64,000 nucleotides of DNA from positions 62,001 to 126,000 of the forward strand of contig NZ_JAGSOV010000054.1 of the NCBI RefSeq assembly GCF_023898865.1, given 5' to 3'. The position numbers were made by a program, and so were the translations under genes. This DNA is from Pseudonocardia humida. Lineage in GTDB: Bacteria > Actinomycetota > Actinomycetes > Mycobacteriales > Pseudonocardiaceae. The notes beneath the pieces were generated by a model that saw nothing but the letters and a program-made list of their open reading frames with translations, was not told the DNA's origin and searched no databases. This document shows, piece after piece, positions 1 to 64,000 of this stretch. The first letter of the stretch is position 1. Every line of letters starts with the position of its first letter.

Positions 1-821
1 CAGAACGCGTTGTCGGAGAACCCGGAGTTGTTGATGGTCTCGGTGAACACGAAGGACGCGGACTGGTGGTTCTCCGGGACGACGATCAGCACGCCGACGA
101 TGACCACCACGCCGACCATGTGCCACCAGGCGGAGAAGGTGTTCAACCGGGCCAGCAGGTTGACGTTGAGCAGGTTCACCGTCAGGTGCAGCGCCATGAT
201 CACGGTGTAGGTGATGAAGATGGCCCCGGTGTCGGTGCCGATCAGGTCGGGGAACCACAGGTTGAGCAGGGCGGTGGTGAAGATGGCCGCGCCGTAGTCG
301 ATGGCCGCGGTCACCGCGATCTGCCCGACCAGGTTGAACCAGCCGGTGAACCAGCCCCAGGCCGGGCCGCCCAGCTTGGACGCCCAGAAGTACAGCGCTC
401 CCGCGGTGGGCATCGCCGAGGCGATCTCGCCCATCGCCATCGCGACCAGCACGCAGAACGTGCCGACCAGCAGCCAGCCCCAGGTGATCGCGACCGGGCC
501 GCCGTTGTTGAACGCGATGTAGTAGGAGGTCAGGCAGCCGGCCAGGATGGAGATGATGGTGAAGGAGATGGCGAAGTTGGAGAACCCGCCCATCTCCCGG
601 TACAGCACCTGGGCGTAGCCCAGCCGGTGCAGGATGGCCTCGTCGCTGTCGTGGGCGGGGGAGGCGGGTGTCCCCCCTGCGGGCGTGGCCGTGGCCGTGG
701 CGGTGTCGGCCGTGGCGGTGTCGGCCGCGGTGGCGCCGGTCGTGCTCGGGGTGCTGGTGCTCGCGGCGCTCGGGGTGGCACCGGTATCGCTCGCCTTGCC
801 GTCGGGGCGGTCTTCGGCCAT
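1..821 (-). CDS. APC-superfamily amino acid/choline permease (C-terminus beyond window)
   Basis: Partial membrane transporter whose 3' part lies beyond the left edge. About 50 N-terminal residues are Ala/Thr/Pro-rich and built from short DNA repeats. After them comes the family core: YREMGGFSNFAISFTIISIL, then AFNNGGP, GEIASAMPTAGALYFW and further hydrophobic helices, giving at least six membrane segments before the cut. This resembles the amino acid/choline (GABA-permease, HNM1-like) branch of the APC superfamily. It lies 59 bp downstream of a choline-kinase-like gene on the same strand and is probably cotranscribed with it, which suggests a choline-type or methylated amine as substrate. That substrate is inferred from context, not read from the protein. 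The start is the ATG at 819-821. Confidence 0.85.
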   Translation of the reverse strand, partial: MAEDRPDGKASDTGATPSAASTSTPSTTGATAADTATADTATATATPAGGTPASPAHDSDEAILHRLGYAQVLYREMGGFSNFAISFTIISILAGCLTSYYIAFNNGGPVAITWGWLLVGTFCVLVAMAMGEIASAMPTAGALYFWASKLGGPAWGWFTGWFNLVGQIAVTAAIDYGAAIFTTALLNLWFPDLIGTDTGAIFITYTVIMALHLTVNLLNVNLLARLNTFSAWWHMVGVVVIVGVLIVVPENHQSASFVFTETINNSGFSDNAF

Positions 822-880
822 GGGTTGGGGTCCTGTCTCGAAGGGGAGTGCTCGGTCGTCGGGCGGGTGCGCGGGGCGCG

Positions 881-1801
881 TCACCCGCCCGTGCGGGCGG
901 CCGCGAGCAGGGGCTCGAGGTCGGGTCCGTCGAACTCCGCGACGGCGCGGTCGTACTTCTCCATGCCCCAGGACCAGAAGTCGAAGTCCAGCGGGCTGGT
1001 GGCCTGCTGTATCGCCGCCCAGAGCGTCCAGCCGTACTTCGACATCAGCCCGAACAGCCGGGCGCGGGCGACCTGCTCGGGGCGGGGCCGTCCGTAGTAG
1101 GCGGTGATCAGCACGTCCAGCAGCGGGGCCGGGAGGGTCGCTTCGCTCCAGATGTTGCCCAGCTCGAAGCACGGGTCGTTGTTGCCGGAGTACTCGTAGT
1201 CGATGATCCGCACGCGCTCGCCGTCGTCGAGCATGTTGGCGGCGAGCAGGTCGTTGTTGCACGGCACGGTGACCCGCGGCCCGAGCGCCTCGGCGATGCG
1301 CGCCACCAGGGGGGCGAACTCGTCGTAGCGCGGGGGCAGCCGGAAACCGTGCTCGGCGACGATCGCCCGGTAGCGCGCCTGCACGGCGAACATGTCGAAG
1401 TCGTTGACGAAGCGCGGTCCGGCGTGCAGTTGCCGGCATGCCGCGGCCACCCTGCCGAGCACCGCCGGGTCGTGCAGGTCGGCGTCGGTGAGGGCGGTGC
1501 CGGGCAGGAACTCGACGGTGAGTCCGGAGGCGGGCCGGTAGTGCAGCACGGGCGCGCCGACCCCGGCCTCGGCCGCGGCCACGGAGTTCGCATACTCCTG
1601 GTCGCGGTCGATGCCCAGCATGCCCGGTCCCTCGGCGGGAATGCGCACGACGCAGCAGCCGTCGGCATTCGTCACTTTCAGGTTGCGATTCGTCAGACCT
1701 CCGGGCAGTTCCTCCACGGTCCGGGGCTGGCGCGATGTGCACGGAATGGAATCGAGTAACGCGTCCAAATCGGCGTCGATCGACGCGGTCTGCAACTCCA
1801 C
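881..1801 (-). CDS. Choline/ethanolamine kinase-family phosphotransferase
   Basis: A 306-residue small-molecule kinase of the protein-kinase-like choline/aminoglycoside phosphotransferase fold. Seen: an N-lobe with ELPGGLTNRNLKV (nucleotide-binding loop), the catalytic-loop motif CNNDLLAANML near residue 180, and the metal-binding IDYEYSGNNDPCFELGN about 20 residues later. The canonical HNDxxxxN is CNND here, as in LicA/choline-kinase relatives. It presumably phosphorylates choline, ethanolamine or a related alcohol with ATP. It starts at a GTG (1799-1801), 23 bp from the divergent dehydrogenase start, and precedes the permease on the same strand. Kinase-family membership is clear; the substrate is inferred from neighbours. 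Confidence 0.85.
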   Translation of the reverse strand: MELQTASIDADLDALLDSIPCTSRQPRTVEELPGGLTNRNLKVTNADGCCVVRIPAEGPGMLGIDRDQEYANSVAAAEAGVGAPVLHYRPASGLTVEFLPGTALTDADLHDPAVLGRVAAACRQLHAGPRFVNDFDMFAVQARYRAIVAEHGFRLPPRYDEFAPLVARIAEALGPRVTVPCNNDLLAANMLDDGERVRIIDYEYSGNNDPCFELGNIWSEATLPAPLLDVLITAYYGRPRPEQVARARLFGLMSKYGWTLWAAIQQATSPLDFDFWSWGMEKYDRAVAEFDGPDLEPLLAAARTGG

Positions 1802-1824
1802 CGGGGGATCGTAGGGCTCGCACT

Positions 1825-4329
1825 GTGACCGGTCCAGACCGTACTGTCCCCCTCGTGGTCGATCTTCCGCACCGTGCCCGGATTGTGATCATCGGAGGGG
1901 GGGTGGGCGGCACCAGCGTCGCCGCCCATCTGGTCGAACGGGGCGAAAGGGACATCCTGCTCCTCGACCGGGGCGAGCTGACGAGCGGGTCGACGTTCCA
2001 CTCGGCCGGTCTGGTGGGGCAGTTGCGCTCCGATCCCGCGCTCACCCGGATGAACGTCCACTCGGTGGAGCTGTACCGGCGGTTGGAGGCCACCGAGCAC
2101 GCCCCGGGGTGGGTGGAGTCGGGGTCGCTGCGGCTGGCGTCCTCGCCCGCGCGGCTGGAGGAGATCCGCCGCCAGGCGGGCTGGGCGGCGCGCTCCGGGC
2201 TGCCGCTGGAGCTGATCTCGGCCGAGGAGGCGAAGGCCCTCTTCCCGTTCATGTCCACCGAAGGCGTGCTGGGCGCGGCGTACACGCCCACCGACGGCCA
2301 GGTCGACCCGGCGCGGCTGTGCCAGGCGATGGCCGCGCTGGCCCGGGCGGGGGGCGCCACCATCGCCCAGCACACCCGGGTCCTGGGCGTCGACGTCCAG
2401 GAGCGCGGGGGCCACCGCACGGTCACCGGCGTGCGCACCGACCGCGGCGACGTCGAGTGCGAGGTCGTGGTCGACTGCGGGGGCATGTTCGCCGCGGAGA
2501 TCGCCCGCATGGTCGACGTGCGGGTGCCCGTGGTGCCGATGTCGCACCAGTACGCGGTGACCGCGGCGCTGCCGTGGGACGACGTGCCCGGCGGCCGCCG
2601 GACGCTGCCCTCGCTGCGCGACCCCGACCTGCTCGTCTACTACCGCCAGGAGATCGAGGGCCTGGTCATGGGCGGCTACGAGCGCCAGAGCGCCGCGTTC
2701 ACCGCCACCGCCACCGGCTACGACGCCGTGCCCGCCGACTTCAACGGCCGCCTGCTCAGCCCCGACCTCGACCGCTTCGACGAGATCATGACCAACGCCC
2801 AGGTGCGGGTGCCTGCGCTGGCCGACACCGGGCTGGCGTCGATGATCAACGGCCCGGAGGCGTTCACCCCGGACAACGAGTTCTGCCTCGGCGAGACCGA
2901 GGTCGCCGGGTTCTTCGTGGCCGCGGGCTTCTGCGCGCACGGCATCGCCGGGGCGGGCGGCATCGGGCAGGTGATGGCCGCCTGGATCCTCGACGGCGAC
3001 CCGGGCCTGGACCTGTGGCACATGGACGTGCGCCGCTTCGGCCGCCACTACCGCTCCCCGGGCTACACCCTGGCCCGCACGACGGAGAACTACGAGAGCT
3101 ACTACGACATCTCCTACCCGGCCCAGGAGCGCACCGCAGGGCGGCCGCTGCGGCTCTCGCCCGCGCACGCCTGGCACGCCGCGCACGGCGCGGTGTTCGG
3201 GGAGAAGGCCGGTTGGGAGCGGGTCAACCACTACTCGGTGGCCGGGTCGGAGGAGCTGCGCCCGCACGGCTGGGCCGGGCACCACTGGTCGCCGTGCGTG
3301 GAGCCCGAGCACCTGGCCGTGCGCGCGAGCGCCGGGATCTTCGACGAGAGCTCCTTCTCCAAGATCGAGATCAGCGGCCCGGACGCCGCGGCGTTCTGCC
3401 GGCAGGTCTTCGCCGGCCGGGTCGACCGCGCCCCCGGCACCGTGACCTACACCCAGGCCCTCAACGAGCGGGCGGGCATCGAGCTGGACGTCACCGTCAC
3501 CCGGCTGGCGACCGAGGAGTTCCTGCTGGTCACCGGCACCGCGCTGAGCGGGCACGACCTGGGCTGGCTGCGCCGCCAGGCCCGGCTGCTCGGCTCCTCG
3601 GTCCGGATCGCCGAGGTCACCGGCGGCTGGGCGTGCTTCGCGCTGTGGGGCCCGCGCTCGCGCGACCTGCTCGCCCCGCTGACCCCCACCTCCCTGGCCG
3701 GCGCCGACTTCGGGTACCTGACGATGCGCGAGACGACCGTCGGCGACGTGCCGGTGCGCGCGCTGCGCGTCGGGTTCGCCGGGGAGCTGGGCTGGGAGCT
3801 GTACTGCTCGGCCGAGTACGGCATGGCGCTGTGGCGCGAGCTGGCCGCGACGGGCGCGCAGCCCTGCGGCTACCGGGCGCTGGAGAGCCTGCGGCTGGAG
3901 AAGGGCTACCGGGTCTGGGGCTCGGACATCGGCCCGGAGACCACCCCGGACGAGGCCGGGCTGTCCTTCGCGGTGCGCCGCCCGGGCGGTGACGACGGGG
4001 CAGGCGGCGACTTCGTCGGGGCCAAGGCACTGCTCGCCGCCCGCGACCGCGGGATCGAGCGCACGCTGCAGTGCCTGGTGCTCGACGAGCCGCGGGCGGT
4101 GGCCCTGGGCGGCGAACCGGTGCGGCTCGAGCGCGACGGGGCGTTCGTCGGACAGGTCACCTCCGGCGGCTACGGCTACTCGGTGCAGCGCTCGATCGCC
4201 TACGCCTACCTGCCGGCGGGCGTGGCCGAGGGCGAGCAGGCCGGCGTGCAGGTCGACGGCCGGTGGATCGGCGCCGTCGTGGCCCGCACCCCGCTGTACG
4301 ACCCCTCCGGCGCGGCCGTGCGCGCCTGA
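1825..4329 (+). CDS. FAD-dependent dimethylglycine/sarcosine dehydrogenase with GcvT domain
   Basis: About 834 residues in two parts. The N-terminal DAO-type FAD oxidoreductase begins with RIVIIGGGVGGTSVAAHL near residue 19. The C-terminal half is an aminomethyltransferase (GcvT-like) folate domain, with the late segment GYRALESLRLEKGYRVWGSD typical of the family. His59 in STFHSAGLVGQ sits where DMGDH/SarDH enzymes attach FAD covalently. The family oxidatively demethylates dimethylglycine or sarcosine and passes the one-carbon unit to tetrahydrofolate. I chose the GTG at 1825; the in-frame GTG at 1855 is an alternative and neither has a strong ribosome site. The divergent kinase and permease suggest a methylated-amine catabolic locus; the exact substrate cannot be fixed from sequence. 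Confidence 0.87.
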   Translation: MTGPDRTVPLVVDLPHRARIVIIGGGVGGTSVAAHLVERGERDILLLDRGELTSGSTFHSAGLVGQLRSDPALTRMNVHSVELYRRLEATEHAPGWVESGSLRLASSPARLEEIRRQAGWAARSGLPLELISAEEAKALFPFMSTEGVLGAAYTPTDGQVDPARLCQAMAALARAGGATIAQHTRVLGVDVQERGGHRTVTGVRTDRGDVECEVVVDCGGMFAAEIARMVDVRVPVVPMSHQYAVTAALPWDDVPGGRRTLPSLRDPDLLVYYRQEIEGLVMGGYERQSAAFTATATGYDAVPADFNGRLLSPDLDRFDEIMTNAQVRVPALADTGLASMINGPEAFTPDNEFCLGETEVAGFFVAAGFCAHGIAGAGGIGQVMAAWILDGDPGLDLWHMDVRRFGRHYRSPGYTLARTTENYESYYDISYPAQERTAGRPLRLSPAHAWHAAHGAVFGEKAGWERVNHYSVAGSEELRPHGWAGHHWSPCVEPEHLAVRASAGIFDESSFSKIEISGPDAAAFCRQVFAGRVDRAPGTVTYTQALNERAGIELDVTVTRLATEEFLLVTGTALSGHDLGWLRRQARLLGSSVRIAEVTGGWACFALWGPRSRDLLAPLTPTSLAGADFGYLTMRETTVGDVPVRALRVGFAGELGWELYCSAEYGMALWRELAATGAQPCGYRALESLRLEKGYRVWGSDIGPETTPDEAGLSFAVRRPGGDDGAGGDFVGAKALLAARDRGIERTLQCLVLDEPRAVALGGEPVRLERDGAFVGQVTSGGYGYSVQRSIAYAYLPAGVAEGEQAGVQVDGRWIGAVVARTPLYDPSGAAVRA

Positions 4330-4393
4330 TCCCGACCACCCCCGCGCCGACCACGCGCGGCGCGACGAGGCCCGTGCACCGCTGACGTATCCA

Positions 4394-4440
4394 GGCGGGC
4401 CACTGGGCGTTCCTCCTTCGGCAGGACGCGGTGGCCTGCC
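4394..4440 (+). terminator. Strong imperfect hairpin between dehydrogenase and GMC gene
   Basis: The left arm (4394-4414) and right arm (4423-4440) pair along most of their length around a CCTTCGGC loop. There is no downstream T-run, which is normal for high-GC actinobacterial terminators. It could end the dehydrogenase transcript or act in the leader of the next operon. Confidence 0.4.
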
Positions 4441-4487
4441 CCCGAGCCCCCCGGTCGGCGGACGCCGCGCCGACGAGGGGAGCGGCG

Positions 4488-6113
4488 ATGGCGGAGGAGC
4501 GCCACGGACAGGACGACGTCTGGGACGTCGTCGTGGTGGGGTCGGGCTTCGGCGGGTCGGTGGTGGCCTGCCGCGCGGCCCAGCGGGAGAAGCGCGTGCT
4601 CGTGCTGGAGCGCGGCCGGTGGTACCGGCCCGGGGAGTTCCCGCGCACCCCCCTGCAGATGGCCACCAACACCTGGGACCCCGAGGCGGGCCTGTTCGGG
4701 CTGTTCCAGCTGTGGTCGTTCCGGCGGATGGACGCCGTGGTGGCCAGCGGGGTCGGCGGCGGCTCGCTGATCTACGCCAACGTGGCGATGCGCATGCCCG
4801 AGGAGTGGTTCGCCCGCCAGCACCGGGACTGGCCGCTGACCTACGCCGACCTCGACGAGCACTACGGGACCGTGGAGAAGATGCTGGGCGTCCAGGCGCT
4901 GCCCGAGCACCTGGACCACCGCGTGCCCAAGGCCGCGGCCTTCGTCCGGGCCGCCCGGCGGGCCGGGCTGGAGCCGCGGCGCGTCCCGCTGGCGGTGAGC
5001 TTCCCGGGCCCCGACCAGCCGCTCGGCGAGGACGTCGAGGACGGGGAGAACGTCCACGGCGTGCGCCGGCGCACCTGCCGGTTGTGCGGCGAGTGCGACC
5101 TGGGCTGCAACGAGGGCGCCAAGAACACCCTCGACCTGACCTACCTGTCGGCGGCGACCTCGCGCAGCCTGCGCCAGCCGGCCACGATCCGCGAGCTCTG
5201 CGAGGTCCGGCGGGTCACCCCGGTCGGGGACGGGTACGAGGTCGGCTACGTCGAGCACGCCCCGGACGACCGGATGGCCGGGCGGGTCGGCGACGACCGG
5301 GGACCGCGCGCTCGCACCGTCCGGGCCCGCAAGGTCGTGCTGGCCGCGGGGGCGCTGGGCAGCACCTGGCTGCTGCTGACCAACCACGCGGCGCTGCCCG
5401 CGCTGAGCCCGGCCCTGGGCAGGCGGTTCTCCGGCAACGGCGACGCGCTGGGCTTCCTGGCCGCCGACCGCGAGAGCGCGGTCGACTCCGCGGGCGGCCC
5501 GGTGATCACGCACGTGGCCCGCGCCGGCGACCACCTGGTCGAGGACGGGGGCCACCCCGTGTTCGCGTCCTGGGTGGCCACCGCGGCCCAGCCCGGGCTG
5601 CACCGCCAGGGCGTGCGGATCCTGGCCGCGCGAGTGCGCGCCCGGCTCGCGGGTCGCCCGGACAGCGACGTCAGCGCGGAGGTGGCCCGCGTCCTCGCCA
5701 CCGCGCGCACGGCCCGCAGCACGCTGCCGGTCCTGGCCATGGGCCTGGACCCGACCACGGGGACCATGCGGCTGGGCCGCCACGGCCAGCTGCGCATCGA
5801 CTGGCCGCACGACGAGGGCTACCTGCGGGGCGTGTGGGCGACCTTGGACCGGATCGCCGACGCGATGGGCTGGCGGTTCCGCAAGGGCCTGTCGGACTGG
5901 CTCTCGCGCGGCATCACCGCGCACCCGCTGGGCGGGGTCCCGATGGGCCGCGACCGCTGGGACGGCGTCGTGGACTCCTACGGCGAGGTCTACGGCCACC
6001 CGGGGCTCTTCGTCGCCGACGGCTCCGTCGTGCCCGGCCCGATCGGGGCCAACCCGTCGCTGACCATCGCGGCGCTGGCCGAGCGCTTCGCAACGAAGAT
6101 CACGGAGGACTGA
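4488..6113 (+). CDS. GMC-family oxidoreductase, cholesterol-oxidase-like
   Basis: A 541-residue flavoprotein. The N-terminal FAD site reads VWDVVVVGSGFGGSVVA (about residues 11-27), followed by SGVGGGSLIYANV. The C-terminus has HPLGGVPMG and a DGSVVPGPIGANPSLTI segment, the GMC C-terminal signature with its active-site histidine. Between them four cysteines (197, 200, 203, 207) form CxxCxxCxxxC, as in a subset of cholesterol-oxidase-like GMC proteins. Probable role: oxidation of a sterol or other hydrophobic alcohol. The ATG at 4488 is preceded by GAGGGGAG at 4475-4482; a longer upstream open frame lacks such a site. One base separates its stop from the next start, so the two genes are probably translated together. 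Confidence 0.86.
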   Translation: MAEERHGQDDVWDVVVVGSGFGGSVVACRAAQREKRVLVLERGRWYRPGEFPRTPLQMATNTWDPEAGLFGLFQLWSFRRMDAVVASGVGGGSLIYANVAMRMPEEWFARQHRDWPLTYADLDEHYGTVEKMLGVQALPEHLDHRVPKAAAFVRAARRAGLEPRRVPLAVSFPGPDQPLGEDVEDGENVHGVRRRTCRLCGECDLGCNEGAKNTLDLTYLSAATSRSLRQPATIRELCEVRRVTPVGDGYEVGYVEHAPDDRMAGRVGDDRGPRARTVRARKVVLAAGALGSTWLLLTNHAALPALSPALGRRFSGNGDALGFLAADRESAVDSAGGPVITHVARAGDHLVEDGGHPVFASWVATAAQPGLHRQGVRILAARVRARLAGRPDSDVSAEVARVLATARTARSTLPVLAMGLDPTTGTMRLGRHGQLRIDWPHDEGYLRGVWATLDRIADAMGWRFRKGLSDWLSRGITAHPLGGVPMGRDRWDGVVDSYGEVYGHPGLFVADGSVVPGPIGANPSLTIAALAERFATKITED

Positions 6114-6114
6114 C

Positions 6115-8247
6115 GTGCTTGGGCAGAGCAGCATGTTCGAGGGCACCGAGCCGGGTGGCGTGCTGGCGCCCGACCCGGGGCCCGACGGCCCGCGGCGGGC
6201 GCTGGTGATGGCCGGTGGCGGGCTCAAGGTCGCCTTCCAGGCGGGCGTGCTGCAGGTCTGGTTGGACGAGGCCCGCGCGGGCGGCCGTGCGCTGGAGTTC
6301 CGCCACGCCGACGGGGCCAGCGGCGGGGTCTACAACCTGGCCATGTGGTGCCAGGGCATGACCGGGCGCCAGATCGCGGACAACTGGCGGCGATTCGCCC
6401 CGGTCCAGCACGGGCTGGCGGTCAACTGGCGGGGTTGGTTGCGGGGCGCGTCGCTGCTGTCGATGTCGCGGTTCCGCCGCCGCACGCTGCGCGAGGGCTG
6501 GCGGCTGGACTGGGAGCGCATCCAGGCCAGCGGGCGCTCGGCCGGGTTCAACCTGTTCGACGTGCACGAGCAGCAGCTGGTGACGCTGCCGCCGGCGGCC
6601 ATGACCGAGGACCACCTGGTGGCCGCGACGTCGCTGCCGGGCTGGTTCCCGGCGGTGCCGATCCGCGGGCGCAACCACATCGACGGCGTCTTCGTCACCG
6701 ACGCCAACCTCGACGCGGCCATCGCGGCGGGGGCCGACGAGCTGTGGCTGGTGTGGACGGTCAGCACCCGCGGGCGATGGCGCGGCGGGCCGGTGGCGCA
6801 GTACTTCCAGGTCATCGAGGCCTGCGCGAACGGGCGGCTGCGCCGCGACCTGGACCGGATCGCGCGCAGCAACGCCGCGCACGCGCAGGGCCGCCCGGCC
6901 GAGTACCCGCACCCGGTGCGGGTGCGGGTGCTGCGCGAGGAGGTGCCGATGCACTACCTGTTCACCTTCACCCGGGCGACGGTGGCCGCGGCGGTGGAAC
7001 GCGGGGTCGCCGCGGCCCGGCAGTGGTGCCGCGACGAGGGCTTCGACGTCGACGAGCAGGCGTCCGACGACGCCGCGTCCACCGCGACCACCGTGGACAC
7101 CGCCGGCAGCGCCGGCAGCGGCGTCGACAGGGCGGACGACGAGGTGGACGGCCGGTCGGGCCGCCGCGGCGCGGGCGGTCGGACCGGGCTGGTGCGGTTC
7201 CGGGAGCGGCTGGCCGGGCCGGTGGCGCTCGGCCCGGCCCGGGCCGCGGTCGCGGCCGAGGTGGGCGAGGTCCGCGGCGACCTGATGACCCTGCGGCTGG
7301 GCGTGGAGGTCGACGACCTGCGGGCCTTCCTCGCCGACGACCGGCACACCGCCCGGGTGGCGGGCTGGATGGAGTGCCCGCTGCTCGGCGGCACCCGCCC
7401 GATCGTCGACGGCACGGTCGCGCTGCTGCCCGAGTCCGCCCCGGGGCGGGGCAGCACGATGGAGTACCGGCTGAGCACCAGCGACCGCACCGGTCGCCCG
7501 CTGCGGGTGGTGGGGACGAAGGCCGTCGCCGCCCGTCCCGGCTCGTCGCCGTGGACCGACACCACCACGCTCGACGTCCACGTCCTGCGCGACGACGACC
7601 CCGACGCCGCGCCGGTGCTGGGGGGCAGGCTGGAGATCGGCGTGCCGGGGGTGGTGCGGCTGCTCGGGTCCCTGCGCGGCTCGGGCGGGCCGGGCTTCCT
7701 GGTGTTCTTCTGGCGCCGGCTGGTCCGGCTGTACCTGCGGGAGCGCTCGACCGCGCCGCCGGAGCCGGGGCCGGTCGAGCTGCCGGGCTGGCCTCCGGCC
7801 GAACGACCGAGGGGCGCGCGCGTGTTCGTGCACAACGAGCGGGTCGTGCCGGGCCCGCCGCGGCGGGCGTGGGAGGCGCTGGTCGCGGCGGGGTCGTGGT
7901 CGTCGTTCTACGGCAACGCGCACTTCCTGCGGGTGGCCGGCAGCGCGCAGGGCAGGCTCGGACCGGGTGCGGTGTTCCGCTGGGTCACCTTCGGCCTGCC
8001 CATCACCTGCACGGTGACGGCCTACGACGAGGCCGCCGGGCGGCTGGGCTGGACGTGGCGGGGCCCGGGCGCGCGCGGGCACCACCTGTGGTCGCTGTCG
8101 CCGACGCCGGAGGGCACCAGGGTGGTCACCCAGGAGACCCAGCGCGGGCTGCTGCCGGGCCTGGCCGCGCCGCTGCTGCGCCGGGTCATGCACACCGGTC
8201 ACGCGGCGTGGTTGCGCGGTATCGGCAGGGTGGTCTCCCGGCACTGA
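6115..8247 (+). CDS. Patatin-like phospholipase fused to a C-terminal SRPBCC domain
   Basis: A 710-residue, three-part protein. The N-terminal patatin domain has the oxyanion loop GGGLK (34-38), nucleophile elbow GASGG with Ser69, and catalytic Asp190 in an unusual DGV instead of DGG/DGA. A linker (about 315-350) leads to a middle domain (about 360-560) that I cannot name firmly. Residues about 565-710 look like an SRPBCC/START-type lipid-binding domain (VFVHNERVVPGPPRRAWEAL onward). Expected activity is lipid acyl hydrolysis, with the last domain possibly holding a hydrophobic ligand. GTG start at 6115, with GGAGG at 6104-6108 inside the end of the GMC gene. The coupling suggests shared lipid or sterol substrates. 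Confidence 0.82.
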   Translation: MLGQSSMFEGTEPGGVLAPDPGPDGPRRALVMAGGGLKVAFQAGVLQVWLDEARAGGRALEFRHADGASGGVYNLAMWCQGMTGRQIADNWRRFAPVQHGLAVNWRGWLRGASLLSMSRFRRRTLREGWRLDWERIQASGRSAGFNLFDVHEQQLVTLPPAAMTEDHLVAATSLPGWFPAVPIRGRNHIDGVFVTDANLDAAIAAGADELWLVWTVSTRGRWRGGPVAQYFQVIEACANGRLRRDLDRIARSNAAHAQGRPAEYPHPVRVRVLREEVPMHYLFTFTRATVAAAVERGVAAARQWCRDEGFDVDEQASDDAASTATTVDTAGSAGSGVDRADDEVDGRSGRRGAGGRTGLVRFRERLAGPVALGPARAAVAAEVGEVRGDLMTLRLGVEVDDLRAFLADDRHTARVAGWMECPLLGGTRPIVDGTVALLPESAPGRGSTMEYRLSTSDRTGRPLRVVGTKAVAARPGSSPWTDTTTLDVHVLRDDDPDAAPVLGGRLEIGVPGVVRLLGSLRGSGGPGFLVFFWRRLVRLYLRERSTAPPEPGPVELPGWPPAERPRGARVFVHNERVVPGPPRRAWEALVAAGSWSSFYGNAHFLRVAGSAQGRLGPGAVFRWVTFGLPITCTVTAYDEAAGRLGWTWRGPGARGHHLWSLSPTPEGTRVVTQETQRGLLPGLAAPLLRRVMHTGHAAWLRGIGRVVSRH

Positions 8248-8343
8248 GCGCCCCGACCCCGGGGTCGCGCAGGGGTTTCCTCGGATCTGGGTTCCCGGCC
8301 CGCTCCCTAGCCTCGGTGACCTGCCGAAACGAGGGAAAAGCCG

Positions 8344-9153
8344 ATGCCAGAGCTCCCCGGGACCACCACCGCAGAGACCGCCGCAGAGACCGCCGCAGAG
8401 ACCACCGTAGAGGTCGCCGTAGAGGTCGCCGTCGAGGTCGCCACCGATGCCGCCGAGATCCCCGGCGGGCGCACCGTCACCGAGCTCGTGGCCGAGGCCG
8501 CGGGCGGCGACCGCGGCGCGTGGACCGAGATCATGGCCCGCTACGGGACCATGGTCCGCGCGGTGGCCTGCGGCTACCGGCTGCAGGAGGCCGACGCCGC
8601 TGACGCCGTGCAGAACACCTGGCTGCGCGCGCTGGAGCGGCTGCACACGGTCCGGGAGCCCGAGCGGCTCGGCGGCTGGCTGAAGACCACGGCCCGCCGG
8701 GAGTGCCTGTCGCTGCTGGCCGCGGCCGGGCGCGAGCGGGCCGACGAGGAGGTCGGCGAGACCCTGGTGGATCCGGTGCCGGGCCCGGAGGCCCTCGTCC
8801 TGCACGACGAGATGCGTCGCTCGGTGCGCGAGGCCGTCGACACCCTGTCGGGCCGCAGGCGGACGCTGGTCGACGTGCTGTTCTTCGGGTGGCCGGGCAA
8901 CTACGCCGCGGCCTCCCGGATGATCGGGATGCCGGTGGGCAGCATCGGCCCGACCCGGGCCCGCACGCTGCGCGACCTGCGGGCCCGCCTGGAGGTCCTC
9001 GGTGTCGACGACGCCGGCGGCTGTTGCGGAGCCGCGGGCTGGGAGCTGCCGGTGGCCGCGGACCGGCCCGGGCTGCCGGTCGGACGGCCGGTCGCCCAGC
9101 CGGTCGCTCAGCCGGTGGTCGGGGGCGCGGGGGAGATGAAGCGGGCCAGCTGA
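8344..9153 (+). CDS. ECF-family RNA polymerase sigma factor
   Basis: A 269-residue sigma-70-type factor. A repetitive acidic N-terminal tail (ETAAET/VEVAVEV, about residues 10-36) precedes region 2 (AWTEIMARYGTMVRAVACGY...ADAVQNTWLRALERL). Region 4 follows (LVDVLFFGWPGNYAAASRMIGMPVGSIGPTR...LRDLRARL), where GSIGPTRAR is the helix-turn-helix recognition part. The C-terminal tail is Pro/Val-rich. The ATG is preceded by GAGGG, and a possible -10 TAGCCT lies at 8308-8313. No anti-sigma gene adjoins it. Its last 46 bp overlap the 3' end of the convergent LuxR gene. Family call firm; regulon unknown. Confidence 0.85.
   Translation: MPELPGTTTAETAAETAAETTVEVAVEVAVEVATDAAEIPGGRTVTELVAEAAGGDRGAWTEIMARYGTMVRAVACGYRLQEADAADAVQNTWLRALERLHTVREPERLGGWLKTTARRECLSLLAAAGRERADEEVGETLVDPVPGPEALVLHDEMRRSVREAVDTLSGRRRTLVDVLFFGWPGNYAAASRMIGMPVGSIGPTRARTLRDLRARLEVLGVDDAGGCCGAAGWELPVAADRPGLPVGRPVAQPVAQPVVGGAGEMKRAS
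8369..8445 (+). repeat. Tandem 12-bp repeats inside the sigma-factor N-terminus
   Basis: Roughly three copies of GAGACCGCCGCA are followed by roughly three degenerate copies of GAGGTCGCCGTA. They encode the ETAAETAAET and VEVAVEVAVEV stretch. The period is a multiple of three, so copy-number change would alter tail length without frameshift. Confidence 0.8.
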
Positions 9154-11912
9154 GTGCGCCCCCGGATGCCCAGCTTCCGGTAGATGGCGCTGAGGTGGTA
9201 CTCGATGGTCTTGACGCTGAGGAACAGCGAGGTGGCGGCCTCCGCGTTGCTCATGCCGCCGCGCACGGCCAGGGCCACCTGCAGCTCCTGGGCGGTGAGC
9301 AGGCGTTCGACGGGCTCCCCGTGCGCGGGGGCTGAGCCGCCGCTGGTGGTCAGCTCGTGGCGGGCGCGTTCGGCCCACGGGGTGGCGCCGAGGCGCTCGA
9401 AGGCCTCCAGCGCGGCGCCGAGCTGGGCGCGGGCCCCGGCGCGGTCGCGGCCGCGGCGCAGGCGGGCGCCGTAGACCAGCCGGGTGCGGGCGGTGTCGAA
9501 CGGCGGGGTGCCGCGCGCGTGCAGCGCGAGGGCCTGCTCGAACCGGTCGGTCGCCGTGTCGCGGTCGAGCAGGGCGTGGCAGCGGGCCGCGGCGGCCAGC
9601 GCGGAGACCCGTCCGCAGCGCTCGGCGAGCTCGTCGAGCTCGGCCAGCGCGACCCGGGCCCGGTCGCCGCGCCCGGCCAGGATGCAGGCCTCGACCAGGT
9701 CGGGCAGCACGTGGAAGCGCAGCAGCGGCGCGGCCGTCGGCGGGGCGGCCGCGAGCGCGGCGGTGAGGTCGTCGGCCGCGGCCGCGTGATCGCCCAGGCC
9801 CAGCTCGAGCAGCCCGCGCGCGGCCAGGCCGTGCACGAGGGTCCCGGTGCTGCCGCTGCGGCGGGCGGCGTCGATGGCCTGCTCGGCGTGCGTGCGGCAG
9901 CCGGGCAGCCCCATGCCGGCCTCGACGCGGGCCATGGTGCTCAGGCTGTTGGGCAGCTGGGCCAGCCAGCCGGTCTCCGGGGCGAGCCGCACGGCCTCCT
10001 CGGCGAGCGCGAGCGCGATCGTCCAGTTCCCGGACTGCCATTCCAGCGCGGCCATCCAGGGCAGCTGCACGGCCAGCAACCCCGCCGTGTTGGCCCGGCG
10101 GCTGGACTCGACGGCGCGCCCGAGCAGCGGGCGGGCCTTCTCCGGCTGCTCCAGCGCCAGGTAGCAGACCCCGCTCACGGTGACCAGCTGCTCGATGTCC
10201 AGCGTCGGCTGGGCCAGCAGCTGCTCGTGGCGGGCGGCCATCAGCTTCGCGGCCCGCGCGGTCTCCCCGGCCTGGGCGGCGGCCATCGCGGCCAGCACGT
10301 CGCACAGCAGCCCGACCCGCTCGTCGGCTCCGCCCAGCAGCGCGGCGCGCCCGGTGGCGCGGGTGATGGCGGCGACGTCGTAGCTGAACAGGCTGGCCTG
10401 GGCGGCGGCCAGGTAGGCGTGCACGGCCACCGCGGGCATCGTCGCCTCGGCCCGCGCGGCGAAGTCGAACAGCCGGGCCCGGTTGACCTCGGCGTCGATG
10501 CCCCAGACGCCCAGCCGCAGCCGTTCGGACTCGGCGCGGGCGGCCAGCGCGGGGTCGTCGCTCCAGCGCTGGGCCTGCTCGAGCAGCCGGATGGCGTCCT
10601 GGGTGGCGCCGGCGGGTACGGCGGCCCGGGCGGCGGCCATCAGCCGGCGGGCGCGCTCGCCGCGTTCCGGGCTGAGCTCGGCGGCCCGCTCCAGGGCGCG
10701 GGCCGCGGCGGCGTGGCCCTGGGCGCGGGCGGCGGCCAGCCCGACCTGCTCCAGCGCCGCGGCGACGGTCTCGTCGGTGGTGAGGGTGGCCGCGGCCAGG
10801 TGCCACACCCGGCGCTCGTCGGCCTGGGGGTCGGCGACGTGGGCGAAGGCGTCGCCGAGGCGGCGGTGGGCGGCGCGGCGCTCGGCGGGGCTGCCGGAGT
10901 GGTAGACCGCCGAGCGGACCAGCGGGTGGTGGAAGCGCAGCTTGCCCCCGTCGAGGGCGAGGAGCCCGGCCTCCTCGGCGGGTTCGAGGTCGGCCAGCGA
11001 CCGGTCGGCGTCGCGCAGGGCGCGGTCGAGCACGTCGACGGTGTCGACGTCGCTGGTGGCGGCGAGCAGCAGGGCGTCGCGGGCGGGTCCGGGCAGCCGC
11101 TCGACCCGGCGCAGGAAGCTCTGCTGCAGCAGCGAGCCCACCGGCAGCGGCGCCAGGATGGGGGCCTGCCCGGCCAGCTGGTCGGCGCTGAGCAGCCCGG
11201 GCAGCTCCTGCAGCGCCAGCGGGTTGCCGCCGGTGTCGGCGACCAGCCGGTCGACGACCTCGTGCGGTGGTGGCTCGGCGAACCCGTCGGCCAGCAGCGC
11301 ACCGGCCGCCTCGGCGTCCAGCCCGCCCAGCGGGAGCGGGTCGAGCGCCAGGAACCGCTCGGCGCCGGGCTCGCCGTCGCGCACGGTGAACAGGATGACC
11401 GAACCCTCGGCGTGCATCCGACGCGCGGCGAAGACGAGGGCCTCGGCGGAGGCGGGGTCGAGCCAGTGGGCGTCGTCGACGACGCACAGCAGCGGTTCGC
11501 CCCGCCCGGCCAGCGCCAGCAGGCTCAGCGTGGCCGCGGCGATGGCGAACCGGTCGGCCGCGGCGGGCGGGCCCAGGGCGAGCGCCCCGGCCAGCGCGTC
11601 GGACTGCGGGCCGGGCAGCTCGCCCAGCAGGGGCAGGGCGGGGCGCAGCAGGTCGGCCAGCCCGCCGAACGGGATGGCGGTCTCGGCCTCGATGCCGCGG
11701 GTGCGCAGGACCGCGGCGCGCGGCACGACGGTCGCGCCGGCGGGGCGGTCGACGGCACCGCCGTCGGCGGCCGCCCGGGCGACGGCCTCGACGAGCGCGG
11801 ACTTGCCGATCCCCGCCTCGCCGCGCACCACCAGCGCGGCGCTCTCCCCGCGCGAGGCCGCGCGCAGCAGCTCCCCGATCCGGCTCAGCTCCCGCGACCG
11901 GCCGAGCAGCAT
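9108..11912 (-). CDS. Large LuxR-family (LAL-type) ATP-binding transcriptional regulator
   Basis: A 934-residue regulator with the LAL architecture. An N-terminal STAND/AAA-like ATPase has Walker A GEAGIGKS at 31-38 and a Walker B-like LLCVVDDAHWLD near residue 150. A long alpha-helical, TPR-like middle is rich in Ala/Arg/Glu. The C-terminal LuxR helix-turn-helix (about 870-925) includes SNAEAATSLFLSVKTIEYHL and IYRKLGIRGRTQLARF. Such proteins are ligand- or ATP-controlled activators. The ATG at 11910-11912 has TAGGTT six bases upstream, suggesting a leaderless transcript starting within the recQ stop region. It is convergent with the ECF sigma gene. Target genes unknown. Confidence 0.9.
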   Translation of the reverse strand: MLLGRSRELSRIGELLRAASRGESAALVVRGEAGIGKSALVEAVARAAADGGAVDRPAGATVVPRAAVLRTRGIEAETAIPFGGLADLLRPALPLLGELPGPQSDALAGALALGPPAAADRFAIAAATLSLLALAGRGEPLLCVVDDAHWLDPASAEALVFAARRMHAEGSVILFTVRDGEPGAERFLALDPLPLGGLDAEAAGALLADGFAEPPPHEVVDRLVADTGGNPLALQELPGLLSADQLAGQAPILAPLPVGSLLQQSFLRRVERLPGPARDALLLAATSDVDTVDVLDRALRDADRSLADLEPAEEAGLLALDGGKLRFHHPLVRSAVYHSGSPAERRAAHRRLGDAFAHVADPQADERRVWHLAAATLTTDETVAAALEQVGLAAARAQGHAAAARALERAAELSPERGERARRLMAAARAAVPAGATQDAIRLLEQAQRWSDDPALAARAESERLRLGVWGIDAEVNRARLFDFAARAEATMPAVAVHAYLAAAQASLFSYDVAAITRATGRAALLGGADERVGLLCDVLAAMAAAQAGETARAAKLMAARHEQLLAQPTLDIEQLVTVSGVCYLALEQPEKARPLLGRAVESSRRANTAGLLAVQLPWMAALEWQSGNWTIALALAEEAVRLAPETGWLAQLPNSLSTMARVEAGMGLPGCRTHAEQAIDAARRSGSTGTLVHGLAARGLLELGLGDHAAAADDLTAALAAAPPTAAPLLRFHVLPDLVEACILAGRGDRARVALAELDELAERCGRVSALAAAARCHALLDRDTATDRFEQALALHARGTPPFDTARTRLVYGARLRRGRDRAGARAQLGAALEAFERLGATPWAERARHELTTSGGSAPAHGEPVERLLTAQELQVALAVRGGMSNAEAATSLFLSVKTIEYHLSAIYRKLGIRGRTQLARFISPAPPTTG

Positions 11913-11918
11913 CAGGCC

Positions 11919-11924
11919 AACCTA
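11919..11924 (-). promoter_or_regulatory. Leaderless -10 element for the LuxR gene
   Basis: On the minus strand TAGGTT lies six bases before the LuxR ATG. The first three bases are the recQ stop codon TAG, so one hexamer appears to serve both purposes. Confidence 0.5.
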
Positions 11925-13838
11925 GCGCTCGGGTGGCAGCGGCGACAGCGGCTCGTCGGAGCCGTGCGGGTCGTCCCCCGTTCCGCCCGCGTCCTCGACG
12001 AGCACGGTGAGCACCGCCTGGCCGTACTTGGCCAGCTTGCTCTGGCCCACGCCGCTGACGGTGGCCAGCTCGGTCAGGCTCGCCGGCATCCGGGCGGCGA
12101 TCTCGCGCAGGGTGGCGTCGTGGAAGATCACGTAGGCGGGCAGGCCGGACTCCCTGGCCACCTCGGCCCGCCAGGCGCGCAGCCGCTCGAACGTGCCGGT
12201 GGCCTCGGCGGGCAGCTCCGCGGCCTGCGGCCCGCGCGCGGCCTTCGCCGCTCTGGTGCGGGCGGGCTTGGGGGGTTTGGGCGGGTCGCGGCGCAGCATC
12301 ACCTGCTGCTCGCCGCGCAGCACCGGGCGGCTGGCCTCGGTGAGCACGAAGGTGTTGTGGTTGCTCTCCACGGTCAGCATGCCGCGGGCCACCAGCTGGC
12401 GGATGACCGCGCGCCACTCGCCGTCGCCCAGGTCCTCGCCGACACCGAACACGGTCAGCGAGTCGTGCCGGAACTGCTCGATCTTGGGCGTGCGCTTGCC
12501 GCGCAGGATGTCGACGATGTGCCCGGCGCCGAAGCTCTGGTTGCGCTCCTTCTTGAGCCGGAACACCGCAGAGAGCACCTTCTGCGCGGCGACGGTGCCG
12601 TCCCAGGACTCGGGCGGGCTCAGGCAGGTGTCGCAGTTGCCGCAGGGCTCGCCCTTCTGCCCGAAGTAGTTCAGCAGCTGCACCCGCCGGCACTCGACGG
12701 TCTCGCAGAGCGCCAGCATCGCGTCGAGGTGCTGGCCCAGCCTGCGTTTGTGCGCCGCGTCGCCCTCGGAGTCGGCGATCATCTTGCGCTGCTGCACGAC
12801 GTCGGCCAGGCCGTAGGCCAGCCACGCGGTCGACGGCAGCCCGTCGCGCCCGGCGCGGCCGGTCTCCTGGTAGTAGCCCTCGACGGACTTGGGCAGGTCG
12901 AGGTGGGCGACGAACCGCACGTCGGGCTTGTCGATGCCCATCCCGAAGGCGATGGTGGCCACCATGATCACGCCGTCCTCGCGCAGGAACCGGGACTGGT
13001 TCGCCGCGCGGGTGCGGGAGTCGAGGCCGGCGTGGTAGGGCAGGGCGGTCAGGCCCTCGCCGGCCAGGAAGGCCGCGGTCTCCTCCACCGAGCGCCGCGA
13101 CAGGCAGTAGACGATGCCGGCGTCGCCGGGGTGCTCGGCGCGGATGAGCGAGAGCAGCTGGCGGCGCGGCTCGTTCTTCGGCGCGATCCGGTACTGGATG
13201 TTGGGCCGGTCGAAGCTGGCCACGAAGTGCCGGGCCGCGCCCAGGTTGAGCCGGGTGGCGATCTCGGCGTGGGTGGCCTCGGTTGCGGTGGCCGTCAGCG
13301 CGATCCGCGGCACCGCGGGCCAGCGCTCGTGCAGCTCGGACAGGGCCAGGTAGTCGGGGCGGAAGTCGTGGCCCCACTGGGCCACGCAGTGCGCCTCGTC
13401 GATCGCGAACAGCGCGATCCGGCCGCGGTCGAGCAGGGCCGGGGTCGACGGGCTGCGCAGCCGCTCGGGGGCGAGGTAGAGCAGGTCGATCTCGCCCGCC
13501 CGGAACGCCGCCTCCACCGCGCGGCGCTCGTCGGGGTCCTGGGTGGAGTTGAGGAACCCGGCGCGCACGCCCAGCGCGTGCAGCGCGTCGACCTGGTCCT
13601 GCATGAGGGCGATCAGCGGCGAGATCACCACACCGACACCGGGGCGCACCAGCGCCGGGATCTGGTAGCACAGCGACTTGCCGCCGCCGGTGGGCATGAG
13701 CACCAGGGCGTCGCCGCCCGCGCAGACGTGGGAGATGATCTCCTGCTGCTCGCCGCGGAAGGCGGGGTAGCCGAAGACCCGGTTCAGCACCTCGACCGGA
13801 TCGGTGCTCGCCCGTTCGTGGGTCGCGGGGAGGCTCAC
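11922..13838 (-). CDS. recQ: ATP-dependent DNA helicase RecQ
   Basis: A 638-residue 3'-5' DNA helicase of recombination and fork repair. Seen: Walker A MPTGGGKS (48-55), DEAH box in [17 protein letters not shown], motif III LTATAT, motif [14 protein letters not shown], the RecQ zinc cluster (CETVECRR followed by CGNCDTC), a winged-helix RQC segment, a basic Pro/Lys/Arg linker, and a C-terminal HRDC domain ending [15 protein letters not shown]. Length is normal for bacterial RecQ. It starts at a GTG, with a leaderless-type TAGGAT seven bases upstream, divergent from the acyl-CoA dehydrogenase. It is followed almost directly by the LuxR gene. Confidence 0.96.
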
Positions 13839-13845
13839 GCGGGCG

Positions 13846-13851
13846 ATCCTA
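13846..13851 (-). promoter_or_regulatory. Leaderless -10 element for recQ
   Basis: TAGGAT on the minus strand, seven bases before the recQ GTG. The spacing places the transcript start at or next to the start codon. Confidence 0.5.
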
Positions 13852-13957
13852 GGCCGCGCCCCCGACGGCCCGTCGCCGGTTCGGGGGACGGGGTCCGGCG
13901 CCGGTGTCGTCGGCGGCTGCGGGTGCGGGGCGCGCCGTGCGGTGCGATCGTCAGTGC

Positions 13958-15148
13958 ATGACGGCAGATGCCCTGGCCGGCGACTTCTTCCGCTTCGCCG
14001 ACGACCTCACCGACGACGAGCGGGCCACGCTGGGCACGGTGCGCCACTTCCTGCACGAGCAGGTCGCACCGGTCGCCCTGGACCACTGGACGCGCGCGGA
14101 GTTCCCGCACCACCTGGTCCCCGGCTTCGCGGAGCTGGACATCGCCCGGCTGCCCTACGACGACCTGGGCGGGCCGAAGGCGCGCCGGCTGCTGATCGGG
14201 TTCCTCGCCCTGGAGATCGCCCACACCGACCCGTCGATGAACAGCTTCTTCGGCATCCACAACGGGCTGGCGATGGGCAGCATCGACCTGTGCGGCTCCG
14301 ACGAGCAGCGCGAGCGCTGGCTGCCGGCGATGGCCCGGATGGAGCTGATCGGGGCGTTCGGGCTGACCGAGCCGCACGGCGGGTCCGACGTGGCCCGCGG
14401 GCTGGAGACCACCGCCCGCCGCGACGGCTCGGGGGACGACGCGGAGTGGGTGCTCGAGGGCGACAAGCGCTGGATCGGCAACGGCACGTTCGCCGACCTG
14501 GTCGTCATCTGGGCGCGCGACGTCGCCGACGACAGCGTGAAGGGGTTCGTCGTGCACCAGGACAACCCCGGCATGACCACGACCAAGATGGAGAACAAGC
14601 TCGCCCTGCGCACGGTGCAGAACGCCGAGATCGCGCTGCGGGGGTGCCGGGTGCCCGAGTCCGACCGGCTGCAGCGGGCGAACTCGTTCAAGGACACCAA
14701 CGCGGTGCTGCGCCGCACGCGCGGGGGTGTGGCCTGGGGCGCGACCGGCACCATGATGGCCGCCTACGAGCTCGCGCTGGACTACGCCAAGCGGCGCGAG
14801 CAGTTCGGCCGTCCGATCGCCGGGTTCCAGCTCGTGCAGGACCTGCTGGTGCGGATGCTCGGCAACACCACGGCCTCGCTGGCGATGTCGGTGCGCCTGG
14901 CCCACATGCAGGACGCCGGCGTCGCCGACGACGACCACGCCGCGCTGGCCAAGGAGTACTGCACGAGCCGGATGCGCGAGACCGTGGCGATGGCCCGCGA
15001 GGTGTTCGGCGGCAACGGCGTGATCCTCGACTACGGCGTGGCGAAGTTCTTCGCCGACGCCGAGGCGCTCTACTCCTTCGAGGGCACCCGCCAGATCAAC
15101 ACGCTGGTGGTCGGGCGGTCGATCACCGGCCACTCCGCCTTCGTCTGA
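13958..15148 (+). CDS. Acyl-CoA dehydrogenase, glutaryl-CoA dehydrogenase-like
   Basis: A 396-residue flavoenzyme that oxidises an acyl-CoA at the alpha-beta position. Seen: the FAD/substrate loop [14 protein letters not shown], the segment [18 protein letters not shown], and the C-terminal [20 protein letters not shown], where Glu375 is the predicted catalytic base. The EGT...LVVGR-ITG ending is closest to glutaryl-CoA dehydrogenases, which also decarboxylate, but this substrate is an inference. I chose the ATG at 13958 since the homologous part begins just after it; an open frame extends 54 bases upstream without family similarity. It stands alone, divergent from recQ. Confidence 0.88.
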
Positions 15149-15230
15149 CCCGGGGTGTCGCCCACGGACGTAGTGGGGTCGAGACCGGGAACGGATGTGG
15201 CGGGGGAGCGCGGTTCCTAGCGTCGCGGGC

Positions 15231-15665
15231 ATGGACCGATCCCGTCCCTCCCTCCGCCGCCCCGCCCGCCGCCCGTTGGGCCTGTCCGCGCCCGCACTGG
15301 TCGGGCTGGCCCTGCTCGCCGTGCCCCGGGTCGTGCTGCACGACCTCGACCTGATCACCGAGGGGACGTTCGTCAACGGGCTGTTCGTGTTCGTCCCGCC
15401 CGCGGTGTGGGTGCTGGTCGCGGTGGCCAAGCGGGTGCCGAACCCGTTCGCCACCGTGCTGGTGGTGGGGGTGATCCACGGGGTGTTCCTGGTCGTGGTC
15501 CACCAGCTGCTCTGGGAGACCATGGACCTGCCGGCCGCCGCGTCGACCCCGTTCGCCCGCGCCGCGGCGGTGGTCGCCGGCCTGCTCACCGGGGTGCTCG
15601 TCGGGGCGGTGGCCGGTGCCCTCGCCTGGGGGGTGGACCGCCTGGTCGCGGCCCGCCGCGGGTGA
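15231..15665 (+). CDS. Small integral membrane protein of unknown function
   Basis: A 144-residue protein not assigned to a named family. A basic N-terminus (RSRPSLRRPARRP) is followed by four predicted membrane helices: APALVGLALLAVPRVVL, GLFVFVPPAVWVLVAVA, ATVLVVGVIHGVFLVVVHQL and AAAVVAGLLTGVLVGAVAGAL. The last helix pair frames ALAWGVDRLVAARRG. The ATG at 15231 has TAGCGT (15218-15223) seven bases upstream, a leaderless-promoter pattern that supports this start over an upstream in-frame ATG at 15195. It converges on the ABC exporter operon, with three bases between the stop codons. Confidence 0.7.
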   Translation: MDRSRPSLRRPARRPLGLSAPALVGLALLAVPRVVLHDLDLITEGTFVNGLFVFVPPAVWVLVAVAKRVPNPFATVLVVGVIHGVFLVVVHQLLWETMDLPAAASTPFARAAAVVAGLLTGVLVGAVAGALAWGVDRLVAARRG

Positions 15666-15668
15666 GGC

Positions 15669-17567
15669 TCAGGTCAGGGCGTCGCGCCAGGCGGTGTGCA
15701 GGGCGGCGAACTCGCCGCCCTCGACGGTGAGCAGCTCGTCGGGGCTGCCGTCCTGCACGACGCGGCCGTCCTCCAGCACGAGGACGCGGTCGGCGATGAG
15801 CACCGTGGACAGCCGGTGGGCGATGATCAGCGCGGTGCGGTCGGCCAGCACCGTCTCCAGCGCCGCCTGCACGGCCCGTTCGGAGGGGATGTCCAGCGAC
15901 GAGGTGGCCTCGTCCAGCAGCACCACCGCCGGGTCGGCCAGCACCACCCTGGCCAGCGACACCAGCTGGCGCTGCCCGGCCGAGAGCCGCCCGCCGCGCT
16001 TGCGCACGTCGGTGTCGAAGCCCTCGGGCAGCGCCTCGACGAAGGCGCGCGCGCCGACCAGGTCGGCCGCGGCGACCACCTCCTCTCGGGACGCGCCCGG
16101 GCGGCCCATCGCGATGTTGTCGGCCACCGTGCCGGAGAACAGGAACGCCTCCTGGGTGACCATCACCATCGCGCGGCGCAGGTCGGCGTCGGCGACGTCG
16201 CGCAGGTCGACGCCGTCGAGGCGGACGGCGCCGCCGGTCGGGTCGTAGTAGCGGGCGGCCAGCTTGGCCAGCGTCGACTTGCCCGCGCCGGTCGCGCCGA
16301 CGAGCGCCAGCGTCTGGCCGGCCGGGATGCTCAGGTCGAACTCCGGCAGCACGGTGCGGTCCGCGGCGCGGCGGTAGGCGAACACCACGTGGTCGAACTC
16401 CAGCGCGCCGCGCGTGGGGCGGGGCAGCGCGACCGGCGCGGCGGGCTCGGGCACGCCGATCGGGGTGTCCAGCACCGAGGCGATCTTCTCCAGCGCGGCC
16501 GCCGCGGACTGGTAGGAGTTGAAGAACTGGGCCAGCTGGTCGAGCGGGTCGTAGAAGCGGCGCAGGTACAGCAGGAACGCGGTCAGCGAGCCGAGCGCGA
16601 GCGCGCCGTCGGCCACCCGCACCGCGCCCAGCAGCAGGACCGCGGCCAGGGTCAGGTTGCCCACGGCGCGCAGGGTGCCCAGGTACCAGGCGGCGGCCAC
16701 GAACGCCTCGGCGTTGGCGTCGCGGTAGGCGCCGCCGAGCCCGCGCATGATCTGCTCGCTGCGCCGCTCGCGGCGGAACGCCTGCACCGCGCGGATCCCG
16801 TTCATCGACTCGACGAAGTGCACGATCAGCCGCGCGACGCTGGTGCGGGTGCGCCGGTAGCTGGCCCGCGAGCGGCGCTGGAACCAGCGGGTGAGCACGA
16901 CCAGCGGGACGAACCCGCCGATCACCACGGCGGCCAGCACCGGGTCGAGCCAGACCAGCAGCACCGCGATGCCGCCGATCGACAGCAGCGCGCCCAGCAG
17001 TCCCTCCAGGCCCTTCTCCAGCAGGTCGTTGAGCGAGTCCATGTCGCTGGTCAGCCGGGAGATCAGCCGCCCGGAGGTGTAGGACTCGTGGAAGTCCAGC
17101 GGGAGGCGCTGGCCGTGGGTGAGGACCCGCCCGCGCAGGTCGAGCAGGGCGTCCTGGCCGATCCGCCCGGACAGCACCAGGAAGCCGGCGCGCAGCAGCG
17201 CGGCCGCCAGCCCGACCCCGGCGTAGCCGACGATCGACCAGGCCAGCGGCCCCGGGCGCCCGGCGAGCGCGGCGGGCACGCCGACGTCGATGGCCGTCGC
17301 GATGAGCAGCGGGCCGGCCAGCATGGCCACGTTCTCGACGACCAGCAGTACCGCGGCGACCACCAGGGCGCGGCGGTGCGGGCGGGCCAGGTCGGCGACC
17401 AGGGCGCGGGCCCGGCGCTGCAGCGCCAGCCCCGCCCGGGTCGGCAGGACGTCGGCCTCGTCGTCCTCGGCGGCCAGGCCCCGCCAGGTGTCGGCGACGT
17501 CCTCGCCGGTGTCGGTGGCGCGGGCGGTGCCCGCGGTGCCTGTGGTGCGGGGTTCGGAGGTCGTCAC
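15669..17567 (-). CDS. ABC exporter half-transporter, catalytically consensus subunit
   Basis: A 632-residue fused membrane domain (six helices, about 60-340) and ATPase domain. ATPase motifs: Walker A GATGAGKST (about residue 420), signature LSAGQRQL, Walker B VVLLDEATSSLD with the catalytic Glu near residue 552, and switch AHRLST. Its start GTG overlaps the stop of the upstream subunit as GTGA, so the two are translationally coupled and form a heterodimer. Signature LSAGQ departs from LSGGQ, while its Walker B is complete. This is the mirror of its partner, the pattern of asymmetric exporters such as TM287/288. Likely substrates (drug, lipid or peptide) cannot be told from sequence. Confidence 0.92.
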   Translation of the reverse strand: MTTSEPRTTGTAGTARATDTGEDVADTWRGLAAEDDEADVLPTRAGLALQRRARALVADLARPHRRALVVAAVLLVVENVAMLAGPLLIATAIDVGVPAALAGRPGPLAWSIVGYAGVGLAAALLRAGFLVLSGRIGQDALLDLRGRVLTHGQRLPLDFHESYTSGRLISRLTSDMDSLNDLLEKGLEGLLGALLSIGGIAVLLVWLDPVLAAVVIGGFVPLVVLTRWFQRRSRASYRRTRTSVARLIVHFVESMNGIRAVQAFRRERRSEQIMRGLGGAYRDANAEAFVAAAWYLGTLRAVGNLTLAAVLLLGAVRVADGALALGSLTAFLLYLRRFYDPLDQLAQFFNSYQSAAAALEKIASVLDTPIGVPEPAAPVALPRPTRGALEFDHVVFAYRRAADRTVLPEFDLSIPAGQTLALVGATGAGKSTLAKLAARYYDPTGGAVRLDGVDLRDVADADLRRAMVMVTQEAFLFSGTVADNIAMGRPGASREEVVAAADLVGARAFVEALPEGFDTDVRKRGGRLSAGQRQLVSLARVVLADPAVVLLDEATSSLDIPSERAVQAALETVLADRTALIIAHRLSTVLIADRVLVLEDGRVVQDGSPDELLTVEGGEFAALHTAWRDALT

Positions 17568-19351
17568 GCCTGCACCTGCGTCCGCTCGTCCGGGGTGGAC
17601 AGCAGCGCCCGGTACGCCGGTTCGGTGGCCAGCAGGTGGTGGTGGGTGCCGACGGCGACGATGCGGCCCCCGGCCAGCATGGCGACCCGGTCGGCCAGCT
17701 GGACCGTCGAGGGCCGGTGGGCCGCGACCAGCGCGGTGACCCCGCCCAGCACGCGCCGCAGCGCGGCCTCGACCTCGGCCTCGGTGTGCACGTCCAGCGC
17801 GGAGAGGGGGTCGTCGAGCACGAGCACCGGCGGGCGCCCCACCACCGCCCTGGCCAGCGCGAGCCGCTGGCGCTGCCCGCCCGACAGCGACATCCCCTGC
17901 TCGCCGATGCGGGTGTCCAGCCCCCAGGGCAGCCCGGCGACGAACCCGTCGGCGCTGGCCACCCGCAGCGCCTCCCAGACCGCGTCGTCGGGCAGGCCCG
18001 GCGAGCCGAGGGTGACGTTCTCCCGCACGCTGGCCGAGATCAGCACCGGGTCCTCGAAGGCCGAGGCCACCGCGGTGCGCAGGCCGGCGAGGCGCAGGTC
18101 GCGCACGTCGACGCCGTCCACGGTGACCGAGCCCGCGGTGACGTCCTGCAGGCGGGCGACGAGGGCGGTGAGGGTGGTCTTGCCCGACCCGGTCGCGCCG
18201 ACCAGCGCCATGGTCTCGCCGGGGCGGATGGTCAGGTCGACGCCGCGCAGGACCTCGTGCTCGGCGCCCTCGTAGGCGAACCGCACCCCGCGCAGCGCCA
18301 CCTCGCCGCGCACCGGGGTGGGCAGCTCGCGCGGGTGCGGCGGGTCGACGATCGAGGGCGGGATGTCGCGGACCTCCCAGTAGCGGGCGTTGGCCGTGGC
18401 GGCGTTGCTCGCCTCGGCCAGCAGCCAGCCGATCGAGGCGACCGGCCAGATGAGGTAGGTCAGCACGGTGATCGCGGCGACGACGGTGCCCAGGGTGAGG
18501 GAGCCGGCCGCGACCCCGGCCGTGCCCACGGCGACGACCGCGGCGATGGCCAGCTCGGGCAGGGTGATCAGCAGCAGCCAGAGCGCCGCCATGATCCGCA
18601 CCTTGGCCAGCTCGGTGCCGCGCAGGCGGCGGGCGTCGGCGAGGAACCGGGCGATCAGCTCGCGGCTGCGCCCCAGCGCCTTGAGCACGCGGATGCCCAG
18701 CGCCGACTCCTCGACGACGGTGGCGAGGTCACCGGCGCGGTCCTGGGCGGTGCGGGCCTGGGTGGAGTAGCGCCGCTCCAGCGCCAGGGTCAGCCCCGCC
18801 AGCGGCAGGCCCACCGCCGCCACCACCGCGCCCAGCAGCGGCGAGAGCCAGGCCAGCACGCCGATCCCGACCACCAGCGTGATGACGTTGATCACCAGGA
18901 AGAGCCCGGAGAACGCGAACAGCCAGCGGATGGTGGTCAGGTCGGTGGTGGCCCGCGACAGCAGCTGGCCCGAGGCCCAGCGGTCGTGGAAGGCCACCGG
19001 CAGCCGCTGCAGGTGCGCGAACAGGTCGTCGCGCATGGCCGCCTCGATGGCGTTGGCCGGGTGGGCGACCAGCAGCCGGCGCAGGGTGATGAGCACGGCC
19101 TCGACCAGCCCGAGCGCGAGCACCCCGAGGACCAGCCAGGGCAGCGACCCCAGCTCGCCGCGGGCGATCGGCCCGTCCACCACGGCTCCGATGAGCAGCG
19201 GCGCGCCCAGCCCGACGAGGCTGGCCAGCAGCGCGGCCAGCCCGCCGACGATCAGCCGGACGCGGTGCGGGGCGGCGTAGGGCGCCAGGCGGCGCAGCGA
19301 TCCGAGGGTGGCGCGGCGCGGCGGGTCGGGGTCGGACGTCGGCGCGCTCAT
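17564..19351 (-). CDS. ABC exporter half-transporter, degenerate-site subunit
   Basis: A 595-residue membrane-plus-ATPase protein, first gene of the two-gene exporter operon. It has Walker A GATGSGKTT (about residue 382), canonical signature LSGGQRQR, and Walker B LVLDDPLSALD. Asp replaces the catalytic Glu after the Walker B Asp (about residue 513), so this nucleotide site should hydrolyse poorly. The membrane part has the EAAMRDDLFAHLQRLPVAFHD coupling region typical of type IV exporters. I set the start at the ATG 19349-19351; an open frame runs further upstream but is Arg/Pro-rich and unlike the family. It is divergent from the F420-dependent dehydrogenase. Confidence 0.91.
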   Translation of the reverse strand: MSAPTSDPDPPRRATLGSLRRLAPYAAPHRVRLIVGGLAALLASLVGLGAPLLIGAVVDGPIARGELGSLPWLVLGVLALGLVEAVLITLRRLLVAHPANAIEAAMRDDLFAHLQRLPVAFHDRWASGQLLSRATTDLTTIRWLFAFSGLFLVINVITLVVGIGVLAWLSPLLGAVVAAVGLPLAGLTLALERRYSTQARTAQDRAGDLATVVEESALGIRVLKALGRSRELIARFLADARRLRGTELAKVRIMAALWLLLITLPELAIAAVVAVGTAGVAAGSLTLGTVVAAITVLTYLIWPVASIGWLLAEASNAATANARYWEVRDIPPSIVDPPHPRELPTPVRGEVALRGVRFAYEGAEHEVLRGVDLTIRPGETMALVGATGSGKTTLTALVARLQDVTAGSVTVDGVDVRDLRLAGLRTAVASAFEDPVLISASVRENVTLGSPGLPDDAVWEALRVASADGFVAGLPWGLDTRIGEQGMSLSGGQRQRLALARAVVGRPPVLVLDDPLSALDVHTEAEVEAALRRVLGGVTALVAAHRPSTVQLADRVAMLAGGRIVAVGTHHHLLATEPAYRALLSTPDERTQVQA

Positions 19352-19515
19352 GGCCTGCTCGACGTTAGGTCGGCCGGGGTTGTTCCGCACGCCGATTTCC
19401 GCCCACGGGCTCCGCGGTCGGCCGGCACCCGGCCGGTGATCGCGACGGATCGGCCGGCGGGTGGCAGGGTGGGAAGGGCAAGGCAGGTGACGGGCAGCGG
19501 GAGAGGCAGAGGGTC

Positions 19516-20520
19516 GTGGCATTGCGGATCGGCTACAAGGCGTCGGCGGAGCAGTTCGGGCCGCGCGATCTGGTGGAGTACGCGGTGCTGGCCGAGGAGG
19601 CAGGGCTGGACAGCGCCGTCGTGTCCGACCACTTCCTGCCGTGGCGGCACGAGGGCGGGCACGCGCCCGCGGCGCTGCCGTGGCTGACGGCGGTGGGGGA
19701 GCGGACCTCGCGCATCCTGCTGGGCACCTCGGTGCTCACCCCGACGTTCCGCTACAACCCGGCGGTGCTGGCCCAGACGTTCGCCACGCTGGGCCTGCTC
19801 TACCCCGGCCGGGTGATGCTGGGCCTGGGCACCGGCGAGGCGCTCAACGAGATCGCGGTGTCGGGGCGGGAGTGGCCGGAGTTCAAGGAGCGCTTCGCCC
19901 GGCTGCGCGAGGCGGTGCGGCTGATGCGCGAGCTGTGGGCGGGCGAGGAGGTGTCGTTCGACGGCGAGTACTACAAGACCGTCGGGGCCACCATCTACGA
20001 CCGCCCCGAGCAGCCGATCCCGGTCTACATCGCCGCGGGCGGCCCGGTGGTGGCCAAGTACGCCGGCCGCTCGGGCGACGGGTTCATCTGCACCTCGGGC
20101 AAGGGCATGGACCTCTACACCGAGAAGCTGCTGCCGGCGGTGGCCGAGGGCGCCGCGGCGGCGGGGCGCGAGGCGGGCGACGTCGACCGCATGATCGAGA
20201 TCAAGCTGTCCTACGACCGCGACAAGGACGCCGCGCTGGAGAACACCCGCTTCTGGGCGCCGCTGTCGCTGACCCCCGAGCAGAAGCACAGCGTCGACTC
20301 GGCCGTGGAGATGGAGCGCCTGGCCGACGAGCTGCCCATCGAGCAGGTCGCCAAGCGCTGGATCGTGGCGTCGGACCCGCAGGAGGCGCTGGCCCAGATC
20401 AAGCCCTACCTCGACGCCGGCCTCGACCACCTCGTCTTCCACGGCCCCGGCCACGACCAGCGCCGGTTCCTCGAGCAGTTCGCCGAGGACGTGCTGCCCG
20501 AGCTGCGCGCGCTGAGCTGA
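19516..20520 (+). CDS. fgd: F420-dependent glucose-6-phosphate dehydrogenase
   Basis: A 334-residue TIM-barrel, luciferase-like enzyme that oxidises glucose 6-phosphate while reducing coenzyme F420, supplying F420H2 to the cell. Diagnostic stretches are [25 protein letters not shown] at the N-terminus, [20 protein letters not shown] (His/Trp of the active site), [33 protein letters not shown], and [16 protein letters not shown]. Length matches mycobacterial Fgd1 (336). It starts at a GTG. A strong terminator follows at 20533-20567. Another F420-type protein is encoded at 37173-37580. The call is firm. Confidence 0.93.
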
Positions 20521-20532
20521 TCCCGCACGCAC

Positions 20533-20567
20533 GACGGCCCCGGTCGCGCGGAGCGAGCGGGGCCGTC
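20533..20567 (+). terminator. Bidirectional terminator after fgd
   Basis: A perfect 10-bp stem, GACGGCCCCG with CGGGGCCGTC, around a 15-nt loop. It sits between the convergent fgd and DUF4235 genes. Confidence 0.75.
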
Positions 20568-20588
20568 ATCGGGTGCCTCAGGTGCGGA

Positions 20589-20954
20589 TCAGGCCGCGGT
20601 GACCTTCTCCGCGCCCCGTCCCGCGGCGGCCTTCGCCGCGGCCAGCTTGCGCCCGGCCGACGACGGCCGGGGCGCGTCCAGGAACCGGCGCACGCCCTTC
20701 ATGCCGTAGCGGTCGACCGCGGTCTTGATCAGACCGAAGATGGCGCCCTGCAGCGTGGCGGCGATCAGCACCTCGCGGGTGCTGTACTCGTTCGACAGGG
20801 GCTGCGGGGTCCCGTCCTCCTTGGACACCTTCTTCCAGATGACCCCGAAGACCCGGCCGGCCAGCAGGCCGCCCAGCATCCCGAAGGCCACGCCGAACGG
20901 CTTGTAGGCCAGCTTGGCCAGCCCGCTCAGCTCGTTGCCGTCCTGCTTGCTCAT
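20589..20954 (-). CDS. DUF4235-family membrane-associated protein
   Basis: A 121-residue protein. The core LAYKPFGVAFGMLGGLLAGRVFGVIWKKV, then STREVLIAATLQGAIFGLIKTAVDRYG, is typical of the actinobacterial DUF4235 family: two Gly/Ala-rich hydrophobic segments that are probably membrane helices. The tail is Ala/Lys-rich (RKLAAAKAAAGRGAEKV). The ATG (20952-20954) is preceded by GAGGGGCG and overlaps the stop of the upstream 83-residue gene as ATGA, so the two are coupled. The family has no established function. Confidence 0.82.
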   Translation of the reverse strand: MSKQDGNELSGLAKLAYKPFGVAFGMLGGLLAGRVFGVIWKKVSKEDGTPQPLSNEYSTREVLIAATLQGAIFGLIKTAVDRYGMKGVRRFLDAPRPSSAGRKLAAAKAAAGRGAEKVTAA

Positions 20955-21202
20955 CGCCCCTCCGCTCGTGACGCCTCGGCCCTGGCCTCGGCGCCGGTCT
21001 CCCCGGAGTAGCCGGCGTCCTGGCCGGCCACCCTGCCCACGAACTCCTCGTTCTCGTCGGTGCCGGTCGTGGTGGCGCCGTCCTGGTCGGCGGCGTCCGC
21101 CCCACCGGGATGACCGTCGCGTCCCGGGTCCGCACCCCCGGTCTCGCGGGTGCGGGCCAGATGTGGGTCGGCGGACACGTCGTCCTCGGAGGTACCAGGC
21201 AT
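20951..21202 (-). CDS. Small acidic conserved protein coupled to the DUF4235 gene
   Basis: An 83-residue hydrophilic, Asp/Glu/Gly-rich protein without membrane segments. The C-terminal half, NEEFVGRVAGQDAGYSGETG, reads like a conserved block I associate with short actinobacterial proteins of unknown role; the N-terminal half is low-complexity (GGADAADQDGATTTGTDE). The frame is supported by its ATGA overlap with the DUF4235 gene and by the conserved block. Start ATG 21200-21202 has no clear ribosome site, so the start is tentative. No function assigned. Confidence 0.65.
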   Translation of the reverse strand: MPGTSEDDVSADPHLARTRETGGADPGRDGHPGGADAADQDGATTTGTDENEEFVGRVAGQDAGYSGETGAEARAEASRAEGR

Positions 21203-21367
21203 GCACGTGCAGTACCCGCGCGGAGGTGGATCGATGCGTGTTCCCGCCGTTCGGAGGGGGTCCGTTTGCCCCGGGCGCGGGCCGGGCACCTGCCATGACG
21301 AAGGGCGTAACGCGATCGGGGGGTCGCGTGAAGGTAGCGGAACCGGTGGGGGAGCGAGGAACAAGCG

Positions 21368-21874
21368 ATGGATCGGGCAGTGGCGCAGGGGCAGCCGGGT
21401 GGCGGTGGGGTCGACCCGCGCTCGGTCGCGCCGGGGTCGCACGTCGCGGGGGGCGGCGCGACGGACCCCGACGAGCGCCCCGACGGCCTGGAGTTGCGCA
21501 TCCCGGCCTCGGTCGACCGGCTGCGCCCGCTGCGCCGTCGGATCGAGGCCTGGGCGCTGGTGCGCGACCTGAGCGACGTCGAGCTGGCCGACCTGCAGCT
21601 GGCGCTGGGCGAGGCGGTCTCCAACTCGATGGAGCACGCCTACCGCGAGACCGAGGCCGGAACGGTCGACATCGAGCTCGACGTGCGCTCGACCGACGCC
21701 GGGCGCGGGGTCGTCGTCCGCGTCGTCGACCGGGGCCGCTGGAAGCCGGCGACCTCGCGCCCCAGCCACCGCGGCCGGGGCCTGAGGATGATCGAGGGTT
21801 TGTCCGTCGACATGCGGGTGACCAGCAACGACTCCGGTACCGAGGTCGTCTTCACGGTGTTGCTCGGCGGCTGA
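21368..21874 (+). CDS. RsbW-like ATP-binding protein (anti-sigma/serine-kinase family)
   Basis: A 168-residue protein. A disordered N-terminus of about 45 residues precedes a GHKL ATPase domain. N-box: LQLALGEAVSNSMEHAY, with the Mg-binding Asn. G1 box: VRVVDRGRWKP, with the nucleotide-contacting Asp. G2 box: SHRGRGLRMIEGL. This is the HATPase_c_2 subfamily of RsbW/SpoIIAB-type anti-sigma factors, which hold a sigma factor or phosphorylate a STAS antagonist. No sigma factor or free STAS gene adjoins it, but two further partner-switch proteins lie 1-3 kb away on the other strand. A GGGAGCGAGG stretch precedes the ATG. Confidence 0.85.
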   Translation: MDRAVAQGQPGGGGVDPRSVAPGSHVAGGGATDPDERPDGLELRIPASVDRLRPLRRRIEAWALVRDLSDVELADLQLALGEAVSNSMEHAYRETEAGTVDIELDVRSTDAGRGVVVRVVDRGRWKPATSRPSHRGRGLRMIEGLSVDMRVTSNDSGTEVVFTVLLGG

Positions 21875-21913
21875 GCGCCCGCCGGGGTCTGCACACGGTC
21901 TACACACGACCGA

Positions 21914-21944
21914 GCCGCCGCCCCGATCGGGGGCGGCGGCTCAG
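21914..21944 (+). terminator. Bidirectional terminator, 13-bp stem
   Basis: GAGCCGCCGCCCC pairs perfectly with GGGGCGGCGGCTC across a five-base loop. It separates the convergent ATPase and SARP-type genes. Confidence 0.8.
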
Positions 21945-21970
21945 GTGCGTGTCGGTATGCGGTGCGGTCG

Positions 21971-22846
21971 TCAGCGGGTGGTGCCGGGCACGGAGCCGCC
22001 GGCCACCAGGCGGCGTCCGCCACCGGCCCCGCGCACGGAGCGCAGGCCGGGCAGCTGCACCGCCGAGCGCGGCATCGGGCGCCGGGCCCGCAGCATCGGC
22101 CACACCGGGGCGGTGGGCAGGACCAGCCCGTCGAGGCCGGACGGGTCGGGCCCGCCGACGCTGGAGCGCAGCAGCTCGCGGTAGTCGTCGTACTGGGCCA
22201 CCGCCGCGGCGATGTTGCCCTGGGCCAGGTGGGCCTCGATCAGGGCGCGGCGGGCGCTCTCGCGGCTGGGGGCGACCCGCACGGCCGACTCGGCCAGCGC
22301 GACGGCCTCGGCGTGCGCGCCGGCGGCGGACAGCCGCAGGCTGCGCTCCTCGATGGCGTGCAGGCGCAGCTGGCGGAACCGCTCGCGCTCCACGGCGATC
22401 CAGGTGGCGGTCCAGCCGGGCAGGATGTCGGACGAGAGCAGCGAGATGTCCGGGGTGTCGTCGACCGGGATCTCCGGCAGCCCGCGCACCAGGCCCAGCG
22501 CGTCGGCGAGGTCGACCTCGACGTCGGCGGCCAGGGAGAGCGTGGGGCCGTCCTCGGTGAGCAGCCCGGGTACGTCGACGGCGGCGATGGCGTCGGACAG
22601 CAGGCGGGCGGCGGCCTCGGCGGCGGTGCCGGGCCAGAGGTCGGCGGCCAGCGCGGCGCGCTCCTGGGGCCGCGGGTGGACGGCCAGGTAGGCGACGAGA
22701 CGACGGGCGTCGACCCCCAGCGGAACGGCGGAGCCGCGCGAGGTGAGGGTGAACGAGCCGAGCACCGTGACCCGGTGGGATGCGAGCCCGAGGGTGGCGG
22801 TGTGGGGGGCCCGCGTCGGTGCAGATCGTCGCTGATCGTCAGACAT
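21971..22846 (-). CDS. SARP/BTAD-type transcriptional regulator
   Basis: A 291-residue protein. An OmpR-like winged helix (HRVTVLGSFTLTSRGSAVPLG...RRLVAYLAVHPRPQERAALAADLWP, about residues 22-90) is followed by a bacterial transcriptional activator domain of helical repeats (about 130-250: WIAVERERFRQLRLHAIEERSLRL and APSRESARRALIEAHLAQGN). The C-terminal 40 residues are Arg/Pro-rich. Such proteins activate transcription; in streptomycetes many control secondary metabolism, but no biosynthetic cluster is present here. Start ATG 22844-22846 precedes the domain by about 20 residues; the open frame extends upstream without similarity. It lies 188 bp downstream of the MEDS genes, same strand. Confidence 0.82.
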   Translation of the reverse strand: MSDDQRRSAPTRAPHTATLGLASHRVTVLGSFTLTSRGSAVPLGVDARRLVAYLAVHPRPQERAALAADLWPGTAAEAAARLLSDAIAAVDVPGLLTEDGPTLSLAADVEVDLADALGLVRGLPEIPVDDTPDISLLSSDILPGWTATWIAVERERFRQLRLHAIEERSLRLSAAGAHAEAVALAESAVRVAPSRESARRALIEAHLAQGNIAAAVAQYDDYRELLRSSVGGPDPSGLDGLVLPTAPVWPMLRARRPMPRSAVQLPGLRSVRGAGGGRRLVAGGSVPGTTR

Positions 22847-23034
22847 GGTGGTCCCAAACGTGGAAGTGCCGGATGTGTCGGATGTGCCGCGCGGTGATGG
22901 GCCGTGCGCAGCCCGTCGGCGCCCAGTCCGCGGAGAAGTGTTCTCGCTGTGGAGCGTCTTGCCAAGGGCCGGATTGGTCACAGTCCGACCCCGCTGGTCA
23001 CGGTCCGACGACCGACCACCTCCCCCGATCATAC

Positions 23035-23997
23035 TCACGGGCTCGCTCGCATGCGCACGTGGGTGCCCCTGTCGTCGGTCCACACGTGCAGGGAGTCACA
23101 CAGTTGGCGGGCGATCCACACGCCGCGCCCGCGCGGGTTGGACGAGTGCGGCGCCTGCAGCCCGGGCAGCGGGTCGCGCAGGCTGCCGGCGTCGTGGATC
23201 TCGCAGACCACCCCGTCGTCGGTGACCCAGATGAGCAGCTCGGCGCGCGCGTCGCCGTGCTCGACGGCGTTGGTGGCGACCTCGTTGACGGCCAGCACGA
23301 CGTCCTCGGCGCGCTCGCGCGGGCAGTTCGCCGACAGCAGGGCGTCCTCGACGGCGCTGCGGACGTCGTGCAGCTGCCACGCGCCGAAGGGCAGGCGCAG
23401 CTCCGGGGGACCGAGCAGCACCGGCGCGGGGGCGGGCTGCTCGGCCAGCACCTCGCGCGGGGCCAGGTGGTGGGGGTTGTGGGCCATCTCGCCGCGCACG
23501 GCCAGCAGCGGGTGGTTGCGCCGGGCGCCGTCGAGGATCTCCCGGTGCAGCGGCAGCTCGGGGTAGAAGCAGGTCATGGTGACCGGCAGCTCGGCGAGCG
23601 CGATGTTGAACGCGGCGTCGAGCTCGGTCCAGAAGGTGCCGTCGACGCCGTCGAGCCGCGAGGTGTGCTCGTTGATCACGATGAGCGGGCGCCCGGTCGC
23701 GGAGACCAGCTCGCGCAGCTCCCGGGCGCGCCGGGCGGCCAGGGTCTGCCCGGACTCGCCGTCGGGCCCGTCGGGCCGGCTGAGCAGGATGAGCCCGGCC
23801 GTGCCGTCCAGCTCCCGCTGCACGGCGCTCTCGGTGGCCGGGTCGACCGAGAGCGCCACCGGGGTGCCGCCGCGCAGCCCGTCGAGGACCATCGGCAGCA
23901 CCTGGTCCACCAGGTCGGTGCGGGAGCGGTGGAAGGCCGCGGCGTGCTGCAGGCGCACCCAGCGCCCGCTGCGCGTGTTCTCAACCCGCACGGCCAC
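23035..23997 (-). CDS. MEDS-domain anti-sigma-type ATPase
   Basis: A 320-residue two-domain signalling protein. The N-terminal MEDS (DcmR-like sensory) domain (about 10-180) includes FHRSRTDLVDQVLPMVLDGL, GRPLIVINEHTSRLDG and MTCFYPELPLHREILDGA. The C-terminal HATPase_c_2 domain (about 200-315) has N-box VVLAVNEVATNAVEHG, G1 EIHDAGSL and G2 NPRGRGVWIARQL. It probably binds ATP and acts as an anti-sigma factor or serine kinase whose activity is set by the MEDS domain. GTG start. It lies 15 bp behind a MEDS-STAS gene, its likely partner. Confidence 0.85.
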   Translation of the reverse strand: MAVRVENTRSGRWVRLQHAAAFHRSRTDLVDQVLPMVLDGLRGGTPVALSVDPATESAVQRELDGTAGLILLSRPDGPDGESGQTLAARRARELRELVSATGRPLIVINEHTSRLDGVDGTFWTELDAAFNIALAELPVTMTCFYPELPLHREILDGARRNHPLLAVRGEMAHNPHHLAPREVLAEQPAPAPVLLGPPELRLPFGAWQLHDVRSAVEDALLSANCPRERAEDVVLAVNEVATNAVEHGDARAELLIWVTDDGVVCEIHDAGSLRDPLPGLQAPHSSNPRGRGVWIARQLCDSLHVWTDDRGTHVRMRASP

Positions 23998-24012
23998 CCC
24001 CGGGGGACGGGC

Positions 24013-24930
24013 TCACGACGGGCTGTGGTGGCGGCCGCCCTCGCGGCGGTGCTGCCCGGTGCGGGGCACCACCACCAGCTGGGCGGCGAACGGGGCCCCG
24101 CAGCGGTCGAGCACGCGCACCACCCGGGGGCGCACGCCGGTCAGCACGAGGCGGTGGGTGCTGGGGAACTCCTCGGCCGCGTGCACGAGGCTGACGGCCC
24201 CGGCGACGTCGAGGAAGCGCAGCGAGGACAGGTCCAGGGTGATGTCGCTGGAGGCCCAGTGCGAGCGCAGGGCCTGGTCGAGCACGGTCTCCAGGAGCTT
24301 GCGGATCTGCGGGCGGTTGCTGTGGTCGACCTCGCCGGCCAGCCGCGCGGTCGACGGGTCGGACCGGGTGATCCGCAGGAGGTTGTCGTCGTAGACGGCC
24401 TCGCCGATCAGCTCCGTCTCGTGCAGCTCGCGCATCTGCGAGACGGCGTCCTCGTCGAAGCGCGGCAGGTCGTAGCGGCACAGCAGGCGCGCGCTCGGGT
24501 GCGAGCGCAGCACCCGGTCGACGACCTGCTCGTACTCGACGACCCGGTCGACGCCGCCCGCGCGCAGCAGCTCCGAACCGCACTCGCCGCTCATCCGCAG
24601 CCCGGTGAAGCCCTGCGCGGAGGCCCGGTCGATCTGGTCGAGGAACATCTCCTCGTACCGGGCGACCGGGCGGGCGGCCGCCGCCCTGGTCTGCGCGGTG
24701 GGGACGATGACCATGCGGCCCTCGTCGAGCGCCCGGCGCACCGGGACGCCGTCGTCGGCCATCCGGCCCAGCACGGCGCCCGCCGTCTCGTCCTCGAAGT
24801 ACACGACGCGCTCGTCGGCGGCCAGCCCGCCGGCCAGCCACTGCGCGGTGACCTCCCAGAGCTGCTCGTCGCTCACCGGGACGGCACACGTGTGACCCAC
24901 GAGGGACATGTCCTCGATCGTCCTCACCAT
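24013..24930 (-). CDS. MEDS-STAS protein (anti-anti-sigma type) lacking the phospho-serine
   Basis: About 305 residues: an N-terminal MEDS domain (about 10-175, with ERVVYFEDETAGAVLGRM, RYEEMFLDQIDRASAQGFTGL and RLLCRYDLPRFDED) and a C-terminal STAS domain (about 190-290, with LAGEVDHSNRPQIRKLLETVL and DITLDLSSLRFLDVAGAVSLV). STAS antagonists of the RsbV/SpoIIAA kind carry a phosphorylatable Ser after the Asp of this last motif; here the residues are Val and Ala (about 242-243). Regulation by the neighbouring ATPase would have to work by binding alone, or by ligand sensing in MEDS. Start uncertain: ATG 24930, with GTG 24939 or ATG 24909 as alternatives. Confidence 0.8.
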   Translation of the reverse strand: MVRTIEDMSLVGHTCAVPVSDEQLWEVTAQWLAGGLAADERVVYFEDETAGAVLGRMADDGVPVRRALDEGRMVIVPTAQTRAAAARPVARYEEMFLDQIDRASAQGFTGLRMSGECGSELLRAGGVDRVVEYEQVVDRVLRSHPSARLLCRYDLPRFDEDAVSQMRELHETELIGEAVYDDNLLRITRSDPSTARLAGEVDHSNRPQIRKLLETVLDQALRSHWASSDITLDLSSLRFLDVAGAVSLVHAAEEFPSTHRLVLTGVRPRVVRVLDRCGAPFAAQLVVVPRTGQHRREGGRHHSPS

Positions 24931-25192
24931 GGCGCACACCCGGTCCGAGCCACGACAGCGGGAACGCCGTGACCGGCGGCGACCCGTGTCACGACATGGC
25001 CACTTTACGGCGAGCCGATCGGGGCCGCTGAGTCCGCGACCAGGTACGACACGTCGAGCAGTCGGTCCGCGGCGCCCAGCGGTCGAGCGGTCGGTTGGGC
25101 GGTGGGCCCAGTTCGTCCGCCCGGTGGTACAGCAAGTGTCCGATCAGACGCGCAGCGTCACAAGCGGGGGCGCCGCCGCTCGGCGCGGGCGG

Positions 25193-26851
25193 TCACGCGA
25201 CGAGCGGCGGCACCATGGCCTCGACGAGGTGTGGACCGGGTTCGGCGCCGGCCCGGCGCAGGGCGTCGGCCAGCTCCTCGGCGGTGCGCACCCGCACAGC
25301 GGGCACGCCCATGCCGCGGGCGAGCGCGGTGAAGTCGAGCTCGGGGCCGCCGAGGTCGAGCAGCCGGCGGGCGCGCTCGCCGTAGCCGCTCACCCCGACC
25401 TGCGCCAGCTCCCCACGCAGGATGGCGTAGGCGCTGTTGTTGAACAGCACCGTGGTGATGTCGAGCCCCTCGCGGGCGTGGGTCCACAGCGCCGAGATGG
25501 TGTACATGGCGCTGCCGTCGGCCTGCAGGGCCCAGACGGGCCGATCGGGGCAGGCCACGGCGGCGCCGGTGGCCGCGGGCAGGCCCCAGCCGATCGCCCC
25601 GCCGGTGAGGGTGAGCCAGTCGTGGCGGGGCGCGCCCGCGGTGGCCGCGGGCAGGCCGAGGCCCGAGGTGACCGCCTCGTCGACGACGATCGCGCCCTCG
25701 GGCAGCAGCGCCCCGATGACCGCCGCGGTCGAGCCGACGTCCAGCGGGCCGGTCGGCAGCTCCGGGCGCGCGGCGGGCGCGGTGCGGGCGGTCGTGCCCG
25801 GGGCCACCAGGTCGGCCAGCTCGGCGAGGGCGTCGGCGGCGGCGCCGCCGCGCCCGACCACCGGGTGCACCCGCGCCCCGGGCGGGACGAGGTCGCCGTC
25901 GCGGTCGGGGTAGGCGAAGAAGGCCACCGGCGAGCGGGCGCCGACCAGCACGACGTGCTGCGCGCCGCCCAGCTGGTGGTCGGCCACGTCCCGGGCGTAG
26001 CCGAGCCGCCCGGCCTGCGCGACCCCGGCGCCGCGCTCCAGGCGGGTCGGGAAGGTCTCCACGAGCAGCTTCGCCCCGGTGGCCGCGGCGATCCGGTCGG
26101 CGGCGGCCAGCCCGGCCGCGCGGGTGGCGTCGCCGCCGATCAGCAGGACGCACGGCTCCCGGGAGGTGAGGGCGTCGGCGGCGGCCCGCACGGCGTCGGG
26201 GCGGGCGTGTTCCCGCGGGCTCGGCGCCGGCGCCGCGGCGGCCCGCCCGCCGTCGCCCCAGCTGACGTCGGCCGGCAGCACCAGGGTCGCGACCTGCCCG
26301 GCGTGCGCGGCGGCGACGGCGTCGGCGGCGTCGGCGCCGACGCGCTCGGGGGAGGAGGTGGAGCGCACCCAGCCCGACACGGAGCCGGCGATCGCGGCGA
26401 TGTCGGACTGCAGCGGCGCGTCGAGGCGGACGTGGTCGGTGCCGTGGTCGCCGATGACGTTGACCAGCCCGACGCCGGCGCGCCGGGCGTTGTGCAGGTT
26501 CGCCAGCCCGTTGCCCAGCCCCGGGCCCAGGTGCAGCAGCGTGGCCGCGGGCCGCTCGGCCATCCGCGCGTAGCCGTCGGCTGCGCCGGTGGCGACGCCC
26601 TCGAACAGCGTCAGCACCCCGCGCATCGCCGGGACGCCGTCGAGCGCGGCGACGAAGTGCATCTCCGAGGTGCCCGGGTTGGCGAAGCAGACGTCCACCC
26701 CGCTGTCGACCAGCGTGTGCAGCAGGGCGTGGGCGCCGTTGGCGGTGGCGTCGGGCGCGGCGGGGGCGGCGTTGCGCCGCTGCGCGCCGGGTGTGGCCGT
26801 GGTGGGGTCGTTCGTGGTGTCGCTGGTGGTGCCGCTGACGGTGTCGGTCAT
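25193..26851 (-). CDS. ThDP-dependent acetolactate-synthase-like enzyme
   Basis: A 552-residue member of the acetolactate synthase large-subunit superfamily, in the IlvX/PRK07586-like branch rather than IlvB. After a Thr/Pro-rich leader of about 35 residues: DVCFANPGTSEMHFVAALD, LTLFEGVATGAADGYARM (ThDP-activating Glu), LLHLGPGLGNGLANLHNARR, central domain DALTSREPCVLLIGGDATRA, and the C-terminal ThDP/Mg site ALQADGSAMYTISALW with FNNSAYAIL. It should perform decarboxylating or carboligating chemistry on a 2-oxo acid; the substrate is unknown. No small regulatory subunit is nearby. It follows an OsmC gene with one base between stop and start. Confidence 0.82.
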   Translation of the reverse strand: MTDTVSGTTSDTTNDPTTATPGAQRRNAAPAAPDATANGAHALLHTLVDSGVDVCFANPGTSEMHFVAALDGVPAMRGVLTLFEGVATGAADGYARMAERPAATLLHLGPGLGNGLANLHNARRAGVGLVNVIGDHGTDHVRLDAPLQSDIAAIAGSVSGWVRSTSSPERVGADAADAVAAAHAGQVATLVLPADVSWGDGGRAAAAPAPSPREHARPDAVRAAADALTSREPCVLLIGGDATRAAGLAAADRIAAATGAKLLVETFPTRLERGAGVAQAGRLGYARDVADHQLGGAQHVVLVGARSPVAFFAYPDRDGDLVPPGARVHPVVGRGGAAADALAELADLVAPGTTARTAPAARPELPTGPLDVGSTAAVIGALLPEGAIVVDEAVTSGLGLPAATAGAPRHDWLTLTGGAIGWGLPAATGAAVACPDRPVWALQADGSAMYTISALWTHAREGLDITTVLFNNSAYAILRGELAQVGVSGYGERARRLLDLGGPELDFTALARGMGVPAVRVRTAEELADALRRAGAEPGPHLVEAMVPPLVA

Positions 26852-26852
26852 C

Positions 26853-27368
26853 TCAGGCCGCCCCTCCGGTGCTCGCCTCGACGGATGTGGCGGGTGCCGA
26901 CTTCAGGGTCTGCAGCACCACGCAGTAGCGCTCGGTGAGCCGGACGAGCGTGTCGACCTTCTCCGGGGCGGCGTCGGTGTCCAGGTCGAAGAACAGCCGC
27001 ACGTCGCGGAACCCGACCGGGGCCTGCTTGTCGACCCCGAGGGTGCCGCGGAAGTCGAGATCGCCCTCCGCGCGCACCGTTCCGCTCGCCTCGATGCCCA
27101 GCGACGTGGCCACCGCCCGCAGGGTGACCCCGGCGCAGGCCACCAGGGCCTCCAGCAGCATGTCGCCCGAGCAGAGCTGGGTGCCGTCGCCGCCTGCGGC
27201 GGGGTGCAGCCCGGCCTCGGCCAGCGCGCCCGCCGTGCGCACCGAGCAGGTGATGCCCGAGCCGTCCAGGCTGCCGTCGGCGCGCAAGGTGACCAGCGCC
27301 GTGTCCGGGTCCGCCGAGTAGCCGGCCTTGAGTGGGGCCTGGGTGGCCTTGAGCGCCGCTGCATCCAT
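26853..27368 (-). CDS. OsmC-family protein (peroxide/thiol reductase family)
   Basis: A 171-residue OsmC/Ohr fold protein. The two reactive cysteines of the family appear in ALVACAGVTLRAVA and ERYCVVLQTL. The C-terminal half contains the FFDLDTDAAPEKVDTLVRLTERYC helix. Family members reduce organic hydroperoxides, though some branches have other roles. The start is the ATG at 27366-27368; an in-frame extension upstream is Arg-rich and unlike the family. It is the first gene of a two-gene operon with the ThDP enzyme and is divergent from the CDP-alcohol phosphatidyltransferase gene. Confidence 0.85.
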   Translation of the reverse strand: MDAAALKATQAPLKAGYSADPDTALVTLRADGSLDGSGITCSVRTAGALAEAGLHPAAGGDGTQLCSGDMLLEALVACAGVTLRAVATSLGIEASGTVRAEGDLDFRGTLGVDKQAPVGFRDVRLFFDLDTDAAPEKVDTLVRLTERYCVVLQTLKSAPATSVEASTGGAA

Positions 27369-27474
27369 GGTCGCGATCGTGCCTCTTCCCGCCCGCCGAC
27401 GCACCTGCCCCGCCCGGGTGCGCGGCCGGGCCTAGGCTGCCCGGGGGCCACCGGGCCCGGGTGAGGAGCGGGGC

Positions 27475-28137
27475 GTGGCGGATCGGGACGTGCCGGGTGA
27501 GCGGAACCCGACGGGGTCGGCCGTCGACCTGCGCGAGGAGCTGCGCGCGGTCGGGCGCGACCGGCTGCTCACCGTCCCCAACGCGCTGAGCCTGCTGCGC
27601 CTGGCCGGCGTGCCGCTGCTGCTGTACCTGCTGATCGGTCTGGAGGCCGACGGGTGGGCGGTCGTCGTGCTGATGGTCGGCGGCATCACCGACTGGGCCG
27701 ACGGGAAGCTGGCCCGCGTGCTGGGGCAGTACAGCCGCCTCGGCGCGGTGCTCGACCCCGCGGTCGACCGGCTCTACATCCTGGCGGTGCTGATCGGGCT
27801 GGGGGTGCGCGGGATCGTGCCGTGGTGGGCGATCGGCGTGCTCGTGGCCCGCGACCTCGTGCTCGCGCTCACCCTGCCCGTGCTGCGCCACCGCGGCTAC
27901 GGCCCCTACCCGGTCACCTACGTCGGCAAGGGCGCCACCTTCCTGCTGCTCTACGCGTTCCCGCTGGTCCTGCTCGGGCAGACCGACGCGTGGGCGGCCC
28001 CGGTGGCGCTGCCGATCGGGCTGGCCTTCGGGATCTGGGGGACCGGGCTCTACCTGTACTCCGGGCTGCTCTACCTGGCCCAGTTCGGGCTCGCGATGCG
28101 CACCCCGACCCCGGCCGGGCCCACCTCCGACGCCTAA
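27475..28137 (+). CDS. pgsA2: CDP-alcohol phosphatidyltransferase (PgsA2-like)
   Basis: A 220-residue membrane enzyme that moves a phosphatidyl group from CDP-diacylglycerol to an alcohol acceptor. The CDP-OH motif is complete: D..DG..AR........G...D...D in TDWADGKLARVLGQYSRLGA plus VLDPAVDR. About six membrane helices. Upstream of gcvH it occupies the place of mycobacterial pgsA2 (Rv1822), which is the basis for the symbol; acceptor (glycerol phosphate or other) not determined. The GTG start is preceded by GAGGAG (27463-27468), and a -10-like TAGGCT lies at 27433-27438. Confidence 0.85.
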   Translation: MADRDVPGERNPTGSAVDLREELRAVGRDRLLTVPNALSLLRLAGVPLLLYLLIGLEADGWAVVVLMVGGITDWADGKLARVLGQYSRLGAVLDPAVDRLYILAVLIGLGVRGIVPWWAIGVLVARDLVLALTLPVLRHRGYGPYPVTYVGKGATFLLLYAFPLVLLGQTDAWAAPVALPIGLAFGIWGTGLYLYSGLLYLAQFGLAMRTPTPAGPTSDA

Positions 28138-28138
28138 C

Positions 28139-28144
28139 TAGGCT
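28139..28144 (+). promoter_or_regulatory. Leaderless -10 element for gcvH
   Basis: TAGGCT sits six bases before the gcvH GTG and immediately after the pgsA2-like stop codon. The spacing predicts a transcript starting at the GTG. Confidence 0.55.
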
Positions 28145-28150
28145 CGCCCC

Positions 28151-28540
28151 GTGATTCCCGAGGACCTGCGCTACACCGATGCGCACGAGTGGGTGCGCGA
28201 CCTCGGCGAGGGGGTGGTCCGGGTCGGGATCACCGACCACGCCCAGACCCAGCTCGGCGACGTCGTCTTCGTGCAGCTGCCCGCCGTGGGCGACAGCGTC
28301 ACCGCCGGTTCCGCGGTCGGCGAGGTCGAGTCCACCAAGTCGGTCTCCGACATCTACGCGCCGCTGTCGGGCACCGTCGTCGCGGTGAACGAGGCGCTCG
28401 CCGACACCCCGGAGCTGGTCAACTCCGGCCCGTACGGGGACGGCTGGATGCTCGAGCTCCGGCTGGAGGGCGCCGCGGGCGCGGCGCCGCTGGACGACCT
28501 GCTCGACCCGGCCGCCTATCGCGACCTCATCGGTAGCTGA
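28151..28540 (+). CDS. gcvH: Glycine cleavage system H protein
   Basis: A 129-residue lipoyl carrier that shuttles the aminomethyl group between the P, T and L proteins of glycine cleavage. The lipoylation motif GEVESTKSVSDIYAP places the modified lysine at Lys63; the C-terminal GDGWMLELRLE and the length are as expected. It starts at GTG, with a leaderless-type promoter. The P-protein gene lies 4.3 kb downstream under its own riboswitch, so the components are not one operon. No T protein gene is in the window, although the dehydrogenase at 1825 carries a GcvT-like domain with another role. Confidence 0.96.
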   Translation: MIPEDLRYTDAHEWVRDLGEGVVRVGITDHAQTQLGDVVFVQLPAVGDSVTAGSAVGEVESTKSVSDIYAPLSGTVVAVNEALADTPELVNSGPYGDGWMLELRLEGAAGAAPLDDLLDPAAYRDLIGS

Positions 28541-28680
28541 CCGGCACCGACGCGACGCCGGGCACGCGGTAGGTTGACCGCACCGATCGCGTTCGGCGCG
28601 GGCCGCACACATCCCGAGGTCCGGTCGGGTCGACGACCCGCGCCGGGTCCACCGTTCCCACGCAGGAGGAGACACCGAAG

Positions 28681-29121
28681 GTGACCATGAACGACGGGCC
28701 GGGCGTTCCGCCGGAGCGTGCCCCGGAAGCCACTTCGGTCTTCCGCGCGGACTTCCTGTCCGAGGCCGAGCCCCCCGCCCAGGCACAGCCGGTCTCCGGC
28801 GTCGACGCGCTGCCGGCCGGGGCCGCGCTCCTGGTGGTCAAGCGCGGGCCGAACGCGGGCTCGCGGTTCCTCCTCGACCGCGCGTCGACCAGCGCCGGGC
28901 GCCACCCCGACAGCGACATCTTCCTCGACGACGTGACCGTCTCGCGCCGGCACGCGGAGTTCCGCAACGACGCGGGCGAGTTCGTCGTCGTCGACGTGGG
29001 CAGCCTGAACGGCACCTACGTCAACCGGGAGCCCGTCGACACCGCGGTACTGGCCAACGGCGACGAGGTGCAGATCGGCAAGTTCCGGCTGGTCTTCCTC
29101 ACCGGGCCGCGGGACCACTGA
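28681..29121 (+). CDS. garA: FHA-domain metabolic regulator GarA/OdhI
   Basis: A 146-residue forkhead-associated protein nearly identical in core to GarA: LLVVKRGPNAGSRFLLD, TSAGRHPDSDIFLDDVTVSR, SLNGTYVNREPVD, ANGDEVQIGKFRLVFL. GarA/OdhI inhibits 2-oxoglutarate dehydrogenase and controls glutamate enzymes until its N-terminal Thr pair is phosphorylated. In mycobacteria that motif is ETTSVFRAD; here it is E16-A17-T18-S-V-F-R-A-D, so the first Thr (the PknG-type site) is Ala and the second is kept. AGGAGG at 28664-28669 supports GTG 28681; ATG 28687 is also possible. A -10-like TAGGTT lies at 28570-28575. Confidence 0.95.
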   Translation: MTMNDGPGVPPERAPEATSVFRADFLSEAEPPAQAQPVSGVDALPAGAALLVVKRGPNAGSRFLLDRASTSAGRHPDSDIFLDDVTVSRRHAEFRNDAGEFVVVDVGSLNGTYVNREPVDTAVLANGDEVQIGKFRLVFLTGPRDH

Positions 29122-29410
29122 GCCCGTCGCGCGTCCCGTCCACCGTCCCGGCCGGCGCCGTCGCGCCCCGGGTCCCACCGCCTGTCCCACCGTGCGATGA
29201 GCGCGTCGGGCGGGGGACCGATCGGTGGTCGGAGCGCGGGTGCGGGCGGCCGGTCGCGGTTCCGGACCTTTCGGACAGCGTGGCGATCGACGGCGCCCAC
29301 GGCGCCGCCCGTGGTGGCGAACCGGGCGGTTTCCGGACCGCGCGGGGGCAGGCGCGGGCCCGATGTGCCGTGTAGCGTCGACACAGCAGGACGTCAGAGG
29401 AGGAGAGCGC

Positions 29411-29884
29411 ATGAGCGAGATGCGCGTCGTGGGTGTCCGGGTAGAGCTCCCCGCGAACCAGCCGATCCTCCTGTTGCGGGAGACCACCGGCGACCGCTAC
29501 CTCCCGATCTGGATCGGATCGGTGGAGGCCACCGCGATAGCCCTGGAGCAGCAGGGGGTCAAGCCGGCTCGGCCGTTGACCCACGACCTGCTCAAGGACG
29601 TGATCACGTCGCTGGGGCGCAGGCTCGAGCAGGTCCGCATCACCGACCTGCAGGACGGCACGTTCTACGCCGAGCTGGTGTTCGACGGCGGGATCAAGGT
29701 CTCGGCCCGCCCGAGCGACTCGGTGGCGCTGGCGCTGCGGATCGGGGTGCCGATCCACGCCGAGGAGAGCGTCCTCACCGAGGCCGGGCTGGTCATCCCG
29801 GACGAGCAGGAGGACGAGGTCGAGAAGTTCCGCGAGTTCCTCGACTCGATCTCCCCGGAGGACTTCCGCGGCGCCCAGCCCTGA
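29411..29884 (+). CDS. Bifunctional nuclease-family (DUF151) protein
   Basis: A 157-residue protein of the DUF151 family, homologous to mycobacterial Rv1829. Seen: MRVVGVRVELPANQPILLLRE, YLPIWIGSVEATAIALEQQG, RPLTHDLLKDVI, FYAELVFDGGIKVSARPSDSVALALR, and an acidic C-terminus (EQEDEVEKFREFLDSISPEDF). Plant and some bacterial relatives are described as bifunctional nucleases; the function in actinobacteria is not settled. The ATG at 29411 follows AGAGGAGGAGAG; the open frame continues upstream without similarity. A -10-like TAGCGT is at 29373-29378. The 289 bp between garA and this gene hold no coding sequence I can support. Confidence 0.88.
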   Translation: MSEMRVVGVRVELPANQPILLLRETTGDRYLPIWIGSVEATAIALEQQGVKPARPLTHDLLKDVITSLGRRLEQVRITDLQDGTFYAELVFDGGIKVSARPSDSVALALRIGVPIHAEESVLTEAGLVIPDEQEDEVEKFREFLDSISPEDFRGAQP

Positions 29885-30031
29885 CCGGGGCGGCCCGCAC
29901 GGGTCGGCGGCGTCCCCACTCACCAGCCACGATCGGTGGCACGGTCCGCCCACGGGTACCCTGTGGCGGACCGCTCTGCAGGGCCGGACGGGGGACACGC
30001 CCGTGTCCGGGTGACACCACCGGCGCGCCGC

Positions 30032-30060
30032 GTTGACCGGGTGCCGGTGCGCGCTTACCG
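30032..30060 (+). promoter_or_regulatory. SigA-type promoter for the MerR gene
   Basis: TTGACC (-35, 30032-30037) and TACCGT (-10, 30055-30060) are separated by 17 bp, about 50 bp before the MerR start. This is one of the clearest two-part promoters in the window. Confidence 0.6.
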
Positions 30061-30111
30061 TCGGCTCCTAACAGCGGGTCCGCGTCCGCGGGCCCCGGTG
30101 GAAGGAGTTCG

Positions 30112-30687
30112 GTGGAGAACCCGCCGTCGACGCCCGAGCAGGGTGAGCTCTTCCCGGATCCCCTGCTGGGGACCGGCCTGGATGGGCTGCCCGACCAGCT
30201 CGTCGGTTTCCGGGGGCCCACCGCCTGCCAGGTCGTCGGGATCACCTACCGGCAGTTGGACTACTGGGCGCGCACCGGACTGGTGGCCCCCTCGATCCGC
30301 AGCGCGGCCGGTTCCGGCTCGCAGCGGCTGTACTCCTTCAAGGACGTCCTGGTCCTGAAGGTCGTCAAGCGGTTGCTCGATGCCGGCGTCTCGCTGCAGA
30401 ACATCCGGGTCGCCGTGGAGCACCTGCGCCGGCGCGGCATCCGCGACCTGGCGGGCATCACGCTCTTCAGCGACGGCACCACCGTCTACGAGTGCTCCTC
30501 CCCGGAGGAGGTCGTCGACCTGCTGCGCGGCGGCCAGGGCGTGTTCGGCATCGCCGTGGGCGGGGCGATGAAGGAGATCAGCGGCTCCATCAAGGACTTC
30601 CCGGTCGAGCGCGCCGACGGCGGTACCGTGGACGAGTCCCCGGAGGACGAGCTGTCCCGGCGCCGCGCACGCCGCGCCATCAGCTGA
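30112..30687 (+). CDS. MerR-family regulator, Rv1830 (ResR/McdR) homologue
   Basis: A 191-residue MerR regulator very close to mycobacterial Rv1830. It has LVGFRGPTACQVVGITYRQLDYWARTGLV (helix-turn-helix), SIRSAAGSGSQRLYSFKDVLVLKVVKRLLDAG, NIRVAVEHLRRRGIRDLAGITLFSDGTTVYE and GQGVFGIAVGGAMKEI. Rv1830 is linked to growth control and antibiotic resilience in mycobacteria; the same role here is inference. The N-terminus (QGELFPDPLLGTGLDGLPDQ) matches the homologue's start region, supporting GTG 30112. It has its own promoter with TTGACC/TACCGT. Confidence 0.92.
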   Translation: MENPPSTPEQGELFPDPLLGTGLDGLPDQLVGFRGPTACQVVGITYRQLDYWARTGLVAPSIRSAAGSGSQRLYSFKDVLVLKVVKRLLDAGVSLQNIRVAVEHLRRRGIRDLAGITLFSDGTTVYECSSPEEVVDLLRGGQGVFGIAVGGAMKEISGSIKDFPVERADGGTVDESPEDELSRRRARRAIS

Positions 30688-30727
30688 TCCGCTTCCCTCG
30701 CGCGGCCCGTCGGCCTAACCTGGCCGT

Positions 30728-30891
30728 AGTGGCCCGTCCAGCACGGTCCGCCGGGTATCTCGGCGGCCCAGGTGCCCGCCGGCTGCGTTGCCGGCCGAAC
30801 CGAGTACGCCAGGTATGAGGGCCGACCGGCGCCTTGCCGGCGAACACCTGGATCCACCGATGTACCCATCAACCTTGCTGGACGGGCCACT
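30728..30891. repeat. 164-bp imperfect palindromic element
   Basis: The outer arms are a perfect 16-bp inverted repeat: AGTGGCCCGTCCAGCA at 30728-30743 and its complement at 30876-30891. An inner pair, 30768-30783 with 30836-30851, matches 14 of 16, and the sequence between them also pairs partly. The whole could fold as one long stem-loop. It lies between the MerR gene and the MFS gene, with no open frame of its own. MITE-like insertion, structured RNA or long terminator are all possible. Confidence 0.65.
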
Positions 30892-30959
30892 GGCAAGCGG
30901 GCTTCGCGCGCGCCAGGTGGCAGGGAAGGCGCGTCTCCGATCCGTGCTCGGGAGACGCC

Positions 30960-32177
30960 GTGCCCCGCTACCGCTTCCGTGGTCCCGCCCTGCCTCCCTC
31001 CTCCGACCCGCCGACCGGTCTGCGTCGCTACGGCCGCGTGCTGCGCTCACCCGGCGTCCCCCGGCCCGCGGCGGGTGCGGCCCTCGCGGCGCTGCCGGTC
31101 GGCATGCTCGGGCCCGCGGTGCTGCTGCTCGTCGTGACCCGCGGCGACGACCTGGCCGCGGCCGGGGCGGTGGTCGCCGTGCTCGGCGTCGGCACCTGCA
31201 CCGGCATGGTGGTGCAGGGTCGGCTCATCGACCGGTTCGGCGCCCGAACGGTGCTGCTGGTGAGCGCGGCGACGCGGGTGGTCGCGTCGGTCGCGTTCGT
31301 CTCCGCCGCGGTCCTGCGGTCGCCGACGGGGCTGCTCGCCGCGCTCGCCCTCGCCGTGGGCGCGGGCGAGCCCCAGGTCGGCGGGGCGCTGCGGGCCGCG
31401 TGGCCGCTGCTGGTCGAGCCGGCGCTGCGCCCGACCGCGGTCGCGCTGTCGACGCTGCTGTTCGAGGTGCCGGTGCTGGTCGGCCCGCTGCTGCTGGCCG
31501 GTGTCCTCGCGCTTTGGCCTGCCGAGGTGGCGGTGCTGGTGGCCGCGGCGTGCGCGGCGGCTGGGACCGCGTTGTTCGCCCGGGCCGCACCGGCGCTGCC
31601 CCGGCGACCGGCCGCGCGCGCGGTCAGGCCGGCAGGTCCCCTCGCGGTGCCTGCGGTGCGGATGACGGTGCTGGTGACCGCGGTGCAGGCGTTCGCGATC
31701 GGGCTGGTCCAGGTCACCGGGATCGCCGCGGCGTTGGCCGCCGGTGCGCCGTCCAGCGCGGCGGTGGTGCACGCCGCGCTCACCGCGGGTTCGCTGCTCG
31801 GCGCGACCGCCTGCGGGACCCGCATGCCCGCGGCCGCGCCTCGGTGGCACCTGCCGGTGCTGATGGCAGCGCTGGGCGTGCCGCCCGCGGTCGCGGCGGC
31901 TGCTCCCGGCCTTCCCGTGGCGGTGGTGTGCGCGGGGCTGTTCGGACTCGTGGCCGGGCCGGTCGGCCTGCGCTGCTTCCTGGACCTGGAGCGCCACACC
32001 CCGCCCGGTTCGGCCACGACCGCGGTGACCACCCAGATCGCCGCGGGCCTGGCCGCGACCTCCGCGGGTTCGGCGCTGGCCGGTCGGCTCTGCGCCTCCG
32101 GGGACCTGCGCGCTCCGCTGCTGGTCGCGGCCTTGTCCTGCCTGCTGGCCGCCGGGCTGGTCAGGTGGCGGAGGTGA
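30960..32177 (+). CDS. MFS-type membrane transporter
   Basis: A 405-residue protein with about twelve hydrophobic segments, Ala/Val/Leu-rich. It fits the major facilitator fold: helices 2-3 contain GMVVQGRLIDRFGARTVLLVSA, the motif-A-like loop (RLIDRFGAR). The second half restarts with MTVLVTAVQAFAIGLVQVTG. Substrate unknown. I placed the start at GTG 30960, which follows GGGAG by five bases; a longer open frame upstream runs into the palindromic element and is not protein-like. Its 3' end overlaps the convergent YiaA-type gene by 17 bp. Confidence 0.8.
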   Translation: MPRYRFRGPALPPSSDPPTGLRRYGRVLRSPGVPRPAAGAALAALPVGMLGPAVLLLVVTRGDDLAAAGAVVAVLGVGTCTGMVVQGRLIDRFGARTVLLVSAATRVVASVAFVSAAVLRSPTGLLAALALAVGAGEPQVGGALRAAWPLLVEPALRPTAVALSTLLFEVPVLVGPLLLAGVLALWPAEVAVLVAAACAAAGTALFARAAPALPRRPAARAVRPAGPLAVPAVRMTVLVTAVQAFAIGLVQVTGIAAALAAGAPSSAAVVHAALTAGSLLGATACGTRMPAAAPRWHLPVLMAALGVPPAVAAAAPGLPVAVVCAGLFGLVAGPVGLRCFLDLERHTPPGSATTAVTTQIAAGLAATSAGSALAGRLCASGDLRAPLLVAALSCLLAAGLVRWRR

Positions 32178-32454
32178 AGGGGTCGTGCTCGGCGAGCAGC
32201 TTCTCCAGCCGGGCCTGGTCGACGCGGGTGAGCACCGCCGAGGACTCCTGGCGGTCGCGCACCACCTTGGCCAGGCTGAACGTCGAGGTCACCACGTAGA
32301 GCACGCCGACGGCGAGGAACGCGCGGATCCACGGGTCGACGGGCATGTAGACGACCGCGGTGCCGACGGCGATCACCGACACGGCGAACGAGATCACGGA
32401 CTGCACGTAGAAGGCGGACGTGGGGCCGGAGTTCGGGGTCTGCGTCGAGGGCAT
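32161..32454 (-). CDS. YiaA/YiaB-type two-helix inner membrane protein
   Basis: A 97-residue protein with two membrane helices, SVISFAVSVIAVGTAVVYMP and AFLAVGVLYVVTSTFSLAKVV. It ends in a charged tail (RDRQESSAVLTRVDQARLEKLLAEHDP) that faces the cytoplasm if the usual topology holds. This is the pattern of the YiaA/B two-helix family, of unknown function. The ATG at 32452-32454 begins a Ser/Thr/Pro-rich leader of 13 residues. Gene order suggests no operon partner. Confidence 0.8.
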   Translation of the reverse strand: MPSTQTPNSGPTSAFYVQSVISFAVSVIAVGTAVVYMPVDPWIRAFLAVGVLYVVTSTFSLAKVVRDRQESSAVLTRVDQARLEKLLAEHDPFTSAT

Positions 32455-32648
32455 GGCTGAAGTGTCGTGCGGTGCGGGGCCGCCGACCTCGGGGGAACTA
32501 CCGACGGTCCGACACGATCCGGGCACCGCGGGTGGGCGCCACGACGCGCCACCGGGTCGGTCCGCGACATCCGTCGCACGGAAACCGGCCGCCGGGTGGA
32601 TGATCCTTCCGGTGGGGCCTACCATCGGCTCCGCGGTCGACGACCCCG

Positions 32649-32762
32649 CGCGGGAGAGTCCCGGTGGCTGGGCGATCCAGCCGACCGGGCGCCGAAGGAG
32701 CAAATCCTCCCCGGAACCTCTCAGGCACCCAGGACCGTGCGGTCGAGACGCCTCTGGAGCGG
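32649..32762 (+). ncRNA. Glycine riboswitch upstream of gcvP
   Basis: The aptamer is recognisable from its conserved blocks: GGGAGAG near 32652-32658, GCGCCGAAGGAGCAA around 32690-32704, then GGAACCTCTCAGGCACCCAG and GGACCG, closing with ACGCCTCTGGAG. Only one aptamer is evident, not the common tandem pair. Downstream, GGGGGAGGG (32796-32804) could pair with CCCCGTCCCCC (32819-32829), which abuts the GGAGG ribosome site at 32830. Glycine may therefore act on translation start. It should switch gcvP on when glycine is plentiful. Confidence 0.93.
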
Positions 32763-32841
32763 CGCCGGCTCGGTGTGGACGCGGCGGGCGACAGAGGGGG
32801 AGGGCCGGTCCTGCCTGCCCCGTCCCCCCGGAGGTGCTCCC

Positions 32842-35709
<2,868 letters not shown>

Positions 35710-35715
35710 CCCGAC

Positions 35716-35752
35716 GGCGGGGTGGGTGGCGGTGGGCGCTACCCACCCCGCC
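35716..35752 (+). terminator. gcvP terminator, perfect 12-bp stem
   Basis: GGCGGGGTGGGT pairs with ACCCACCCCGCC around a 13-base loop, seven bases after the gcvP stop. Confidence 0.85.
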
Positions 35753-35780
35753 GCGCTGCTCGGAAGCGCGCGCCTCATCC

Positions 35781-35830
35781 GTCAACGTTCCATTGACGCC
35801 TTCGTCCCGTCATCCGAAGGATGACGGGAC
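35781..35830. repeat. Two-hairpin repeat, copy 1
   Basis: The first hairpin, GTCAACG-TTC-CATTGAC (35781-35797), has one mismatch. The second, GTCCCGTCATCC-GAA-GGATGACGGGAC (35804-35830), is a perfect 12-bp stem. A related copy lies 382 bp downstream. The whole 35753-36257 interval has no supportable gene apart from these elements. Confidence 0.8.
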
Positions 35831-36162
35831 AGGGGAGACGCACGGACGCGCCCGAGCCGGCGCTCGGCGCAGGATCACGCCGACCTGAGCCGCTCGGCCA
35901 CCGGCCGCGACAGGTACGCACCGTCGCCGGTCGGGGCGCACGCCGGCGATGAGCTCGGCGCGGGTCGCCGGACTCGAGCAAGCCGCGTGCAGCTGAGGGT
36001 GCTCGCCGCCGCCGATGTGCCGGTGAGCAGCACCCCGGCATCCGCAGCGTCCCTCGACCTCCGTCGGGGTGGATGGGCCCCCTCCGGCCCACCCACCGCA
36101 GACAGGAGGCCTTCCGGGCGATGCAGATACCACGATCTTGTGCGCCCCAGTCCTCCCTTGTC

Positions 36163-36212
36163 GTCAATGCTTCATTGACACCTTCGTTCCGTCATTCTTC
36201 GAATGACGGAAC
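36163..36212. repeat. Two-hairpin repeat, copy 2
   Basis: The first hairpin, GTCAATG-CTT-CATTGAC (36163-36179), is perfect. The second, GTTCCGTCATTC-TTC-GAATGACGGAAC (36186-36212), is a perfect 12-bp stem. Relative to copy 1, two stem positions changed C to T with matching G-to-A changes on the other arm. ACAGGGGAG follows both copies at slightly different distances. Confidence 0.8.
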
Positions 36213-36257
36213 CGGGCAGCCCGGAAACAGGGGAGTAGCCGCCGCCGTGGCGGCCGT

Positions 36258-37124
36258 TCAGGCCCCGAGGAGGGAGTCGCAGACCTCGACCAACCGCCGC
36301 CGCAGCGGAACGGCTCGGGCCGCGAAGTCGGCCTGGGCGCGGGCGTAGGTGGCCCGCCCGGTGGGCGTCTCGATCGGCACGGCCGGGTAGCCGTGCGCGG
36401 ACAGGTCGTACGGGCTGGCCCGCATGTCGAGCTCGCGGACCTCGACGGCCAGCGCGAAGCAGTCGGCCAGCAGCTCGCCCGGGGTGAGCGGGACGAGCTT
36501 GTAGGCCCACTTGTAGAGGTCCATGGTGGCGTGCAGGCAGCCGGGCTGCTCCAGGGCGAGCTGGTCGGCGCGGGCGGGCTGGACGGCGTTGCGCGGGCGG
36601 GCGGCGTCGGTGAAGAACCGGAAGGCGTCGTGGTGGGTGCAGTGCACCGGCAGCGACTCGACGACCGCGTCGGTGCCGGCCGCGCCGAGCCGCAGCGGGA
36701 CGGCGTCGTGGCGGGGGGCTTCGGTGCGGTACACCATGGCCCACTCGTGCAGGCCGAAGCAGCTCAGCCGGGCCGGGCGGGCGGCGGTCGCGGTCAGCAG
36801 GGCGCGCACGAAGGCGGCGGTGCCGTGGTAGCGCTCGGGCAGGGCGGCGGGGTCGAGGCGGACGACGCCGTCGCCGAGGGCGTCGTCGCGCACGTACCCG
36901 GGTCGGGTCAGGAACCCCGCGCCCGCGGCCAGCCCGACGCCGGGTCCCGGGTGCCACTGCTCGAGCTGCGCGGGGCGCGGGGAGTAGTAGGTGAACAGGA
37001 AGTCCAGGACGGGGTGGGGCTCGCGGCGGCGCCTGCGCTCGCGGTGCGGGTCGGTCCAGCGCGCGACACGGTCGCGGTGGGCCGCGGCCCGGGCGCGCCA
37101 GTCGGCCTCGTCGAGCACGTGCAC
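36258..37124 (-). CDS. Conserved protein sometimes labelled 3-methyladenine DNA glycosylase
   Basis: A 288-residue soluble protein. The N-terminal block VLDEADWRARAAAHRDRVARW, HPVLDFLFTYYSPRPAQLEQWHPG and later GLHEWAMVYR, VESLPVHCTHHDAFRFFTDAARP, QPGCLHATMDLYKWAYKL are strongly conserved-looking. Relatives in actinobacteria often bear the name 3-methyladenine DNA glycosylase, but I see no helix-hairpin-helix or known glycosylase signature, so the function is open. The Cys/His cluster (VHCTHH) could bind metal. GTG start with TACGGT (37131-37136) six bases upstream, a leaderless pattern. Confidence 0.75.
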   Translation of the reverse strand: MHVLDEADWRARAAAHRDRVARWTDPHRERRRRREPHPVLDFLFTYYSPRPAQLEQWHPGPGVGLAAGAGFLTRPGYVRDDALGDGVVRLDPAALPERYHGTAAFVRALLTATAARPARLSCFGLHEWAMVYRTEAPRHDAVPLRLGAAGTDAVVESLPVHCTHHDAFRFFTDAARPRNAVQPARADQLALEQPGCLHATMDLYKWAYKLVPLTPGELLADCFALAVEVRELDMRASPYDLSAHGYPAVPIETPTGRATYARAQADFAARAVPLRRRLVEVCDSLLGA

Positions 37125-37172
37125 CGGTCCACCGTAGGCGCCGGTCGGTGCCGGCCGCGCCGCGGTCCGGGG

Positions 37173-37580
37173 TCAGCCGGCGGGCACGGTCCGCGCGGGT
37201 GGGGCGCCTTCCTCGATCCCGAAGGCGAGGATGCGCCGGGGGTGGATGCGGATGACCCCGGGCCGGACGCCGGGGAACGCGGCGGCGGGCAGCTCGTCGG
37301 GCAGCAGCTCGGCGGTGCCGCGGACCTCGAGGGCGCGCGGCTGCCAGGGGTCGGGGACGACGTCGTCGACGACGAACGCGACGCGCCCGTCGCGGGCGAT
37401 GTTGCGCCACTTCTGGGTGGAGGGGTTGCGCAGTCCGGGGATGTCGATGGTGCCGGTGGTGGCGTCGACCGCGAAGCCGACGGGGCGCACCTGAGGTGCC
37501 CCGTCGGGTCCGATGGTGGCCAGCCGGGCGAGGCGCTGCCCGCGCAGGTAGGCGAGCTCGGCGTCGCTGAACACGGTCAT
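37173..37580 (-). CDS. PPOX-class F420-dependent oxidoreductase-like protein
   Basis: A 135-residue split-barrel flavin/F420-binding protein of the pyridoxamine-phosphate-oxidase superfamily. Features: LRGQRLARLATIGPDGAPQVRPVGFAVD, RNPSTQKWRNIARDGRVAFVVDDV, and ALEVRGTAELL. The pattern RLATIGPDGxPQVRPVGF and KWRNI is common in the F420-binding branch, and the fgd gene elsewhere in the window shows the cell makes and reduces F420. The substrate is unknown. ATG start. It lies between two unrelated genes on the same strand, 42 bp upstream of the CNNM gene's 3' end. Confidence 0.85.
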   Translation of the reverse strand: MTVFSDAELAYLRGQRLARLATIGPDGAPQVRPVGFAVDATTGTIDIPGLRNPSTQKWRNIARDGRVAFVVDDVVPDPWQPRALEVRGTAELLPDELPAAAFPGVRPGVIRIHPRRILAFGIEEGAPPARTVPAG

Positions 37581-37622
37581 GGCGCCATCCTCGGACCTCG
37601 AGTCGGGTTCAGGTCAAGGGCG

Positions 37623-38696
37623 TCAGTCGCGGGGTCCCGGGCGGGGTTCGGGGCCGGCGTGGGTGGCGTCGCGGACCTCGCCGACGTAGTGCTCGACGAG
37701 GTCCTCCATGGCGACCAGGCCGACGGTGCCGCCGTCGGCGCCGATCACCCGGCCCAGGTGGGCGCGCGAGCGGCGCAGCACGGCCAGCGCCTCGTCGAGC
37801 CGGGCGGGGATGGGGATCTCGGGCAGCCCGCGGATGCGCTCGGGCGGTACCGCGCCGTCCTCGTGGTCGGGGTCGAGCAGGTCGAGGATGTCCTTGACGT
37901 GCAGGTAGCCGGTGACCCGGCCGTCGGGGTCCAGGAGCGGGAACCGGGAGTAGCCGGTGCGGGCCACGGCGCGGGCGACGTCGACGACGGTGGGCTCCGC
38001 GGGCAGGGTGACCAGCTCGGCGAGCGGGACGACGACCTCGCGGACGGTCGCCTCGACCGAGCCGATGGTGCGGGTGAGCCGCTGGGACTCGTCCTGGTCG
38101 AGCAGGCCCTCGCGGCCGGACTCGGCGATCAGGTCGGCCAGTTCGCCGGAGGTGAAGGAGGTCTCCAGCTCGTCGCGGGGCTCGACGCCCAGCAGCCGCA
38201 GCACCCCGTTGGCCATGACGTTGAACAGCTCGATGAGCGGGTGCATGGCGGTGGTGAAGATCAGGAACGGGGGCACCAGCCAGGTCGCGGTGCGCTCCGG
38301 TCCGGAGATGGCGATGTTCTTGGGCACCATCTCGCCGAGCAGGATGTGCGCGACCACCACGATGGCCAGAGACACGGCGAAGGCGAGCGGGTGCAGCACG
38401 GCCTCGGGCAGCCCGGCCCAGTGCAGGGGGGCTTCGATCAGGTGCGCCACGGCGGGTTCGCCGAGCCTGCCCAGCAGCAGCGAGCAGATGGTGATGCCCA
38501 GCTGGGAGGCGGCGAGCATGCGGGAGAGGTCGGCGCCGGCGCGCAGCGCGGTGCGGGCGCCCGCGGAGCCGGCTTCGGCCATCGCCTCGAGGCGGTCGCG
38601 GCGCGAGGAGATCAGGGCGAACTCGGCGCCGACGAAGAAGGCGTTGGCGGCCAGCAGCCCGATGGCGGCCAGCAGGGCCAGCAGGTCACCGCCCAC
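37623..38696 (-). CDS. CNNM/CBS-domain membrane protein (hemolysin-C-like), second of pair
   Basis: A 357-residue protein: a CNNM (DUF21) transmembrane domain of four hydrophobic segments (about 1-180, with GAEFALISSRRDRLE, ASQLGITICSLLLGRLGEPA and ILLGEMVPKNIAIS), then a pair of CBS domains (about 200-335, with REVVVPLAELVTL and GRVTGYLHVKDILDLL). It has no C-terminal CorC/HlyC domain, unlike its neighbour. Family members are linked to Mg2+ or other cation transport. Its start overlaps the end of the upstream paralogue by 11 bp, so the two probably assemble or act together, as the Rv1841c/Rv1842c pair may. Confidence 0.88.
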   Translation of the reverse strand: MGGDLLALLAAIGLLAANAFFVGAEFALISSRRDRLEAMAEAGSAGARTALRAGADLSRMLAASQLGITICSLLLGRLGEPAVAHLIEAPLHWAGLPEAVLHPLAFAVSLAIVVVAHILLGEMVPKNIAISGPERTATWLVPPFLIFTTAMHPLIELFNVMANGVLRLLGVEPRDELETSFTSGELADLIAESGREGLLDQDESQRLTRTIGSVEATVREVVVPLAELVTLPAEPTVVDVARAVARTGYSRFPLLDPDGRVTGYLHVKDILDLLDPDHEDGAVPPERIRGLPEIPIPARLDEALAVLRRSRAHLGRVIGADGGTVGLVAMEDLVEHYVGEVRDATHAGPEPRPGPRD

Positions 38697-40107
38697 GGCC
38701 GGCCTCCTCGCGGGTGGGCCGCGCGCGCTCGGCGTCCTCGGTGGCGGCCGACGGGACGGCGGGTCGCCGGTCGGGGGCGGGCGCGTTCGGCTCGGGGAGG
38801 GTGTCGGGGCGGGCGACGCGCAGCTCGGCGAGGCGGTTGCGGTCGCGGCGCATGACGGTGAGCCGCCAGCCGTCGACGGTGAGGCCGTCGCCGACGTCGG
38901 GGATGCGCCCCAGGTGGGCGAGCACCATCCCGGCCAGGGTCTCGTAGCTGCCCTCCGGCATCGCGAAGCCGGTGGCCTCGGCCACCTCGTCGGCGCGCAG
39001 CAGGCCAGAGACCAGCCAGCTGCCGCGGCCGAGGCGGCGCACGGTGGCCTGCTCGGCGCGGTCGTGCTCGTCGCGGACGTCGCCGACGATCTCCTCGACG
39101 AGGTCCTCGAGGGTGACGATGCCCGCGGTGCCGCCGTACTCGTCGACGACGACGGCGACCTGCAGGCCCGATTCGCGCAGCCGGTTGAGCAGGGCGTCGC
39201 CGTCGAGGGACTCGGGCACGGTGGGTACGGGTTGGACCTGGTCGCGCAGGCGCACGCGGGCGCGTTCGGCGGCGGGCACCCCGAAGGCCTGCTTGACGTG
39301 GACGACGCCGAGCACGGCGTCGGGGTCGCCGTCGTGGACGGGGAAGCGGGAGAAGCCGGTGCGCCGCGACCGGGCGACGAGGTCGGCGACCGTGTCGTCG
39401 GCGTCGAGGGACTCGACGCGCACGCGCGGGGTCATCAGGTCCTCGGCGACGCGGTCGGTGAAGCGCAGGGAGCGGTCGAGCAGGGTGGCGGTGCCGGCGT
39501 CGATGCTGCCGTGCTCGGCGCTGGAGCGCACCAGCGAGCCGAGCTCGCCCGGTGAGCGGGCCGAGCGCAGCTCCTCGGCGGGTTCGACGCCCAGCCTGCG
39601 CACGATGGCGTTGGCCGAGGCGTTGAGCGCGCTGATCAGCCAGCGGAAGGCGTGGGCGAAGCCGCTCTGCAGCCAGACCACGGCGCGGGCGGTGCCCAGC
39701 GGGTTGGCGATCGCCAGGTTCTTGGGCACGAGCTCGCCGAAGACCATCGACAGGGTGGTGGCCAGCAGCAGCGACAGCGCTGTCGCGGTGCCCGAGGCGA
39801 TGCCCTCGGAGAGCCCGATCGCCTCCAGTCCGGGGCGGAGCAGCTCGGCGATGGCGGGCTCGGCGATGTAGCCGGTGACCAGGGTGGTGATGGTGATGCC
39901 CAGCTGGCTGCCGGAGAGCTGGAACGACAGGCTGCGGTGGGCGCGCTGCACGGTGCGCGCCCTGCGGTCGCCGACCTCGGCGACGTGCGCGTCGACCTGG
40001 CTGCGCTCGAGCGCGGTCAGGGAGAACTCGGAGGCCACCGAGATCGCGGTGCCGAGGGTGAGGGCGGCGACGGCGAGCAGGCCGAGGACCGACCAGAGCA
40101 CGGTCAT
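38686..40107 (-). CDS. CNNM/CBS/CorC-domain membrane protein, first of pair
   Basis: A 473-residue paralogue of the next gene with the full architecture: CNNM membrane domain ([54 protein letters not shown]), two CBS domains ([51 protein letters not shown]), and a CorC_HlyC transporter-associated domain (about 360-430). The tail is Pro/Arg-rich. The start is the ATG at 40105-40107, at the first hydrophobic segment; an upstream Pro-rich in-frame extension is probably not translated. Likely a cation transport or sensing protein. Confidence 0.88.
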
Positions 40108-40381
40108 GCCGGGTCCGGGTCCGGGTGGGGGTGGGGGCCGCGGAGCCGGCGCGAGGCCGGTCCCGCGTGCGAACATCGTCCCGGTTCGTCGGGGCGTGCG
40201 GTGGGCACGGGATGCTCCTCGCGGGGCCGGTGGGTTCCGGCCGCGATCTCGTCGGGGCGGGCCGTGGTGCGGACCCTCGGTGGAGGAGCACAGTGTACGA
40301 CCCGCTCGCGGTGTGCGCGGGGTGCCCGGCCGGGCGGTGAGCGTCTCGTCACCTCTGCCTTCGCGGCGGCCCGGCGGGATC

Positions 40382-40387
40382 TACTTT
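40382..40387 (+). promoter_or_regulatory. Leaderless -10 element for coaA
   Basis: TACTTT lies six bases before the coaA GTG, matching the TANNNT-N6-start spacing seen at several other genes in the window. Confidence 0.5.
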
Positions 40388-40393
40388 GGCCCG

Positions 40394-41368
40394 GTGAGCG
40401 GTCGCAACGGTGCGCGGACCACTGCAGGCACGACGGCGTCCTCGACGTCCTCGCCGTTCGTGGACTTCGACCGCGAGTCGTGGTCGCGGTTGCGGGCGAA
40501 CACGCCGCTGCCGCTGACCGCCGAGGAGCTGGCCCGGGTGCGCAGCCTGGGCGACGAGATCGACCTCGACGAGGTGCGCGAGGTGTACCTGCCGCTGTCG
40601 CGGCTGCTCACCCTGCACGTCCAGGAGGGCGGGCGGCTCTACCGGGCCTACCGGACTTTCCTCGGGGCGAACGCGGCCCGCACGCCGTTCGTGATCGGCA
40701 TCGCGGGTTCGGTGTCGGTGGGCAAGTCGACCACGGCGCGGCTGCTGCGCCTGCTGCTGGCGCGCTGGCCCCAGCACCCCCGCGTCGACCTGGTGACGAC
40801 CGACGGTTTCCTGCACCCGAACGCCGAGCTGGAGCGGCGCGGGATGATGAGCCGCAAGGGCTTCCCGGAGTCCTACGACCGGCGGGCGCTGCTGCGGTTC
40901 GTCAGCGACATCAAGGCGGGCCGGGCCGAGGTGAGCGCCCCGGTGTACTCGCACCTGGTGTACGACATCGTGCCCGGGGAGCGGCGCACGGTGCACCGGC
41001 CCGACATCCTGCTGCTGGAGGGGCTCAACGTGCTGCAGCCCGCTCGGGAGGGCGGGGCGGCGCTGGCGGTGAGCGACTTCATCGACTTCTCGGTCTACGT
41101 CGACGCCGCCACCGAGGACATCCGGCGCTGGTACGTGGAGCGGTTCCTGCGGCTGCGCGAGACCGCGTTCCGCGACCCGGACTCCTACTTCCGCCGCTAC
41201 GCCGCGCTCGACGAGGACGCGGCGGTCGCCAGGGCGCTGACGATCTGGGCCGAGATCAACGGGCCCAACCTGGAGCGCAACATCGAGCCGACGCGGGGGC
41301 GGGCGAGCCTGGTGCTGCGCAAGGGGCCCCGCCACGACGTGACCGGCATCCGGCTGCGCAAGCTGTAG
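40394..41368 (+). CDS. coaA: Type I pantothenate kinase
   Basis: A 324-residue enzyme that phosphorylates pantothenate, the first step of coenzyme A synthesis. It has the P-loop GSVSVGKS (105-112), [67 protein letters not shown] and the C-terminal [27 protein letters not shown]. Length and motif order match bacterial type I enzymes. The GTG start is chosen because the conserved VDFDRESW begins about 22 residues later and TACTTT stands six bases upstream. It is a single gene, divergent from the CNNM pair. Confidence 0.96.
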
Positions 41369-41464
41369 GCGGCGCTCACCTGCGTCGGTGCCCCCGGGCG
41401 CGACCGTCCTGCCGCGACATCCGGTCGTGACCGGGTCGCGACCGCGGCCTGGCACGATGGGTGG

Positions 41465-42013
41465 ATGACCGCCGACATGGGCGCCGTGACGCTGGGGGGA
41501 GCCGCCGTGGGCGAGCCCGACCCCGTGGTCGCCGAGGGGGTCGCCGAGCGCTTCACCTCGGGCCTCGCCGACCACGAGCAGACCGAGCTGACCGAGCTGG
41601 CCGCCCGGCTGCGGCTGGCCGTGGGCCGGCTCAACCGCCGCATCCGCATCGACGGGCACGAGCAGACCCCGCCGCTGCAGCTGTCCGCGCTGGTCACGGT
41701 GGAGCAGCACGGTCCGCTGCGGCTCTCGGAGCTGGCCCGGCGCGAGGCGGTGACGGCGCCGACCATGAGCAGGGTGCTGGCCGCGCTGGACGAGCAGGGC
41801 CTGGTGATCCGCACCCCCGACCCGAACGACGCGCGGGGTGTGCGGATCGTGCTGTCCGAGCTGGGCGCGCGGCGGTTGAACGAGGTGCGCAGCACCCGCA
41901 CGGCGCTGGTCGCGCGGCGCCTGGAGCGGCTGACCGCCGACCAGCGCGGGCGGCTGGCCGACGCGCTGCCGGCGCTGGAGGCCCTGCTGGTCGACGACGA
42001 CGAGTCCTGCTGA
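41465..42013 (+). CDS. MarR-family transcriptional regulator
   Basis: A 182-residue winged-helix regulator. The DNA-binding core is LRLSELARREAVTAPTMSRVLAALDEQGLVIR with wing DPNDARGVRIVLSELGARRL, flanked by dimerisation helices (TELAARLRLAVGRLNRRIR and TALVARRLERLTADQRGRL). Family members usually repress neighbouring transport or detoxification genes in response to small ligands. Here the neighbours are coaA and a DUF427 gene, and I see no clear operator. The ATG at 41465 gives a 35-residue acidic leader; a later start is possible. Confidence 0.88.
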   Translation: MTADMGAVTLGGAAVGEPDPVVAEGVAERFTSGLADHEQTELTELAARLRLAVGRLNRRIRIDGHEQTPPLQLSALVTVEQHGPLRLSELARREAVTAPTMSRVLAALDEQGLVIRTPDPNDARGVRIVLSELGARRLNEVRSTRTALVARRLERLTADQRGRLADALPALEALLVDDDESC

Positions 42014-42038
42014 GCGTTGCTGCGGCTCGACCGCCCGC

Positions 42039-42836
42039 TCAGGCGGGTTCGCCGTCGACGATGGTGCGCAGCTCGTCGTGCAGGAAGCTCAGCCGTCCGG
42101 TGAGGGCGCCCGCCTCGGGCAGCGGCTTCGGGTAGCCCCAGGCCGCGTCGGTCAGCTCGCGCCCGTCGGGCAGCCGCACGCTGCGGTAGCTCGCCTCGCC
42201 CTTGTACGAGCAGACGGTGCGGGTGGTGGTGGGTTCGGTGGGCACGACGACGTCGCCCGGTTCGAGGTAGTACCGGTTGGGCAGCCCCGTCTCGGAGACC
42301 AGCAGCGGCGCGTGGGACTCGGCGACCAGGGTGTCGCCGGCCAGTACCCGCACGTGGCGGCTGGAGCGGCGGGCGTCGACGCGGTGGTAGGGGTCGGTGA
42401 GCTGGCCGGGCACCTGCTCGTCCTCGTCGTACCAGGTGTCGGCGGCCGACCAGTACAGCGCGGCGTACCCGGCGAGCCAGGGCGCGGCGGCGGTCGGCTC
42501 GGGGTAGGCCCACAGGGCGTTCTCGACGGTGCGGTCGCCGACGGTGAGCGAGCGGTAGGTCGCGTCGCCCTTGAAGGGGCAGTGCGTGGTGTGGTCGGTC
42601 GGGGTGAAGGACGCGGCGTCGAGGTCCTCCTCGGGCACGTAGAGCTGCGGGAGGATGGCCGTCTCGTGCAGCAGCACCCCGCGGCGGGTGTCGAGCACGG
42701 TGCGCCCGGCGAACTCGGCGCGAACGCGACGCGGGAACGGGTGCATGAGCAGCTTGTGCGCCGGCCCGGCGATGTCGTAGTTGACGGTCTGCGGCGGGCG
42801 CGGGGACAGCGGTCCGTCGCCGAAGGTGAGACCCAT
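42039..42836 (-). CDS. Tandem DUF427 protein
   Basis: A 265-residue protein made of two DUF427 beta-barrel units. Unit 1 (about 30-115) has VRAEFAGRTVLDTRRGVLLHETAILPQLYVP, HCPFKGDATYRSLTVG and ALWAYPEP. Unit 2 (about 135-235) has VRVLAGDTLVAESHAPLLVSETGLPNRYYLEPGDV, SYKGEASYRSVRLPDG and AAWGYPKPL. The repeated CPFKG/CSYKG and YP-P positions define the duplication. Function of the family is unknown. It converges with the MarR gene (25 bp apart) and diverges from the lactate 2-monooxygenase gene. Confidence 0.88.
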   Translation of the reverse strand: MGLTFGDGPLSPRPPQTVNYDIAGPAHKLLMHPFPRRVRAEFAGRTVLDTRRGVLLHETAILPQLYVPEEDLDAASFTPTDHTTHCPFKGDATYRSLTVGDRTVENALWAYPEPTAAAPWLAGYAALYWSAADTWYDEDEQVPGQLTDPYHRVDARRSSRHVRVLAGDTLVAESHAPLLVSETGLPNRYYLEPGDVVVPTEPTTTRTVCSYKGEASYRSVRLPDGRELTDAAWGYPKPLPEAGALTGRLSFLHDELRTIVDGEPA

Positions 42837-42916
42837 GCCACCGCCAACGCGGGACGGGCGGTCGAGAATTCCGCCGGTGCGCTCCCGGTGCGCTCCCGGT
42901 GTGCTGAGGTGTCGCC

Positions 42917-44092
42917 ATGAGCACCCCGTTCTCCGGCTACGGCGCCGAGATCTACCTGCACGGGCTGGCCGGCCAGACCCCCGCGCTGCCCACCGACCCG
43001 GCGCGGCTGGAGGAGGCCGCCCGCGCGGTCCTGGACGACGGCCCGTTCGGCTACGTCGCGGGCGGGGCGGGGCAGGGCGCGACGATGCGGGCCAACCGGG
43101 CGGCGTTCGACCGCCACGGGCTGGTGCCGCGGATGCTGCGCGAGACGACGGTGCGGGACTGGTCGACGACCGTGCTGGGCACGGCGATGCCGGCGCCCCT
43201 GCTGCTGGCCCCGATCGGGGTGCTGTCGATCATGCACGAGGACGCCGAGCCCGGGGTGGCCAGGGCCGCGGCCGGGCTGGGGGTGCCGATGGTGCTGTCC
43301 ACGGCGTCGTCGCACACCATCGAGGAGGTCGCCGAGGCCTCCGGCGAGGGCCCGCGGTGGTTCCAGCTGTACTGGCCCACCGAGGACGCGGTGACGGTCA
43401 GCCTGCTCGACCGGGCCCGCCGGGCCGGGTTCAGCGCGCTGGTGGTCACCCTCGACACCTGGACGCTGGGCTGGCGCCCGGCCGACCTGGACCAGTCCTA
43501 CCTGCCGTTCCTGCGCGGCGTGGGGTGCGCGGTCCCGTTCTCCGACCCGGCGTTCCTGGCCGGGCTGGCCGCCTCCCCCGAGGACGACCTGATGGCCGCG
43601 GTGGGCCGGTGGGTGCCGATGTTCACCGGGACGGCGCTGCGCTGGGACCGGCTCGACCTGATCCGCGAGCACTGGGACGGCCCGATCGTGCTCAAGGGCG
43701 TCCTGCACCCCGAGGACGCGCTGCGGGCGGTGGAGGCGGGGATGGACGGGGTGGTGGTGTCCAACCACGGCGGGCGCCAGGTCGACCGGGCCGTCGGGTC
43801 GTTGAGCGCGCTGCCCGGCGTCGTCGCGGCGGTCGAGGGGCGGGCGGCGGTGCTGTTCGACTCCGGGGTGCGCACCGGGGCCGACGTGGCGGTGGCGCTG
43901 GCGCTGGGCGCCGACGCGGTGCTGCTGGGCAGGCCCTACGCCTACGGGTTGGCCCTCGGCGGCCAGGACGGGGTCACCCACGTGCTGCGCAGCGTGCTCG
44001 CCGAGATGGATCTGACCCTGGCGCTGGCGGGTCACGCCGATCTCGCGGGGCTGCGTAGTTCCCCGGACGCCCTGGTCACGCTGCCGCGATAG
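42917..44092 (+). CDS. Lactate 2-monooxygenase / FMN alpha-hydroxy-acid oxidase
   Basis: A 391-residue FMN enzyme of the alpha-hydroxy-acid oxidase family. Seen: FGYVAGGAGQGATMRANRAAFDRHGLVPRML, LLLAPIGVLSIMHEDAEPGVARAAAGLG, WFQLYWPTEDAV (Gln/Tyr active site), VVTLDTWTLGWRPADLD, and the His/Arg catalytic loop VVSNHGGRQVDRAVGSL. Length and the DTWTLGWRP stretch are closest to mycobacterial lactate 2-monooxygenase, which turns L-lactate into acetate, CO2 and water; other 2-hydroxy acids are possible. ATG start with GAGGTG just upstream. Confidence 0.87.
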   Translation: MSTPFSGYGAEIYLHGLAGQTPALPTDPARLEEAARAVLDDGPFGYVAGGAGQGATMRANRAAFDRHGLVPRMLRETTVRDWSTTVLGTAMPAPLLLAPIGVLSIMHEDAEPGVARAAAGLGVPMVLSTASSHTIEEVAEASGEGPRWFQLYWPTEDAVTVSLLDRARRAGFSALVVTLDTWTLGWRPADLDQSYLPFLRGVGCAVPFSDPAFLAGLAASPEDDLMAAVGRWVPMFTGTALRWDRLDLIREHWDGPIVLKGVLHPEDALRAVEAGMDGVVVSNHGGRQVDRAVGSLSALPGVVAAVEGRAAVLFDSGVRTGADVAVALALGADAVLLGRPYAYGLALGGQDGVTHVLRSVLAEMDLTLALAGHADLAGLRSSPDALVTLPR

Positions 44093-44231
44093 CGTCGGGG
44101 ACGGCTCCGCGGCGCGGCGCGCGGGGGGCGCACCCCGACGCCGCGGCGGCGGTGGTGCCATAGTGGGGTTCCGGCCGCCGAGGGCGATCGTGCCGACGGA
44201 CGAGCGGGCCTCGGCGAGGGGAGGACGCGGC

Positions 44232-46046
44232 GTGGACCGCCTCACCGCGCTACTGGCGGGTCTGGTCGAGGCCCTGCGCGGAGCGGCCCGGGTCGATCTG
44301 TGCCCGGGCGGCTGGCCGTGGGCGGTCACCGCGCTCGGCGTGTTCGTGGGCCTGCTGCCCACCGTGGGTGCCGTCATCGTGGCGCTGTCGCGGCGGCGCA
44401 TCGGGTCGCGCTACGGCTTCCCCGAGGGCCTGTTCCTGGTCGGCACGGGCGTGCTGGCCGCGGGCCTGCTGCCGCTGGCGGTGTTCGTGGGCACCGGGCG
44501 GGTGTTCGCCGCCGCGGCCGACGGCGTGGGCGTCGGCGGGCTCGGTGAGGGCGCGCTGCGCAGCATGGACGAGCAGGTCTGCTTCGTCGGGAACCAGGCC
44601 GAGTACCTGGGCGGGTACACCGTGGCCGAGGCGTTCGGCGGCGGGCCGGTGGAGATCGGGCTGGCGGTCGCGCTGCTGGTGGCCACCCCGCTGTTCGCGA
44701 CGATGTTCGTGGCCGCGCAGGCCCGACTGGCGCTGCGGCGGGGCCCGGCGTGGCCCTCGAAGTTCTTCTGGCTGCCGACGCTGGCGTTGACGGTGCTCAC
44801 CGCGCGCACGCCGGCCGGGTCGTCGGGCCAGCTGTGGGTCGGGTTCGCCGCCGGGGCGTTCCTGGGGATGTTCGTGCTGCTGGTGGTGGGCGCGCCGTCG
44901 CGGGAGGCGGTGCGCCGCTCGTCGGAGGGCGCCGACCGGGCCAGGGCGCGGGCGGGCGCGGAGGCCACCGGCAGCCGTCGTCCCGTCGAGCGCAGGCCGC
45001 CGTCGCCGGCTGCGGCCTCCGCCGAGTCGCGGCGGGCCGAGCGGTTGGCCGAGCGTTTCGCCGCGCGGGAGGCCGCGCCGCCGGTCGTCGTCGCGCCGGA
45101 GCGGCCGCCGCCGCGCCCGCCCGTGCGCCGCAGTGCGCCGCAGCCGACGATGGTCGCCCCGGGTCCGCCGTTCGCCGCGGCCGGCGGGGCCCCGGGGGCG
45201 CCGCGGTTCACCCTGCAGAAGCGGCTGGGTTCGGGCGGCTTCGGGCGGGTGTGGCTGGCCCACGACGCCCGGCTGGGCCACCGGGTGGCGCTCAAGGCCG
45301 CGCACGCCCCCGACCAGGAGACCGAGGAGCGCATCCAGCGCGAGGCGCGGGCACTGGCCGCGGTGCGCCACCCGCACTGCGTGCGCATCCACGACATGCT
45401 GCCGGCCATCAGCGACCCGGGGCTCTCCGAGCTGGAGGGCATGGTCCTGGTGATGGAGTACGTCGACGGCCCGTCGCTGGCCGAGCTGATCCGCGCGCAG
45501 GGGCTGCTCGACGACGTGTCGGCCGCGCGGGTGTGGCTGGGTGTGGCCGGGGCGCTGGACGCCGCGCACGGGCGCGGGGTGATGCACCGCGACGTCAAGC
45601 CGGGCAACGTGGTGATGGACGCGGCCGGGATGGCCCACCTGATCGACTTCGGCATCGCGAGGCGCACCGGCGACGCGACCATGACCATGGCCGGGTTCGT
45701 GCTGGGCACGCCCGACTTCCTGGCCCCGGAGGTGGCCTGCGGTGAGCGCGCCACCCCGGCCTCGGACGCCTGGCAGCTGGCGGCCACCGTGTCCTACGCG
45801 TTGACCGGCCAGCCGCCGCGCGGGTCGCACGCCGATGCGGTGTCCGGGCTGCGCGCGGCCGCGGCCGGGGCCCGGCTCAGCCACCTGCCCACCCGCTCGG
45901 CGCACCTGGGGCTGCTGCGCGCCTCCCTGGACACCGACCCCGCCCGTCGCCCGCCGCTGCAGGTCGTGGCGCGGACACTGGAGGACTGGCTGCGCCGCAG
46001 CGGCGCGCGGCCCGACGGGCCGGTGTCGGCGGCCAGGGCCCGGTGA
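44232..46046 (+). CDS. Membrane Ser/Thr protein kinase with N-terminal helices
   Basis: A 604-residue kinase of reversed layout. About five membrane helices come first (WAVTALGVFVGLLPTVGAVIVAL; EGLFLVGTGVLAAGLLPLAVFVG; GLAVALLVATPLFATMFVAA; FWLPTLALTVLTA; GFAAGAFLGMFVLLVVGA). A charged, Pro-rich linker and a C-terminal Hanks-type catalytic domain follow. Motifs: GSGGFGRV (333 onward), VALK with Lys355, HRDVKPGN with Asp454, DFGIA with Asp472, APE box, with Thr residues in the activation loop (GDATMTMAG). There is no PASTA or other external sensor. GTG 44232 follows GAGGGGAGG; GTG 44163 is an alternative. It overlaps the next gene by four bases. Confidence 0.88.
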   Translation: MDRLTALLAGLVEALRGAARVDLCPGGWPWAVTALGVFVGLLPTVGAVIVALSRRRIGSRYGFPEGLFLVGTGVLAAGLLPLAVFVGTGRVFAAAADGVGVGGLGEGALRSMDEQVCFVGNQAEYLGGYTVAEAFGGGPVEIGLAVALLVATPLFATMFVAAQARLALRRGPAWPSKFFWLPTLALTVLTARTPAGSSGQLWVGFAAGAFLGMFVLLVVGAPSREAVRRSSEGADRARARAGAEATGSRRPVERRPPSPAAASAESRRAERLAERFAAREAAPPVVVAPERPPPRPPVRRSAPQPTMVAPGPPFAAAGGAPGAPRFTLQKRLGSGGFGRVWLAHDARLGHRVALKAAHAPDQETEERIQREARALAAVRHPHCVRIHDMLPAISDPGLSELEGMVLVMEYVDGPSLAELIRAQGLLDDVSAARVWLGVAGALDAAHGRGVMHRDVKPGNVVMDAAGMAHLIDFGIARRTGDATMTMAGFVLGTPDFLAPEVACGERATPASDAWQLAATVSYALTGQPPRGSHADAVSGLRAAAAGARLSHLPTRSAHLGLLRASLDTDPARRPPLQVVARTLEDWLRRSGARPDGPVSAARAR

Positions 46047-47338
46047 CCGACCGGTCGCCGGCCGCCGCCGGCACTACCGGGACGGGGCGGCACCGGCTCG
46101 TCCGGGGGCGCCGTGCGGTGCCGGGCCCCGAGTCGACGCCGCAGTCGGCGGAGGAGTCGGAGCAGGAGGCCGACTGGTCGACCCTGCCGCCGCGGCCCCG
46201 GCCGGCCCGGCGGCTGCTGGGCGTCGACGCGGCCCGCGCGGTGGCGCTGGTGGGCATGTTCGCCACGCACATCATGGCCCTGCGCGACGACGACGGGCAG
46301 CCCACGCCGACCGGGCTGCTGGCCGACGGGCGGGCCTCGGCGCTGTTCGCGGTGCTGGCCGGGGTGGGCATCGCGCTGAGCACCGGGGGCCCGCGCCGGC
46401 TGCCCGACGCCCGCACGCACCTGGGTGCGGCGGTGGCGCTGCTGGTGCGCGGCGTGCTGATCGCGGTCATCGGCCTGGTGCTGGTGGAGCTGGACTCCAA
46501 CGTGGCCGTCATCCTCATGTACTACGGGTTGCTGTTCGCGGTGGCCGCGCCGCTGCTGCGGCTCGGGCCCGCGGTGCTGGCCGTCGCTGCGGTGCTGGCC
46601 TGCGCGCTGACGCCGGTCCTGAGCATCCTGTGGCGCGCGGGCGCACCGCAGGGTCCGGGTCGCCAGCCCTCCCTGACGGCGCTGCCCCCGCCGGGGCGGT
46701 TGCTGGAGACCCTGGCCGTCACCGGCTACTACCCGGTCCTGACCTGGACGACCTACCTGCTGGCCGGGATGGCCGTGGGTCGGCTCGACCTGCGCTCGAC
46801 GCGGGTGGCGGGCTGGCTGCTGGGCGGGGGCGCCGCGCTCGCGGTGGCCGCATCGGTGGCGTCGTCGCTGCTGCTGGGGCCGGGCGGGGGCGCGGCGGTG
46901 CTGGGCGGCGCGCTCGACGAGCACCGCTACGGCACCACCCCCACGAACTCGTGGTGGTGGCTGGCGGCCGACGTGCCGCACTCGGGTGCCCCGCTCGACC
47001 TGGCCACCACCACCGGCTCCGCGCTCGCCGTGCTCGGGCTGATGCTGCTGGCGGCGCGGTGGTCGCGGGCGCTGGTGTGGGTGCCCGCGGCGGTCGGCGC
47101 GATCCCGCTGACCCTCTACACGCTGCACGTGACGGCGCTGTCGATGGCGCCCTCGAGCTACGGCAGCACCCCCGACCCCACCGGCGACCTGGCGCTGTGG
47201 GTGGTTCACGTGCTCGCGGCCGTGGCGCTCGGGGTGGTGGTGGCCGCGGCCGGGGTGCGCGGCCCGTTGGAGTCGGTGATCTCGCGGCTGAGCACGGCGA
47301 TCCGCCGGGCGATCGCCCCCGGTCCACCGGCCCGGTAG
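46043..47338 (+). CDS. HGSNAT/DUF418-like membrane acyltransferase-type protein
   Basis: A 431-residue integral membrane protein with about nine to ten helices. The first helix region, RRLLGVDAARAVALVGMFATHIM, is the hallmark of the heparan-alpha-glucosaminide N-acetyltransferase/DUF418 group, in which the His on the first helix is part of the active site. An acidic cytoplasmic leader of about 55 residues comes first. Likely role: transfer of an acyl group across or within the membrane to an envelope component; substrate unknown. Its GTG overlaps the kinase stop (GTGA), so the two are coupled, and the leader Thr/Ser residues could be kinase targets (inference). Confidence 0.78.
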   Translation: MTDRSPAAAGTTGTGRHRLVRGRRAVPGPESTPQSAEESEQEADWSTLPPRPRPARRLLGVDAARAVALVGMFATHIMALRDDDGQPTPTGLLADGRASALFAVLAGVGIALSTGGPRRLPDARTHLGAAVALLVRGVLIAVIGLVLVELDSNVAVILMYYGLLFAVAAPLLRLGPAVLAVAAVLACALTPVLSILWRAGAPQGPGRQPSLTALPPPGRLLETLAVTGYYPVLTWTTYLLAGMAVGRLDLRSTRVAGWLLGGGAALAVAASVASSLLLGPGGGAAVLGGALDEHRYGTTPTNSWWWLAADVPHSGAPLDLATTTGSALAVLGLMLLAARWSRALVWVPAAVGAIPLTLYTLHVTALSMAPSSYGSTPDPTGDLALWVVHVLAAVALGVVVAAAGVRGPLESVISRLSTAIRRAIAPGPPAR

Positions 47339-47348
47339 CGGGCCCGGC

Positions 47349-48158
47349 CTACACCCAGCTCTGCAGGGCCAGCGACACCGCCAGGCCCAGCCCGGCCACG
47401 GCGATCCCGGTGCGCAGCACGGCGGCGGGCAGCCGGCGGGCCAGCGCCGGGCCGCACCACGCCCCGACCAGCAGCCCGGCCGCCATGGGCGGCACCGCCC
47501 ACCACTGGACCGGGCCGAACACCGCGAACCCGGCCGCGGCGACCAGGTTGGCCAGCCCGAGCAGCATCGTCTTGAGCGCGTTGCCCTGCAGCAGCGACAC
47601 GGGCAGCCCGACCAGCACCAGTGCCAGCATCAGGACCCCGGCCGCGGCGCCGAAGTAGCCGCCGTACACCGAGACCACCAGCACTCCGGCCAGCACCGGG
47701 CGGCTGGGCCACGCCGACCCCCGCGACGGGCCCAGCACGGCCGCGCTGGCCGCGCCCGGCCCGTCGGCGCGCCGACGCCGCTCACCCCGGGCCCGCAGGC
47801 GCGGTTGCAGCAGCAGCGCCACCGACGCCCCCGCGACCAGCACCGGCACGACCACCTCGAACACCCCGGGCGGGGTGAGCAGCAGCAGCCCGGCCCCCAG
47901 CGCACCGCCGGGCACCGCGACGAGGGCGAGGCGGCCCACGGTGGCGCCCTGGCCGGCGAGCTCGGGGCGCGACCCGGCCGCGGCGCCGACCGTGCTGAAG
48001 GCCAGCGCCACGGTGTTGGTCACGTTGGCCGCGGTCGCGGGGAGCCCGACGGCCAGCAGCGCCGGGTAGGAGAACAGCGAGGCCAGCCCGGCCATCGACC
48101 CGCACAGCCCGGCCGCCACCCCCGCCCCGACCAGCAGCAGGACGGTCTCGGGGGGCAC
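47349..48158 (-). CDS. TSUP-family (TauE/SafE) anion permease
   Basis: A 269-residue membrane protein with about eight helices and the internal repeat of the sulfite exporter TauE/SafE family. Repeat 1 starts LLVGAGVAAGLCGSMAGLASLFSYPALLAVGLPATAANVTNTVAL. Repeat 2 starts LVVSVYGGYFGAAAGVLMLALVLVGLPVSLLQGNALKTMLLGLANLVA. Such permeases move sulfite, sulfonates or other organic anions. The GTG start has TAGGGT (48165-48170, minus strand) six bases upstream, a leaderless pattern. It is convergent with the membrane acyltransferase, 10 bp between stops. Confidence 0.88.
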   Translation of the reverse strand: MPPETVLLLVGAGVAAGLCGSMAGLASLFSYPALLAVGLPATAANVTNTVALAFSTVGAAAGSRPELAGQGATVGRLALVAVPGGALGAGLLLLTPPGVFEVVVPVLVAGASVALLLQPRLRARGERRRRADGPGAASAAVLGPSRGSAWPSRPVLAGVLVVSVYGGYFGAAAGVLMLALVLVGLPVSLLQGNALKTMLLGLANLVAAAGFAVFGPVQWWAVPPMAAGLLVGAWCGPALARRLPAAVLRTGIAVAGLGLAVSLALQSWV

Positions 48159-48164
48159 CGTTCG

Positions 48165-48170
48165 ACCCTA
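48165..48170 (-). promoter_or_regulatory. Leaderless -10 element for the TSUP gene
   Basis: TAGGGT on the minus strand, six bases before the GTG start. Confidence 0.45.
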
Positions 48171-48248
48171 GGTCGGCGGGGGCGGCGGTTCGGGGCCGAC
48201 GTGAGCGGGGTCGCTGTGAGCCGCCTCGCTGCCGGGGTGCCGGCGGGG

Positions 48249-50522
48249 TCAGGCCGGGACGGCGGCGTGCGCGGCGATGTGGCGGGCCAGGTGCTCCCCG
48301 GTGAACGAGCCGGGGGCGGTGGTCAGCGCGGCCGGGGTGCCCTCGAAGACGATCCGCCCGCCCGCGTCGCCGCCGTCGGGACCGAGGTCGATCACCCAGT
48401 CGGCGTGCGCGATCACGTCGAGGTTGTGCTCGACGACGATCACCGAGCTGCCGCCGTCGACGAGGCGGTCGAGCAGGCCGAGCAGGTGGCCGCAGTCGGA
48501 CATGTGCAGCCCGGTGGTCGGCTCGTCGAGGACGTAGACGTTGCCCTGCTCGTGCAGCCGCCCGGCCAGCTTGAGCCGCTGGCACTCGCCGCCGGACAGG
48601 GTGGACAGGGGCTGGCCCAGGGTCAGGTAGCCCAGCCCGACGTCCACGACGGCCTGCAGCCGGCGGCGGATGTCCTTGGCGGTGAACCACTCGACGGCGT
48701 CGGCGGCGGTCATGTCGAGGGCGTCGGAGATCGATTTGCCGTCGACGGTGAGCGCGAGGACCTCCTCGGTGTAGCGGCGGCCCTCGCAGTCCCCGCAGGT
48801 GGAGCGGACGCCGTCGAGGTAGGCGAGGTCGGAGTAGACCGCGCCCAGCCCGTTGCAGGTGGGGCAGGCGCCGGCGGAGTTGAAGCTGAACAGCGCCGGC
48901 TTGACCCCGGTGGCCTTGGCGTAGAGCTTGCGGATGGGCTCCATGACGCCGGTCCAGGTGGCGGGGGTGGAGCGGATGGAGGTGGCGACCGCGCTCTGGT
49001 CGACCACGATCGCCTCCGGGTGCTGGGGCAGCAGCACCTCGCGGACCAGGGTGGACTTGCCCGAGCCGGCCACCCCGGTGAGCGCGACGAGCACGCCGGT
49101 GGGGATGTCGACGTCGAAGCCGGTGAGGTTGTGGGCCGAGGCGCCGGTGAGGCGCAGCCGCCCGGTCGGGGTGCGCGGGTGCTCGCGCAGGGTCACCGGC
49201 CGGTGCAGGAACTCCCCGGTCAGGGTGCCGGAGTGGCGCAGACCGGCCACGTCGCCCTGGTAGACGATGCGGCCGCCGGCCGTGCCCGCGTGCGGGCCGA
49301 GCTCGACGACGTGGTCGGCGGCGGTGATGACGTCGGTGTCGTGCTCGACGACCAGGACGGTGTTGCCCTTGTCGCGCAGCCGGTGCAGCAGGGCGTTCAT
49401 CCGCCCGACGTCGCGCGGGTGCAGCCCGATGGTCGGCTCGTCGAACACGTACATGACGTCGACCAGCGAGGACCCGAGGTGGCGGACCATCTTGATGCGC
49501 TGGGACTCCCCGCCGGAGAGGGTGGAGGTCTCCCGGTCGAGGGTGAGGTAGCCCAACCCCATGTCGATCAGGGCGCCGATGCGGGTGGTGGCCTCGTCGA
49601 GGATGGGGGCGATCTCCGGGTCGCGCACGGTGGGCAGCCAGGCGTGCAGCGACCCGAGGTCCAGCGCGCACACCTCGGGCAGGGTGCGCCCGGCGACGGT
49701 GGCCGTGCGGGGGGCCTCGGCGAGGCGGGTGCCGCCGCAGTCCGTGCAGCGCACCGAGGTGGTGAACTTCGCGACGGCCTCCTTCTTGCGGTCGGAGGCG
49801 TCCTCCTGGCTGGCGTTGATGTAGAGCCGGGTGAACTTGCCCTCCACGCCCTCGAAGTCCATCTTCATCGACTTGCTGCCCGCCACGGCCAGCTCGACCT
49901 TCTCGTCGGAGCCGTGCAGCAGCAGCTTCCACTCCGCCTCGGTGTAGTCCGCGAGCGGCTTGTCGTTGTCGAACTTCCCGGACTGCGCCCAGACGTGCCA
50001 GTACCAGCTGTCCACGGCGAAGTCGCGGAACAGGATGGCGCCCTCGTTGAGCGACTTGGACCGGTCGAACATGGCGTCGTGGTCGAGCTGGACCCGGCGT
50101 CCGATGCCCTTGCAGCCCGGGCACATGCCCTGCTCGTTGAACGAGAACACGTAGCCGGCGCCGACGTGCGGGCTGGAGCGGCGGGAGAACAGCAGCCGCA
50201 GCAGCGGGTTGATGTCGGTGACGGTGCCCAGGGTGGAGCGCGAGCCGCCGCCCAGGCGCTTCTGGTCGACGACGATGGCGGTGGACAGGTTCTCGATCAG
50301 GTCGGCGTCGGGCTGGCCCAGCTTGGGCAGGAAGCCCCGCACGAACGCCGAGAACGTCTCGTTGAGCTGGCGCTGGGCCTCGGCGGCGATGGTGTCGAAC
50401 ACCAGCGACGACTTGCCCGAGCCCGACACCCCGACGAAGGCGGTGATGGCGCGCTTGGGGATGCGGACCGAGACGTCGCGCAGGTTGTTCTCCCGCGCGC
50501 CGGTGACGGTGAGGTACTCCAC
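48249..50522 (-). CDS. UvrA-like ABC ATPase of the DrrC type (not canonical UvrA)
   Basis: A 757-residue tandem ABC ATPase. N-terminal EYLTVTGARENNLRDVSVRIPKR, Walker A FVGVSGSGKSSL, zinc pairs CPGCKGIGRR and CTDCGGTR, signature STLSGGESQRIKM, DEPTIGLHPRD. The second half repeats this (ALTGVAGSGKSTLV, CPTCNGLGA, CGDCEGRRY, LSTLSGGECQRLKL, DEPTTGLHMSD). It is about 200 residues shorter than housekeeping UvrA, as in the self-resistance paralogue DrrC, which is thought to free DNA of bound drug. GTG 50522 follows AGGAG. It lies behind a DrrAB-like exporter on the same strand, which supports the resistance reading. Confidence 0.88.
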   Translation of the reverse strand: MEYLTVTGARENNLRDVSVRIPKRAITAFVGVSGSGKSSLVFDTIAAEAQRQLNETFSAFVRGFLPKLGQPDADLIENLSTAIVVDQKRLGGGSRSTLGTVTDINPLLRLLFSRRSSPHVGAGYVFSFNEQGMCPGCKGIGRRVQLDHDAMFDRSKSLNEGAILFRDFAVDSWYWHVWAQSGKFDNDKPLADYTEAEWKLLLHGSDEKVELAVAGSKSMKMDFEGVEGKFTRLYINASQEDASDRKKEAVAKFTTSVRCTDCGGTRLAEAPRTATVAGRTLPEVCALDLGSLHAWLPTVRDPEIAPILDEATTRIGALIDMGLGYLTLDRETSTLSGGESQRIKMVRHLGSSLVDVMYVFDEPTIGLHPRDVGRMNALLHRLRDKGNTVLVVEHDTDVITAADHVVELGPHAGTAGGRIVYQGDVAGLRHSGTLTGEFLHRPVTLREHPRTPTGRLRLTGASAHNLTGFDVDIPTGVLVALTGVAGSGKSTLVREVLLPQHPEAIVVDQSAVATSIRSTPATWTGVMEPIRKLYAKATGVKPALFSFNSAGACPTCNGLGAVYSDLAYLDGVRSTCGDCEGRRYTEEVLALTVDGKSISDALDMTAADAVEWFTAKDIRRRLQAVVDVGLGYLTLGQPLSTLSGGECQRLKLAGRLHEQGNVYVLDEPTTGLHMSDCGHLLGLLDRLVDGGSSVIVVEHNLDVIAHADWVIDLGPDGGDAGGRIVFEGTPAALTTAPGSFTGEHLARHIAAHAAVPA

Positions 50523-50607
50523 TGGGGCTCCTGTTCGGAATGTCCGGTTTTCGGGAGGGGGGCGGGGGTCAGCGTGGCACGGGGGACCCACAGAACGGCG
50601 GGGAAAG

Positions 50608-50623
50608 TGTGACTGGCATCACA
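50608..50623. promoter_or_regulatory. CRP-like site upstream of the UvrA-like gene
   Basis: TGTGACTGGCATCACA matches the TGTGA-N6-TCACA consensus of CRP-type regulators exactly. It is centred about 93 bp upstream of the UvrA-like GTG. No CRP gene is in the window. Confidence 0.5.
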
Positions 50624-50713
50624 TTAGGCACCTGCGCTCTTCCGGGTCGGGTCGCAGGGTGGACCCGCGCCGCACCGGGTTCTCATCGGTGGGCCACGGG
50701 GTCGCGGCCGGGG

Positions 50714-51553
50714 TCACCGGCTCATCCGCCGGTAGCGGCGCACCGCCAGCGGCGCGAACACGGCCACGATCACGACCGGCCACAGCACCGCCATGACCAG
50801 CGCGTGCTGCGCGACCCAGGACCCGCCCTCCCAGCCCGGGTTGCCGAACAGCTCGCGGGCCGCGGCCGCGGTGGACGACAGCGGGTTCCACTCGGCCAGC
50901 AGGCCCAGCCCGGCGGGCATGGTCGCGGGCGCGACGAACACCCCGGACAGGAACGCGAACGGGAACTCGAAGGTCTGCACCGCGGTCAGCGCCCCGGGTC
51001 CGCGCACGACCAGGCCGAGCCAGATGCCCACCCACAGCAGCGCGAACCGCAGCAGGAGCAGCAGCCCGACCGCGGCCAGCGCCGACCCGGGACCGGCCGT
51101 GGGCCGCCAGCCGATCAGCAGCGCCGCGCCCAGCAGCACCGCGAGGGCGAAGGTGGAGACCACCATGTCGGAGACGGCCCGCCCGGCCAGCACGGCACCC
51201 GCCGACATGGGCAGCGAGCGGAACCGATCGGTGATCCCGCGCTGGGCGTCGGTGAGCACCCCGACCATCGTCGCCGACAGCCCGAACAGCATCGTCATGG
51301 TGAACAGCCCCGGCGCGAGGGCCTGGCGGTAGTCGCCGCCGGGGGCCTGCATCATCCCGCCCAGCAGGAACGCGAACATCAGCAGCAGCAGGATCGGGAA
51401 GCCCAGGGCCCCGGCCAGCTCGCCGGGTCGGGCGCGCAGGTGCGCCAGCTGGCGCCCGGTCAGGGTGGCGGTGTCGGCGAGCGCCCAGCGCAGCGGCGAG
51501 CCCGCCGCGGGCGCCGGCGGGGCGTCGGGCGCCGTGGTCGTCGACGTGCTCAC
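50714..51553 (-). CDS. ABC-2 type permease, DrrB-like
   Basis: A 279-residue integral membrane subunit with six helices: ALGFPILLLLMFAFLLGGMM, GLFTMTMLFGLSATMVGVL, VVSTFALAVLLGAALLIGW, ALAAVGLLLLLRFALLWVGIWLGLVV, FPFAFLSGVFVAP and ALVMAVLWPVVIVAVFAPLAV. The PMSAGAVLAGRAVSDM coupling segment and NPLSSTAAAARELFG are typical of daunorubicin-resistance-type permeases. Its GTG start overlaps the ATPase stop as GTGA, so the two subunits are made together. It likely exports a hydrophobic toxin or lipid; the substrate is unknown. Confidence 0.9.
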   Translation of the reverse strand: MSTSTTTAPDAPPAPAAGSPLRWALADTATLTGRQLAHLRARPGELAGALGFPILLLLMFAFLLGGMMQAPGGDYRQALAPGLFTMTMLFGLSATMVGVLTDAQRGITDRFRSLPMSAGAVLAGRAVSDMVVSTFALAVLLGAALLIGWRPTAGPGSALAAVGLLLLLRFALLWVGIWLGLVVRGPGALTAVQTFEFPFAFLSGVFVAPATMPAGLGLLAEWNPLSSTAAAARELFGNPGWEGGSWVAQHALVMAVLWPVVIVAVFAPLAVRRYRRMSR

Positions 51554-52521
51554 GCGTCCACCTCCACGCGGTCGGTCAGGTGCAGGAAGACCTCGTCGAG
51601 GGTGGGGCGGCGCACGGCGAGGTCCTCGGCGGCGACGTCCGCCTCCGCCAGCGCAGACAGCGTCGCCCCCAGCGCGGCCATCCGGTCGGCGACCGGGGCC
51701 GAGACGCGGCGCAGGTCGGTGTCGACCTCGGCGTCGGACCCGGCGACCCGCGACACGGCGGCGGCCGCGGCGGGCAGGTCGTCGGGGCGGCGCACGACCA
51801 CCTCGATCCGGTCGCCGCCGATGCGCGCGCGCAGCTCGTCGGGGGTGCCCTCGGCGACGACCCGCCCGCCGCCGCCGCGGGGGGCGGCCAGCACCGAGAT
51901 CCGCGCGGCGAGCTGGTCGGCCTCGTCGAGGTACTGCGTGGTCAGCAGCACGGTGGTGCCCGCCGCGACCAGCGCCCGCACCGCCGACCACACCTCGGCC
52001 CGCCCGCGCGGGTCCAGGCCGGTGGTCGGCTCGTCGAGGAAGAGCACGGCCGGGGCCAGGATCATGGCCACGGCGATGTCGAGGCGGCGGCGCATACCCC
52101 CGGAGTAGCCGGCGACCGGGCGGTCGGCGGCCTCGGTGAGGTCGAAGCGCTCCAGCAGCTGCGCGGCGCGCCGGCGCGCGTCGGGCGGGGACAGGTGCAG
52201 CAGCCGGGCGAACATCACCAGGTTGCGCTGCCCGTCGAGCACCTCGTCGACCGCGGCGTTCTGGCCGACCAGCCCGATCCGGCGCCGGACGTCGCCGGGG
52301 CGGGCGGCGACGTCGATGCCGTCGATCTCGGCGTGGCCGGAGTCGGCGCGCAGCAGGGTGGCCAGGATGCGCACGGCGGTGGTCTTGCCCGCGCCGTTGG
52401 GGCCGAGCAGGCCGTGCACGGTGCCCGGGGGCACGGTCAGGTCGAAGCCGCCCAGGGCGGGTCCGGTGGAGCCGGGGTAGTGCTTGCGCAGGGCGTGGGC
52501 GTGCACGGCGGGCGGTGGCAT
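51550..52521 (-). CDS. ABC ATPase, DrrA-like
   Basis: A 323-residue ATP-binding subunit. Walker A GLLGPNGAGKTT (about 38-49), Q-loop VGQNAAVDEVL, signature YSGGMRRRLDIA, Walker B VLFLDEPTTGLDPRGR, switch TTQYLDEADQLA. The C-terminal regulatory extension of about 100 residues ends RRPTLDEVFLHLTDR, as in DrrA. It powers the DrrB-like permease encoded just downstream. The ATG lies 13 bp from a palindromic operator (52534-52547), which probably puts the operon under the adjacent PadR repressor. Confidence 0.93.
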   Translation of the reverse strand: MPPPAVHAHALRKHYPGSTGPALGGFDLTVPPGTVHGLLGPNGAGKTTAVRILATLLRADSGHAEIDGIDVAARPGDVRRRIGLVGQNAAVDEVLDGQRNLVMFARLLHLSPPDARRRAAQLLERFDLTEAADRPVAGYSGGMRRRLDIAVAMILAPAVLFLDEPTTGLDPRGRAEVWSAVRALVAAGTTVLLTTQYLDEADQLAARISVLAAPRGGGGRVVAEGTPDELRARIGGDRIEVVVRRPDDLPAAAAAVSRVAGSDAEVDTDLRRVSAPVADRMAALGATLSALAEADVAAEDLAVRRPTLDEVFLHLTDRVEVDA

Positions 52522-52533
52522 GGTGCTCCCGGT

Positions 52534-52547
52534 ACTAAAATTTGAGT
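52534..52547. promoter_or_regulatory. Probable PadR operator over the drrAB-like promoter
   Basis: ACTAAAATTTGAGT is an almost perfect palindrome (ACT-A-AAATTT-G-AGT) and one of the few AT-rich spots in the window. On the minus strand it contains TTTAGT, a possible -10 for the exporter operon. The PadR gene stands directly upstream. Confidence 0.6.
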
Positions 52548-52549
52548 GC

Positions 52550-52575
52550 GGCCCGACGAGTGTGCCCGTCGGGCC
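52550..52575 (-). terminator. Terminator between padR and the exporter operon
   Basis: GGCCCGACG pairs perfectly with CGTCGGGCC around an eight-base loop. It follows the PadR coding region and precedes the operator, so it may end the padR transcript or attenuate read-through. Confidence 0.6.
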
Positions 52576-52617
52576 CCGCTCCGCGCAAACCGGATTCCGT
52601 AGTTCGTACGGGAAATC

Positions 52618-53193
52618 CTAGAGGAGGTCGGGCCAGCTACCCGGGGTGCCGGGCGAGTCGGGTTCGCCGGCCATCGGGTAGTCGCCGCGCTCCAGGCGCT
52701 CGATCAGCCCGCGGGTCCACTCGGCGCCGCCGGCCGCGGTGCTCTCCCACAGCCCGAACAGCTCGCGCACGTGCGGCGGGTCGGCCCAGCCCTCGACCTG
52801 GGCCCTGGCCTTGTCCCGGGTGGCCTCCAGCGCCGCGAGCCGCTCGCGCAGCAGCCGCACCGCGTCCGCGCGCGGGAGCGAGGGCAGCATGGCCAGCGCG
52901 GCGCCGATGAGGTCGGGCCGGGGGTTGGGGCGGCGCAGCGCGTCGCGCAGCAGCCGCTGGAACTCGGCCTCACCGCGCTCGGTGAGCTCGTAGTCGGTGC
53001 GCCCGGGCACGTCGTCGTGGTCGAGGAGGAAGCCGTCGGCGGTCAGCCGGCGCAGGGCGTGGTAGATCGAGCCCCACTTGACGTTGGCCCACTCGTCGGC
53101 GCCCCAGGACAGCAGGTCGCTGCCGACGCGGTAGCCGTGCGCGCGGCCGTAGCCGCGCACGATGCCCAGCACGAGCAGCCTGGTCGCGGACAC
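52618..53193 (-). CDS. PadR-family transcriptional regulator
   Basis: A 191-residue regulator. The winged helix (about 5-85) includes LLVLGIVRGYGRAHGYRVGSDLLSW, VKWGSIYHALRRLTADGFL and the wing TDYELTERGEAEFQRLL. The C-terminal helical dimerisation arm (LLRERLAALEATRDKARAQVEGW) marks the longer, Vir-like PadR group. It probably represses the DrrAB-like exporter next to it and releases it on drug binding. The GTG start has TACCCT (53201-53206, minus strand) seven bases upstream, a leaderless pattern. Confidence 0.9.
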   Translation of the reverse strand: MSATRLLVLGIVRGYGRAHGYRVGSDLLSWGADEWANVKWGSIYHALRRLTADGFLLDHDDVPGRTDYELTERGEAEFQRLLRDALRRPNPRPDLIGAALAMLPSLPRADAVRLLRERLAALEATRDKARAQVEGWADPPHVRELFGLWESTAAGGAEWTRGLIERLERGDYPMAGEPDSPGTPGSWPDLL

Positions 53194-53208
53194 GGGGCCC
53201 AGGGTAGG

Positions 53209-54714
53209 TCAGTCGGGGCGCCGGTCATCGGTCCGTCCGGCCGGCACGCCGCGCAGCGCGAGCGCCGCGCACCCGGCCACCAGCACGATCACCACCGCGC
53301 CGGTGCCCGCAGCCACGGCGACGCCCGCGGTGTAGGCGTCCGCGGCGTCGGCCAGCAGCGCCGCGCCGGCCGGACCCGGCAGCCGGGCCGCCGCCGCGGC
53401 GGCCCCCGCGACCGTCTCGACCTCCTGCGCGGGCACGAGCGCCGCCGCCGGGGAGGTGGACATCGCCGACCGGTAGCCGGTGGTGGCCGCGGTCCCCAGC
53501 ACGGCGATGCCGAGCGCGCCGCCGAGCTCCATCGCGGTCTCCGACAGCCCGGCCGCCGCCCCGGCCCGCTGCGGCGGGGTACCGCTGAGCACCGTGGCGT
53601 TGGCCAGCGTGCCGACGACACCCGCACCGAAGGTGAGCGCGCTGTAGCCGGCGACGAAGGGCAGCAGGCCCGCCGCGGGTCGCACCGCGGTGAGCACGGC
53701 GAACCCGGCCGCGGCCACCAGCAACCCGGCGACCAGCAGCGCGCCCGGCCGGGCGCGGGCCAGCCGGCCCGCCGCCAGCGCCGCGCCGAGCCCGGTGCCG
53801 ACCAGCGTCGGCAGCGCCCACAGCGCCGCGGCCAGCGGGCTCAACCCCAGCACGACCTGCAGGTAGGTGAAGGCCAGCAGACCCACCCCCGAAGCGGCGA
53901 AGGCGACCGCGGCGTTGGCGCCGACCGCCGCGGCCGGCGCGGGCGCGCGCAGCAGCGCCAGGTCGACCAGCGGGTTCTCGCGCCTGCGCACCAGCAGCGC
54001 GCCCGACGCCACACCGAGCGCGAGCGCACCGACCACCATCGGGTCGACCCCACCGTGGGCGGCGCGCTTGAGCGCGAACACCACGGCGAGCACCGCCCCG
54101 ACCGCCAGCCCCGCACCCACCAGGTCGACGCCACCGGGGCGGGGGTGCCGCGATTCGGGCAGCACCGAGGGCCCCGCGACCAGCAGCACCACCATCACCG
54201 GCACGTTCACCAGGAACGCCGCGCCCCACCAGAGGTGCTCCAGCAGCACCCCGCCCACGATCGGACCGCCGACGGCCCCGCCGGTGAAGGCCACCGTCCA
54301 CACCCCGACCGCGCGCCTGCGCTCGTCGGGGGCCTCGAACACCACCCGGACCAGCGAGAGCGTGGACGGCGCGAGCGTCGCGGCGGCCACGGCCAGCGCC
54401 ACCCGCGCGGCGATGAACAGCGTCGGGTCCGGGGCCAGCGCCACGGCCACCGAGGCCGCGCCGAACAGCGCGGAGCCGACCAGCAGCAGCCGCCTGCGCC
54501 CCACGACGTCGCCGATCCCGCCCATCGCGACCAGCAGCCCGGCCAGCACGAAGCCGTAGACGTCCATCATCCACAACCACTCGGTGGCGCTGGGCGCGAG
54601 CGCGGCGGTGATGGCCGGCGCGGCGACGAACAGGATCGACAGGTCCATCGACACCAGCAGGGCGGGCAGCACCAGCAGCGCGAGCGCGGCGCGCGGGCGG
54701 CGGGTCGTCGTCAC
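53209..54714 (-). CDS. MFS drug:H+ antiporter, 14-helix type
   Basis: A 501-residue multidrug-pump-like protein with about 14 hydrophobic helices. The first is LALLVLPALLVSMDLSILFVAAPAI, with the D-x-S/T-I motif of the DHA2 (QacA/EmrB) family. Motif A follows as GGIGDVVGRRRLLLVG, and motif C-like GGAVGGPIVGGVLLEHLWW lies in helix 5. The start is GTG 54712-54714. Its promoter (TTGCCA/TACAAT, 16-bp spacer, minus strand) is covered by a 16-bp palindrome next to a divergent TetR gene, which is the classic repressor-pump arrangement. Substrates unknown. Confidence 0.9.
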   Translation of the reverse strand: MTTTRRPRAALALLVLPALLVSMDLSILFVAAPAITAALAPSATEWLWMMDVYGFVLAGLLVAMGGIGDVVGRRRLLLVGSALFGAASVAVALAPDPTLFIAARVALAVAAATLAPSTLSLVRVVFEAPDERRRAVGVWTVAFTGGAVGGPIVGGVLLEHLWWGAAFLVNVPVMVVLLVAGPSVLPESRHPRPGGVDLVGAGLAVGAVLAVVFALKRAAHGGVDPMVVGALALGVASGALLVRRRENPLVDLALLRAPAPAAAVGANAAVAFAASGVGLLAFTYLQVVLGLSPLAAALWALPTLVGTGLGAALAAGRLARARPGALLVAGLLVAAAGFAVLTAVRPAAGLLPFVAGYSALTFGAGVVGTLANATVLSGTPPQRAGAAAGLSETAMELGGALGIAVLGTAATTGYRSAMSTSPAAALVPAQEVETVAGAAAAAARLPGPAGAALLADAADAYTAGVAVAAGTGAVVIVLVAGCAALALRGVPAGRTDDRRPD

Positions 54715-54722
54715 GGTCCTTG

Positions 54723-54778
54723 ATTGTACGTACGTACAAATCGCTGGCAAGGACGTACGTCCGTCCCACCGCTAGGCT
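54723..54778. promoter_or_regulatory. Divergent promoter-operator of the MFS pump and TetR gene
   Basis: Two palindromes: TTGTACGTACGTACAA (54724-54739) overlaps the pump -10 TACAAT (minus strand; -35 TTGCCA), and GGACGTACGTCC (54751-54762) lies upstream of the TetR -10 TAGGCT (54773-54778). They share a central ACGTACGT, so one repressor probably binds both. Confidence 0.8.
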
Positions 54779-54785
54779 CGCCCGC

Positions 54786-55376
54786 GTGAGCCACCGCGAC
54801 GACCTGCTGGCCGGGGCCCGGCGCTGCCTGGTCGAGAAGGGCTACCGCCGTACCACCGCCCGCGACATCGCCACCGCGTCGGGCGCGCACCTGGCCTCGA
54901 TCGGCTACCACTTCGGCTCCAAGGACGGCCTCATGGCCACCGCGGTCATCGCGGCGACCGACGAGTGGGGCACCCGCCTGGAGCAGGCGGCCCGGGCGGC
55001 CGCGGCCGGGCGCGACGACCCGGCCGAGCGCCTCGTCGCGCTGCTCACCGAGCTGGTCGCCGCCCTGCCCGAGGCCCACGACCTGCACGTGGCCGGCGTC
55101 CAGGCGCTCGGCGAGGCGCCCTTCGACGCCGTGCTGCGCGAAGCGCTCGCCGCGGGCATGCGCGGCGGCCGCGAGGTGCTCGCCGAGCTGCTGCTCGGGC
55201 CGCGGGCGGCCGGGGCCACCCCGCAGGCCGTGCTGGCGCTGGGCGCGGCGGCCTACGCCCTGGTCACCGGGTTCATCGTGCAGGCGCTGGTCGAGCCCGA
55301 CGCCCTACCGGACGCCCCGGCGCTGGCCGCGGCGGTTCGCCTGCTCGTCCCGGGCGCCGATCACCCCGCCGCGTGA
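54786..55376 (+). CDS. TetR-family repressor of the adjacent MFS pump
   Basis: A 196-residue regulator. The N-terminal helix-turn-helix is LLAGARRCLVEKGYRRTTARDIATASGAHLASIGYHFGSKDGLM, followed by a ligand-binding helical domain (LVALLTELVAALPEAHDLHVAGVQAL and LALGAAAYALVTGFIVQAL). The GTG at 54786 stands seven bases after TAGGCT and is preferred to the longer in-frame extension, which would run through the operator. It presumably represses itself and the divergent MFS gene by binding the two ACGTACGT palindromes. Confidence 0.9.
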   Translation: MSHRDDLLAGARRCLVEKGYRRTTARDIATASGAHLASIGYHFGSKDGLMATAVIAATDEWGTRLEQAARAAAAGRDDPAERLVALLTELVAALPEAHDLHVAGVQALGEAPFDAVLREALAAGMRGGREVLAELLLGPRAAGATPQAVLALGAAAYALVTGFIVQALVEPDALPDAPALAAAVRLLVPGADHPAA

Positions 55377-55391
55377 TCGGCGGGCCCGCGC

Positions 55392-55799
55392 TCACGCGTG
55401 CAGCACCGTCCCCTTGGTGATCTTGTCGACGGCGTTGCGCGGACCGTGCACGGCCAGCCCGACCAGGTCCAGCCCGGCCGTCGGCACGGCCCGCACGGCG
55501 GCCCGGTTCGCCTCGTCGTGGCCGGTGGCGAACAGCTCCGCGGTGAACACCGCCATCGGCAGCCCGCGGCGCAGCGCCCGCTCGTGCACCGCGGTGAGGA
55601 CCTGCTTGTCCCCGCTGAGCACCAGCACCGGCTGGCGGAACATCGGCAGGTAGGCCACGCCGTCGGCGTCGGCGTAGGGCTCGCCGAGCAGCTCGGTGTT
55701 CGTGGCGATCCCGGAGGCCAGGAACGCGGTGACGTTGAGCCGCTGCCAGGGCTCCAGGTCGTCGCGCAACACGACGGCGATCTTGGTGTCGAAACGCAC
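55392..55799 (-). CDS. DUF2000-family protein
   Basis: A 135-residue single-domain protein: VRFDTKIAVVLRDDLEPWQRLNVTAFLASGIA, EPYADADGVAYLPMFRQPVLVLSGD, LTAVHERALRRGLPMAVFTAELFATGHDEANR and a C-terminal GLDLVGLAVHGPRNAVDKITKG. This is the DUF2000 pattern, a peptidyl-tRNA-hydrolase-II-like fold whose role is unknown. The GTG start is taken at 55797-55799, where similarity begins. It is divergent from an AraC regulator that may control it. Confidence 0.85.
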   Translation of the reverse strand: MRFDTKIAVVLRDDLEPWQRLNVTAFLASGIATNTELLGEPYADADGVAYLPMFRQPVLVLSGDKQVLTAVHERALRRGLPMAVFTAELFATGHDEANRAAVRAVPTAGLDLVGLAVHGPRNAVDKITKGTVLHA

Positions 55800-55847
55800 G
55801 GACCGAGTCTGGCCGGCCCCACCACGGCGTTCTTGTACGTTCGACGC

Positions 55848-56669
55848 ATGCCCACCGCCGCGCCCGACGCGTCCCGGGCGGTGCTGCGGGCGTGGGCGCC
55901 GCCCGTGCCGGGCGTGACCGAGGTGTTCCACGCCCGGTTCACCGACCACGCCTACCCCGTGCACGCCCACGAGACCTGGACGCTGCTCGTGGTCGACGAG
56001 GGCGCGGTGCGCTACGACCTCGACCGCCGCGAGCACGGCGCCGTGCGGCCCGCGGTGACCGTGCTGCCCCCGCACGTCGCGCACACCGGCCGCGCCGCCA
56101 CCCACCACGGCTTCCGCAAGCGGGTCGCCTACCTCGACGCCGAGGTCATCGCCCCGGACCTGGCCGGCGCCGCGGTCGCCACCCCGAGCCTGGACGACCC
56201 GCTGCTGCGCACCCGGGTCGACCAGCTGCACCGGGCGCTGGAGCGCCCCGGCGCCGAGCTGGAGGCCGAGACCAGGCTGGCCCTGATCGGCGAGCGGATC
56301 CGCGCCCACCTGCGCGCCGCGCCCCGCCCCGCCGACCCCGACGGGCTCGCCGACGACCTGCGCGACCTGCTCGACGCGAACCTGGCGAGCGGGGTGACCC
56401 TGCGCGAGGCCGCGCGGACCCTGCACGCCCACCCGGCCAGCCTGGTCCGCCACTTCGGCGCCGCGTTCGGGCTGCCCCCGCACCGCTACCTGACCGGGCG
56501 GCGGGTGGAGGCCGCGCGGCGCAGGCTGCTTGCCGGCGAACCGGCCGCCGCCGTCGCCGCCGCGGTCGGCTTCCACGACCAGGCCCACCTGCACCGCCAC
56601 TTCACCCGCCTGGTCGGCACCACGCCCCGGGCCTTCACCCGCTCCGGCCCGCCGCGCCGACCGTCCTAG
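55848..56669 (+). CDS. AraC-family transcriptional regulator
   Basis: A 273-residue regulator. The N-terminal cupin sensor (about 20-130) includes FTDHAYPVHAHETWTLLVVDEGAVRYDL and VTVLPPHVAHTG. The C-terminal double helix-turn-helix (about 165-265) has VTLREAARTLHAHPASLVRHFGAAFGLPPHRYLTGRRVEAARRRL and AAVGFHDQAHLHRHFTRLVGTTPRAF. It presumably responds to a small ligand and may act on the divergent DUF2000 gene. The ATG has TACGTT (55836-55841) six bases upstream, a leaderless pattern. Confidence 0.9.
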   Translation: MPTAAPDASRAVLRAWAPPVPGVTEVFHARFTDHAYPVHAHETWTLLVVDEGAVRYDLDRREHGAVRPAVTVLPPHVAHTGRAATHHGFRKRVAYLDAEVIAPDLAGAAVATPSLDDPLLRTRVDQLHRALERPGAELEAETRLALIGERIRAHLRAAPRPADPDGLADDLRDLLDANLASGVTLREAARTLHAHPASLVRHFGAAFGLPPHRYLTGRRVEAARRRLLAGEPAAAVAAAVGFHDQAHLHRHFTRLVGTTPRAFTRSGPPRRPS

Positions 56670-56695
56670 CCGACGGCGCCGGGACGTAGGTTGAC

Positions 56696-56825
56696 GAGCG
56701 GGCCGGCTCGGCGAAGAACTCCACGGTGTGGGCCCGCTCGGCGGGCGGGCCGACCGGGCACAGCTGGAACTCGGTGGCCCCGGCGTCGGCGAAGCGGCGC
56801 GGCCCGCGCTCCAATCGCCGTCTGA
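56696..56825 (-). pseudogene. Remnant resembling the C-terminus of a luciferase-like monooxygenase
   Basis: Between the AraC and SMP-30 genes the minus strand reads ERGPRRFADAGATEFQLCPVG and PPAERAHTVEFFAE, the kind of C-terminal segment found in F420/FMN luciferase-like (LLM) enzymes. No start or N-terminal body is present; the upstream part in this frame is the SMP-30 gene read out of frame. It is probably what is left after the rest was lost. The similarity is judged by eye only. Confidence 0.5.
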
Positions 56826-56840
56826 GGCGGACCGGCCGGA

Positions 56841-57719
56841 TCAGGGCCAGCCCGCGCCGGGGGCGGGTGCCGGGGCGGTCAGGATCCGGCCGGTCCGGTC
56901 GGCGACGGCGTCGTCGACCTGCTCGATGCCCCGCCACACCGCGGTCAGCAGGAACAGCGTGCGCCGGTCCGGTCCGCCGAGGGCGCAGGCGAAGCAGTCG
57001 TGCTCGGTCTCGATCCGCTCCAGCACCTGGCCGCCCTCGCGCAGCCGGATGCACACCCCGGCCGGGTCCTCGTCCCGGCCGGTGACCGACCGGACCTCCG
57101 CGGCCTGGGCCCAGACCGCGCCCTCGGCGTCGATGCAGATGCCGTCCGGCCCGATGCCGTCCGCCCACACCCTGCGGTTGGTCAAGCCGCCGTCGTCGGT
57201 GATGTCGAAGGCGGTCAGCCGGCCGGCGAAGGATTCGGCGACGATCAGGGTGGAGTTGTCCGGGGTGACCACCATGCCGTTGGGGAACTCGATGTCCTCG
57301 GCGACCGTGCGGGCCGCGCCGTCCGGGGTGACCAGGGCGATGATCCCCGGCTCCGGAGCGCCGCCGCCGAGGAAGTCGAACCCGGCGCCGTCGAGGTAGA
57401 TGTTGCCCCGGCCGTCCACCACGATCTCGTTCCAGCCGTGGTCGGCCACCCCGGACAGGTCGGCGTGGCGGACCCGGCGACCGTCGGGCTCGTGGCGGGT
57501 CAGTTCCGGGCCGGTGGTCAGCAGCCGGCCGTCGGGCAGCCAGTCGATCGACCAGCCCAGGCCGGGCGGCCCGGGCGCGACGACCTCGCTGCGGCCGTCC
57601 AGGTCGACCGCCACCACCTCGCCGGCGCCCCAGTGCGCGAACCACAGCCGGTCTTCATGCCAGCGCGGGGACTCCACGTAGGCCAGCCCGTCCAGCAGGA
57701 CCTGTGGCTTCTGGGGCAT
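56841..57719 (-). CDS. SMP-30/gluconolactonase-family protein
   Basis: A 292-residue six-bladed beta-propeller lactonase-type protein. Seen: VLLDGLAYVESPRWHEDRLWFAHWGAGEVVAVDLDG (metal-binding Glu in ESPRW), WSIDWLPDGRLLTTG, WNEIVVDGRGNIYLDGAGFDF (Asn/Asp metal ligands), FPNGMVVTPDNSTLIVAESFAGRL and GPDGICIDAEGAVWAQ. It would hydrolyse a sugar or other lactone; the exact substrate is unknown. The ATG is preceded by GGAGGGAG. It is divergent from a TetR gene across a 42-bp operator palindrome and is the likely target of that repressor. Confidence 0.9.
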   Translation of the reverse strand: MPQKPQVLLDGLAYVESPRWHEDRLWFAHWGAGEVVAVDLDGRSEVVAPGPPGLGWSIDWLPDGRLLTTGPELTRHEPDGRRVRHADLSGVADHGWNEIVVDGRGNIYLDGAGFDFLGGGAPEPGIIALVTPDGAARTVAEDIEFPNGMVVTPDNSTLIVAESFAGRLTAFDITDDGGLTNRRVWADGIGPDGICIDAEGAVWAQAAEVRSVTGRDEDPAGVCIRLREGGQVLERIETEHDCFACALGGPDRRTLFLLTAVWRGIEQVDDAVADRTGRILTAPAPAPGAGWP

Positions 57720-57741
57720 CGTCGGCTCCCTCCGGAACAGA

Positions 57742-57785
57742 ACTGGACGGCACAGTACTCACTTTAGTACTGGGCCGTCCAGTAC
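57742..57785. promoter_or_regulatory. Large TetR operator palindrome between SMP-30 and TetR genes
   Basis: ACTGGACGGCACAGTACT (57742-57759) and AGTACTGGGCCGTCCAGT (57766-57783) are inverted with 17 of 18 matches around CACTTT. The right half alone, GTACTGG-N5-CCAGTAC (57767-57785), is a perfect smaller palindrome. It abuts the TetR -10 TACCAT (57783-57788). Confidence 0.75.
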
Positions 57786-57794
57786 CATTCGACC

Positions 57795-58427
57795 GTGGAC
57801 GTCGAGCTGGAGACCCGCACCACGCGCAAACGGCGCGCGATCGTCGAGGCGGCCACCGAGGCCTTCCTGCGCGAGGGCTACCGCGGCACCAGCATGGACG
57901 AGATCGCCGCCGTCGCCGGGGTCTCCAAGCAGACGGTCTACAAGCAGTTCACCGACAAGCAGCGGCTGTTCGTGGAGATCGTCACCGGGACCGTGGGGCA
58001 GGTCGCCGACCCGGTGCACGACGAGGTGCGCGACCTGCGCGAGACCGGTGACCTGGAAGCCGACCTGCGCGAGTTGGCCCGCCGCCAGCTCACCGCGGTC
58101 CTGCAACCGCGGGTGCTGCGGCTGCGCCGGCTGGTGATCACCGAGGCGGCCCGGTTCCCCGAACTCGGCCGCGCGTTCTTCGAGCAGGGCCCCGGACGCA
58201 CCATCGACGCGCTCGCCGACACCTTCGCCCACCTCGGCGCGCGCGGACTGCTCGACATCACCGACGCGCACCTGGCCGCGCGGCAGTTCAATTGGTTGAT
58301 CATGTCGGCCCCGGTGAACCGGGCCATGCTACTCGGTGAGGACCGCGCCCCGGACCCGGCCGACATCCAGCGCTGGGCCGGCGAGGGAGTGCGGACCTTC
58401 GTCGCCGCATACGGCCACCGCCGCTGA
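57795..58427 (+). CDS. TetR-family regulator divergent from the SMP-30 gene
   Basis: A 210-residue repressor. Its helix-turn-helix is IVEAATEAFLREGYRGTSMDEIAAVAGVSKQTVYKQFTDKQRLF. The C-terminal domain (about 80-205), with LRRLVITEAARFPELGRAFFEQG and ARQFNWLIMSAPVNRAMLLGE, is of the AcrR-C/TetR_C_7-like kind. The GTG at 57795 has TACCAT six bases upstream. It likely controls itself and the SMP-30 gene through the palindrome between them. The next 670 bp hold no intact gene. Confidence 0.9.
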   Translation: MDVELETRTTRKRRAIVEAATEAFLREGYRGTSMDEIAAVAGVSKQTVYKQFTDKQRLFVEIVTGTVGQVADPVHDEVRDLRETGDLEADLRELARRQLTAVLQPRVLRLRRLVITEAARFPELGRAFFEQGPGRTIDALADTFAHLGARGLLDITDAHLAARQFNWLIMSAPVNRAMLLGEDRAPDPADIQRWAGEGVRTFVAAYGHRR

Positions 58428-58559
58428 CCGCCCGTGTGCGTGCAGTTCACGCGCACCGGATCGCCGGTCAGCGCGTCGCGGCCGGTGCCGACCTGACATC
58501 GGTCCAGGGCCCGCCGGCGATATGGGCGTTCTGTCGATAGTCGTCCCCCGACGGCGGCC

Positions 58560-58949
58560 TGGGTGGTCAGCGCCTGGGCGGCCAGCGCCCGCGGGTGCCG
58601 CGGCGTCGACGGCACCCCGCAGGCGCACTGCGCCGCCGTGCGCTCCGGGGAGCTCGACCTCGCGCTCGTCCGCGGCCCCGTCGGGGGACGGGGCCTGACG
58701 CCGTGCTCGCAACCGCCGATCCCGCCGCAGGCGCGCCCGCCCTCGCCAGGGCCGCGCTGGCCGAGACGGTGCTGCGCCTGCCCGAGCGGTCGAGCGACCC
58801 CGCCGCACGTCACCGTGCTCGCCGCCTGCCTCGCCACGGGCGTCAGTCCGCGCCTGGGCCGACCGGCGCGATCGGTCGAGGCCGCGGTCGTCGAGATCGG
58901 GGCGGGGGAGGGCGGGGTCACGATCGTGTACGGCACCCCGCCGCGTTGA
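58560..58949 (+). pseudogene. Probable decayed LysR-type regulator fragment
   Basis: One frame contains VRSGELDLALVRGPVGGRGL (about 58636-58695), which resembles the start of a LysR effector-binding domain. Another frame continues with LARAALAETVLRLPERSSDP. The two pieces are in different frames and no helix-turn-helix precedes them, so this looks frameshifted and truncated. The rest of 58428-59099 shows no supportable gene. The assignment is by eye. Confidence 0.45.
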
Positions 58950-59099
58950 CCCGGCCGTCGCGCTACGCCCGCTCGACCGGCGCTGGACGTGCCCGGCCAC
59001 CTCGTCGTCCCGGCCACCGGCACCCCCGGGCGCCCGGCCGCGCTCACCGCGGCGTTCGGCTGGGGAGCAGGGTGCCGGGTCGAGGAGCAGGATGAGCCG

Positions 59100-60128
59100 G
59101 TGACCTACCTCGCCGATGCCCACCGCTACGACGACGCCACCTTCCGCCGCTGCGGGCGCAGCGGCCTGGACCTACCCGCGATCTCACTGGGTCTGTGGCA
59201 CAACTTCGGCGACGAGCAGCCCCTGCAGACCCAGCGCGCCATCCTGCGCCGCGCCTTCGACCGCGGGATCACCCACTTCGACCTGGCCAACAACTACGGC
59301 CCGCCCTACGGCAGCGCCGAGCGCAACTTCGGCACGATCTTCGCCCAGGACTTCCGCCCCCACCGCGACGAGCTGATCCTCTCGACCAAGGCCGGCTACG
59401 ACATGTGGCCGGGCCCGTACGGGCAGGGCGGCGGCTCGCGCAAGTACCTGCTGGCCAGCCTGGACCAGTCGCTGGCCCGGATGGGCGTGGACTACGTCGA
59501 CATCTTCTACAGCCACCGCTTCGACCCCGACACCCCGCTCGAGGAGACCATGGGGGCGCTGGACACCGCGGTGCGCTCCGGGCGCGCGCTCTACGCCGGC
59601 ATCTCCTCCTACAGCGGCGAGCGCACCCGCGAGGCCGCGCGGATCCTGCGCGAGCTGGGCACCCCGCTGCTGATCCACCAGCCCTCCTACTCGATGCTCA
59701 ACCGCTGGATCGAGCAGGACCTGCTCGACGCGCTCGGCGAGACCGGCGTGGGCTGCATCGCCTTCTCCCCGCTGGCCCAGGGCATGCTCACCGACAAGTA
59801 CCTCGACGGCATCCCGGCCGGCTCCCGGGCCGCGAAGGACACCTCGCTCTCCCCGGACCTGCTCACCGACTCCGCGCTGGCCCACGTGCGCGCGCTCAAC
59901 GACATGGCCCGCGGGCGCGGCCAGTCGCTCGCGCAGATGGCGCTGGCCTGGGCGCTGCGCGACCCGCGGGTGACCTCGGTGCTGATCGGGGCCAGCAGCG
60001 TCGCCCAGCTCGACGACAGCCTGGGCGCCCTGCAGAACCTCGAGTTCAGCGCCGACGAGCTCGACAGCATCGACAAGCACGCCGTGGACGCCGGGATCAA
60101 CATCTGGTCCCGCTCCTCGGAGCACTGA
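59100..60128 (+). CDS. Aldo-keto reductase, YghZ/L-glyceraldehyde-3-phosphate reductase-like
   Basis: A 342-residue NADPH-dependent TIM-barrel reductase. Catalytic tetrad region: GITHFDLANNYGPPYGSAERNFG (Asp and Tyr), LILSTKAGYDMWPGPYGQGGGSRKYL (Lys) and YVDIFYSHRFDPDTPLEETM (His). Cofactor-binding part: CIAFSPLAQGMLTDKYLDG and VLIGASSVAQLDDSL. The GPYG-GGSRKYLLASLDQSL block is typical of YghZ-type enzymes, which reduce L-glyceraldehyde 3-phosphate and other aldehydes. I start at GTG 59100, at the YLADAHRYD segment common to this group; the open frame extends upstream into decayed sequence. Confidence 0.9.
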   Translation: MTYLADAHRYDDATFRRCGRSGLDLPAISLGLWHNFGDEQPLQTQRAILRRAFDRGITHFDLANNYGPPYGSAERNFGTIFAQDFRPHRDELILSTKAGYDMWPGPYGQGGGSRKYLLASLDQSLARMGVDYVDIFYSHRFDPDTPLEETMGALDTAVRSGRALYAGISSYSGERTREAARILRELGTPLLIHQPSYSMLNRWIEQDLLDALGETGVGCIAFSPLAQGMLTDKYLDGIPAGSRAAKDTSLSPDLLTDSALAHVRALNDMARGRGQSLAQMALAWALRDPRVTSVLIGASSVAQLDDSLGALQNLEFSADELDSIDKHAVDAGINIWSRSSEH

Positions 60129-60136
60129 GCCGCACA

Positions 60137-60246
60137 CCGGCCCCGGCGGGGGGGGGGCCCCCCGGGGGGCGCCCCCCCCGGGGGGGCCCCCCGGGCCGGG
60201 GGGGCCCGGGGGGGGGGGGCGGGGGCCGGCCCCCCGGGGGGCCGGC
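60137..60246. repeat. 110-nt tract of only G and C
   Basis: No A or T occurs from 60137 to 60246. The tract is made of alternating G and C runs up to about 13 bases long, with several self-complementary pieces. It lies between the convergent aldo-keto reductase and sigma-factor genes. It may be a terminator that assembled badly, or a real structured tract. Confidence 0.85.
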
Positions 60247-60258
60247 ACAGCCGGGTGG

Positions 60259-61299
60259 TCACACCGTGACGGGTCGGCCCTGGGCGTCGAGGCGGGTGTC
60301 CAGGCCCCACATCGGGAACAGCGTCTCCACGTCGAGGAACGAGTTCAGCCCGGTGATCCGGCCGTCGGTGATCTCCAGGACCTGCAGCGCCCAGGCGAAC
60401 CAGCCCTCGCCCCCGGGGTCGCGCCGGTACTGCGCGAAGCCGGGCATCCCGTTGGCCGAGACCGGCACCAGCCGCGAGCCCTCGCACTCCGCGCCCCGCC
60501 CGAGCATCCAGGCCCGCACCTCCTCCGGGCCCCGCAGCCACAGCGGGTAGGGCGGCATGGACATCACGACGTCCTCGTGCAGCAGCGCGACCAGCGCGGC
60601 CATGTCGTAGCGCTGGAACGCGTCGGCGTACTTGGCCAGCAGCTCGGTGTGCGCCTCGTCCATCTCCTCGACCGCGCCCGGGGACTCCTCGATGTCGTTC
60701 TCCGCGAGCGTGGCCCGGGCCCGCTGCAGGGCGCTGTTGACCGAGGCCACCGAGGTGTCGAGCAACTCGGCGACCTCCGCGGCCCGCCACTGCAGCACCT
60801 CGCGCAGGATCAGCACCACCCGCTGGCGCGGCGGCAGGTGCTGCAGCGCGGCCACGAACGCCAGGCGCACGGACTCCCGCGACACCGCCACGTCGGCCGG
60901 ATCGCCCGCGGTGGGCATGATGCGCTCGTCGGGCACGGGCTCGATCCAGGTGGTCTCGGGCAGCGGGGGCTTCAGGTCGCCGCCCGCCGAACCGACCGGA
61001 CCCATGTCCATCGGCCGGGCGCGGCGGTTGCGGCTGTCGAGCATGGTCAGGCAGACGTTGGTGGCGATCCGGTAGAGCCACGAGCGCAGCGCCGACCGAC
61101 CCTCGAACCGGTCGTAGCCCTTCCACGCCCGCACCATCGTGTCCTGCACGGCGTCCTCGGCGTCGGCCGAGGAACCCAGCATGCGGTAGCAGTACGCGGT
61201 GAGCTCGCGGCGGTACTGCTCCCAGGGCGCCTCGCCCGCGCTGGGCGGACCGCCGTCGGAGGGCAGCCGGGCATCGTCCGCCGTGGCCAGACCAGTCAT
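60259..61299 (-). CDS. SigG-like ECF sigma factor with C-terminal SnoaL domain
   Basis: A 346-residue sigma factor. Region 2 (about 25-95): YRRELTAYCYRMLGSSADAEDAVQDTMVRAWKGYDRFEGRSALRSWLYRIATNVCLTML. Region 4 (about 150-205): LAFVAALQHLPPRQRVVLILREVLQWRAAEVAELLDTSVASVNSALQRAR. The C-terminal 120 residues form an NTF2/SnoaL-like domain (YADAFQRYDMAALVALLHEDVVMSMPPYPLWLRG...), which in such sigma factors modulates activity in place of a separate anti-sigma protein. The gene resembles mycobacterial SigG. Start ATG 61297-61299 with AAGGAG upstream. No anti-sigma gene adjoins. Confidence 0.9.
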   Translation of the reverse strand: MTGLATADDARLPSDGGPPSAGEAPWEQYRRELTAYCYRMLGSSADAEDAVQDTMVRAWKGYDRFEGRSALRSWLYRIATNVCLTMLDSRNRRARPMDMGPVGSAGGDLKPPLPETTWIEPVPDERIMPTAGDPADVAVSRESVRLAFVAALQHLPPRQRVVLILREVLQWRAAEVAELLDTSVASVNSALQRARATLAENDIEESPGAVEEMDEAHTELLAKYADAFQRYDMAALVALLHEDVVMSMPPYPLWLRGPEEVRAWMLGRGAECEGSRLVPVSANGMPGFAQYRRDPGGEGWFAWALQVLEITDGRITGLNSFLDVETLFPMWGLDTRLDAQGRPVTV

Positions 61300-61493
61300 C
61301 AACGTCTCCTTCCGCCGCGCTCGATCCGAACCGGACACATCGAACCGAACCTCCGCCGCCGAGGGTAGGGGCATCCACCGACAGTTTGCGCGCACGGGAC
61401 GCCCCGGCCACCTCGACGCCTGATCCGGGGCGCCTGTCCGGGGCGCCGCCCACCCCCGCTCGGGTACCGTCGTCGGCGAGGGGAGGGGACGCC

Positions 61494-61769
61494 GTGGGGG
61501 ACGCGCTGCTCGCACCGCTGGCGTTCCTGCTCGCCCTGCTGGGCCCCACCACGACCGAACCGTCCGTGCTGCTCGGGCTGACCGCCGTCCTGCTGGCCGC
61601 CCTGCTGGCCGCCCGCGCCGCGCCACCGCCCGCCACGCACACCCCCGCGGTCGCCGTGCGCGCCCGCCGCCGCGCCCTCGACCAGGGCCCGCCGCCGCGC
61701 CAGCACGACCCCGACGCGGCCGGCCACGCCCGCCCCCGAGCGCCGTCACCCGCCTTCGCGGCGGTCTGA
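61494..61769 (+). CDS. Small membrane protein upstream of yidC (DUF6412-like)
   Basis: A 91-residue protein. A Leu-rich N-terminal membrane region (ALLAPLAFLLALLG and VLLGLTAVLLAALLAARAA) is followed by a basic tail ending RRRALDQGPPPRQHDPDAAG and HARPRAPS. The DPDAAGHxRPRAP ending is a pattern I associate with short actinobacterial proteins encoded beside YidC homologues (DUF6412-like); that family name is tentative. GTG 61494 follows GAGGGGAGGGG. It is on the same strand as, and 77 bp before, the YidC gene, so they may act together at the membrane. Confidence 0.65.
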   Translation: MGDALLAPLAFLLALLGPTTTEPSVLLGLTAVLLAALLAARAAPPPATHTPAVAVRARRRALDQGPPPRQHDPDAAGHARPRAPSPAFAAV

Positions 61770-61846
61770 GCGCACCCGCTCCACCCGGCACTCCCGACCG
61801 TCGCCGACGCCCCGTCCCGGCCCTCGGTCACCTCAGGAGTCCCCGC

Positions 61847-62722
61847 ATGCTCGATCCGCTGTACTACGCCGTGTCCGCGCCCCTGTGGCTGTGGCACCAG
61901 CTCTTCGCCGCCGTCCTCGGCCCCTCCAGCGGGCCGGCCTGGGCGCTGTCGGTGGTGTTCCTCGTGCTCACCGTCCGGGCCCTGATGATCAGGCTCTTCC
62001 TCGCCCAGGTCCGCTCCGGGCGCGCCATGGCCGCCATCGCCCCGCAGCTGGCCGAGCTGCGCCGCCGCCACCGCGACGACCCCGCCCGCCTGCTGGCCCG
62101 CACGCGCGCGTTGCAGGCCGAGCACGGCGTGAGCACCGGTCGCGCGCTGCTGCCCGCGCTCCTGCAGGCCCCGGTCTTCCTCGGCGTGCTGCACGTGCTC
62201 AACGGCTTCAACCGGCCCGGCCTGTCGTTCGCCGAGAACGCGGCCATCGCCAACTACGCCTTCGGCCCGGCCGAGGTCCGCTCCTTCCTCGAGGCCCGGC
62301 TGTTCGGCTCGCCGCTGTCGGCCTACCTGGCCATGCCCCAGGAGCTGCTCGACTCCTTCGGCGCGCCGGTGGCCCGCCTCGACGTCGTCCTCGTCGCCGT
62401 CCCGCTGCTGCTGCTCTCCGCCCTGGCCACCCACCTCACCGCCCGGGCCACCCTGCGCCGCCAACCGCCGGTCGGACCCACCGCCGCCGTCGCCCGCGCC
62501 CTGCCGTGGGTGTTCCCGCTCGGGGTCGTCGTCGGCGGGGTGCTGCTGCCGTTCCCGGTGGCGATCGGCGTGTACTGGCTGACCACCAACGCCTGGACCC
62601 TCGTCCAGCAGCACCTCGCGCACCGCGCGCTCGACCGGACACCCCCACCGGCTCCGCACCGCGCGCCCGTCGCCGCGCCGCGGCCCGGGGCCAAGCCGGT
62701 GCGCCGCCGACCGGGCCGCTGA
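61847..62722 (+). CDS. YidC/Oxa1-family membrane protein insertase (short paralogue)
   Basis: A 291-residue insertase of the Oxa1 superfamily. The first membrane helix region is APLWLWHQLFAAVLGP and SVVFLVLTVRALMIRLFLAQV. The conserved cytoplasmic hairpin follows, AIAPQLAELRRRHRDDPARLLARTRALQAEHGVS, then LPALLQAPVFLGVLHVLNGFN. The last helices end VAIGVYWLTTNAWTLVQQHLAHRAL, the YidC C-terminal signature. It is shorter than the main actinobacterial YidC (about 330-400 residues) and is not in an rpmH-rnpA context, so I take it as a second copy. ATG preceded by AGGAG. Confidence 0.88.
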   Translation: MLDPLYYAVSAPLWLWHQLFAAVLGPSSGPAWALSVVFLVLTVRALMIRLFLAQVRSGRAMAAIAPQLAELRRRHRDDPARLLARTRALQAEHGVSTGRALLPALLQAPVFLGVLHVLNGFNRPGLSFAENAAIANYAFGPAEVRSFLEARLFGSPLSAYLAMPQELLDSFGAPVARLDVVLVAVPLLLLSALATHLTARATLRRQPPVGPTAAVARALPWVFPLGVVVGGVLLPFPVAIGVYWLTTNAWTLVQQHLAHRALDRTPPPAPHRAPVAAPRPGAKPVRRRPGR

Positions 62723-62729
62723 GCCCTCC

Positions 62730-62735
62730 TAGAGT
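62730..62735 (+). promoter_or_regulatory. Leaderless -10 element for the RNase HI gene
   Basis: TAGAGT lies six bases before the GTG of the RNase H gene. Confidence 0.5.
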
Positions 62736-62741
62736 GTCCCG

Positions 62742-63392
62742 GTGCCGATGACCGCCAAGTACGCCACCACCTGCGGCGTCTGCTCGTCCCGCATCCAGCC
62801 CGGCGAGGAGATCGCCCGGTCGGGCCAGACCTGGGCGCACACCGCCTGCGCCGCGGAGTCCCCGCAGCAGCCCGCCGCCGCACCGGGCGCCGCCAAGACG
62901 ACCAAGACCGCCGCGAAGCCCGCCAGGGCGGCGCGCGCGCCCCGGCCCGACATGCCCGCCGCCGAGGGCGCCCTGCAGGTCTGGACCGACGGCGCCTGCT
63001 CGGGCAACCCCGGTCCCGGCGGCTGGGCGTGGGCCACCGAGGACGGCAGGCAGGGCAGCGGGGCCGAGGCCGCCACCACCAACCAGCGCATGGAGATCCG
63101 CGCCGCGCTGGAGGCCGTGCGCGCCCTGGAGGGCCCGCTGGTGGTCGTCAGCGACTCCACCTACGTCGTCAACTGCTTCCGCGACGAGTGGTGGAAGGGC
63201 TGGATGGCCCGCGGCTGGCTGACCAGCGGCAAGAAGCCGGTGGTCAGCCGCGACCTGTGGGAGCCGCTGATCACGCTGGTGAACGAGCGCGGCGACGTGT
63301 CCTTCCGCTGGGTGAAGGGCCATTCCGGGGACAAGATGAACGACCTGGTCGACGCGCTCGCGGTGGAGCAGTCGCTGTCGGTGGCCACCTGA
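62742..63392 (+). CDS. rnhA: RNase HI with N-terminal zinc-finger-like motif
   Basis: A 216-residue protein. Residues 78-212 are an RNase HI domain that cuts RNA in RNA-DNA hybrids. The four metal-binding acids are all present: Asp83 (WTDGACSGNPGPGGW), Glu118 (NQRMEIRAAL), Asp138 (VSDSTYV) and Asp204 (NDLVDALA). The basic-protrusion region is GWMARGWLTSGKKPVVSRDLWE. The N-terminus adds Cys11, Cys14, His33 and Cys36, a likely zinc site, then an Ala/Lys-rich linker. GTG 62742 is taken because of the leaderless promoter; ATG 62748 is next. Confidence 0.93.
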   Translation: MPMTAKYATTCGVCSSRIQPGEEIARSGQTWAHTACAAESPQQPAAAPGAAKTTKTAAKPARAARAPRPDMPAAEGALQVWTDGACSGNPGPGGWAWATEDGRQGSGAEAATTNQRMEIRAALEAVRALEGPLVVVSDSTYVVNCFRDEWWKGWMARGWLTSGKKPVVSRDLWEPLITLVNERGDVSFRWVKGHSGDKMNDLVDALAVEQSLSVAT

Positions 63393-63395
63393 GCC

Positions 63396-63416
63396 GACCC
63401 GCGGGCCGCCCGGGTC
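63396..63416. terminator. Short hairpin between convergent RNase HI and beta-lactamase genes
   Basis: GACCCG and CGGGTC form a six-base stem around a GC-rich loop. It overlaps the end of the beta-lactamase stop codon. It is weak but well placed. Confidence 0.4.
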
Positions 63417-64000
63417 AGGCCAGCAGGTCGACGACCACGGCGGCGGCGTCCGCGAGCAGGGCGTCGTCGTGCTCGGCGGCGGGGGAGGACCTGCTCGACA
63501 GCACCGCGACCACCAGCGGCTCACCGGCCGGCGACCAGGCGACCGCGACGTCGTTGGCCGTGGCGTACCCACCGGTGCCGGTCTTGTCGCCGACCGTCCA
63601 GCCCGCCGGCACGGCGGCCCGGATGCGGTCTTCGCCGGTCGTGGTGGCCACCATCCACTCCCGCAGCTGCTCACGCTCCGTGACCCCGAGGACGTCGCCG
63701 AGCACCAGCGACCGGTAACCGGCGGCGATCGCCGCCGGGGTCGTGGTGTCGCGGTCGTCGCCGGGGATCGCCGAGTTCAGCTCGGTCTCGCGGCGGTCGA
63801 GGCGGGTGACGGGATCGCCGATGGTCCGGGCGAACGCGGTCAGCGCCGGAGGACCGCCGAGCTGGTCGAGCAGCAGGTTCCCGGCCGTGTTGTCACTCTG
63901 TGTCATGGCCGCTTCGCAGAGCCGCAGGGGAGTGAGGCCGGTGTCGACGTGCTGCTCGGTGACCGGCGAGTAGGTGACCAGGTCGGCGGCGGTGTAGCGG
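63415..64000 (-). CDS. Class A beta-lactamase (N-terminus beyond window)
   Basis: The last 195 residues of a serine beta-lactamase. Seen: the SDN loop in [20 protein letters not shown], the omega loop [13 protein letters not shown] with the general-base Glu of class [17 protein letters not shown], and [18 protein letters not shown] (KTG motif). The catalytic Ser-x-x-Lys and the signal peptide lie beyond the right edge, so activity and export cannot be checked. The enzyme hydrolyses beta-lactams in the cell wall space. It converges with the RNase HI gene. Confidence 0.92.

What the first reader, a model, noticed from the sequence alone, without database searches (positions are those of the whole stretch)
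20589..24930. Compact sensory partner-switch block without its own sigma factor
Seen: MEDS-STAS, MEDS-ATPase and a SARP/BTAD regulator in one direction, facing a separate RsbW-like ATPase and a DUF4235 gene pair. Both the antagonist-type and the ATPase-type protein carry the same MEDS sensory domain. Established: MEDS is linked to small-molecule sensing (DcmR) and these ATPases bind sigma factors. Inference: paired MEDS domains may read one signal on both arms of a switch, with the SARP regulator as possible output. This is my best candidate for an undescribed system in the window.
Basis: partly seen in the sequence, partly recalled or inferred. Interest (0 to 1): 0.62.

Follow-up and report, generated by a model that had tools for sequence, protein, structure and literature searches.

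The report
Twin-sensor switch with a DNA-binding regulator
In the Pseudonocardia genomes sampled, two sensor proteins that look like halves of a stress switch sit beside one DNA-binding regulator; the antagonist half has lost the residue that normally works such switches, and a repeated DNA site in front of the genes suggests that the regulator is wired to them.

Summary
MEDS-STAS (24013-24930, -), MEDS-HATPase (23035-23997, -) and a BTAD/SARP-type regulator (21971-22846, -) face an RsbW-like ATPase (21368-21874, +) and a small ORF plus DUF4235 (20589-21202, -). The genus is Pseudonocardia. The three genes keep order and strand in 60 of 60 genomes sampled, one of them by a BTAD fragment at a contig end. 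Outside the genus a MEDS-HATPase follows MEDS-STAS in 24 of 32 loci examined (22 genera), with this BTAD type beside none. NCBI names the ATPase arm 'RsbA family'. MEDS resembles KaiC without its P-loop, as the literature already lists. New here: (1) 109 of 110 MEDS-STAS lack Ser/Thr at the SpoIIAA/RsbV phosphoacceptor position, so a classical phospho-switch is unlikely although the ATPase site is intact; (2) a 21-bp-period direct repeat, reminiscent of SARP operators, precedes MEDS-STAS in 46 of 58 trio loci and has one match in the window; 9 of 10 copies without BTAD lack it even with one mismatch; (3) the BTAD gene has its own conserved promoter-like element. I read this as a ligand-driven, phosphorylation-independent partner-switch variant linked to a SARP-type regulator. 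Client and ligand are unknown.

The parts
24013..24930 (-). MEDS-STAS protein: P-loop-less KaiC-like sensor domain plus STAS antagonist domain, with Val at the phosphoacceptor position
23035..23997 (-). MEDS-HATPase protein: KaiC/RecA-like sensor domain plus RsbW/SpoIIAB-like ATPase with intact N-box Glu/Asn
21971..22846 (-). BTAD/SARP-type regulator, 291 aa
25052..25082 (-). Candidate operator: two heptamers (box 1 with one deviation from the family consensus) with a 21-bp period; the only match to the extended pattern in the 64-kb window
25001..25008 (-). GTAAAGTG, -10-like element of MEDS-STAS, 43 bp downstream of the second heptamer
   Evidence: sequence; a GTANNGTG element was found after the repeat in 17 of 35 relatives, at 40-43 bp in 16 of them
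22937..22967 (-). Conserved promoter-like element of the BTAD gene, CCTTGGCAA-N13-GAGAACACT (reads as TTGGCA-N17-AACACT); one match in the whole own genome at up to 2 mismatches
21368..21874 (+). RsbW-like single-domain ATPase, convergent to the BTAD gene; a looser part of the neighbourhood (tblastn hit in 29 of 60 relative loci, after dropping the L121 hit, which is the MEDS-ATPase itself)
20589..20954 (-). DUF4235 protein, 121 aa; hit in 24 of 60 relative loci; probably not part of the unit
20951..21202 (-). Small ORF, 83 codons, overlapping the start of the DUF4235 gene; no Pfam match

Best explanation
The block is a signalling unit in which two proteins with the same kind of sensor domain form the arms of a partner switch. 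MEDS-ATPase is the holder: an RsbW/SpoIIAB-like ATPase that binds a client, most likely a sigma-70-family factor encoded elsewhere (inferred). MEDS-STAS is the antagonist that pulls the ATPase off its client (inferred from architecture). Because MEDS-STAS has a hydrophobic residue where SpoIIAA and RsbV carry the phosphorylated serine (shown), the switch is probably thrown not by phosphorylation but by a ligand or redox change read by the P-loop-less KaiC-like MEDS domains, which keep an invariant Cys and His plus an invariant or nearly invariant N-terminal His in the aligned sets of both arms (conservation shown, role inferred). The BTAD/SARP-type protein is a DNA-binding partner of the unit in Pseudonocardia. 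It is predicted to bind the 21-bp-period direct repeat before the MEDS operon, and possibly boxes before its own gene, so that it feeds back on the switch (site shown, binding inferred).
For: Order and strand conserved in 60 of 60 genomes, one by a fragment. MEDS-STAS followed by MEDS-HATPase in 24 of 32 loci outside the genus. Val, Ala, Leu, Ile, Met, His or Arg at the phosphoacceptor column in 109 of 110 MEDS-STAS; the column was fixed by alignment to SpoIIAA structures. Invariant E239 and N243 in 21 of 21 aligned MEDS-ATPases. Fold: MEDS of MEDS-STAS to KaiC Z 14.1, rmsd 3.0, 163 aligned; STAS to RsfB Z 13.6, 2.4, 103; ATPase domain to SpoIIAB Z 16.3, 2.9, 125. No Walker A in 206 of 206 MEDS domains. 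Direct repeat exact in 46 of 59 trio loci, in 0 of 10 Pseudonocardia copies without BTAD and 0 of 37 upstream regions in other genera; with one mismatch allowed 52, 1 and 1. Extended pattern 2.64 per kb upstream against 0.005 per kb elsewhere.
Against: Stand-alone STAS proteins of the own genome often lack the Ser/Thr too (14 of 25, read by eye), so its loss is not unique to MEDS-STAS. One MEDS-STAS outside the genus has Thr (L190). No sigma factor lies near, so the client is a guess. The distance test did not single out the BTAD gene: its residual correlation with the ATPase (0.58) is no higher than with the neighbouring TPP gene (0.62), and TPP also reaches 0.44 with the ATPase. The direct repeat was defined on the same loci on which it is counted, its 21-bp period equals seven codons, and trio loci are orthologous, so co-occurrence with BTAD is partly common descent. 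In L065, L067 and the loci L117-L121 the best repeat has 2 or 3 mismatches, and with one mismatch allowed other spacings (16-26 bp) reach 2 to 15 of 59 loci against 52 at 21 bp. No interaction, binding or ligand is measured.
Confidence: 0.45

Rival explanations
1. The client is not a sigma factor but the BTAD/SARP protein itself: MEDS-ATPase sequesters the activator and MEDS-STAS releases it in response to a signal.
For: The BTAD gene follows this MEDS tandem in 60 of 60 Pseudonocardia genomes (one by a fragment) and was detected in none of the 32 non-genus loci; no sigma-70 region 2 in any of the 60 loci L063-L122, stretches of 3 to 15 kb; the direct repeat tracks the BTAD-linked copies.
Against: BTAD relatives occur without MEDS partners: 21 of 46 genera of the family, the own genus included, have a match, and no MEDS gene was found in 23 loci with about 1.5 kb on each side, though my gene caller missed the BTAD gene itself in four of them. 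RsbW-type ATPases are known to bind sigma factors; binding of a SARP is without precedent that I know of. No interaction data.
Confidence: 0.18
2. The BTAD gene is only a conserved neighbour: the MEDS pair and the BTAD regulator act in separate pathways and stay together by general synteny.
For: Flanking genes are also conserved in many species: luciferase-like 47, OsmC 45, TPP enzyme 40 of 60 loci, lower bounds because several loci end at a contig end. The BTAD gene has its own promoter-like element. Distance residuals do not single it out.
Against: In the divergent loci L117-L120 the trio stays intact while OsmC and the luciferase-like gene are not found in the stretch and TPP lies some kb further off. 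The repeat before MEDS-STAS is exact in 46 of 59 trio loci, 0 of 10 copies without BTAD.
Confidence: 0.22
3. A classical phospho partner switch: MEDS-ATPase phosphorylates MEDS-STAS at another residue, or phosphorylates a stand-alone STAS protein elsewhere, and a PP2C phosphatase resets it.
For: The ATP site and N-box are intact and the fold is that of the SpoIIAB/RsbW kinases. Eleven of 25 stand-alone STAS domains of the own genome carry Ser/Thr at the site (read by eye), so substrates may exist in trans. A serine (S235) is invariant in the 42 aligned MEDS-STAS.
Against: No Ser/Thr at the canonical position in 73 of 73 Pseudonocardia MEDS-STAS and 36 of 37 others (split by my count).
Confidence: 0.15

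Closest known systems
NCBIfam NF041045, anti-sigma factor RsbA family regulatory protein
   Same: MEDS plus HATPase over the full length (17-317 against 2-301 of the model), 197.3 bits
   Different: Below the curated cut-off of 210; paired here with a MEDS-STAS protein and a BTAD gene
SpoIIAA/SpoIIAB and RsbV/RsbW partner switches
   Same: STAS and ATPase folds; ATP site conserved
   Different: No phosphoacceptor Ser/Thr in the STAS arm; sensor domain on both arms; no sigma gene nearby
[quoted passage not shown] PMC10950880 passages)
   Same: Precedent for an antagonist switched without phosphorylation
   Different: RsfA has no MEDS domain (recalled); relationship not tested
Stressosome RsbR-type sensor-STAS proteins (recalled; starts of abstracts in the listing)
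   Same: Sensor domain fused in front of a STAS domain
   Different: Different sensor fold (recalled); here the partner ATPase carries the same sensor
SARP/AfsR-type regulators (AfsR structure 8hvr)
   Same: Residues 27-240 align with AfsR, E 4.8e-4; BTAD above cut-off; direct heptamer repeat with a helical-turn period before the neighbouring operon
   Different: No Pfam Trans_reg_C match; the repeat has a 21-bp period, whereas the classical 11 or 22 bp is recalled; linked to a partner-switch pair

Membership tests
MEDS (PF14417) | Score above the Pfam cut-off of 29.8 bits | tested here: met
   99.6 and 36.2 bits
Inactivated KaiC-like domain | KaiC-like fold | tested here: met
   Z 14.1, rmsd 3.0, 163 aligned to KaiC 4ijm_E for MEDS-STAS; weaker for MEDS-ATPase, Z 10.5, rmsd 3.8, 159 aligned to 7s65_A, with other RecA-fold rows slightly higher
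Inactivated KaiC-like domain | No Walker A motif | tested here: met
   0 of 206 MEDS domains longer than 100 aa match GxxxxGK[ST]
RsbA family, NF041045 | Score above the curated cut-off of 210 bits | tested here: not met
   197.3 bits for the window protein; 328.4 for a relative, L204
RsbV/RsbW-type phospho partner switch | Phosphoacceptor Ser/Thr in the STAS domain | tested here: not met
   Val in the window; 109 of 110 MEDS-STAS lack Ser/Thr; column fixed
RsbV/RsbW-type phospho partner switch | Intact ATP-binding N-box in the ATPase | tested here: met
   E239 and N243 invariant in 21 of 21
RsbV/RsbW-type phospho partner switch | Cognate sigma factor encoded beside it | tested here: not met
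   0 of 60 loci L063-L122 (3 to 15 kb each); nearest in the window over 11 kb from the block
RsbV/RsbW-type phospho partner switch | PP2C phosphatase resetting the antagonist | not tested
   Not searched at the trio; SpoIIE in 2 of 81 scanned neighbours of MEDS loci outside the genus
SARP/BTAD regulators | BTAD domain | tested here: met
   56.1 bits, cut-off 22.1
SARP/BTAD regulators | N-terminal winged-helix DNA-binding domain | tested here: inconclusive
   No Pfam Trans_reg_C hit; weak alignment to AfsR over residues 27-240
SARP/BTAD regulators | Binds direct heptamer repeats | tested here: inconclusive
   Conserved 21-bp-period repeat before MEDS-STAS; 8-base direct repeats at 11 bp before 13 of 23 distant BTAD relatives against 3.0 in mononucleotide shuffles, other periods at most 9 of 23, many of the loci related; no binding assay

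The most novel reading that the evidence does not exclude
A partner switch that works without phosphorylation and whose client is a SARP transcription factor: both arms read one ligand through paired P-loop-less KaiC-like domains, the ATPase arm holds the BTAD/SARP activator, the STAS arm frees it, and the freed activator acts on the MEDS operon through the 21-bp repeat.
Probability: 0.15. Interest if true: 0.8.

Novelty: new variant of a known kind. Interest (0 to 1): 0.5.

Why it matters
Partner switches are usually explained by phosphorylation of the antagonist. A widespread actinobacterial tandem in which the antagonist cannot be phosphorylated at the usual place, and in which both partners carry the same inactivated KaiC-like sensor, would be a different way of throwing the switch. 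The Pseudonocardia copy adds a dedicated regulator gene and a short, sharply defined DNA site, which makes the wiring directly testable and gives a first handle on what actinobacterial MEDS domains sense.

Tried and rejected
Coevolution: pairwise-distance residuals with OsmC and the luciferase-like gene as controls gave ATPase-STAS 0.47 (38 loci) and 0.52 (25 loci), BTAD-ATPase 0.60 and 0.58, BTAD-STAS 0.30 and 0.15; but the neighbour TPP gave 0.62 with BTAD, 0.44 with the ATPase and -0.03 with STAS (25 loci). So the test gives at most weak support for the STAS-ATPase pairing and says nothing for BTAD.

Neighbours of MEDS loci outside the genus: no Pfam family occurs in more than 3 of 81 scanned proteins (81 of the 140 ORFs listed were given; only the first 25 of 146 families are shown). 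Sigma-70 region 2 appears in 4 of 32 of those loci, in stretches reaching about 7 kb on each side (L212, L215, L216, L217, with a model built from 30 of the 77 own-genome matches).

The BTAD promoter element as a regulon-wide motif: rejected, one match in the own genome. The looser 7-mer repeat pattern has 18 matches in the window against 1.18 in shuffles; 21 bp is seven codons, so I take that excess as codon periodicity and that pattern as not specific; the extended pattern is.

Rows dropped: in the upstream analyses, loci whose contig ends too close (fewer than 250 bases; fewer than 200). In one search the 5 stand-alone STAS domains found in the loci were kept apart (2 of 5 have Ser). The regular expression misplaced the site in several own-genome STAS rows; the count 11 of 25 is my reading of the printed sequences, with L251 unclear. 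In one search the RsbW-like hit of L121 is the MEDS-ATPase itself and was dropped (29, not 30).

Structures by sequence for MEDS-ATPase alone gave nothing; the profile did. A consensus promoter/terminator scan of the block found nothing.

Literature: searches, in open-licence full text only, listed no paper on MEDS-STAS proteins or on this gene trio as far as titles and starts of abstracts show. Of the 5 papers that hold 'MEDS domain' I saw passages of three (PMC11507031, PMC11784639, PMC5847659), not the other two. Passages only were also seen of PMC12750041, PMC11796333, PMC8346170 and PMC10950880. Subscription papers are not covered.
Full report
What is there. MEDS-STAS (24013-24930, -) is followed after 15 nt by MEDS-HATPase (23035-23997, -). 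The BTAD gene (21971-22846, -) starts 188 nt further on. The RsbW-like gene (21368-21874, +) converges on it. The DUF4235 gene (20589-20954, -) overlaps the end of an 83-codon ORF (20951-21202, -) that has no Pfam match.

Where it comes from. A scan of named genomes returned 52 loci; 50 of them (L252-L301) align over most of the protein and bear titles of Pseudonocardia or Pseudonocardiales. P. lacus is nearest at 96% identity; the tool warns that records very near the window genome may be left out. The window genome has 8.29 Mb and 10 matches to the Pfam MEDS model. They form four MEDS-STAS/MEDS-ATPase pairs (contigs C27, C5, C58 and C129, the last in reversed gene order) and two single genes (C3, C124). 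A further MEDS-ATPase-like match on C94 appeared only in the protein search.

Conservation of the block. In 60 genomes of the genus, MEDS-STAS was found in 60, MEDS-ATPase in 60 and BTAD in 59 at E <= 1e-15. In the sixtieth (G164) the contig ends inside a BTAD fragment that lies in the right place (L121). Order and strand are the same in all (for the relatives, for the window genome). In the 50 named loci, largely the same genomes, 46 have all three genes; the other four (L273, L275, L284, L291) are second copies without BTAD. Flanking genes are less constant: over the 60 loci fetched, luciferase-like 47, OsmC 45, TPP enzyme 40, RsbW-like 29 (one further hit is the MEDS-ATPase itself), DUF4235 24. 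These are lower bounds, because several loci end at a contig end and one of the 60 (L122) is a second MEDS copy without BTAD. In the most divergent loci of some length (L117-L120; MEDS-STAS 37-40% identical to the window's) the trio is intact while the luciferase-like and OsmC genes are absent from the stretch and TPP lies some kb off. Two relatives carry MEDS-ATPase in two pieces (G153, G194), which I take as frameshifts or assembly errors.

Outside the genus. A single-sequence search found MEDS-STAS in 5 of 143 other genomes of the family (12 of 150, of which 7 are of the genus, the window genome included). A profile search found it in 41 of 394 genomes of the class, 22 of 138 genera, with only 6 candidates scored per genome, and in 24 of 121 genomes of the order, 15 of 50 genera; these counts include the own genome and are lower bounds. 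In 32 loci from 22 genera, MEDS-STAS is followed on the same strand by a MEDS-HATPase in 24, by a HATPase without MEDS in 4, and by neither in 4; a BTAD domain of the type in the trio was detected beside none. BTAD relatives exist in 21 of 46 genera of the family, the own genus included, often beside a gene that looks like a Mn-catalase (Pfam-confirmed for L129 and L132) and once beside a Pvc16_N gene. No MEDS gene was found in the 23 such loci inspected, with about 1.5 kb on each side; my gene caller missed the BTAD gene itself in four of them. The tandem is therefore widespread, and its coupling to a BTAD gene looks like a Pseudonocardia invention.

The STAS arm. Aligned to SpoIIAA structures, the motif FLDVAG of the window lies on FMDSSG, with Val at the serine that is Ala in the entry 1tid (that this is phosphoserine 58 is recalled). 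Of 110 MEDS-STAS domains from all loci, 109 lack Ser/Thr there (Val 79, Ala 14, Leu 10, Ile 2, Met 2, His 1, Arg 1; Thr 1 in L190). By my count of the same call, 73 of these domains are from Pseudonocardia (none with Ser/Thr) and 37 from other genera (one Thr). As a control, 30 STAS domains of the own genome were listed; of the 25 that are not MEDS-STAS, 11 have Ser/Thr by my reading, and of the 5 MEDS-STAS none. So loss of the serine is common among STAS proteins at large but close to universal in MEDS-STAS.

The ATPase arm. The N-box Glu and Asn are invariant in 21 of 21 aligned MEDS-ATPases. The profile finds RsbW and SpoIIAB among solved structures (E 1.7e-10 and 1.1e-5). NCBIfam calls the type 'anti-sigma factor RsbA family'; the window protein scores 197.3 against a cut-off of 210, a relative 328.4.

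The MEDS domain. AlphaFold models are confident (mean pLDDT 89.3 and 90.8). The MEDS domain of MEDS-STAS matches KaiC and FlaH (Foldseek best E 1.1e-6; KaiC Z 14.1, rmsd 3.0, 163 aligned). The MEDS domain of MEDS-ATPase matches RecA-fold proteins more weakly (RecA Z 11.3, rmsd 3.7, 149 aligned; KaiC Z 10.5, rmsd 3.8, 159 aligned). None of 206 MEDS domains has a Walker A motif. In MEDS-STAS His12, Cys150 and His169 are invariant in 12 of 12 diverse rows and in 42 of 42 Pseudonocardia rows; in MEDS-ATPase Cys143 and His162 are invariant in 21 of 21 and His18 is nearly so. That MEDS is an inactivated KaiC domain is already in print (PMC5847659, table passage). PMC11507031 cites a 2005 paper, which I could not read, for a hydrocarbon-sensing role of MEDS and for the hypothesis that it negatively regulates SigB in actinobacteria (passages).

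DNA elements. Upstream of MEDS-STAS there is a direct repeat, [CT]TC[AG]NCG-N14-[CT]TC[AG]NCG, in 35 of 49 named loci, all on the coding strand; a GTANNGTG element was found downstream of it in 17 of these 35, at 40-43 bp in 16. With exact boxes, other periods from 11 to 32 bp give 0 to 6 loci. In the loci L063-L121 an exact repeat is present in 46 of 59 and one with at most one mismatch in 52; with one mismatch allowed, other periods of 16-26 bp reach 2 to 15 of 59. Controls: Pseudonocardia MEDS-STAS copies without BTAD, 0 of 10 exact and 1 with one mismatch; other genera, 0 of 37 exact and 1 with one mismatch. With an extended pattern the site occurs upstream in 46 of 58 trio loci and 8 times in 1580 kb of strand elsewhere; in the window it has one match, 25052-25082, whose first box carries the one deviation that the pattern allows. 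The pattern was defined on these loci, so the contrast with the controls matters more than the absolute count. Direct heptamer repeats spaced by helical turns are, from memory, how SARP regulators bind; the BTAD protein is the one recognised DNA-binding candidate in the block.

The BTAD gene has a separate element, C[CT]T[AT]GGCA[AG]-N13-G[AG]GAA[CG]ACT, present in 29 of 47 loci, always with N13; CTTGGCAA alone is in 37. It is unique in the own genome at up to two mismatches. Upstream of it lies GTGACG, mostly at 16 bp (in some 15 or 26) from the TTGGCA, and in part of the loci CGTCAC at 22, 32-35 or 56-57 bp further up (one extra pair at 7), roughly multiples of a helical turn. CGTCACC occurs before 21 of 47 Pseudonocardia BTAD genes (1.0 expected from mononucleotide shuffles), before 12 of 23 distant BTAD relatives (0.9 expected) and before 7 of 50 MEDS-STAS genes (1.2 expected); three of the distant relatives have GTCACC repeated at 11 bp. 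The window itself and P. lacus lack CGTCAC before the BTAD gene. I read these as candidate boxes of the BTAD family, not as proven ones.

Mechanism. Shown: architecture, order, loss of the phosphoacceptor, intact ATP site, predicted fold, and conserved DNA elements. Inferred: that MEDS-STAS and MEDS-ATPase bind each other, that a ligand or redox change on MEDS throws the switch, that a distant sigma factor (77 Sigma70_r2 matches in the genome, 76 above the cut-off) or the BTAD protein itself is the client, and that BTAD binds the repeat. The distance test gives at most weak support for pairing of the two MEDS proteins and is neutral on BTAD. RsfA of the SigF switch, which works by the redox state of two cysteines, is a precedent for an antagonist controlled without phosphorylation (PMC10950880 passages).

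Verdict. It is a variant of known partner switches rather than a new class. Its two unusual features, an antagonist without its phosphoacceptor and a SARP-like operator tied to a dedicated BTAD gene, are specific and testable.

Noticed in passing
L132, L145, L147 and other loci: Small BTAD regulators outside Pseudonocardia often sit divergent to a gene that looks like a Mn-catalase, with 11-bp-period direct repeats upstream (13 of 23 regions against 3.0 in shuffles; Mn_catalase confirmed by Pfam for L129 and L132).
   Followed up: partly
L151:388-969: A small BTAD regulator lies next to a Pvc16_N gene, suggesting control of a contractile injection system by this regulator family.
   Followed up: no
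L015 (own genome, contig C124): A single MEDS-STAS gene is followed by a TetR gene and a 1169-aa SARP/NB-ARC/TPR regulator: a second, different coupling of MEDS-STAS to a SARP.
   Followed up: no
L013 (own genome, contig C58): MEDS-STAS, MEDS-ATPase, a GAF-ANTAR protein and a stand-alone STAS gene lie in a row.
   Followed up: no
L218:6311-10077 and L209:702-3372: Arrays of alternating MEDS-STAS and MEDS-ATPase genes, apparently tandem duplications of the pair; an AhpC/TSA-like gene seems near in L218 (Pfam counts are not per locus, so this rests on the sequence).
   Followed up: no
own genome: 77 matches to Sigma70_r2, 76 over the cut-off, a large set of candidate clients for orphan anti-sigma factors.
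   Followed up: no
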